Positions 1 to 32,093 of a stretch of 32,093 nucleotides of DNA are shown here, one piece after another (the first letter of the stretch is position 1; every line of letters begins with the position of its first letter). The position numbers and the translations under genes were made by a program. This DNA is from Gammaproteobacteria bacterium. Lineage in GTDB: Bacteria; Pseudomonadota; Gammaproteobacteria; Steroidobacterales; Steroidobacteraceae. Under the pieces are notes generated by a model. The model had not been told where the DNA came from and ran no database searches. It worked only from the letters and a program-made list of their open reading frames with translations. The DNA is taken from assembly GCA_019247195.1 (NCBI GenBank), contig JAFAPI010000159.1, positions 1-32,093 on the forward strand, read 5' to 3'.

Positions 1-1527
1 GACGGGCGTGCGCTTGGCACTGTGCTCATCGATGTAATAAGCGCCCAGACGCTCGGGCATGTTGAGGTCGACCTGGATCGTGCCGCATTGCCAGTCGCGG
101 CCGATCGCATCCCGCAGAACGAACTCAAGCTTGGGGCCGTAGAAGGCGCCCTCGCCCCGGTTGAGGACGTAATCGATTCCCGCCGCAGCCGAGGCCGTCT
201 TGAGGGCCTCCTCGGCCCGGTCCCAGCTGGCATCCGTCCCCACTCGCTTGGGGGGGCGGTCGGCGAACTTGATGCCCACCTCGTCAAAGCCAAAATCGCG
301 GTAGATACCGAGGATCAGTCGAGTGAGCGCCACGGATTCCGCCGTGATCTGCTCCTCGGTGACGAAGGCATGCCCGTCATCCTGGGTAAAGGCACGCACC
401 CGCATCAGACCGTGCAGTGCGCCGGAGGGCTCATACCGGTGCACCTTGCCGAACTCGGCGAGTCGTACCGGCAGCTCGCGATAGCTGCGCAGCCCATGCT
501 TGAAGATCTGCACGTGACCGGGGCAGTTCATCGGCTTGATGGCATAAGTGCGTTCATCGGGCGTCTGAGTGAGGAACATGTTCTCGCCGAACTTCTCCAG
601 GTGCCCCGATTGCGCCCAGAGCGAGGCATCCATGAGCTCCGGCGCGTTCACTTCCTGGTACCCGGCCGCGACCTGGCGCGCGCGCATGTAGCCGATCAGC
701 TCCTGGAAGACCGTCCAGCCCTTGGGGTGCCAGAACACCGCGCCCGGGGCCTCCTCCTGCAGGTGAAAGAGCTCGAGCTCCTTGCCGATCCGGCGGTGAT
801 CGCGCTTCTCAGCCTCCTCCAGCCGGTGCAGATAGGCATCGAGCTGCTTCTTGTCGGCCCAGGCGGTGCCGTAGATCCGCTGCAGCATCTCGTTGCGGGA
901 GTCACCGCGCCAGTACGCACCGGCCAGTTTGGTCAGCTTGAACGCCTTGAGCTTACCGGTGCTCGGTACGTGCGGTCCGCGGCACAGGTCGACCCAGTCG
1001 CCCTGCCCGTACAGGCTGATTTCCTCTTTGGCGGGGATCGCCGCGATGATCTCCGCTTTGTAGTGCTCGCCCTGGTCGCGGAAGTACTTCACCGCCGCAT
1101 CGCGCGGGAGCACGCGGCGGCTGACCTTCTGGTCCGCCTGCGCCAGCTCCATCATCCGCGCCTCGATGCGCACCAGGTCCTCGGGCGTGAAGGGCCGCGA
1201 GTAGGCGAAGTCGTAGTAGAAGCCATCCTCGATCACCGGCCCGATGGTGACCTGCGCCTCGGGGAAGAGCTGTTTCACGGCCTGGGCGAGCAGATGCGCG
1301 GTGGAGTGGCGGATGATCTCGAGGCCGGCCGGATCCTTGTCGGTAATGATCGCGAGCGCAGTGTCGCGCTCGAGCAGGTACGAGGTATCGACGAGCTTGC
1401 CGCCGTCGATGCGTGCACCGAGCGCCGCCTTGCGCAGGCCCGGCCCGATGCTGCCCGCCACCTCATCGACCGTCACCGGCTGATCAAAGCGGCGCTGACT
1501 GCCATCAGGCAAGGTTATGACCGGCAT
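1..1527 (-). CDS. thrS: Threonyl-tRNA synthetase, 3' end cut by window edge
   Basis: Class II aminoacyl-tRNA synthetase that charges tRNA-Thr in the cytoplasm. The visible 509 residues begin [10 protein letters not shown], a TGS domain (about residues 1-63). The editing domain follows with its HSTAH metal-site motif near residue 74, and then the catalytic core with MNCPGH and a [13 protein letters not shown] stretch. Known family members are about 640 aa, so motif 3 and the anticodon-binding domain lie beyond the window edge at base 1. The ATG at 1527 is chosen because a GAGGAG ribosome-binding site sits just upstream on the minus strand and the protein start matches the TGS domain start. It lies downstream of tRNA-Val on the same strand and may share its transcript. 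Confidence 0.97.
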
Positions 1528-1669
1528 GGCTCCTCGGCTGTACCGTGTGGAAATTGCGCGCCTGCGCGGCGACCCGGCCCAGGGGCCGCACCCCGGCTGT
1601 CCGCAGCCACGCGCTCCGCCGCAGGTGAAGGCTCACAGATGCATCTGGGGTGCGGGCCGAGAGCGGTTC

Positions 1670-1744
1670 TGGTAGGCGCGAGTGGGATCGAACCACCGAC
1701 CACCACCATGTCAAGGTGATGCTCTACCACTGAGCTACGCGCCT
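1670..1744 (-). tRNA. tRNA-Val(GAC)
   Basis: Cloverleaf read on the minus strand. The acceptor stem AGGCGCG pairs fully with CGCGCCT. The D stem is GCTC/GAGC. The anticodon stem TCACC/GGTGG encloses loop TTGACAT, giving anticodon GAC. The T stem GGTGG/CCACT (one G-T pair) has loop TTCGATC. The 3' end reads ACCA, so CCA is encoded. It lies between uvrB and thrS on the same strand. Confidence 0.96.
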
Positions 1745-1770
1745 AGCGTCAGAACCGCCGCGGGGCGCGC

Positions 1771-1800
1771 ACGATACAGGACTCCGCACGCGCGGTGCAA
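1771..1800 (-). promoter_or_regulatory. Candidate promoter for tRNA-Val (and perhaps thrS)
   Basis: On the minus strand TTGCAC (1800-1795) is followed after 16 nt by TGTATC, or after 18 nt by TATCGT (1776-1771). The tRNA begins about 27 nt after the -10. The segment between is G/C only (GCGCGCCCCG), the kind of discriminator known from stringently controlled stable-RNA promoters. Pattern match only; no start site is known. Confidence 0.45.
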
Positions 1801-1824
1801 GCTAAAGCAAGGATTTCCAAGTAC

Positions 1825-3870
<2,046 letters not shown>

Positions 3871-3888
3871 GGCTGGGGCTGGGGTGAT

Positions 3889-3920
3889 CCTTTAATATAG
3901 CGACGCCCCCGGGGATTTCA
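3889..3920. promoter_or_regulatory. AT-rich divergent promoter region, uvrB / aminotransferase
   Basis: The 70-base gap holds one AT-rich island, TTTAATATAG (3891-3900), in otherwise GC-rich DNA. On the minus strand it supplies TATATT, preceded after 16 nt by GTGAAA, a weak -35. On the plus strand TAATAT could serve the aminotransferase gene. Weak pattern evidence only. Confidence 0.3.
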
Positions 3921-3940
3921 CCGCCCATAAGGAAAATTAC

Positions 3941-5137
3941 GTGACCGTGCCCGTCTCGCGCCGCGTTCAGCGCGTCAAGCCCTCGCCGACCCTCGCCGTG
4001 ACGGCTCGCGCCGCGCGCCTCAAGGCGCAGGGCAAGGATGTCATCGGACTGGGGGCGGGCGAGCCGGACTTCGACACGCCGGCGCCCATCGCCGAAGCGG
4101 GTATGGAAGCCATCCGCCGCGGCGCCACCCGTTATACCCACGTCGAAGGGATCGATGAGCTGAAGGATGCGATCGCCGCCAAGTTCGAGCGCGACAACGG
4201 CTTGCGCTACGAGCGCTCGCAGATCCTGGTGTCCTCGGGTGCCAAGCAGACCCTCTACAACCTGTGCATGGCCGTACTGGACCCGGGCGATGAGGCCATC
4301 ATCCCCGCCCCGTACTGGGTCTCGTATCCGGACATGGTGCTTCTCGCCGACGGCTTGCCGGTGATGCCGCTCGCGGGCATGGCCCAGGGCTACAAGATCA
4401 CCCCGCGCCAGCTTGCCGCGGCGATCACGCCGAAGACGCGTCTGTTTCTCCTCAACAGCCCCTGCAATCCAACCGGCGCCGTTTATACGCGCGCGGAGCT
4501 GCGCGGACTCGGTGAGGTGCTGCTCGAGCACCCGCGCATCCTCATCGGCACCGATGACATGTACGAGAAGATCTACTGGGGGGCGGAGCCCTTTACCAGC
4601 CTGCTGACCGCGGTGCCGGAGCTCTACCCGCGCACGGTCACCATCAACGGCGTTTCGAAGGCCTACGCGATGACGGGCTGGCGCATCGGCTACTGCGGGG
4701 GGCCGAGGGAGCTGATCGCGGCGATGAGCACCATCCAGGGGCAGTCCACCTCCAACGCCTGCAGCATTTCCCAGCGGGCAGCGCTCGCGGCGCTGAGCGG
4801 CGAGCAGCGCTGCGTCGCCCAGATGAATGCCGCGTTCAAGGAGCGGCGCGACTTCGTGGTGCGTGCCCTGAACGCCCTGCCGGGCATCAGCTGTCTGCCG
4901 GGCGATGGCACCTTCTACGCCTTCGCCGAAGTCTCCCGGGCCATGGCCGCTCTCCATTGCCGCGACGACAACGAGTTCGCGGAGCTGCTGCTCAACGAGG
5001 CCGGCGTTGCGGTCGTGCCCGGATCCGGCTTCGGCGCCCCGAACCACATGCGCCTGTCCTTCGCCTGCAGCCTGGAGACGCTGGAGAAGGCGTTGCAGCG
5101 CATTGCCCGCATCCTGCTGGAGCGTGTCGCCGCCTGA
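3941..5137 (+). CDS. Pyridoxal-phosphate aminotransferase, class I (aspartate aminotransferase type Ib)
   Basis: Cytoplasmic PLP enzyme that moves an amino group between aspartate (possibly also an aromatic or prephenate substrate) and 2-oxoglutarate. 398 aa, usual for the family. Seen in order: substrate-binding GAGEPDFDTP near residue 37, NSPCNPTGAVY with the PLP-contacting Asn near 175, the Schiff-base Lys in SKAYAMTGWR near 240, and the carboxylate-binding Arg in MRLSFA near 370. The GTG at 3941 is chosen because AAGGAAAA ends about 5 nt before it. The DUF2784 gene follows by 11 nt. The fold is certain; the exact substrate is not. Confidence 0.93.
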   Translation: MTVPVSRRVQRVKPSPTLAVTARAARLKAQGKDVIGLGAGEPDFDTPAPIAEAGMEAIRRGATRYTHVEGIDELKDAIAAKFERDNGLRYERSQILVSSGAKQTLYNLCMAVLDPGDEAIIPAPYWVSYPDMVLLADGLPVMPLAGMAQGYKITPRQLAAAITPKTRLFLLNSPCNPTGAVYTRAELRGLGEVLLEHPRILIGTDDMYEKIYWGAEPFTSLLTAVPELYPRTVTINGVSKAYAMTGWRIGYCGGPRELIAAMSTIQGQSTSNACSISQRAALAALSGEQRCVAQMNAAFKERRDFVVRALNALPGISCLPGDGTFYAFAEVSRAMAALHCRDDNEFAELLLNEAGVAVVPGSGFGAPNHMRLSFACSLETLEKALQRIARILLERVAA

Positions 5138-5148
5138 TTCACCGCGCG

Positions 5149-5538
5149 ATGGGCTGGTCGCTCCTCGCTGATCTGCTGGTCACTCTGCACTTCGCGTTCG
5201 TCGCGTTCGTCGTCACGGGCGGCCTGCTCGCCTGGCGTTATCCGCGTCTCATCGCGCTGCATCTGCCCGCGCTCGCCTGGGGGGTTTGGGTCGAGGTCTC
5301 CTCGCGCGTCTGCCCACTGACGCCGCTCGAGAATCAGCTACGTCAGCGCGGCGGTGAGGCCGGCTACTCGGGCGGGTTTCTCGCGCACTATCTGCACGGC
5401 CTGCTCTATCCGGCCGGACTCGTGCCTCACGTCCAATGGGTACTGGCCGTGCTGCTGATTGCCCTTAACGCCTTCGCTTATGGCGCGCTATGGCGTCGCT
5501 CGGTCTCCAAGCGGTACCGCGACCCACGCGTTTCTTGA
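5149..5538 (+). CDS. DUF2784-family small membrane protein
   Basis: 129-aa integral inner-membrane protein with three or four hydrophobic segments. The first covers about residues 5-30, the second about 35-50 and the last about 95-120. The sequence LVTLHFAFVAFVV, the AWGVWVE turn and the SSRVCPLTPLENQLR loop are hallmarks of DUF2784. The biochemical role of the family is unknown. The ATG at 5149 is 11 nt after the aminotransferase stop, has no clear ribosome-binding site, and is probably translated from the same transcript. tRNA-Asn follows. Confidence 0.85.
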   Translation: MGWSLLADLLVTLHFAFVAFVVTGGLLAWRYPRLIALHLPALAWGVWVEVSSRVCPLTPLENQLRQRGGEAGYSGGFLAHYLHGLLYPAGLVPHVQWVLAVLLIALNAFAYGALWRRSVSKRYRDPRVS

Positions 5539-5589
5539 CTGCCCGGCACCGGTATCTGAGAATCCGCGCCCTTCAAGGCACCTGCCGTT

Positions 5590-5664
5590 TCCCCGGTAGC
5601 TCAGCGGTAGAGCGTCGGACTGTTAATCCGTTGGTCGTTGGTTCGAGTCCAACCCGGGGAGCCA
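5590..5664 (+). tRNA. tRNA-Asn(GTT)
   Basis: Complete cloverleaf. Acceptor TCCCCGG pairs with CCGGGGA, D stem GCTC/GAGC, anticodon stem TCGGA/TCCGT around loop CTGTTAA (anticodon GTT), T stem GTTGG/CCAAC with loop TTCGAGT, discriminator G and encoded CCA. tRNA 3' ends are common integration targets, and an apparent integrase remnant lies directly downstream. Confidence 0.97.
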
Positions 5665-5677
5665 CCAAAACAGTCAG

Positions 5678-5848
5678 TTACCGCAGATACCTCAGTCTCC
5701 GCAGAGTTGATTGCTTCCCGAATGTCCCCAACTGAGTGAGCCCCCGCAGACTCCGCACCTTGGCGGCTGAGTCGTGGTACTTGCGGCGCATGGCGTGGGT
5801 GTAGACCGCGACCGCACTTGGCCGGGAGCCCCCCGCCACGATACCGCG
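5678..5848 (-). pseudogene. Probable C-terminal remnant of a tyrosine-recombinase integrase
   Basis: On the minus strand one frame ends at TAA (5680-5678) and reads SAVAVYTHAMRRKYHDSAAK, then VRSLRGL. As I recall the family, this resembles the tail of phage-type integrases: the region around the active-site Tyr (VYTHAM) followed by a basic, Asp/Ser-rich helix. No start codon or upstream catalytic Arg/His boxes are present, so only the last 50 or so codons survive. It sits 14 bases from the 3' end of tRNA-Asn, where an integrase would be expected. The assignment rests on recalled motif resemblance; a chance reading frame remains possible. Confidence 0.45.
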
Positions 5849-5852
5849 CGCC

Positions 5853-6422
5853 TTAAGTACTCTTCTCCAAGTCCTCCGGCAACAAGCTATAGAGCGCCGC
5901 AGCGTATGCGGCTCCGTGCATCACGAGTCTGTTGCGCGCCACCGCCTCGAACTTCGCGCCGACCTTTTCAGCGACACGGCGACTGGAGGCGTTCGTCGGG
6001 ATGCAGGCGATCTCGAGTCTACTGAGGCCCAAAGTGCCAAATGCATATCGGGAAACAAGCCGCACTGCTGCAGACGCGATCCCCTGCCGGGTCCGTGACG
6101 TGCGGACCCAGTAGCCCACATTAGCCAGACGGTTGGGCCTGGCGATGTGACTGATGGCGATACCACCGAGAAAAGCAGCGTCGGTCACGGCAAGTATCGC
6201 GAATTGATAGTGGCTATTACCCGCCCATGCTTGGCCCGCGAGCTTGATGAAACCCGCGGTCTCCTCGCGAGAATAGCCGGCGTGGCACCAGGGCAGCCAC
6301 GGGCTTATCTCCGGAATCGATTCGATGACCGCTGCGTACATCGCATCGCAGTCGTCGAGACGATGCGGCCGGAGCAAGATCGTCCCGTCGCTCAACAAAG
6401 CTGACGGCGTCATGTCGCACAT
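5853..6422 (-). CDS. GNAT-family N-acetyltransferase (RimJ/RimL type)
   Basis: 189-aa acetyl-CoA-dependent transferase. The opening LLRPHRLDDCDAMYAA and the SIPEISPWLPWCH segment are typical of RimJ/RimL enzymes, which acetylate protein N-termini or small amines. The acetyl-CoA loop RTSRTRQGIAS is near residue 108. IPTNASSRRVAEKVGAKFE near 140 is the conserved C-terminal part of the fold. An in-frame ATG three codons downstream is an equally good start; neither has a clear ribosome-binding site. It lies in the accessory patch beyond tRNA-Asn and looks less GC-biased than the housekeeping genes. The substrate cannot be told from sequence. Confidence 0.85.
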   Translation of the reverse strand: MCDMTPSALLSDGTILLRPHRLDDCDAMYAAVIESIPEISPWLPWCHAGYSREETAGFIKLAGQAWAGNSHYQFAILAVTDAAFLGGIAISHIARPNRLANVGYWVRTSRTRQGIASAAVRLVSRYAFGTLGLSRLEIACIPTNASSRRVAEKVGAKFEAVARNRLVMHGAAYAAALYSLLPEDLEKST

Positions 6423-6663
6423 TGTAAGAGGTAGCCGCGCAGCGAACGCCTGGAAAGACCTGCGCTTGTGCCGTGGCCGCTGCCGTACCCGGGGAGCCAG
6501 CTATCGGGATCAGTGCTGCACTCGGTCGCAGCTGCCCCGAAAAATCATACACGTAAGCTCCGCAATCTCGCGGCGTATCCCGTGCCGGGGGGATCGCGCA
6601 GCAGTCAGCGTTATACGGCGGGGTATTCGTCAAAGGCGTAGGGAGCCCGGGGCCCACCGCACG

Positions 6664-6927
6664 CTAGCGTTGCCGGACGCACTCCACCTGCCAAACGAAC
6701 ATGCAGACCGTGTGGAAATAGAGCGGTCGATCGGTACGCGGGTCGCTCATTTCCTGCTCGACGTACTCGTCGATCGGACAATCGCAGACGCAGCAACTGG
6801 CCCCGGTTGCCGCCCTCACTCGCGTGTCTGAATACGCAGCTCCACGAGGCAACTGTCCGCGCGCAATGCGTTCGCGCGCGTGCGCATGTAACTCATCGGT
6901 CGTTCTTGGGCAGGGATTCGGACGCAC
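6664..6927 (-). CDS. Small Cys/His-rich protein, paralogue 2 of a tandem pair
   Basis: 87 aa from a GTG at 6927, one base after the stop of the upstream paralogue, so the two are probably translated together. A helix with ERIARGQLP (residues 19-27) leads into a CxxC (C45, C48) followed by PIDEY. LYFHTVC supplies H72 and C75, and the protein ends WQVEC. The CxxC plus HxxC layout suggests one bound zinc. The same layout occurs in its neighbour and, as I recall, in many unnamed small proteobacterial proteins. Reading the frame further upstream would overlap the paralogue and is not favoured. Function unknown. Confidence 0.65.
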   Translation of the reverse strand: MRPNPCPRTTDELHAHARERIARGQLPRGAAYSDTRVRAATGASCCVCDCPIDEYVEQEMSDPRTDRPLYFHTVCMFVWQVECVRQR

Positions 6928-6928
6928 C

Positions 6929-7195
6929 TCATGACCCCCGTTCGTGGGTGCACTCCAACTGCCAAGCTGCGTGACAAGCGAGGTGAAAGTGGAGCGTGCC
7001 TCTCTTATCGACCGGGACCTCATAAAGAACCTGAGTCCGTGACACGGCCTCGCCGCAGACAGAGCACCGTTGTCCTTCGCCATAGCCGGCATACAAGTGC
7101 GCCGGAGCTAGCACGGGCAATTCGCCCGCTTTGATCTTGTCCTTGATGGCTGACCTGAGTTTGCCGCTATTTGGATGTTCCGGACCGTACGGCAT
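6929..7195 (-). CDS. Small Cys/His-rich protein, paralogue 1 of a tandem pair
   Basis: 88 aa from the ATG at 7195 (MPYGPEH). A TTG six codons upstream is possible but less likely. Residues 14-27 (RSAIKDKIKAGELP) form a helix. A GYGEGQ turn comes before C44-S-V-C47, then EVPVD and LHFHLAC with H71 and C74, and finally WQLEC. The order and spacing match the next gene, so the pair arose by tandem duplication. A CxxC/HxxC zinc site is inferred. Function unknown. A 42-nt bulged palindrome lies about 24 nt upstream of the start. Confidence 0.7.
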   Translation of the reverse strand: MPYGPEHPNSGKLRSAIKDKIKAGELPVLAPAHLYAGYGEGQRCSVCGEAVSRTQVLYEVPVDKRGTLHFHLACHAAWQLECTHERGS

Positions 7196-7218
7196 ACAAC
7201 TAGCATAAGCCAAAGCCT

Positions 7219-7260
7219 GACTACGGGAACTCAGGGTAATTACCCAGTTCCCGTTAAGTC
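7219..7260. repeat. Bulged palindrome upstream of the Cys/His-rich pair
   Basis: GGGTAATTACCC (7234-7245) is a perfect palindrome. It is flanked by ACGGGAACT (7223-7231) and its exact complement AGTTCCCGT (7246-7254), then GACT (7219-7222) and AGTC (7257-7260). Two unpaired dinucleotides, CA (7232-7233) and TA (7255-7256), interrupt the stem. There is no T-run for an intrinsic terminator. On the minus strand a TTGACT lies at its entry, so an operator over a promoter is possible. Confidence 0.7.
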
Positions 7261-7377
7261 AAATGTTGGATGAGTTGGTCTGCGTCGGACGGTTGATCTT
7301 CCATGGCGGCTGACAGCGGGAAGGGTATAGATCCATAAAAATCCCCATGTCTACAGGGACGGATCCCCGCTTGCGCC

Positions 7378-7644
7378 ATGCTGGGTGGCGAGGTTTTTGA
7401 GGAGCTCAAACGTCACGTGGCCGCCTATGCGGCGAGTCAAGGCGTTGGCGCGGAGCTTTCCCTGCACATGCCCTCCTCCAGGTGGGGAAGTCCGCGGCTG
7501 ATTCTGCGGGTGTTTCGCCCTGCGACGCCCCAGCGGCCCCGCGAAGACTTGAGCGGTAGCACCTACAGCGCCAACGCGCGCGATCTCAAAGCAAGACTCG
7601 AGGCTGACATCCGCAGAGTCGCGGGGCGCGAACTTAACGGTTGA
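7378..7644 (+). CDS. Hypothetical protein, 88 aa
   Basis: The frame starts with ATG at 7378 and encodes MLGGEVFEELKRHVAAYAAS, then a mixed basic/acidic protein ending with a helix (ARDLKARLEADIRRVAGR). Composition looks protein-like and not a shadow: there is no competing gene on either strand. I recognise no family. GGGACGGA lies about 20 bases upstream, too far for a convincing ribosome-binding site. It ends 4 nt from the convergent iolG stop. The gene is plausible but unproven. Confidence 0.42.
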   Translation: MLGGEVFEELKRHVAAYAASQGVGAELSLHMPSSRWGSPRLILRVFRPATPQRPREDLSGSTYSANARDLKARLEADIRRVAGRELNG

Positions 7645-7648
7645 TAGA

Positions 7649-8674
7649 TCACCGCGATGTTACCTGCGCCTCGCTTTCGGCTGGGCCAAGTCTTATCGTG
7701 CGTCCCGTCTGCAGACTTTGTTCCGCCGCCAGCGCGAGGCGCTGCGCCGCGATTCCGTCCGCGAAGCCAGGAGAGACTGGCCGATCGTTTTGCAGCGCGT
7801 CGATGAAGGCATCGATTTCAGCGGCGTACGCTTGTTGATAGCGCCGGACGAAAAAGTCGACGACCCCGTCCTTCGCGGCCGTGTGCTGGGCGTCCCAGAT
7901 CTCTAGCGAGGTCGCGTGTTGGTTGTGGGCCTGCAACATGCCCTGCGACCCGAAGGCCTCGATTCGCTGATCGTAGCCGTAGACGCAGCGCCTGCTGTTA
8001 TTGATTTGTATCAATGCCCCGGTAGCAGTGCGCAAAGAAAGGACGCACGTATCGATGTCGCGCAGCTCAGCGAATACCGGGCCGACGAGATTGGCGCCCA
8101 GAGCGTGCACCGCCACGATCTCCCCTCCGAGCCACCGGGCCATGTCGAAATCATGAATGGTCATGTCGCGAAACAACCCCCCTGAGCCCTGAAGATACTC
8201 CGCGGTGGGAGGCGCAGGATCGCGACTGGTGATGACGGCGAGCTCCAGCGTGCCGATCGCTCCGGCGTGCAACCGCGCATGCAGGGCGCTGAAAGAGGCA
8301 TCAAAACGTCGATTGAAACCGACCATCACCACCGGGTCGTACGGCTCGAGCTCGCGCCAGCAGGCAAGCGCGGGCTCGAGATTGAGATCGAGCGGCTTTT
8401 CACAGAAAACCGCCTTGCCCGCTTTGACGGCGGAGCTGACGAGCTGGAGGTGCGTGGCAGTGGGACTCGCGATGAGGACCGCATCCACCGCGCGGTCCGC
8501 GAGCACATCCTCGAGCGATGCCGCGGCTGCGACGCCGAGCTCGCGGGCGGTTTTACCGGCCACCTGCGGGTCGACGTCGAACACGTAGACCAGATGGGCG
8601 CGCGGGTGCCGCGCGAGTATTTGCGCATGCAACCGTCCGATGCGCCCACACCCGATTACCGCCAGACCGCTCAT
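7649..8674 (-). CDS. iolG: Inositol 2-dehydrogenase (Gfo/Idh/MocA family)
   Basis: NAD-dependent oxidation of myo-inositol to 2-keto-myo-inositol, the first step of inositol catabolism. 341 aa. The N-terminal Rossmann motif is GCGRIGRLHAQ (residues 8-18). The EKPLDL motif near 94 carries the catalytic Lys. GLFRDMTIHDFDMARWLGG near 170 holds the Asp and His of the active site. The ATG at 8674 follows GGAGA by about 6 nt. It is last in the operon, 51 nt after iolB. Some relatives oxidise scyllo-inositol or other sugars, but the iolBCDE context favours IolG. No terminator was seen before the convergent hypothetical gene. Confidence 0.93.
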   Translation of the reverse strand: MSGLAVIGCGRIGRLHAQILARHPRAHLVYVFDVDPQVAGKTARELGVAAAASLEDVLADRAVDAVLIASPTATHLQLVSSAVKAGKAVFCEKPLDLNLEPALACWRELEPYDPVVMVGFNRRFDASFSALHARLHAGAIGTLELAVITSRDPAPPTAEYLQGSGGLFRDMTIHDFDMARWLGGEIVAVHALGANLVGPVFAELRDIDTCVLSLRTATGALIQINNSRRCVYGYDQRIEAFGSQGMLQAHNQHATSLEIWDAQHTAAKDGVVDFFVRRYQQAYAAEIDAFIDALQNDRPVSPGFADGIAAQRLALAAEQSLQTGRTIRLGPAESEAQVTSR

Positions 8675-8725
8675 CGGTGTCTCCGATCGTCGAATTCAAT
8701 CCCTGCTGGCCGGGACGCCGCTGCG

Positions 8726-9529
8726 TCAGCTCGGTGGCACGAGGAATTCGTAGCCCGGCGCCTGGGTCACCTGCCAGCGACGGACCGGGCCTGCCATCAC
8801 GTTGAGGTAGTAAAGGTCGAAACCGTGCGGCGCGGCCACCGGATGGTAACCGCGTGGGATGAGGACCAGGTCGCGGTCCTCGACCGCGAGGGTCTCATCG
8901 AGCGAACGGTCGTCCGTATAGACGCGCTGGAAGGCAAAGCCGCCCGGTCGCGAGAAACGATAATAGTAAATTTCCTCGAGCTGGGTCTCGTCTCTTGCGG
9001 CGGAGTCGTGCTTATGCGGCGGATAGCTCGACCAGTGGCCTCCGGGAGTGAGCACTTCGACCACCAACAAACTCTCGCCAGGCTCGTGCTGGGACAGAAT
9101 GTTGCGTACGTAGCGCGTGTTGGTACCCGTCCCCCTGACTTCTTCGCGCATCTGCTCGGGCCGGATCAGGCGCGGACTGAACCGCCCCTGGGCCGGTGCC
9201 GAACACACGGCGAGTTCACAGGCGCTCTGCGCCTGGACCGTGGCGCGCGCACGTGCGGGCACGTACACGGCGAAGGGAGGACCGTCGAACGGACTGGACC
9301 GCCCGCCAATGCCGGCGAAGCTCTGGTCGCCCACGTGGACCGAAGCCACGCCGGAGAGCAGCACCAGGCACAGCTCGGTTTCAGCGGCGTCGCGGACGAG
9401 TTGCTGTCCGGAGCACAAGTCCAGCACCTCGAAGCCGACGTAGTGCCAGCCCGCCCGCGCAGGAGTGAGATGGTGCACCCGGCCTCCGGCAGCGACCGAT
9501 GGGGGCTTGACCAACAATGAAGAGCTCAT
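8726..9529 (-). CDS. iolB: 5-deoxy-glucuronate isomerase
   Basis: Converts 5-deoxy-D-glucuronate to 2-deoxy-5-keto-D-gluconate in the cytosol. 267 aa, a bicupin of usual length. The C-terminal cupin shows the metal-site residues H172 and H174 (PPHKHD), the Glu in QLEEIYYYRF (185/186) and H229 in PRGYHPV. The ATG at 9529 overlaps the iolE stop in an ATGA, and MSSSLLVKPP is a natural IolB start; reading further upstream would only copy iolE in another frame. It lies between iolE and iolG in the operon. Confidence 0.95.
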   Translation of the reverse strand: MSSSLLVKPPSVAAGGRVHHLTPARAGWHYVGFEVLDLCSGQQLVRDAAETELCLVLLSGVASVHVGDQSFAGIGGRSSPFDGPPFAVYVPARARATVQAQSACELAVCSAPAQGRFSPRLIRPEQMREEVRGTGTNTRYVRNILSQHEPGESLLVVEVLTPGGHWSSYPPHKHDSAARDETQLEEIYYYRFSRPGGFAFQRVYTDDRSLDETLAVEDRDLVLIPRGYHPVAAPHGFDLYYLNVMAGPVRRWQVTQAPGYEFLVPPS

Positions 9530-10407
9530 CGCAGCTCCTCGGCTATCAGTCTGCGCAGGGTGGCGTATCCGCGCGTGGCATAGGTCAGCGGATCCGCGCG
9601 CTCCGGATCTTGTTCGGCCTCGAGCACGATCCAACCGGAATAGCCGTGCAATGCCCGGAACACCGACGCGAAATCGATGCAGCCGTCCCCCGGCACCGTG
9701 AATACCCCCGCCAGGACCGCCTGCAGGAAGCTCCAATCGCCGGCCGCGGCCTGCTCGCACACCTCGGCCCGCACATCCTTCGCATGCAGATGGCGGATTC
9801 TGCTGGCGTGGGAACGCGCGATCCGCAGCGGATCGGCGCCCGCAAAACGGGCATGCCCGGTATCCAGCAGCAGACCCACCTCAGGGCCGCTGGCCTCCAT
9901 GAGTGCATCGATGTCTGACTCGCTTTGCACTACAGTTCCCATGTGATGGTGATAGGCGAGCTGCACGCCTTCTTGTGCAGTCATGCGCGCAAGCTCGCTG
10001 AGCCGCTGCCCGAATCCCCGCCAGCCCCCCGCGCCCAGGCGTGGACGTCGCGCCAGCGGCTCGGACCGTGCTGAATGAATGGCGCCGCTTACTTCGGCAC
10101 AGATAAGCAGCGAGCTGCCGAGCGCCTTCAGCAGATCCAGATGCGCACGCAGATGGCGCAGCTCAGCGTTGGCGTCTCGCTCCCGCAGCCGCGCCGAATA
10201 CCATCCGGAGATGCATTTAAGGCCGTAGCGGCTCAGTACGGCGCTCAGCTCTGCAGCCTCGCGCGGAAACTTGTGCCCGAGCTCCATGCCCTCGAAACCG
10301 ATGTCGTGCGCCTGAGAGAGACAGGTCTCGAGCGAGATGTCTGCGCCGAGCTCGCGCAGGTCGTCGTTTGACCAGAGGATCGGGTTCGCGCCGATGTGAA
10401 TCCCCAT
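9526..10407 (-). CDS. iolE: Inosose dehydratase (2-keto-myo-inositol dehydratase)
   Basis: Removes water from 2-keto-myo-inositol to give 3D-trihydroxycyclohexane-1,2-dione. 293 aa xylose-isomerase-like TIM barrel. The family start IGANPILWSNDDL is intact, followed by GFEGMELGHKFP near residue 38. Later come YHHHMGTVV, LLLDTGHARFAG and HLHAKDV, which bear likely metal and acid/base residues, and a final EAEQDP. The ATG at 10407 is 1 nt after the iolD stop and its own stop overlaps the iolB start, so translation is tightly coupled. Confidence 0.95.
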   Translation of the reverse strand: MGIHIGANPILWSNDDLRELGADISLETCLSQAHDIGFEGMELGHKFPREAAELSAVLSRYGLKCISGWYSARLRERDANAELRHLRAHLDLLKALGSSLLICAEVSGAIHSARSEPLARRPRLGAGGWRGFGQRLSELARMTAQEGVQLAYHHHMGTVVQSESDIDALMEASGPEVGLLLDTGHARFAGADPLRIARSHASRIRHLHAKDVRAEVCEQAAAGDWSFLQAVLAGVFTVPGDGCIDFASVFRALHGYSGWIVLEAEQDPERADPLTYATRGYATLRRLIAEELR

Positions 10408-10408
10408 G

Positions 10409-12247
10409 TCACCCGGCCTTCGGCCCAGTGTCGCGCGCCGCCAGGTAGCGCTCCCGGGCCGCGCGGACCCCGGGTCGGGCAGATACCGCCGGCACTGGCA
10501 CGTCCCACCAGTGCCCGCCCGCCGCCGTACTCGAGCGCGGGTCGGTTTCGATCACGAGGACCATGGTGCGGTCCGCCTGACGCGCGTGCGCCAACGCGGA
10601 ATCGAGCCCGGCACACCCCTGCACTTTGAGGGCGAGCGCGCCGAGGCTGCGTGCGTGGGCTACCAGATCCACGCGCCCGCCTCCAGGCTGTGCGCCCAAC
10701 AGGTTGTTGAAGCTGGCGTTTCCCGTTGAGGCTTGCAGGCGCTCGATGCAGCCGAATCCGCCGTTATCGAGCAGCACGACGATAAGCTTGGCGCCCATGC
10801 GCACCGACGTCTCGATTTCCGAGTTCAGCATGAGATAGGAACCATCTCCCACCATGACAATCACCGTCTTGTCGGGATGCGCGAGCTTCACCCCGAGGCC
10901 ACCGGCGATCTCGTATCCCATGCAGGAGAAACCGTATTCGAGGTGATAGCCCGAGTCGGGCTCCACGCGCCAGTGCTTGTGCAGTTCCCCGGGGAGCCCG
11001 CCGGCGGCGCCGACCACGATGTCCGCACCTTGCAGCGAGCGCTGCACCACACCAATGACCTGCGCGTCGCTCGGCCGCGCCCTGCCCTCGTCCCCCGTCA
11101 GCGAGGCGCTGGCCTTGCGCCAGTTGTCCTGCTCCGCGCCGGCCCGCAGGCTCCAGCTCTCGGGCGCGCGCCACTCCTGGAGTGCATCGCTCAGCTGCTG
11201 CAGGCCTTCACGCGCGTCCGCAACGAGCGGGATTGCGCGGTACTTGCCCGCATCCCACGGCTGCACGTTGAGGCCGATGATGCGCAGGCGCGGGGCACGA
11301 AACAGTGTGGCTGAGCCCGTAGTGAAGTCCTGCAGGCGGGTGCCGATGGCGAGGATAACGTCCGCTTCGGCAGCCATGTTGTTGGCCGCAGCGGTGCCGG
11401 TAACACCGATACCCCCTAGATTCAGGGGGTGGTCTCCGGGCAGGGCCGACTTGCCGGCCTGGGTCTCGGCGCTCGGCACGCGGTGCCGCTCGCAGAACTC
11501 GCGCAGAGTCGGGCCCGCCTCGGAATAAAGGACCCCCCCGCCGCATATGATGAGCGGACGCCGGCCGGCTGCCAGGGTCGCCGCGGCCTCGCGCAACTCA
11601 TCCCGTGGCGGTGGCGCACGCCTGAGAGTCCACACTTGGTCCTCGAACAGCATCGCGGGCCAATCAAATGCCTCGGCCTGGACGTCCTGACAGAGGCACA
11701 GCGTCGCCGGACCACATGTCGCCGGGTCGGTCAGCACCTGCAACGCTCTCTGCAGCGCCGGCACGAGTTGCTCCGGACGAGTGATGCGATCGAAGTACCG
11801 GGAAACGGGGCGCAGCGTGTCATTCGCGGTGATCAGGCCGTCGTTGAAGTCTTCGAGCTGCTGCAGGACCGGATCAGGCGCACGGTTGGCGAACACGTCC
11901 CCCGGCAGCAGCAGTACCGGCAGCCGATTCACGTGGGCGACTGCCGCCGCGGTGACCAGGTTGGTCGCCCCCGGGCCGATGGAAGTCGTGCAGGCCATCA
12001 TGCGGCGCCTGTTGCAGGCCTTGGCGAAGGCGACTGCCGCGTGCGCCATCGCCTGCTCGTTGTGCGCGCGATAGGTCGGCAGCGATGGTTGCGCTTCGAA
12101 CAATGCCTCCCCGAGGGCTGCGACGTTGCCATGTCCAAAGATCGCCCATACGCCGGCGAACAGCCGCTCGCGCCTGCCCTGCACGTCGGTCCACTGCGCG
12201 GCCAGCGACCTGACCAGCGCCTGCGCAACCGTCAGGCGCAGGCTCAC
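10409..12247 (-). CDS. iolD: 3D-(3,5/4)-trihydroxycyclohexane-1,2-dione acylhydrolase (ThDP-dependent)
   Basis: Opens the inositol ring: hydrolyses the cyclic dione to 5-deoxy-glucuronate. 612 aa, near the family norm. The N-terminal ThDP-Pyr domain carries the cofactor-activating Glu in YRAHNEQAMA (E64). The central domain has the ICGGGVLYSEA segment. The C-terminal ThDP-Mg motif begins GDGSYLMLNSEIETS and ends with NGGFGCIERLQ. The GTG at 12247 is preferred over an in-frame ATG seven codons upstream. It forms a GTGA overlap with the iolC stop and gives the family start (V/M)SLRLTVAQALV. It is coupled to iolC and iolE. Confidence 0.96.
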   Translation of the reverse strand: MSLRLTVAQALVRSLAAQWTDVQGRRERLFAGVWAIFGHGNVAALGEALFEAQPSLPTYRAHNEQAMAHAAVAFAKACNRRRMMACTTSIGPGATNLVTAAAVAHVNRLPVLLLPGDVFANRAPDPVLQQLEDFNDGLITANDTLRPVSRYFDRITRPEQLVPALQRALQVLTDPATCGPATLCLCQDVQAEAFDWPAMLFEDQVWTLRRAPPPRDELREAAATLAAGRRPLIICGGGVLYSEAGPTLREFCERHRVPSAETQAGKSALPGDHPLNLGGIGVTGTAAANNMAAEADVILAIGTRLQDFTTGSATLFRAPRLRIIGLNVQPWDAGKYRAIPLVADAREGLQQLSDALQEWRAPESWSLRAGAEQDNWRKASASLTGDEGRARPSDAQVIGVVQRSLQGADIVVGAAGGLPGELHKHWRVEPDSGYHLEYGFSCMGYEIAGGLGVKLAHPDKTVIVMVGDGSYLMLNSEIETSVRMGAKLIVVLLDNGGFGCIERLQASTGNASFNNLLGAQPGGGRVDLVAHARSLGALALKVQGCAGLDSALAHARQADRTMVLVIETDPRSSTAAGGHWWDVPVPAVSARPGVRAARERYLAARDTGPKAG

Positions 12248-14172
12248 ACCCGCCCCCGGTCCAGGCATTCCGCTCGGGCCTGGCGCGCGTCAATCCACAG
12301 ATCGATCAGTACCTGGCAGCGTTCGGTCATCTCTCGTATCGCACTCTCATCCCCGAGGTGCCCCGACCGCCATTCCGTGGCCGCGGCGTCGAACATCGTA
12401 TGCCCGACAGCGAGGCCCCGCACGATGGCCTGCTCGGCAGCGAGCTGGAGCGCTTGATCCAGCCCGGGCAGGGGCGCGACTCGCGCACTGACCAGGATGC
12501 CGCGACAGAACGGGTCCCCCCTAGCGATCGCCTCGGCGCACGCGCGCCAGGCCGCCGCGCTCGGCTGCGGCTCGAGCTGCCACCAATCCGGCCGCACGCC
12601 GATCTCGTACAGCCGTGCGAGCACCTGCGCGGTGTTCTCGCCTGAACCGCCCGCCGCAACGACCGGGATCTCGAGCAGCAGCTCGCGATGCTGGGCGCGG
12701 CAGCTCGCCGCCAGACGCAGCAGCTCTCGCTCCTGGGCCAATCTGAGCGCGGCCGGCTCTCCCGGGTAGAACAGGCAGCGACACGCCGCGGCAACCTGGG
12801 CCGGCCACTCGTTGAGGCGCGATGCCAGGCTGGCCGCCCCGTGAAACTGCAGTGGGTGCGAGGCCGGGCGCTCGACGCGGCGGGCGAGCCACAGCGTGCC
12901 GCGGCGCGCATGCGACCAAGCCCCGCTTCCCGCAACAGGGGCCAGCAACACGCCGACGCCCTGCCGCGTGGCGGCGAGGCGCTCAGCAGCCTCGAGCAGG
13001 AGCATCGGCAGCTGCGCCGCTCGGTCGCGCACCGCTGCGTTATGGTCGCCGATCGCCTCAGAGGCTGGCTGATCGTCGACAGCGAACACAAACAGTTGCG
13101 CCGGACCCGGTTTGCGGGTGGTCACCCAGTGGAGGTGATTGAGCGCGTCATCCTCGCGCAATGCCCGGTGCTCGCTGCCGCGCATGAGATAGTGGTTCAG
13201 CTCCGGCAACGTCGGAAACTCCGCCGAGCACATGAGGCGCGACACGGCGATGGCACCGCAGGCATTGCCGAGGCGCGCGCTCTCCGCAAGCGACTCACCG
13301 CGCAGATAGCCGCGCAGGAATCCCGCCAGGAACGCGTCTCCGGCACCGAGGACGTTGTAAACCGAGACGTTCATGCCGCCCGCCACCAGTCCATCCTCAA
13401 GGCGGGCGGGAATGCGGTCGGGAAACACGACGCAGCCGCGGGGGCCGCGCTTACAGACGATGATGCCTCGAGAGTGTTCGCGAATGCGCCCAATCGCCGT
13501 CAACAGCTCCTCGGCACCCCCGGCGATGCGCAGTTCTTCCTCCGTGCCCACGATCAGGTCGCAGTGCGGCAACACTGACTGAAGGGCGGCCGTGGCGCTC
13601 GCTGAGGGGGCGTAGCGATTCTCACCGCCGGCGTGGCCGCCGATGCCCCAGAGGGTGGGACGATAATCGATGTCGATAATGACTCGCTGACCTGCTTTTC
13701 GTGCGATATCGATGGCCTTGCGTTGCGCCCGCGCGGCGTCGGCGATGGAGAAGTGCGTGCCGGTTACGAGGATGGCGCGCGAGGAGGCCACGAATGCCTC
13801 GTCGATGTCGGCCGGGGCCAGGGCGCTGTCGGCACAATTCTCGCGATAGAAGATGAGGGGGAATCGCTCCTGGTCCTGAACACTGAGCAGCACGAGTGAG
13901 GTCAGGCGCTGTGGGTCGGTATGCATGCCGCGCGTATCGACCGCTTCGCGGCGCAGCTGCTCCAGAACGAAGCGTCCCATCGGCTCGTTGCCGACGCGGC
14001 TGATGAGCGCCGATTTGAGCCCGAGGCGCGCAGCTCCAATGGCGATATTGGCCGGACACCCGCCGACTGCCTTGAGAAAGCTCGACACGTCCTCCAGCCG
14101 CGCGCCTATCTGCTGGCCGTACAGGTCCACGCTCACGCGCCCGATGGTGATGAGATCCAGCTGCGGATTCAT
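12244..14172 (-). CDS. iolC: 5-dehydro-2-deoxygluconokinase fused to a divergent DUF2090 domain
   Basis: 642 aa with two parts. Residues 1 to about 330 are a PfkB kinase that phosphorylates 2-deoxy-5-keto-gluconate. It has GGCPANIAIGAARLG near 37 and the catalytic NVLGAGDAF with D279. Residues about 340-642 are a DUF2090 domain, a LacD-like fold usually held to be the aldolase that cleaves the product. Here expected conserved positions differ. FAFDHR reads FAVDDQ (363-368), (V/I)KCL reads CRCL (464-467), WWK reads WWQ (530-532) and GRTIF reads GHTMF (590-594). The expected residues are recalled from relatives. The kinase half looks intact. The ATG at 14172 gives the family start and lies 34 nt after the transporter stop. 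Confidence 0.95.
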   Translation of the reverse strand: MNPQLDLITIGRVSVDLYGQQIGARLEDVSSFLKAVGGCPANIAIGAARLGLKSALISRVGNEPMGRFVLEQLRREAVDTRGMHTDPQRLTSLVLLSVQDQERFPLIFYRENCADSALAPADIDEAFVASSRAILVTGTHFSIADAARAQRKAIDIARKAGQRVIIDIDYRPTLWGIGGHAGGENRYAPSASATAALQSVLPHCDLIVGTEEELRIAGGAEELLTAIGRIREHSRGIIVCKRGPRGCVVFPDRIPARLEDGLVAGGMNVSVYNVLGAGDAFLAGFLRGYLRGESLAESARLGNACGAIAVSRLMCSAEFPTLPELNHYLMRGSEHRALREDDALNHLHWVTTRKPGPAQLFVFAVDDQPASEAIGDHNAAVRDRAAQLPMLLLEAAERLAATRQGVGVLLAPVAGSGAWSHARRGTLWLARRVERPASHPLQFHGAASLASRLNEWPAQVAAACRCLFYPGEPAALRLAQERELLRLAASCRAQHRELLLEIPVVAAGGSGENTAQVLARLYEIGVRPDWWQLEPQPSAAAWRACAEAIARGDPFCRGILVSARVAPLPGLDQALQLAAEQAIVRGLAVGHTMFDAAATEWRSGHLGDESAIREMTERCQVLIDLWIDARQARAECLDRGRV

Positions 14173-14206
14173 GCGATCCCTGGCACCACCGAGTCCGGCC
14201 CGGATT

Positions 14207-15493
14207 TCAGGAGAATCGAGTGCGTTTCCACAGCGTGACCCCCCCGGCCAGGAGCAGCCCGAGCGATGCAGCACCAAGGATCGTCAGCCAGCCGGCATTG
14301 ACAACGATTGCCTGGGCACGCGCGTGCCATCCTAACCAGGCGAATATCGCAATTGCAGCGGCGACGATGAGTAGCTCCCACCAGCGCCAGGGGCCGCGGG
14401 CGGCTGCGGATTCGCATCCGGCGAGCGAGGCGGCGACGCGCTCCCGATCGAGGCCATAGCGCAGACACTCCCGCTCCACCGCGGCCTGCCATTCCCGCTG
14501 CTCTTCTGGCGCCGCGGCCGCGAGGCTGATAGCGGCTGCGCCGCCGATCATGATCAGCGAGCCGACCACCACCAGGGTCTGCGCGGCAGGCGTCATGTTG
14601 GCGAGCTCACCGAATACCAGCACGCCCCAAGCGAGGCCCCACAGTTGGTTCGTGTTGGAGAGGGGGATGGCCCGGCTGATGCCGATGTACTTGGCCGCGT
14701 ATTGCTGGAACAAGTCTCCAAGCACCCAGCAGAAACCACCGAGGAAGAGCCAGAACATGGCCGGCTCTGCTTGCCGCAGCGAGATAAGTACCCTGGCCGT
14801 GCCCCCGCCGAAACACGCCGCGAGGATGAACACCGTGGCGAGCTCGCCCACGGTAAAGACGGTCACGAACGAGAGCGGATTCATGCCACTGAGGTAGGCC
14901 TTGCGGTAGGGGATATACATCGTGCCCCAGAGAAGTGCGGCACCCAGCGCCGCGATGACGCCCGGTGCGGCACTGCGTCGCAGGGTATGGGCCTCACCGA
15001 CTGCGGTGACGTAGGCGAGTACGCAGGCACCGATCACGATTGCGGCGGCGCCCATCAGGACCTTAAGCCGACCCCGGCTCGCACCGCCCCGCAGCTCGTT
15101 GAACAGCAGCCAGCCCCAGAACACCCCCACCAGGCTATTCACGTTCCACAACGGAAACGCGATCGACAGCCCCACGTCACGGATGGCGAACACGGTGAGC
15201 GTGTTGGCGACCGCCCACAGCATGCCGGCAACGATCGCCCAGATGACCAGATGTGGCTTCTCGCGCAGGTCCTCCCAGACATAGCGGGTGCCCTTAAGCG
15301 CGACCGGCACCGTCCAGCGCGCCACGAACACGCCCATCACCATCCCCAGCGACACGATGAATGGTGAGAAGCCGATGGCCACCAGTTTGGTGGGCGCCTC
15401 CGCCGAACCGAGCCACGCGCCAGCGACGAGGCCACAGAGCACGCCCACCCCGTGGAGAGTGTAGCCGCCCGCCTGCTCGGCGCCCGTGCTCAT
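14207..15493 (-). CDS. GRP/DMT-family sugar transporter, candidate inositol importer
   Basis: 428-aa inner-membrane carrier of the drug/metabolite superfamily, resembling the glucose/ribose porter and RhaT-like group. Residues about 12-325 make some ten hydrophobic helices with repeat signatures AFPLWNVNSLVGVFWGWLLF (111-130) and RAIPLSNTNQLWGLAWGVLV (274-293). These are the two internally duplicated substrate-region motifs of GRP porters. A charged linker (about 330-370) leads to two more helices (372-391 and 399-420) that GlcU/RhaT-type porters lack. It is the only transporter in the iol operon, so an inositol-import role is inferred. Its ATG overlaps the stop of a 33-codon upstream frame. 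Confidence 0.85.
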   Translation of the reverse strand: MSTGAEQAGGYTLHGVGVLCGLVAGAWLGSAEAPTKLVAIGFSPFIVSLGMVMGVFVARWTVPVALKGTRYVWEDLREKPHLVIWAIVAGMLWAVANTLTVFAIRDVGLSIAFPLWNVNSLVGVFWGWLLFNELRGGASRGRLKVLMGAAAIVIGACVLAYVTAVGEAHTLRRSAAPGVIAALGAALLWGTMYIPYRKAYLSGMNPLSFVTVFTVGELATVFILAACFGGGTARVLISLRQAEPAMFWLFLGGFCWVLGDLFQQYAAKYIGISRAIPLSNTNQLWGLAWGVLVFGELANMTPAAQTLVVVGSLIMIGGAAAISLAAAAPEEQREWQAAVERECLRYGLDRERVAASLAGCESAAARGPWRWWELLIVAAAIAIFAWLGWHARAQAIVVNAGWLTILGAASLGLLLAGGVTLWKRTRFS

Positions 15494-15591
15494 GCAAGTA
15501 CGACGAGCAGCAGAATACCGATCGCCAGCACTGCAAGCGGTATCCAGAGATGGGCATCCGTTAGCGTGGCTCTGATAAGCGCGATCTTCAT
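15490..15591 (-). CDS. 33-aa single-helix membrane micro-protein coupled to the transporter
   Basis: ATG at 15591 to TGA at 15490 encodes 33 residues: a short polar N-terminus with two basic residues (MKIALIRATLTDAHLW) and one strongly hydrophobic helix (IPLAVLAIGILLLVVLA). The stop overlaps the transporter ATG as ATGA, the same coupling used inside the operon. Helix length, positive-inside charge and overlap support a real membrane peptide, perhaps a small subunit of the carrier as known for some other symporters. A weak AGAG is the only ribosome-binding-site-like sequence. It could instead be a leader peptide. Confidence 0.6.
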   Translation of the reverse strand: MKIALIRATLTDAHLWIPLAVLAIGILLLVVLA

Positions 15592-15673
15592 GCGGCGTAC
15601 TCTGGATGCAAGGAAGAGATGGGTATCAGGACCAGCAGTCGAGCCATCATATCAAGGGACATTGCGCGCCTCG

Positions 15674-15692
15674 GCTCGCGCGAGCGCTCGCG
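15674..15692. repeat. Overlapping GC-rich palindromes upstream of the inositol operon
   Basis: GCTCGCGCGAGC (15674-15685) and CGCGAGCGCTCGCG (15679-15692) are both perfect palindromes that share seven bases. They lie about 83 nt before the micro-ORF start within a 281-base gap (15592-15872) in which I see no gene. Function unknown: an operator, a terminator-like hairpin without a T-run, or chance in GC-rich DNA. Confidence 0.4.
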
Positions 15693-15872
15693 GTCGGCGG
15701 AGCGGTGCCCGTGCGATCGCCGCTTGGCTCACGACAAACATTGTGTTCTGGCAGCCGCCCAACGGGCTACTCAAGCACCGCAGCGACACGGCGAACCTTC
15801 GGTTGCTGAGTGTTCGCAGGTGGGGCCGTGCGTGCCAACCCGTCGCGCAGATGCGGAACGTCGCAAGCCGGA

Positions 15873-16523
15873 TCAAGGTGCTGCTCCCGCGACTCTTTGC
15901 AACGAGCGTTCTCCCGCGAGCAGCCAGAGCAAACACAAGGTGCAGACGGCGCAGGTGATCCACTCCCAAAGTGCAAAACTCAAGATCACGGATATTCCCC
16001 GCGCGCGCCAATCGAGGCTCACCCAGGGGAAGCCGGCGCGACTCGCATAAGATTGTGTGATCACTGCGCAGACCACCGGCACGAACGGCAGGGCGGCCGC
16101 CCCTAGCGGCACGAGCCAGTCCACCGGGCGATCTGCTGAACCGGCTACATCCCGGCGCACCATAAAGGTCATCCAGCTGACCCCCGCGCACAGCAGGATG
16201 AAGGCGACCAGCGCGAGCAGCTCATGCAGCCGGCTCACCCCCATAAAGGGGGACGGCAGCAGCGCGCACAACGCCATGCAGCCGTACCCGGTGGAGAGAA
16301 GGAGCGCGCCAGCACCGAGCGGGGACCTGCGGCGTCGCAGCAAGCTCCATAGTGCGCACACTGCGCAGACGACCAGCCCGCCGCGACCCCAGGCATGGCC
16401 ACGCGGATTGCGGTCCGGGTAAAGCAAGCTCGAGATCGTCATGTAGCGCCAGTCATACTCGCCGGGGTACAGCCGGACGGCGAGCATCAGGCCAATCCAG
16501 AAGGCGAGCAGCCCTGCCCCCAT
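15873..16523 (-). CDS. Polytopic membrane protein (DUF998-like)
   Basis: 216 aa with about six hydrophobic helices, so an inner-membrane protein. MGAGLLAFWIGLMLAVRL opens helix 1. A loop YDWRYMTISSLLYPDRNPRG (about residues 24-43) separates helices 1 and 2 and resembles the serine-rich loop of DUF998-type proteins as I recall them. The ATG at 16523 begins exactly at the first helix; upstream in-frame residues are Arg/Gly-rich and look non-coding. It lies upstream of the inositol operon on the same strand but 281 bases away. Function unknown. Confidence 0.7.
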   Translation of the reverse strand: MGAGLLAFWIGLMLAVRLYPGEYDWRYMTISSLLYPDRNPRGHAWGRGGLVVCAVCALWSLLRRRRSPLGAGALLLSTGYGCMALCALLPSPFMGVSRLHELLALVAFILLCAGVSWMTFMVRRDVAGSADRPVDWLVPLGAAALPFVPVVCAVITQSYASRAGFPWVSLDWRARGISVILSFALWEWITCAVCTLCLLWLLAGERSLQRVAGAAP

Positions 16524-16675
16524 GAGGCGCCCGCCGGGGCCCCCGCCCCTTGTCCTAGTCCGGTCGGTCGAGTACACCAAGTCCACCCTCCTCGCCCGTG
16601 GGGGCCGCAAAGCCACATCCTGCGCTAAGCTTCCTACAATCACTCGCTGATACCGGCTCGATCCCGGAGTGCCCG

Positions 16676-16879
16676 ATGCCCCAGTCCGTGCAGTTTTCAG
16701 CCGAGTGTCCACGTTGCGGCAGCGAACGTCAGCAGCCCGCCCTGGACACAGCGGAGCTGCTGGCGTTGCTCGACACCGGCGCTGACGTCGAGGCTTATTG
16801 CAGCAGTTGCGACGTCACTTGGAATATCTCCACCGAAGAACGCGCAGATCTGGCTCGGACTTTAGTGTCATCGTCATAG
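16676..16879 (+). CDS. Small zinc-ribbon protein, 67 aa
   Basis: MPQSVQFSAECPRCGS opens with one CxxC knuckle (C11, C14) and a second CxxC (CSSC) comes near residue 43, so the two likely bind one zinc in a ribbon. Between them is an acidic helix (DTAELLALLDTG). The protein ends with ISTEERADLARTL. The ATG at 16676 follows a GGAG about 8 nt upstream; in-frame residues further upstream do not look coding. It may bind nucleic acid or a protein partner; the sequence does not say. It stands alone, divergent from the membrane-protein gene. Confidence 0.65.
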   Translation: MPQSVQFSAECPRCGSERQQPALDTAELLALLDTGADVEAYCSSCDVTWNISTEERADLARTLVSSS

Positions 16880-16970
16880 GACCGCGGCCCCCTTCCCGAG
16901 GAAGGCGCTGCCAAACGATGGCGTCCGGGACCGACGGTGCTGAGCGCCGGCACTCGGTACCGTGCTGTCG

Positions 16971-16989
16971 CGCTCGCGTTGCGCGAGCG
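16971..16989 (+). repeat. Hairpin just upstream of the BON lipoprotein gene
   Basis: CGCTCGCG (16971-16978), loop TTG, CGCGAGCG (16982-16989): a perfect 8-bp stem ending 6 nt before the GGAGG ribosome-binding site of the next gene. The core resembles the palindromes at 15674-15692. If formed in RNA it could affect translation of the lipoprotein. Confidence 0.45.
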
Positions 16990-17006
16990 GCTGCTGGAGG
17001 ATGTCC

Positions 17007-17540
17007 ATGTCCAAGTTTCCGATCTCGATCATGAGCTCCATGCTGGTCGCCGTCCTGGCCGGCTGCGCTGGCAACCGAACGGTCGGCGAGCGCGTCGATG
17101 ACGCGACGATAACTGCCAAGATCAAGAGCTCGCTCGCCATCGACCCCACGACCAAAGCCCGCCAGATCGCGGTGGACACCCACGAGGGGGTCGTGCAGCT
17201 CACTGGATTCGTCGATTCCGCAGATGAGCGGCAGGTCGCCTCGCGCATCGCGCGTAATACCAAAGGCGTCCGCCGCGTGCAGGACAACCTTGAGGTGAAG
17301 ACCGCGGACCGGTCGTTCGGAGAGGCGGTCAGTGACGAGGTGCTCAAGACACGCGTAAAGGCTGCGTTGGTCGCAGACCCGGCTACCAAGGCGCGTGAGA
17401 TAACGGTCAAGGTCAACAATGGCAACGTCCAGCTGGGTGGGTTCGTGGACTCTTCTTCTATGAAGTCTGAGGCGACCCGCGTTGCGCAGAGTGTCAACGG
17501 CGTCCGCAGCGTAGACAACGGCCTCGAAGTCCGGCCCTAA
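17007..17540 (+). CDS. Lipoprotein with two BON domains
   Basis: 177 aa. The signal peptide ends in a lipobox LAGC, making C20 the lipidated residue. Two BON repeats follow. The first is DDATITAKIKSSLAID..TKARQIAVDTHEGVVQLTGFV (about residues 31-95) and the second starts VLKTRVKAALVADPATKAREI (about 112-175). BON domains occur in envelope-stability proteins such as OsmY and DolP. GGAGG (16996-17000) is 6 nt before the ATG at 17007, which is therefore chosen over the ATG at 17001. It is an envelope protein, probably facing the periplasm, and converges with the phosphatase gene. Confidence 0.9.
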   Translation: MSKFPISIMSSMLVAVLAGCAGNRTVGERVDDATITAKIKSSLAIDPTTKARQIAVDTHEGVVQLTGFVDSADERQVASRIARNTKGVRRVQDNLEVKTADRSFGEAVSDEVLKTRVKAALVADPATKAREITVKVNNGNVQLGGFVDSSSMKSEATRVAQSVNGVRSVDNGLEVRP

Positions 17541-17582
17541 GCGACCTCTCCCACACCCGTGCTGCCCTGAGCCCTGCCGCGC

Positions 17583-18833
17583 TCAGTGCAGCGGGCAAGG
17601 GGCTGCTGCGGACTGAAGCCGCGCGCCCAGCTTCGTGAGCGTGCAGACGCCCTCATTACGATCCGCGCAGCCCGGAATGTGCAGCGCAATGCTGCCCGCG
17701 GGATGCGCGAGGTCCAGCGGCTGCAGTGTGCGCAGCTGCTCCGGGGTCTGATAAAGAAACACCGTGCGGACCAACTTCGCGCCGCCAGCCGCGCGCCAGA
17801 CCTCGAAGGCCACCGTACCGCCCGGTGGGGTAGAGTCCGGCTGGCCGGGCAAGCCCCAGCGCATTCCGAGAAGACCCGCGAGATTCGAAATATTGCTGTC
17901 GTGGCCCATCAGGACCGTGACTCGCTGCGGACTGCGCAGGGACTTGAGAATGCGTCGCGCCAGCAGGGAAGCATTTCTTGCGGCGAGATAAGGATCCTTG
18001 CGCATTACCTCTGAATACACCTCGTGGGCGGGCATCAGCACGCGCAGCCTATCCACGCTTGCCGCGCCACCCCAGCCCACCTGCGGCTCGGGTAGACCTT
18101 CCTCATACTCAAGCAGGAAGACTTCCACGGCCGTGGCCACGAGCGGCAGGGGCCCGCTCAAGCGCAATTCCCGACTACCGGCCGACAGCGTGTTGTGTGC
18201 TTGCAGCAACCCTGGGTTTTCCAGCAACCCCGCCGCAGCGTGCAAGGCGCGCTCATATCGGGGGCCGAGCCCATCGAGATTGCCGTGCACCCGATTGAGC
18301 ACTGAACGCTCGGCGGCCGCGACGTCCAGCGTGCACAGGCCGGCCTCCACCGGGCGGAAAAGCGGATCCGGTGCATCCAGCGGGGCATACTGGGCGCGCA
18401 ACCCGCAGCCGGGGAACATCCCCTCCAGCAGTGCCTGCCCGCTCGCACGTGTGCGCTGATCTGCATTGTCCGCCCATACCGAGACAACGTCGGCGCGCGG
18501 ACAACCGGACGGCAGCAGACCGTAGGCCGCGTACCGTGCGTGAAAATACCCGCCCAGGAGTTTTTCGCCCCTCTCACCATGGGGCGTCAGTTCGCCGGCT
18601 CCCACCGGCCACGAGGGCCAGGGGCGTTCCGTCAACCTCCTCTCCTCCGCAGGTGTCAGGGTCGGAGCTCGGACGCCGTGACGACTGAGCATGACCACGC
18701 GTTCCAGCTTCTGCCGCGGCGGGGATACCGCTGCGCTGGTCGCAGAAGGGGATGCGGCGGCCAGGCTGCCTTGCAGGCAAAGCCCAGCCAGCAGCACAAG
18801 GCCGGACCTCCGGTGCGTTAAGTGGCGAGTCAC
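17583..18833 (-). CDS. Periplasmic histidine acid phosphatase, AppA/Agp type (candidate phytase)
   Basis: Hydrolyses phosphate monoesters through a phospho-histidine. 416 aa from a GTG at 18833. An export signal (LVLLAGLCLQGSLAAA) covers about residues 11-27. The catalytic SRHGVRAPT has H52, phosphate-binding ADQRTR follows near 124, and the proton-donor motif GHDSN has H311 and D312. Four or more cysteines in the C-terminal half (PGC, GVC, APC) match the disulfide layout of E. coli AppA. LPGQPDSTPPGG is very like AppA, whereas HDSN is like glucose-1-phosphatase Agp. Phytate is a likely substrate, and its product would feed the inositol operon. No clear ribosome-binding site supports the GTG. 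It is divergent from a TonB receptor gene 183 bases away. Confidence 0.88.
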   Translation of the reverse strand: MTRHLTHRRSGLVLLAGLCLQGSLAAASPSATSAAVSPPRQKLERVVMLSRHGVRAPTLTPAEERRLTERPWPSWPVGAGELTPHGERGEKLLGGYFHARYAAYGLLPSGCPRADVVSVWADNADQRTRASGQALLEGMFPGCGLRAQYAPLDAPDPLFRPVEAGLCTLDVAAAERSVLNRVHGNLDGLGPRYERALHAAAGLLENPGLLQAHNTLSAGSRELRLSGPLPLVATAVEVFLLEYEEGLPEPQVGWGGAASVDRLRVLMPAHEVYSEVMRKDPYLAARNASLLARRILKSLRSPQRVTVLMGHDSNISNLAGLLGMRWGLPGQPDSTPPGGTVAFEVWRAAGGAKLVRTVFLYQTPEQLRTLQPLDLAHPAGSIALHIPGCADRNEGVCTLTKLGARLQSAAAPCPLH

Positions 18834-18968
18834 GCTGGATGTGCCGGGAAGCGGGGCTTCAGCATACACGCCGGACGGCCTCGCACGCTCACGCTTCGGT
18901 GCAGGCCGCGCAAAAGAACGTGCCGGTGTCATTCGACTGCAACATCGGGGACATAACTTCACGCCGCT

Positions 18969-18988
18969 CGCAGCGCAGCCGCGCTGCG
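18969..18988 (+). repeat. Hairpin in the leader of the TonB receptor gene
   Basis: CGCAGCGC (18969-18976), loop AGCC, GCGCTGCG (18981-18988): perfect 8-bp inverted repeat in the divergent region between the phosphatase and the receptor, 28 nt before the receptor ATG. It could be an operator or an RNA hairpin; no T-run follows. Confidence 0.45.
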
Positions 18989-19016
18989 CCTCCCAAACAA
19001 AGCGGGTGGAGTTGCA

Positions 19017-21722
19017 ATGTCGCGAGTACTCAGATTCTCGATAGGGATCCTTTTGTCCTGGGTCGGCGCTGTGATGCTCGCTATCCCAGTACAAGCGGCG
19101 GTCGAGGCCGTGGACACCTCCTCCGATGAACGGCCACCCGGCCGGCCAGCAGACGCGTTGCAGGAAGTCACCGTGCTCGGTCAGCGGACGACGCCCGAGT
19201 TGGCGCGTGCGGCGCAGGAGGAAGCGCTTAACCTGATCAATCTGACGACCGTCGACGAGATGCAACGACTGCCGGATGTGAATACCGGCGAGGCGATTCG
19301 GCGCGTGCCAGGCATTTCTCTGGAGACTGACACCGGCGAGGGGCGCTATATCAACATCCGCGGCCTCGATGCCGATCTCAACAGCACCACCTTCGGCGGC
19401 CTGCGCCTGCCCCCCACTAACAACAGCTCCCCCTCCGGAGCCGGCCGCGCAGTCGCATTTGACTCGATCCCCATCGGCTTCGTGGGGGCCATCAAGGTCA
19501 CCAAGTCCAACCTGCCGGAGCAGGATGCCGAAGCCCTTGGTGGCACGATTGACATCACGCCCCGCACGGCGCCCCCCAACGGCAAGCCCTTTCTGGATCT
19601 GCGTGTCGGCACGGGCATGGAATTGCTGCGGCACACCTGGATCACCGACCTCGCCGGCACCGCCGGACTGCGTTTCGGCGGCAGCGGCGGCTATCAGCCG
19701 TTCAGCGTCCTCTTCACGGCTTCGACCTACGACGATAGACGCGGCATCGACGATGCCGAGGCGGGGTTCGTCGACAACCAGGCCGGCGGCATCCCGGACA
19801 AGGCCATGGCAGGTTTCGAGCAACGCTTCTATAAATACCACCGCGAGCGGCATGGTTACGGCGTCGATCTCGGCTTCGAGCCCGACGATAACAGCCGCTA
19901 CTTCGTGCGTTACTACGACGCGGGCTACTCAGAGACGGTCATCCGTAACCGGCTGCTGTGGAACCTGAGCGGCGCTGCAACCGTAAACCCCGCGAACCCC
20001 AACGGACTGCTGGATATCGGCACCTTCACCAAGGCGCTGCGCGATGAGAAGGAGTTCCTGGACTCGAAGGTCGCCGAGATCGGCGGCAGCAACCGCTTCG
20101 GCGATAACCTGCTCGACTACCACGTCGGCTATACCAAGGGCACCTACTACAAACCCTACGATTACAACTCGGGTTTCGATAACCCCGCGCAGGCCAACGT
20201 CGCGTACGACAACACGACCCTGCCGAACTGGCCGGTCTTTACCGTCCTGCCCGGGACGGCGGGTAACGGCACGGTTGCGGTAAACCCGACCGACCCCGCC
20301 GGCTACGTGCTGACCGGCCTGCGCACCCAGTCGCAGCATTCGGATGATCATGAGTGGGGCATCGGCGCCAACCTGGCCATTCCGGTGCACTTCACCGACA
20401 CGCCGGAGGAACAGTTCAAGCTCGGCGTGAACGCGCGCCTGCGCACCAGGACCGGCGATCAGACCTCGCTCAGTGTCACGAATGTCCCGGCTTTGCCGCT
20501 GTCAGGCGCGATTTTCGGCCCCGACGTGATCTTCTATAAGGGGCACTACAACAACGGACCCCAGATCGACGGGTTGGTGCTGCGTGACCTCTACGCCGCG
20601 GCGCTGGCGGCCGGGAACGTCAGTCCCGACCCGGTAGGGGACACTCTCTACTCAGTGCGCGACAAGGAAGACGTGTACGCCGCCTATGGCCAGTATCGGT
20701 TCGGGTTTGGCCGCCTCGGACTCGTGGCGGGCCTGCGTATCGAGCGCACCCAGGCGACCTATGCGGGCTTCGCGTCCGACACCTCTGGTTCCCTCCAGAG
20801 CGCGGGGTGTCCCATCCTCGCGCCGGGCCCGCCCCCGGTTCACGTCTGTCCGGTCTCGAGCGACCGCAAGTACACCAATTACTTCCCGAGTGTACAGGCG
20901 CGCTACGAGATCGACTCGAACTTGATCGCGCGGGCTGCCCTGTCCTCTACGATTGCCCGTCCGGGCTTCCAGCAGGTCACCGCCGCCACGATCGTCGACA
21001 ACGGCGGAAACATCACCACCGGCAATCCCAACCTTAAGCCCACCACGGCGACAGGGCTGGACCTCGCCCTCGAGAAGTACCTGCCACACGCGGGCATCCT
21101 CTCCGCCGGCGTGTTCGCCAAGGATATCCGCAACTACATCGTACAGAATGTGAGCCAGCAGGTCGGGCGCCAGCAGTCCGAAGGTAACCTCGGTCTGGTG
21201 CACGTCATCAGTTTCGCCAACGCTGGCACTTCGCACCTGTACGGGTTCGAGACCAACTACGTCGACCACTTCACCTCGCTGCCGGGCCTGTGGAGCGGGC
21301 TCGGGGTGTCAGCCAACTGGACCTGGGTGGACTCGCGCTACCAGGTCCCGGTGGCGGATCCGGTGACGCAGCTGACGACGGGATCGCGCGACTCCATGTT
21401 GCCTTCGACCTCGCGCAATACAGCGAACGCGGAACTCCTTTACGACCGCGGCGGTCTGGACGTCACGCTGGGTGCCTATTACACGAGCAAGAACATCTTT
21501 GGCCTCGGCAACACTGCCGCGCTCGATGTGTGGACGCAGGAGCGATTGAGCGTGGACTTGGGAAGCCAATACCACCTGAACGACGCCTTCCAGCTGTACC
21601 TCAACATCAAGAATCTCACGAACACGCCGCTCAAGTTCACCGAAGGTCCCGGGGAGAATCGGATCATCCAGCGCGAGTTCTACGGCCTCACGCTGCAGGC
21701 CGGCTTCATGTACCGCCTCTAG
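19017..21722 (+). CDS. TonB-dependent outer-membrane receptor (Xanthomonas/Caulobacter type)
   Basis: 901 aa. A signal peptide (about 1-28, ending VQAA) is followed by ALQEVTVLGQR (about 46-56), a TonB-box-like start. The plug domain includes LPDVNTGEAIRRVPGISLE and INIRGLDADLNST, the signature of the large receptors of Xanthomonas and Caulobacter that import sugars and other organic nutrients. A long beta-barrel follows and ends in a terminal aromatic-rich strand (LTLQAGFMYRL). GGAG lies 5 nt before the ATG at 19017. It is divergent from the phosphatase, suggesting joint control; the substrate could be phytate, a phosphorylated sugar or something unrelated. No adjacent anti-sigma/ECF pair is present. 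Confidence 0.92.
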   Translation: MSRVLRFSIGILLSWVGAVMLAIPVQAAVEAVDTSSDERPPGRPADALQEVTVLGQRTTPELARAAQEEALNLINLTTVDEMQRLPDVNTGEAIRRVPGISLETDTGEGRYINIRGLDADLNSTTFGGLRLPPTNNSSPSGAGRAVAFDSIPIGFVGAIKVTKSNLPEQDAEALGGTIDITPRTAPPNGKPFLDLRVGTGMELLRHTWITDLAGTAGLRFGGSGGYQPFSVLFTASTYDDRRGIDDAEAGFVDNQAGGIPDKAMAGFEQRFYKYHRERHGYGVDLGFEPDDNSRYFVRYYDAGYSETVIRNRLLWNLSGAATVNPANPNGLLDIGTFTKALRDEKEFLDSKVAEIGGSNRFGDNLLDYHVGYTKGTYYKPYDYNSGFDNPAQANVAYDNTTLPNWPVFTVLPGTAGNGTVAVNPTDPAGYVLTGLRTQSQHSDDHEWGIGANLAIPVHFTDTPEEQFKLGVNARLRTRTGDQTSLSVTNVPALPLSGAIFGPDVIFYKGHYNNGPQIDGLVLRDLYAAALAAGNVSPDPVGDTLYSVRDKEDVYAAYGQYRFGFGRLGLVAGLRIERTQATYAGFASDTSGSLQSAGCPILAPGPPPVHVCPVSSDRKYTNYFPSVQARYEIDSNLIARAALSSTIARPGFQQVTAATIVDNGGNITTGNPNLKPTTATGLDLALEKYLPHAGILSAGVFAKDIRNYIVQNVSQQVGRQQSEGNLGLVHVISFANAGTSHLYGFETNYVDHFTSLPGLWSGLGVSANWTWVDSRYQVPVADPVTQLTTGSRDSMLPSTSRNTANAELLYDRGGLDVTLGAYYTSKNIFGLGNTAALDVWTQERLSVDLGSQYHLNDAFQLYLNIKNLTNTPLKFTEGPGENRIIQREFYGLTLQAGFMYRL

Positions 21723-21850
21723 CCGCGCGCGCAGCCTCGCGTCCGGCTCGGTCCCTGCCGCGCGCGCAACCGCACCGCGCGGGCTGCATCCTTGATGCGC
21801 GGCGTGCCAGAATTGCCCCGTCTTGAAACCGCTGGCCGCCGCGTGGACTC

Positions 21851-22846
21851 ATGGAATACGTTCCCTTCGGGCGCACTGACCTCAAGGTATCGCGCCTCTG
21901 CCTCGGCACCATGTCGATGGGCAGCTCAGCCTGGAAGGGCTGGGTACTCGATGAGCCGGCCGCCGTCCCGCTGTTGCGGCAAGCGCTCGATGTCGGGATC
22001 AGCTTTTTCGACATGGCCGACTGGTATTCGACGGGCCGCAACGAAGAGGTGGTCGGTCGCAACCTGCTCAAGATGTGCGCCCGCGACCGCCTCGTGTTCG
22101 CCACCAAGGTCTTCTATCCCATGAGCGCTGACCCGCGGGATCGCGGGCTCTCTCGCCAGCATATTGCCGCCTCGATAGACCGTTCCTTGGCGAGGCTCGG
22201 CACTGACTACATAGACCTCTATGTGATCCACGCCTTCGACACTGAAACTCCAATTGAGGAAACCATGGAGGCGCTGCACCGCACGGTGCAGGCGGGCAAG
22301 GTTCGCTACCTGGGCGCCTCTACCATGTACACGTGGCAATTTGCCAAGATGAATCATCTGGCGGAGCGGCACGGCTGGACGCCGTTTGCGAACATGCAGT
22401 GTCAGTACAACCTCCTCTACCGCGAAGAGGAGCGCGAGATGTTTCCGTATTGCCTGGACGCGGGCATCGCCCTGACGACCTTCAGTCCGCTGGCGCGGGG
22501 GTTCCTCGCGCGCCACGGCGCCACGCAGCGCACCGAGCACGATCGCTATCAGGACTACTACGGGGATGAGATCGACCAGGAGATCGCGCGGCGGGTGCGC
22601 GAGGTTGCGGTGCGCCGCGGGGTGACTCCGGCGCACATCGCCCTCGCCTGGGTCGCCGGCAGTTCCTACCCCAACGTGCCCATCGTGGGTGCCATGAAGC
22701 CGTGGCACCTGGAGGTCGCCTACCAGGCGCTCGCTTTGCGCCTGGACGAATCGGAACGGGCGTATCTCGAGGCGCCTTACCGGCCGCGCGACGTGATCAA
22801 CGATCAGAACGAGCTGCGCCGACCGCGCGCGCTGCACCCGGGCTGA
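21851..22846 (+). CDS. Aldo/keto reductase
   Basis: 331-aa NADP(H)-dependent oxidoreductase with a TIM-barrel fold. The catalytic tetrad is readable: Asp and Tyr in FDMADWYSTG near residue 54, Lys in FATKV near 84 and His in YVIHAFD near 118. The opening MEYVPFGRTDLKVSRLCLGTM and the late PIVGAMKP near 280 are standard. Relatives include YajO and the inositol-linked IolS, but no specific substrate can be assigned. The gene lies 128 bases after the receptor on the same strand and ends 12 bases from the convergent ThDP enzyme gene. Confidence 0.92.
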   Translation: MEYVPFGRTDLKVSRLCLGTMSMGSSAWKGWVLDEPAAVPLLRQALDVGISFFDMADWYSTGRNEEVVGRNLLKMCARDRLVFATKVFYPMSADPRDRGLSRQHIAASIDRSLARLGTDYIDLYVIHAFDTETPIEETMEALHRTVQAGKVRYLGASTMYTWQFAKMNHLAERHGWTPFANMQCQYNLLYREEEREMFPYCLDAGIALTTFSPLARGFLARHGATQRTEHDRYQDYYGDEIDQEIARRVREVAVRRGVTPAHIALAWVAGSSYPNVPIVGAMKPWHLEVAYQALALRLDESERAYLEAPYRPRDVINDQNELRRPRALHPG

Positions 22847-22858
22847 GGCGGCGCACGC

Positions 22859-24466
22859 CTAGGCGGCGAGCCAGGACGCGTCCTGCCGCACCTCGATGAG
22901 CGTCGGGCGGTCCGCACCCAGCGCCTCGCGGATCGAACCGGCCAGGTGCTCATGGCTGGCGGCACGCACCCCATGACAGCCGAGGCCCTCGGCCACCTTG
23001 ACGAAATCAGGGCTCCGCGGCTCGACGCCGATGCGCGGAATCTGCCGCTTGTCCATCTGGTCGACGATCTCCTTCAGGGCGTCGTTGTTCCAGACGACGA
23101 CCGGTAGCGCAAGCCCCTCTTCCACGGCGGTCGCGAGCTCGTTGATCGTGAACATCAGGCCGCCATCGCCCGCGACGGCGACCACGGCCCGACTGCCGGC
23201 TCCGATCTTGGCGCCGACCGCCATGGGGAGGGCCGCACCCAGCGCGCAGTAGGTTCCGGAGTAGTACCAGCAGCGCTCCACCTCCATCGGCATGGCGAAG
23301 CAGCCGGTGTAGACGAGCTGGGACGCGTCCCCCATGACGATGGCATCAGCGGGCAGCGCAGCGCGTAGCGTGCGCCAGACACGGGAGTGGAGTTTTTCCA
23401 GGTCGCTCATCTGCGCCGCGTTACGCGCGCGGATCTCGCGCACGCGAGCGACCCCCTGCTCCCGCCCCCGGCCGTGGGTGCGCCTGCCTAGCGCGGCGGC
23501 CAGGGCAGGCAGCGCCGCGCCGGCGTCGGCCTGGATGGGCACGGCCGCCGCATAAATGGAGGTGAGCTCAGCGAGGTCGATGTCGATGCGAACGATCTCA
23601 CCCGCTATCTCGAGCTTCGGCAGAAAGTGATCACCCATCCCGACTTCGGAGCCGACCAGCAGGACCACATCCGCCTCGGCGAGCGCTTGCTGACTCGCGG
23701 CCTGCAGCACGGAGCAGCCGAGCGACAGGGGGTGTGAGTCCGGCAGAATTCCTTTGCCAGCATTAGTGGCGAGCACCGGCGCACCGAGGCCTTCCGCCAG
23801 GGCGGTGAGCGCCGCGCGCGTACCAACCGCACCGCCACCGACGAAAATCAGCGGCCGCTGCGCGCGCGCCAGCCGATCAGCGGCCGCCTCGATTGAGGCC
23901 GGATCGGGCATCGGCCTCGACGGCAGTGATCGGGCACTCCAGTCCGCTTCGACGGGAAGCGGCAGGACGTCCCGCGGTAACGACAGGTGCACCGGTCGCG
24001 GGCGCCCCGCGCGAAACAGCGCGTAGGCACGCGCCAGCAGTTCCGGCAACTCTTCCGGGTAACGCACCATGGCACTGAACCCGGTGAAGCCTGCGGTGAC
24101 GGCAGCCTGGTCATTGAGCTCGTGGATTGCACCCCAGCCTTTGCCGTGTGTGAGCGTGGAGGTTCCGCCGGACAGCACCAGCATGGGTTGTGAGTCACAA
24201 TAGGCCTGCGCAATGCCGGTGGCGGCATTGGTGACGCCCGGCCCGGCGATGATCGTGCACACCCCTGGCTTACCGGTCGCGCGCGTATAGCCGTCGGCCA
24301 TCAGACTTGCGCCCTGCTCGTTCCGACACTGCACGTGGCGGATGCCAGCCCGGCCGATGCCGCGATACAGCTCGACGGTCATCGTGCCGGCCATGCCGAA
24401 CACGGTGTCGACGCCGTACGCCGCGAGGAGCTGCATCACGGCCTCCCCACAACTTCTGGTGGTCAT
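22859..24466 (-). CDS. Thiamine-diphosphate-dependent enzyme, acetolactate synthase/2-oxoacid decarboxylase family
   Basis: 535 aa with the three usual domains. The N-terminal Pyr domain has the activating Glu in CRNEQGASLMADGYTRATGK (E50). The middle domain has IFVGGGAVGTRAAL near 205. The C-terminal PP domain has the Mg/ThDP motif GDGGLMFTINELATAVEEG. LYRGIGRAGIRHVQCRNEQG resembles 5-guanidino-2-oxopentanoate decarboxylase-type members, so decarboxylation of a 2-oxoacid is likelier than branched-chain biosynthesis; no regulatory subunit is near. GAAGAAGG about 6 nt upstream supports the ATG at 24466. It lies 75 bases after the TonB receptor on the same strand. Confidence 0.88.
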   Translation of the reverse strand: MTTRSCGEAVMQLLAAYGVDTVFGMAGTMTVELYRGIGRAGIRHVQCRNEQGASLMADGYTRATGKPGVCTIIAGPGVTNAATGIAQAYCDSQPMLVLSGGTSTLTHGKGWGAIHELNDQAAVTAGFTGFSAMVRYPEELPELLARAYALFRAGRPRPVHLSLPRDVLPLPVEADWSARSLPSRPMPDPASIEAAADRLARAQRPLIFVGGGAVGTRAALTALAEGLGAPVLATNAGKGILPDSHPLSLGCSVLQAASQQALAEADVVLLVGSEVGMGDHFLPKLEIAGEIVRIDIDLAELTSIYAAAVPIQADAGAALPALAAALGRRTHGRGREQGVARVREIRARNAAQMSDLEKLHSRVWRTLRAALPADAIVMGDASQLVYTGCFAMPMEVERCWYYSGTYCALGAALPMAVGAKIGAGSRAVVAVAGDGGLMFTINELATAVEEGLALPVVVWNNDALKEIVDQMDKRQIPRIGVEPRSPDFVKVAEGLGCHGVRAASHEHLAGSIREALGADRPTLIEVRQDASWLAA

Positions 24467-24541
24467 CTTGCCTTCTTCAGCGTGGACGCTGGCTGCTCTG
24501 ATCCGACGCGCACCGCGCGCCGGCGGCGTCCGCCGCGGCGT

Positions 24542-27187
24542 TCAAAACCGGTAGCCGAGCTTGACCCCGATGACCCGCGGCCGGGTGATCTCCTCCTGCA
24601 GCGCGAATTGCGCGGTCGACGTATAGATGCTCTTGATCACATTGGTCAGGTTCTGTCCATAGAGATCGACGCTCCACGCATCCCTCGCCACCCCGAGAGC
24701 AGCGTCATATTGAGTGTTGCCGGGGGTCTCGAAGCGCAGCTGGTTGGTGTTGATCACACCACTCACGGACAGTGCGGGATTCGCGCCGGACTGTGTGTAG
24801 GAGTGCGCCGTGTGCACCGCCCCGGCCTGCGCATAGAGGTTGTAGTTGTTCATCAGCCACTGGTAGCGCAAGCGCAGATTGAACTGAAAGGGCGGCGAGT
24901 TCGCGCTGGGGCTGCCCGGGTTGCCGTAAGGGTTGACGATGTTCGTCAGCGGTTGGCCGTATTCGGCCGCCGTGGCGGGATTGGCCAGCAGCATAGGATT
25001 GTTGGCGATGAGGAACGGCGAGTTGGTCTGGGTACTGCTGTTCCAGGAAGCCGCCCCCTGCGCGGTCAGTCCCTCGGTGAGAACCGCGATGACCGAGGTC
25101 TCCACCCCGCGGATCCGGTAGTCCGGCCCGTTGGCGTTAAAGCCCACGTTGCCCAGCAAGCCGGGCTGAAAGAAGGAGACCTGCACGTTCTTCCAATCCT
25201 CCTGGTAGACGGCACCATTGAACTGCACGCGGCGGTTTAAGAGCTCTGTCTTCCAGCCGAGCTCGTTATTGGTCAACGAGTCGGAGGCGTAGGGCAGCGG
25301 CGAGCAATAGGTCTTTGTGCCGGCGGCGTCGGGGATGTAGCACCCAGAGCTGCGGTTGAAGGCTCCCGGCCGGAAGCCCTGCGACCAGGTGTAGTAAACG
25401 AACACGTCGGGGGTGATGTGCCAAGTGAGATTGGCACGGCTCTTGAAGCCCTTATACGTGGTGTGCAGGTTCTCGTTGTCAATGTTGGTGGCGACGTTCA
25501 GGCACGGCGCCGGACCTGCTTCGTAGCAACCCGGGCCGTCGAAGCTACCCACGACCGCACCCTTCTCCACGTTATCGAAGTGGTAATAGCGCGTGCCGGC
25601 GGTCACCGTGAGGACCTTGGGTACCAGGTCGAAATCCCAAGAGGTGAACAGAGCCTTTTGTCGGTACCCGCGCTTCACGTCGTTGAAGAAGGCCGTATTG
25701 TCGCCGCGGGTGCTCGGATCGTTGACGCTCGCGCCCGCCGGGGGTCCGATGTTGGTCAGACACCCGAACGGGACGCTCGCCGTGCACGGCGGCAGCGTCT
25801 TGTAGTTCCAGTTCAGCTGGTCGTAGATGCGCAGGTCCTCCCAGAAGGCGCCCGCGATGCCGCGCAACCGCCACTCATCGGGGGTGCTGAGACGCAGCTC
25901 GTGGCTCTGGTGAGTGTTGCGCTCGACTTCGGTCCAGGTCGTAGCCGGGGAATAGCAATAGGCGGCGAGACCATGCTGCGGCTCGGCGCCGTGGCGACAC
26001 TGGTAGTAATCCGCGTACAGACCGCGCGCGTAATTGGTGTAGTCCTGGACCGTGTCGAAATTGCGCACCAGGTACGACCCCGCATATACCAGCCGCAGGC
26101 TCCCCACCCTGCCGTCGATGGTCAGCGCGGTATTCTCGAAGCGATCCTTGTTATAGGAAGGATTGAACAGGGTGACCGACTGCTTCGGCAGCGGTGCGCC
26201 GTCGGAGCTGAAGGGCATCTGGTAGAAGACCCCACGCGCGTCGATGTCCTGATAGCTCTGAACCAGCAGCGCTTCCCACGCATCGTTGACGGCCCAGCGA
26301 CCCGACAGCCGCACCCCCTGATAGGTGACCGGGTTGATCGCGTTGTTAACCAGCCCCGCATTGTTGATGACCGGCGAACCGGGCGGGACCTGGCACGGCG
26401 GCCCGCCAAGCGGGGGCGAATTCGGACCGCAACCGCTGGGGAAATTGGCATAGTGGATGCCGTTGTCGCTCGGCTCGCGGGTGAAGGTGGCCGGCACATT
26501 GTTGATGTAGCCGCCGCGGCGATCGTTGTACACCACGCCACGCAGCGCGACCCGGTCGGGCAACACGGGCAGGTTCAGGACCGCCGTGATGTCGCTGTTC
26601 GGATCGCCACCCGCGGTGGTGCTGTAGCCACCGGTGACCGCGCCCTCCACGACGTTGAGTTTCGGCTTGTTGGTGATATAGCGGATCACCCCGGCCTGTG
26701 CGCCGGCACCGAACAGTGTCCCCTGGGGCCCCTCGAGCACTTCGACCCGCTCCAGATCCGCGGCATACACGTCAAGATTGCGGCCGGGCAGCTGGCCGGA
26801 CTGATCATCGAGGTAGATGGCCACGTTGGGGAAGCCGCTGATCGAGCCGCCGGACTGTGTCGCCACGCTGCCCGAACTGAGGCCGCGCATGAAGACCTGA
26901 TCCTGTCCGGGCCCGGCGGAAGGCGCCGACACGTTAGGCAGGTAGCGGACCAGGTCATCGAAGTTGGTGACCTTCAGTTCCTTGAGCGTGTCGGCTGTGA
27001 ATGCCTGGATGGCAATCGGCACGTCCTGCGCGTTCTCGCTGCGCCGCTGAGCGGTGACGACCACTTCCTGGATGCCGACCGTCGGCGCTTCATTCGCGGT
27101 GTCCGCGACTGCCCCATAGGCGAGTCCACCGGCCTGAGTACCGAGGATCGCGGCCACTGCACGCGCGCATTGGTGATTGATCTTCAT
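24542..27187 (-). CDS. TonB-dependent outer-membrane receptor with five cysteine pairs
   Basis: 881 aa. The signal region is about 1-28, then the TonB-box-like IQEVVVTAQRRSENAQDVP (39-57). The plug has LVRYLPNVSAPS, VFMRGLSS and LDDQSGQ, and the signature LERVEVLEGPQGTLFGAGAQAGVIRY (145-170). The barrel ends in the typical final strand (PRVIGVKLGYRF). All ten cysteines of the mature protein fall in five close pairs (253/265, 397/411, 468/476, 554/562, 616/628) and look like disulfide-closed extracellular loops. A GGGGAGGAT ribosome-binding site supports the ATG at 27187. Receptors of this class import varied organic compounds; the substrate here is unknown. Confidence 0.93.
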   Translation of the reverse strand: MKINHQCARAVAAILGTQAGGLAYGAVADTANEAPTVGIQEVVVTAQRRSENAQDVPIAIQAFTADTLKELKVTNFDDLVRYLPNVSAPSAGPGQDQVFMRGLSSGSVATQSGGSISGFPNVAIYLDDQSGQLPGRNLDVYAADLERVEVLEGPQGTLFGAGAQAGVIRYITNKPKLNVVEGAVTGGYSTTAGGDPNSDITAVLNLPVLPDRVALRGVVYNDRRGGYINNVPATFTREPSDNGIHYANFPSGCGPNSPPLGGPPCQVPPGSPVINNAGLVNNAINPVTYQGVRLSGRWAVNDAWEALLVQSYQDIDARGVFYQMPFSSDGAPLPKQSVTLFNPSYNKDRFENTALTIDGRVGSLRLVYAGSYLVRNFDTVQDYTNYARGLYADYYQCRHGAEPQHGLAAYCYSPATTWTEVERNTHQSHELRLSTPDEWRLRGIAGAFWEDLRIYDQLNWNYKTLPPCTASVPFGCLTNIGPPAGASVNDPSTRGDNTAFFNDVKRGYRQKALFTSWDFDLVPKVLTVTAGTRYYHFDNVEKGAVVGSFDGPGCYEAGPAPCLNVATNIDNENLHTTYKGFKSRANLTWHITPDVFVYYTWSQGFRPGAFNRSSGCYIPDAAGTKTYCSPLPYASDSLTNNELGWKTELLNRRVQFNGAVYQEDWKNVQVSFFQPGLLGNVGFNANGPDYRIRGVETSVIAVLTEGLTAQGAASWNSSTQTNSPFLIANNPMLLANPATAAEYGQPLTNIVNPYGNPGSPSANSPPFQFNLRLRYQWLMNNYNLYAQAGAVHTAHSYTQSGANPALSVSGVINTNQLRFETPGNTQYDAALGVARDAWSVDLYGQNLTNVIKSIYTSTAQFALQEEITRPRVIGVKLGYRF

Positions 27188-27352
27188 TGGCGGATCCTCC
27201 CCTTGACCCGTGTCCGCCGCATGCGCAGCCGCAGCAGCATCTGCGTTGGGTTGCACCGCGCTCGTTCGGAGTTTCTAAAGTTCGCGGGAACGTCGCCGCA
27301 ACGACGGACCGCATGCATTGCAACGCCCCATGCCGCGCTGCATACTCGGTAA

Positions 27353-27381
27353 GCATTAGCATCCCGAAGATTTTTGGTCAA
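27353..27381 (-). promoter_or_regulatory. Candidate promoter for the second TonB receptor
   Basis: On the minus strand TTGACC (27381-27376) is followed after 17 nt by TAATGC (27358-27353), about 165 nt before the receptor start. This is the one AT-richer stretch in the 312-base divergent gap 27188-27499, which otherwise shows no gene. Pattern match only. Confidence 0.35.
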
Positions 27382-27499
27382 TTACCTCAGGCGATTCGCG
27401 GCACCCGAGAGGGTGCGCGCTGAGGACGCCGCGGCCACACGCCCCCGCCGCGCCGACTGCAGGAAAGACCGGCAGCGTTCCCGAACGAGGTGAAGCCGA

Positions 27500-28810
27500 T
27501 TGAGCAGCCGCGCGCTCGCGGGCGCACAGGATGAGGCCGCATCGCTGCTGCAGCGCTGGTACGTGCTCATCGTCATGTGCCTGGTATACGCGCTCAACAT
27601 CGCTGCGCGCTATGTCGTCACCACGGTCTTTGAACCCATCCGCCTGGAGTTGAAGCTGACCGACCTCGGGGCCGGCTTCCTGACCGGCGTGCCACTCGCC
27701 CTCTTCTATGTCTCCTGCGGCATCCCCATCGCCTGGCTGGCGGACCGCTCGAACCGCCGCAACATCCTCGGCGCCTCGCTGCTGCTCTGGTCCGGATTCA
27801 CGGTGCTGTGCGGTCTGTCCCGGACCTACCTGCAACTGCTCAGCAGCCGCATCGGGGTCGGTATCGGGGAGGCCGGTGGTACCCCGACCGCGACCTCTAT
27901 CGTCTCGGATTGCTTTCCGGCCGAACGCCGTCCGATGGCCCTCAGCATCTACGCGCTGGGAGCTCCGCTCGGCGCTTGGCTCGGCGCGGATCTGGCCGGC
28001 GCCGTGGCCGAGGCGTACGGGTGGCGCGGCGCCTTCTACGCTCTCGGGCTCCCGGGGATCCTCGTCGGGCTGCTGGTCTATCTCACCATTCGAGAGCCAA
28101 GGCGCGGGCGGCTCGATGCCGTGACGGGCGATGACAAAGCCTCCTTCTCCGAGTCGCTCGGCTTTCTTTGGCGGCAGCGGGCCGCCTTCCACGTCATCAT
28201 GGGCAGCGGCGTATGTAGCCTCTGGGGTTGGGGACTGGTCTGGTGGACCCCGACCTTCCTGTTGCGCAGCTACGGGTTGAACGTCGCCCAAGCCGGCGCA
28301 CTCACCGGGCAGATACACTTGGTCGGCGGGATGATGGCCACGGCGGGCGCGGCCTGGCTCATGTCACGGCCGTTCATGGCTGATCCGCGCCGGGTCCTGT
28401 GGGTGCTGTTCTGGGTCGTCGGTTGCGCCACCATCCCCTCGATCGTCGCCTACTGGACCCACTCGCTCTGGCTCGCACGGCTCATGTTCTGGGCGTACAT
28501 ACCGGCCATTTATTTCTTCATTGGTCCGTGCATGGCGCTGGTGCTGAATCTGGCACCAAGCCATATGCGCTCGAGTTTCACGGCCTGGTCGGTGCTGGTG
28601 GGCAACCTGTTCAACCTCATCGTCGCGGTGCAGGTGGTGGGATTCCTCAGTGATTGGTTCGGCGGCACGCATGGAGCCGATGCGCATTCGCTGCGTTGGG
28701 CGTTGCTCGTCCTGGCCCCGACGGGCTTTTGGGCCAGTTGGCACTTCTTCATGGCCGCCCGCACGGTGGTGCCGGAGATGGCACGTGCGGTGAGCTACGC
28801 GCGCCCCTGA
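27500..28810 (+). CDS. Major facilitator superfamily transporter (spinster-like)
   Basis: 436 aa with about twelve hydrophobic helices, so an inner-membrane carrier. The loop after helix 2 holds the family motif IAWLADRSNRRNILGASL (about residues 76-93), and SRIGVGIGEAGGTPTATSIV near 116 is the helix-4 signature of the spinster-like branch. The start is TTG at 27500, with AGGTGA about 6 nt before it; no better ATG exists before the first helix. It is divergent from the TonB receptor and followed 11 nt later by the lactonase gene, so it probably imports or exports a compound handled by the neighbouring enzymes. Confidence 0.9.
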   Translation: MSSRALAGAQDEAASLLQRWYVLIVMCLVYALNIAARYVVTTVFEPIRLELKLTDLGAGFLTGVPLALFYVSCGIPIAWLADRSNRRNILGASLLLWSGFTVLCGLSRTYLQLLSSRIGVGIGEAGGTPTATSIVSDCFPAERRPMALSIYALGAPLGAWLGADLAGAVAEAYGWRGAFYALGLPGILVGLLVYLTIREPRRGRLDAVTGDDKASFSESLGFLWRQRAAFHVIMGSGVCSLWGWGLVWWTPTFLLRSYGLNVAQAGALTGQIHLVGGMMATAGAAWLMSRPFMADPRRVLWVLFWVVGCATIPSIVAYWTHSLWLARLMFWAYIPAIYFFIGPCMALVLNLAPSHMRSSFTAWSVLVGNLFNLIVAVQVVGFLSDWFGGTHGADAHSLRWALLVLAPTGFWASWHFFMAARTVVPEMARAVSYARP

Positions 28811-28821
28811 AAGGAAGAACG

Positions 28822-29733
28822 ATGTCACCACGGATCCTGCTGCTCCCGTGCCTGCTCGGCGCGCTCGCCGCGACCTCGGCCACGGCCGAGCCGAGGGTTC
28901 TCAACGACGATGCGCACTTCGCCGAGGGACCGGTGTGGTACCACGGCAAGCTGTACTACGTCGAATACGACCGCAATGCCGTCATGACCTGGGATGGCGC
29001 CAAGAACCGCGTTTTCTGGCAGCAGCCGGGCTGCGGGCCGTCCGCGGTGATCGCCACCCCGCGGGGAGAGTTCCTCGTGACCTGCTACGACCATGGAACG
29101 ATCGGCCATATTTCGGCCGACGGTAAGGATCTGCCCCCCTACACCCACGACCGTGACGGTCACCCCTTTGTGGGCCCCAACGACTTCGCGCCCGATCATC
29201 GTGGCGGCATGTACTTCACCTGCTCGGGGACCGCGCCCGGGCCGGTGATCGACGGCAAGATCTTCTACCTCGCGCCGGACGGCACCATCACTCAGCAGGC
29301 CGACAAGGTGCACAGCGCGAACGGCATCGTGGTATCGAACGACGGTCACATCCTCTATGCGATCGAGACCGAGGAGCATCGGCTACTGCAGTTCGACATC
29401 CAGGCAGACGGAACGCTTGCCGACCGGCGGGTGTTTCTGAACCTGGACACTCTGACCGGCAATGTCGGACCCATCTACCCCGATGGTGTGAAGATCGATT
29501 CGCACGGTTTACTCTACATTGGCCAAAATCCGCGTGATGTGCACGCGCCGCTCGCGGGCACCATCTTCGTGGTGGACGATACGGGGACGCTGCGCCGGAC
29601 GCTCAAGCTTCCCTCCCCCGGTGTTCCCAATCTTGCCTTGAGCCCCGATGAGCGCACCGTGTACGTGATGGCGCTCGATCAGCTCGATCGCTCGCCCTAC
29701 CGCGGCAAGGTCTACGCCATCGAGAACCGCTGA
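28822..29733 (+). CDS. Exported SMP-30/gluconolactonase-family protein
   Basis: 303 aa. A signal peptide (PRILLLPCLLGALAATSATA) covers about residues 3-22, so the enzyme acts in the periplasm. The six-bladed propeller shows the expected metal ligands: Glu in HFAEGPVW near 34, Asn in GPNDFAPD near 120, Asn in HSANGIVVSNDG near 167 and Asp in YPDGVKIDSHG near 225. Family members hydrolyse sugar or aldonic lactones. The ATG at 28822 follows AAGGAAG by 4-5 nt and is 11 nt after the MFS stop, so the two form an operon. A lactone substrate or intermediate is inferred for this locus. Confidence 0.9.
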   Translation: MSPRILLLPCLLGALAATSATAEPRVLNDDAHFAEGPVWYHGKLYYVEYDRNAVMTWDGAKNRVFWQQPGCGPSAVIATPRGEFLVTCYDHGTIGHISADGKDLPPYTHDRDGHPFVGPNDFAPDHRGGMYFTCSGTAPGPVIDGKIFYLAPDGTITQQADKVHSANGIVVSNDGHILYAIETEEHRLLQFDIQADGTLADRRVFLNLDTLTGNVGPIYPDGVKIDSHGLLYIGQNPRDVHAPLAGTIFVVDDTGTLRRTLKLPSPGVPNLALSPDERTVYVMALDQLDRSPYRGKVYAIENR

Positions 29734-29748
29734 GCGGACCAGTCCGGC

Positions 29749-30525
29749 TCAGCCGGCGAGCCAGCCGCCATCGATGACCAGATTGGAACCGGTGATGAAA
29801 CTCGCCTTATCGCTGGCCAGAAACACGGCCGCGTTGGCGACATCCTGGGGCCGCCCGAAGCGCGGCCACGGCGTGCGCCGCCGCTGATACTCGAGGCGCG
29901 CGGGGTCCTTGGCCAGGCCACCGGCGCCGGTGACGATCTTGCCCGGCGAGATGCAGTTGCAGACGATGAGTTGCGCAGCGTAATCGACCGCGATCTGACG
30001 TGTGATGTAGATCGCACCGGCCTTGCTGACCCCATAGGGCAGATCCCCTGGTGAGGTGACGATTCCCTGCTGCGAGCCGAGGTTGATGAGTCGCCCGCGC
30101 ACTTCCTCCCGCGGTTCCTGGGTGATCATCTGCTGCACCGCCCGCTTACAGCCGTTGAAGATGCCGGTGAGATTGACGCGCAGGACGTCCTCCCACTGCG
30201 TCCCCTCGGTCTCCAGGAGGGCAGTACCCGAGTAGGTGGCGGCGTTGTTCACCATGATGTCGAGGCGCCCATGGCGGGCAACCGCACTGCCGATGAGGGC
30301 GTCCACGTCCTGCCAGCGGCCCACGTCAGTGCGCTCGAAGGAGGCCACGCCGCCTGCGGTGCGAATGAGCGCCAGGGTCGTCTCACCGCCTTCGAGCGGT
30401 CGCTCGGTGATGTCGGCGATGACGACGTTGGCGCCCTCCGCGGCGAAACTGACGGCGATGGCGCGCCCGATGCCCGAGCTGCCACCGGTGACGACAGCGG
30501 TCTTGCCCGCGAGTAGACTGGCCAT
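29749..30525 (-). CDS. Short-chain dehydrogenase/reductase
   Basis: 258-aa classical SDR. The cofactor motif TGGSSGIG is near residue 14, with VIADITER after beta-strand 2; the acidic D here suggests NAD rather than NADP. NNAA is near 90, the catalytic Ser is in LGSQQG near 144 and the Y-x-x-x-K pair is in YGVSKAG near 157-161. It ends with ITGSNLVIDGGWLAG, a normal SDR tail. The ATG at 30525 gives the canonical start; more upstream residues are Arg-rich and unlikely. It converges with the lactonase gene (15 bases) and is divergent from the amidohydrolase gene. Substrate unknown; probably an alcohol or sugar of the same pathway. Confidence 0.92.
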   Translation of the reverse strand: MASLLAGKTAVVTGGSSGIGRAIAVSFAAEGANVVIADITERPLEGGETTLALIRTAGGVASFERTDVGRWQDVDALIGSAVARHGRLDIMVNNAATYSGTALLETEGTQWEDVLRVNLTGIFNGCKRAVQQMITQEPREEVRGRLINLGSQQGIVTSPGDLPYGVSKAGAIYITRQIAVDYAAQLIVCNCISPGKIVTGAGGLAKDPARLEYQRRRTPWPRFGRPQDVANAAVFLASDKASFITGSNLVIDGGWLAG

Positions 30526-30599
30526 GACCCCGATCCCGCGCCTGCGATACGGACTCGAAGTATAGAGACCCCGGCGCCTGAGCACCTCGTACCAGCCCT

Positions 30600-31853
30600 A
30601 TGTCCGGCGCTCCGCAACCCGACCTCGCGCTCGCCGCTGAGTTGTTCGCCACTCTGGACCGCAGCTCGCGTCGTGGACGTGGAATCGTGCGTGACAGCTA
30701 CGGCCCCGGGGAACAGGCGGCACACGACCTGATACGGGGGGCCGCGCAGGCGATCGGGCTCGAGATCGCCGTGGATCCGATCGGAAACCTGCGCATGACC
30801 CTGCCGGGCCGCGACCGCGCCGGTGCTGCAGTGTTCATGGGTTCGCACCTCGACAGCGTCCCGCAGGGTGGTAACTACGATGGCGCCGCGGGGGTCGTCG
30901 CCGGCCTGGCGATCGCCTCGGGTCTGCAGCAGGCAGGAGTGCGGCTCGACGTGGACCTCACCATCATGGCGATCCGCGCGGAGGAGTCCGCATGGTTTGA
31001 CGTTGCGTACCTGGGCAGCGCGGGAGCCTTTGGCCTGCTTGACCCTGGTTGTCTCGCCATCACCCGCTCTGACAATGGCCAGAGCCTCGAGCACACACTG
31101 CGCGAGCAGGGGTTTGACCCGACTCCCATCCGCGAACGACGTGCGCTGCTGGACCCGGCCGCGATCAGAGCGTACCTCGAGCTGCACATCGAGCAAGGGC
31201 CGACCCTGGTGGCACGGGAGCTGCCGGTCGCGGTGGTGAGCGGCATCCGCGGCTGCACGCGCTTTCGCAACGCCCGCTGCCTGGGGGCCTACGCGCATTC
31301 CGGCGCCGTCGACCGACCCTACCGCCGCGATGCGGTTGCCGCCACCGTGGCGTTGCTGCATCACATGGAGAGCGTCTGGCTGCAGCAGTGCGGATCCGGC
31401 GCAGACCTGGTGCTCACCACGGGCGAACTTTACACCGACCCTGCGCTGCACGGCCCGAGCAAGATCGCCGGCGAGACGCATTTCGTGCTCGACATCCGCG
31501 CTTTGTCGCCGGCGACCCTGGACGAGGTCGCCGCCAGCGCGCGCGAGGCCGCGGCGCGCATCGGTGATGCGTACCGGGTGACATTCGAACTCGGGGCCAC
31601 CAGCGACTCACCGCCGGCGGTCATGGACCGGCGCTTGCGCGCGCGCCTCCTCGGCCTGCTGGCCCAGCCGTACGAGATGGCGAGCGGCGCCGGCCACGAC
31701 GCGGCCGTGTTCGCCAAGATGGGCATACCCTGCGGCATGATATTCGTGCGCAACCAGCACGGCAGTCACAACCCCGACGAAGCGATGGCGCTCGAGGATT
31801 TCGCGCTCGGCGCTGACGCGCTCCTGCAGCTGCTGCTGGATTTTCCGCTGTAA
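30600..31853 (+). CDS. M20-family amidohydrolase (allantoate/N-carbamoyl-amino-acid hydrolase type)
   Basis: 417-aa dinuclear-metal amidohydrolase. Metal ligands are readable: H83 in GSHLDS, D94 in GGNYDGAAGV, the EE pair 128-129 in AIRAEES, H196 in ELHIEQGP and a last His in GSHNPDEA near 384. ELHIEQGP is the hallmark of the carbamoylase/allantoate branch. The usual HAGTTPM substrate loop reads AHSGAVDRPYRRDA (232-245), so the substrate may be unusual. The ATG at 30600 has only a weak site upstream. It is 15 bases before an epimerase gene on the same strand, and 74 bases from the divergent SDR gene. Confidence 0.88.
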   Translation: MSGAPQPDLALAAELFATLDRSSRRGRGIVRDSYGPGEQAAHDLIRGAAQAIGLEIAVDPIGNLRMTLPGRDRAGAAVFMGSHLDSVPQGGNYDGAAGVVAGLAIASGLQQAGVRLDVDLTIMAIRAEESAWFDVAYLGSAGAFGLLDPGCLAITRSDNGQSLEHTLREQGFDPTPIRERRALLDPAAIRAYLELHIEQGPTLVARELPVAVVSGIRGCTRFRNARCLGAYAHSGAVDRPYRRDAVAATVALLHHMESVWLQQCGSGADLVLTTGELYTDPALHGPSKIAGETHFVLDIRALSPATLDEVAASAREAAARIGDAYRVTFELGATSDSPPAVMDRRLRARLLGLLAQPYEMASGAGHDAAVFAKMGIPCGMIFVRNQHGSHNPDEAMALEDFALGADALLQLLLDFPL

Positions 31854-31868
31854 GGAGGGAGGTGAGCC

Positions 31869-32093
31869 ATGAAGACTTTGCTGGTGACGGGTGCGACCGG
31901 ATTCGTGATGAGCGTGCTCGCGCGGCACTGGCTCGAAGTCGAAGCCGAGGCACGCCTGGTGATTCTGGACTCGTATCCGCTGGATGAGGCTGCGCAGCAG
32001 TATTTCGCCCCGTTTGCGCGCCGCATCCGGGTCGTAATCGCCGATATCACGCGCCCGGACACCTGGCGTGACGCGCTCGCGGATCAAGGCGTC
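31869..32093 (+). CDS. NAD-dependent epimerase/dehydratase-like protein, cut by window edge
   Basis: The 75 visible residues begin MKTLLVTGATGFVMSVLARH, an N-terminal Rossmann glycine motif (TGATGF) of the extended SDR/epimerase class. LVILDSYPLD follows, with an acidic residue at the end of strand 2 as expected for NAD, and VVIADITRP near strand 3/4. The strong ribosome-binding site GGAGGGAGG lies a few bases before the ATG at 31869. It follows the amidohydrolase gene by 15 nt and probably shares its operon. The active site is outside the window, so substrate and exact family are open. Confidence 0.8.
   Translation, partial: MKTLLVTGATGFVMSVLARHWLEVEAEARLVILDSYPLDEAAQQYFAPFARRIRVVIADITRPDTWRDALADQGV

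Follow-up and report, generated by a model that had tools for sequence, protein, structure and literature searches.

The iolC gene of the 32,093-nucleotide stretch analysed here (hereafter the window) encodes a fusion of a PfkB kinase and a DUF2090 domain of 642 aa (12244..14172, minus strand), as recognized from its translation, Pfam, TIGR04382 and NF047869. Judged from sequence, it is the known IolC-DUF2090 fusion in a new variant with a degenerate aldolase half. We consider, with a probability of about 0.7, that IolC in the clade of the window is a 2-deoxy-5-keto-gluconate kinase with a dead (pseudo-)aldolase half, whose cleavage reaction would have passed to another aldolase. Domain order, kinase half, operon setting and passed cut-offs are the same as in the described fusion (NF047869; PMC9007349), but the aldolase half of the window is without the catalytic residues except Glu.

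The kinase half (residues 6-320; 13213..14157, minus strand; Pfam PfkB match of 162 bits) is conserved. Its top fold match is IolC 2qcv, and the protein scores 382 bits with TIGR04382 (5-dehydro-2-deoxygluconokinase IolC; curated cut-off 300). When compared with 40 canonical full-length rows, 87 of 91 invariant columns were kept in this half, in agreement with the first-pass annotation, which had described the kinase as intact. The DUF2090 half (PF09863; residues 324-629; 12286..13203, minus strand) was matched by Pfam at 256 bits (gathering cut-off 27) and appears catalytically degenerate in alignments, with 41 of 59 invariant columns kept against the same rows. NF047869 (bifunctional kinase/aldolase) is passed with 617.5 bits for a curated cut-off of 600; catalytic residues are not singled out by this score.

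The motifs reported in the first reading, FAVDDQ (363-368), CRCL (464-467), WWQ (530-532) and GHTMF (590-594), were all recovered. In the alignments, D366-D367-Q368 (13069..13077), Gln532 (12577..12579) and His591 (12400..12402), all on the minus strand, occupy the places of the canonical DHR, the WWK Lys and the Arg of GRTIF, respectively. At the VKCL site, the Lys is absent as claimed, but the proposed Lys-to-Arg change was out of register: the Lys aligns with Ala463 (12784..12786, minus strand; alignment and profile), opposite Lys126 of the LacD structures 5f2l/5ff7, and Arg465 (12778..12780, minus strand), found in 8 of the 10 degenerate rows, corresponds to the canonical Leu. The catalytic Glu, equivalent to LacD Glu164, is retained as Glu501 (12670..12672, minus strand), as in 9/10 degenerate rows. 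Among these ten rows, the WWK Lys is lost in 10, and the VKCL Lys and the GR Arg in 9 each, the VKCL Lys being still present in G046. LacD Lys205, equivalent to the WWK Lys, is presumably the Schiff-base former; Price et al. (2022; PMC9007349) give this place to Lys126. Since both conserved lysines are gone, the reading of inactivity is independent of which of them forms the Schiff base.

The canonical profile placed DHR, VK, LLE, WWK and GR opposite DQR, VK, LE, YK and GR of the DUF2090 protein 8tnf, and VK and LE opposite Lys126 and Glu164 of the tagatose-1,6-bisphosphate aldolase LacD, the catalytic residues according to Price et al. (2022; PMC9007349). These PDB profile matches are weak (best E 0.00025), giving a weak but significant similarity over the barrel motifs. 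DQR, VK and Glu are present in both LacD and 8tnf, and YK and GR in 8tnf as well; of these, the window has retained only Glu. In the 8tnf alignment made with the mixed profile A1, YK did not fall opposite WWK, which counts against our preferred explanation, and a phmmer search of the DUF2090 domain of the window alone against the PDB returned nothing relevant. The fold searches with the structure model gave lists taken up by matches to the kinase half, which have no bearing on the C-terminal half or on the LacD match; a LacD-like fold of the C-terminal half has the support of the sequence profile. In the AlphaFold models, helix 368-377, which follows DHR, is confident in the canonical protein, but has a pLDDT under 50 in the window. 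That the DUF2090 half is a still active aldolase with altered residues is extremely unlikely: Glu501 and the PDWW scaffold are retained and NF047869 still labels the protein bifunctional, but the two lysines have been lost together with the motif His and Arg, and the ten species differ among themselves at the motif sites. The retained Glu501 and the VKCL Lys of G046 were also counted against a dead aldolase. The earlier suggestions that this half may be inactive, and that 2-deoxy-5-keto-gluconate-6-phosphate may need another enzyme, fit the sequence evidence.

The near-invariance of the motifs, as given in the first-pass annotation, was borne out by a genome scan, in which all 13 diagnostic residues were kept in 78 of 80 loci. 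These are the best 80 of 590 confirmed loci, mostly from Alphaproteobacteria, found with a pattern that required PDWW but not the following Lys. One exception, L089, has a single D to E change; the other, L080, sits on a contig that matches that of the in-genus L011 in length and sequence motif, and belongs to the window's own clade. The canonical rows of A2 were chosen from A1, so that their invariance is by choice and the scan is the independent test; A3 and A4 took in 41 of the 80 scan loci. Besides the window's own locus (L001, row 1), 32 further loci came from the genus and class samples (L002-L033). Left out of A1 were L012 and L019 (canonical fragments of a single gene interrupted by N), L017 and L021 (repeat matches to genes represented by another row), L018 (a remnant) and L030-L033 (one pseudogene). 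In A1, L014 starts within the domain and L016 is short by 10 residues at its start, the latter being used at full length in the invariant-column and length comparisons. In the class sample, DUF2090 was matched in 10/274 genomes including that of the window, and the rows read besides the window were canonical; G207 holds a pseudogene with stops. Within this sample, L029 reaches only 186 bits and yet keeps all 13 residues, hence a low score alone proves nothing. In the phylum sample, compared by score and frame length alone, 70 of 398 genomes had a match; the matches in G694 (129 bits) and G428 (21 bits) are from frames of 350 aa, and, the window aside, those in frames of at least 437 aa score 366-505.

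The degenerate DUF2090 half is common to 10 species of one genus, the window included, all from a group of uncultured bacteria. As the same kind of loss is found in nine other species, it does not result from an error in a single assembly. In the kinase-half tree, a branch (100/100) separates the nine degenerate rows with a kinase half from the rest, and the intact G032 adjoins this degenerate clade (97/93); all trees were midpoint-rooted, for drawing only. From these sequences, the degeneration is a clade trait. The ratio of DUF2090 dN to kinase dN ranges from 2.05 to 3.70 in 28 degenerate pairs versus 1.23 to 1.89 in 10 intact pairs. The dN/dS, which is rough as synonymous sites are almost saturated, is 0.24-0.64 for DUF2090 (45 degenerate pairs) and 0.13-0.31 for the kinase (28 clade pairs), and the TIGR04382 scores of clade members (378-385 bits) are like those of intact relatives (381-405 bits). 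At this level of evidence, constraint on the dead half has weakened without disappearing. Counted from the E324 column to the stop, the lengths in G047, G024 and G020 are 292, 263 and 244, respectively, versus 312-316 in six canonical rows. The clade genomes are drafts, some 71-83% complete.

A new role for this half is possible, seven DUF2090 positions having acquired a new clade consensus. Among them are Arg465, Arg496 (10/10; canonical His in 12/14), Gly591 (8/10; His in the window) and Ala430 (10/10). In 66 of 316 columns, 9 or all 10 of the degenerate rows agree, and dN/dS is below 1. Taken together, these features could reflect a half repurposed for regulation or binding, with conserved residues of its own, e.g., as a sugar-phosphate sensor serving the kinase. 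We regard this as unlikely, as the change relative to the kinase is faster in 28/28 degenerate pairs than in any of the 10 intact ones, which points to decay, as do the shortening in three species and the disordered active-site loop of the model. In addition, the common residues may be mere ancestry, and two species are without the whole iolC.

In the operon, all on the minus strand, iolC is accompanied by iolD (10409..12247; TIGR04377, 896 bits, cut-off 715), iolE (9526..10407; TIGR04379, 382 bits, cut-off 290), iolB (8726..9760 as the listed ORF; TIGR04378, 325 bits, cut-off 205) and iolG (7649..8674; TIGR04380, 394 bits, cut-off 355), with a GRP/EamA-type sugar transporter upstream (14207..15493; PF06800, PF00892). 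Because the TIGR04378 match begins at residue 97, the true iolB start is probably internal to the listed ORF. The iolC stop and the putative iolD start overlap by four bases, GTGA (12244..12247, minus strand), and translational coupling is possible. The same overlap was seen by eye in 9/10 degenerate loci, and also in 3 of the 5 intact loci shown; a GGAG-like stretch within iolC occurs in 7/10 degenerate loci and is absent from the window. Hence, coupling alone does not explain the dead half.

Two species, G040 and G033, have iolD above the cut-off (in G033 by summing pieces) and no IolC kinase, the best scores being 82 and 45 bits, respectively (cut-off 300). They have in common a DUF2090 remnant of about 30 codons ahead of iolD, and iolD, iolE, iolB and iolG are constrained between them (dN/dS 0.13-0.29). 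The aldolase step might thus have dropped out of the pathway, IolG-E-D-B ending at 2-deoxy-5-keto-gluconate or feeding another route while IolC disappears. This seems quite improbable, since the other clade members keep a constrained kinase scoring like that of intact relatives, the assembled G033 iolD is short by about 57 codons, so that the operon may be dying, and the argument comes from one species pair, both drafts. It is likewise doubtful that inositol breakdown in this lineage runs without any dedicated phosphate aldolase, its lower end eroding while IolG-E-D-B would be selected for a shorter route or for a deoxy-keto-sugar acid product. The order of erosion would then be the aldolase half first and the whole iolC next.

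Several families were considered as stand-ins. The search for IolJ, advised in the first reading, was negative for PF01116 in this draft genome, and an IolJ replacement was rejected, PF01116 being present in 0/18 DUF2090-bearing genomes, that of the window included, and in 16 of 58 genus genomes, all without DUF2090. The class II aldolase IolJ of Bacillus subtilis, a PF01116-type enzyme, acts at the same pathway step but belongs to a family other than DUF2090. Neither a DeoC/LacD-type PF01791 protein nor a second DUF2090 copy was found in the window's genome; PF01791 occurs in 22/58 genus genomes and is rarer where the half is dead (2/10 degenerate versus 5/7 intact). A class II aldolase of family PF00596 could also have taken over the cleavage: an orthologue (61-86% identical) occurs in 7/10 degenerate genomes, in G040 and in the intact neighbour G032; the copy in the window's genome (G000) lies at C198:6382-7191. 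In G020, G053 and G027, it shares a contig with iolC, whose start is about 2 kb away, and its neighbour gene is the same in 9/9 loci compared (assigned by Pfam to the MFS transporters in G053). However, it is also present in G001, G043 and G057, all without iolC above the cut-off, it was not found in the drafts of G016 (the window's nearest relative), G047, G024 and G033, and its presence in G032 suggests an origin before the loss, which makes such a takeover very unlikely. This protein was retained only as a weak stand-in candidate. The class I fructose-bisphosphate aldolase, present in 9/10 degenerate genomes including that of the window, is the most general candidate; in the window's genome it is located at C228:6718-7725. 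As it occurs alongside intact and dead DUF2090 halves alike, its presence is no test of this idea. For this step in Caulobacter, Boutte et al. (2008; PMC2597717) proposed a housekeeping fructose-bisphosphate aldolase.

By sequence, the DUF2090 half of IolC has lost the WWK Lys and the DHR set throughout the one clade formed by the affected species, and most members are also without the VKCL Lys and the GR Arg; since then, the half has evolved under constraint that is relaxed but still present. The kinase product would no longer be cleaved by the DUF2090 half, which may be kept as a folded C-terminal support for the kinase (fold or oligomer) and also since its 3' end overlaps the iolD start. 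A different dihydroxyacetone-phosphate aldolase would now cleave 2-deoxy-5-keto-gluconate-6-phosphate, the housekeeping class I fructose-bisphosphate aldolase being the likeliest one.

Pseudoenzyme domains are known from bifunctional enzymes with one dead half, the catalytic domain being kept after loss of activity; here, by comparison, several stages of decay, up to gene loss, are found within one genus. It was not until 2022 that the cleavage step was assigned to DUF2090 (PMC9007349). Because the NCBI model calls the protein a bifunctional kinase/aldolase, this step would be falsely scored as present in pathway predictions. The intact neighbour, the row with one lysine left, the dead halves, the shortened halves and the loss of the whole gene form a natural series suited to studying the death of a fused enzyme half beside a conserved partner, and the clade points to another enzyme for 2-deoxy-5-keto-gluconate-6-phosphate cleavage.

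The aldolase half of the window's IolC is very probably dead and its kinase half conserved, judging from the residues that each retains. The open reading frame of iolC (12244..14172, minus strand) encodes 642 residues, with Pfam domains PfkB at residues 6-320 and DUF2090 at 324-629. The motifs FAVDDQ, CRCL, WWQ and GHTMF, read by the first-pass annotation as degenerate, were found at the residues where it had placed them; its lysine-to-arginine change between VKCL and CRCL was out of register, since the alignment pairs the lysine with Ala463 and the leucine with Arg465. The 24 DUF2090 domains compared, of which the window's genus supplied 16 and its class 8, gave 14 canonical rows, sharing 13 diagnostic residues, and 10 degenerate rows, among which L014 starts inside the domain. 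Because the canonical rows had been hand-picked, the 13-residue set was tested in a scan of 80 loci (the best 80 of 590). All 13 residues are kept in 78 of these, which bears out the near-invariance that the first-pass annotation had assumed; the exceptions are L089, with one D-to-E change, and L080, a member of the window's clade. Among the degenerate rows, the WWK lysine was lost in 10/10 (replaced by Q, A, G, V or L) and the VKCL lysine and the GR arginine in 9/10 each, with the glutamate kept in 9/10 and WW in 10/10. Of the columns that are invariant among 40 canonical full-length rows, the window retains 87 of 91 in the kinase half and 41 of 59 in the DUF2090 half. The bifunctional kinase/aldolase model NF047869 scores this protein at 617.5 bits (cut-off 600) and misnames it.

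The WWK lysine is presumably the equivalent of the Schiff-base lysine of LacD. The canonical DUF2090 profile weakly matched LacD structures and 8tnf, a solved protein of the DUF2090 family (best E 0.00025); in these weak matches, Lys126 and Glu164 of LacD lie opposite VK and LLE, and DHR/VK/LLE/WWK/GR pair with DQR/VK/LE/YK/GR of 8tnf. With A1, a mixed profile of canonical and degenerate rows, the 8tnf alignment shifts and YK no longer lies opposite WWK, so this pairing is less certain. In the window's domain, both candidate lysines (VKCL and WWK) are absent and the glutamate is retained. Price et al. (2022; PMC9007349) give Lys126 and Glu164 as the catalytic residues of LacD, conserved in IolC-DUF2090 fusions, propose DUF2090 as the aldolase and report that inositol growth depends on each of the 9 fusions for which they had fitness data.

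DUF2090 was matched in 18 of 99 genomes (the window's own, G000, included), all within the window's genus: the domain is intact in 7 of them, degenerate in 10 and reduced to a remnant in 1. In a kinase-half tree excluding DUF2090, a branch (100/100) set apart the nine degenerate rows that have a kinase half, adjoined by the intact G032 (97/93). The IolD tree supported a clade of 13 rows (100/99), made up of the 10 degenerate ones, their intact neighbour G032 and two species that lack iolC, and left the order inside it open. A single loss of the aldolase residues in this clade is the simplest account. A further genome, G009, is possibly a member: its locus L131 holds an N-terminal IolC fragment at a contig end (C198), with a PF00596 orthologue on the same contig. 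Across the phylum sample (DUF2090 matches in 70/398 genomes), all other matches in frames of at least 437 aa score 366-505 bits, and the window 259. A low score alone is no proof of degeneracy, because L029 of the class sample keeps all 13 residues at 186 bits. In the same sample, the one-contig 1.4 Mb genome G207 has a DUF2090 broken by stops (L030-L033), an independent loss in another family. The fusion of L044, a record titled Solirubrobacterales, groups among alphaproteobacterial rows, through transfer or a mixed bin.

The ratio of amino-acid change in DUF2090 to that in the kinase half ranged from 2.05 to 3.70 among the degenerate pairs (28) and from 1.23 to 1.89 among the intact ones (10), without overlap. 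The dN/dS values were 0.24-0.64 for the dead half (45 pairs), 0.13-0.31 for the kinase half of the 28 pairs and 0.15-0.36 for intact DUF2090 (13/15 pairs computable), overlapping and rough ranges owing to a simple counting method and near-saturated synonymous sites. Between the E324 column and the stop, degenerate proteins span 309-320 residues (312-316 in six canonical rows), except those of G047 (292), G024 (263) and G020 (244). Mean pLDDT was 85.8 for the window's AlphaFold model and 91.6 for a canonical one, and the helix after DHR, confident in the latter, loses confidence in the former. By eye, the iolC stop and the candidate iolD start overlap by 4 bases in 9/10 degenerate and 3/5 intact loci, and GGAG lies within the last iolC codons in 7/10 degenerate loci, the window not being among them. 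This overlap might be one reason why the frame stays open to its end.

The window's operon runs iolC-iolD-iolE-iolB-iolG; each member scores above its NCBIfam cut-off, and a GRP-type transporter lies upstream of iolC. Five other loci instead carry a sugar transporter of the ABC type beside iolG, with binding protein, ATPase and permease, identified by Pfam in L161 and by similarity in L162, L165, L168 and L171. A histidine acid phosphatase (PF00328; 17583-19853, minus strand), which carries the motif RHGVRAP and, within its frame, a signal-like start, and two nearby TonB receptors (19017-21722, plus strand; 24542-27256, minus strand) look like a phytate-to-inositol neighbourhood. A (methyl)malonate-semialdehyde dehydrogenase is encoded elsewhere in G000 (664 bits). 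In this draft (3.18 Mb, 257 contigs, 92% complete), no second DUF2090 match was found; the IolJ search suggested by the first-pass annotation (PF01116) was run and gave no match, nor did PF01791. The aldolase candidates there are one class I fructose-bisphosphate aldolase (PF00274) and one PF00596 protein. The former occurs in 54/58 genus genomes and 9/10 degenerate genomes, and we infer that it may stand in for the dead half. PF00274 was present in 0/14 control genomes, and the class II enzyme (PF01116) in 16/58 genus genomes. For such a stand-in there is a precedent in kind alone: Boutte et al. (2008; PMC2597717) proposed that in Caulobacter a fructose-bisphosphate aldolase carries out this step. 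PF00596 orthologues occur in 7/10 degenerate genomes, three of which have the gene about 2 kb away from iolC; it is also carried by three genomes that lack iolC, which counts against such a role.

In G040 and G033, no IolC kinase above cut-off was found; both share a remnant of about 30 DUF2090 codons directly before iolD, together with the iolD start region. Their iolD-E-B-G genes are 63-79% identical to the window's and, because dN/dS between the two genomes is 0.13-0.29, seem to remain useful even after iolC loss. Against continued use speaks the assembled iolD of G033 (L162, 8121-9848), beside the iolC remnant: about 57 of its internal codons are missing, with the frame kept, through decay or an assembly fault. 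Our literature search found no published report of such a degenerate-IolC clade; the window's IolC is a new variant of an already known fusion.
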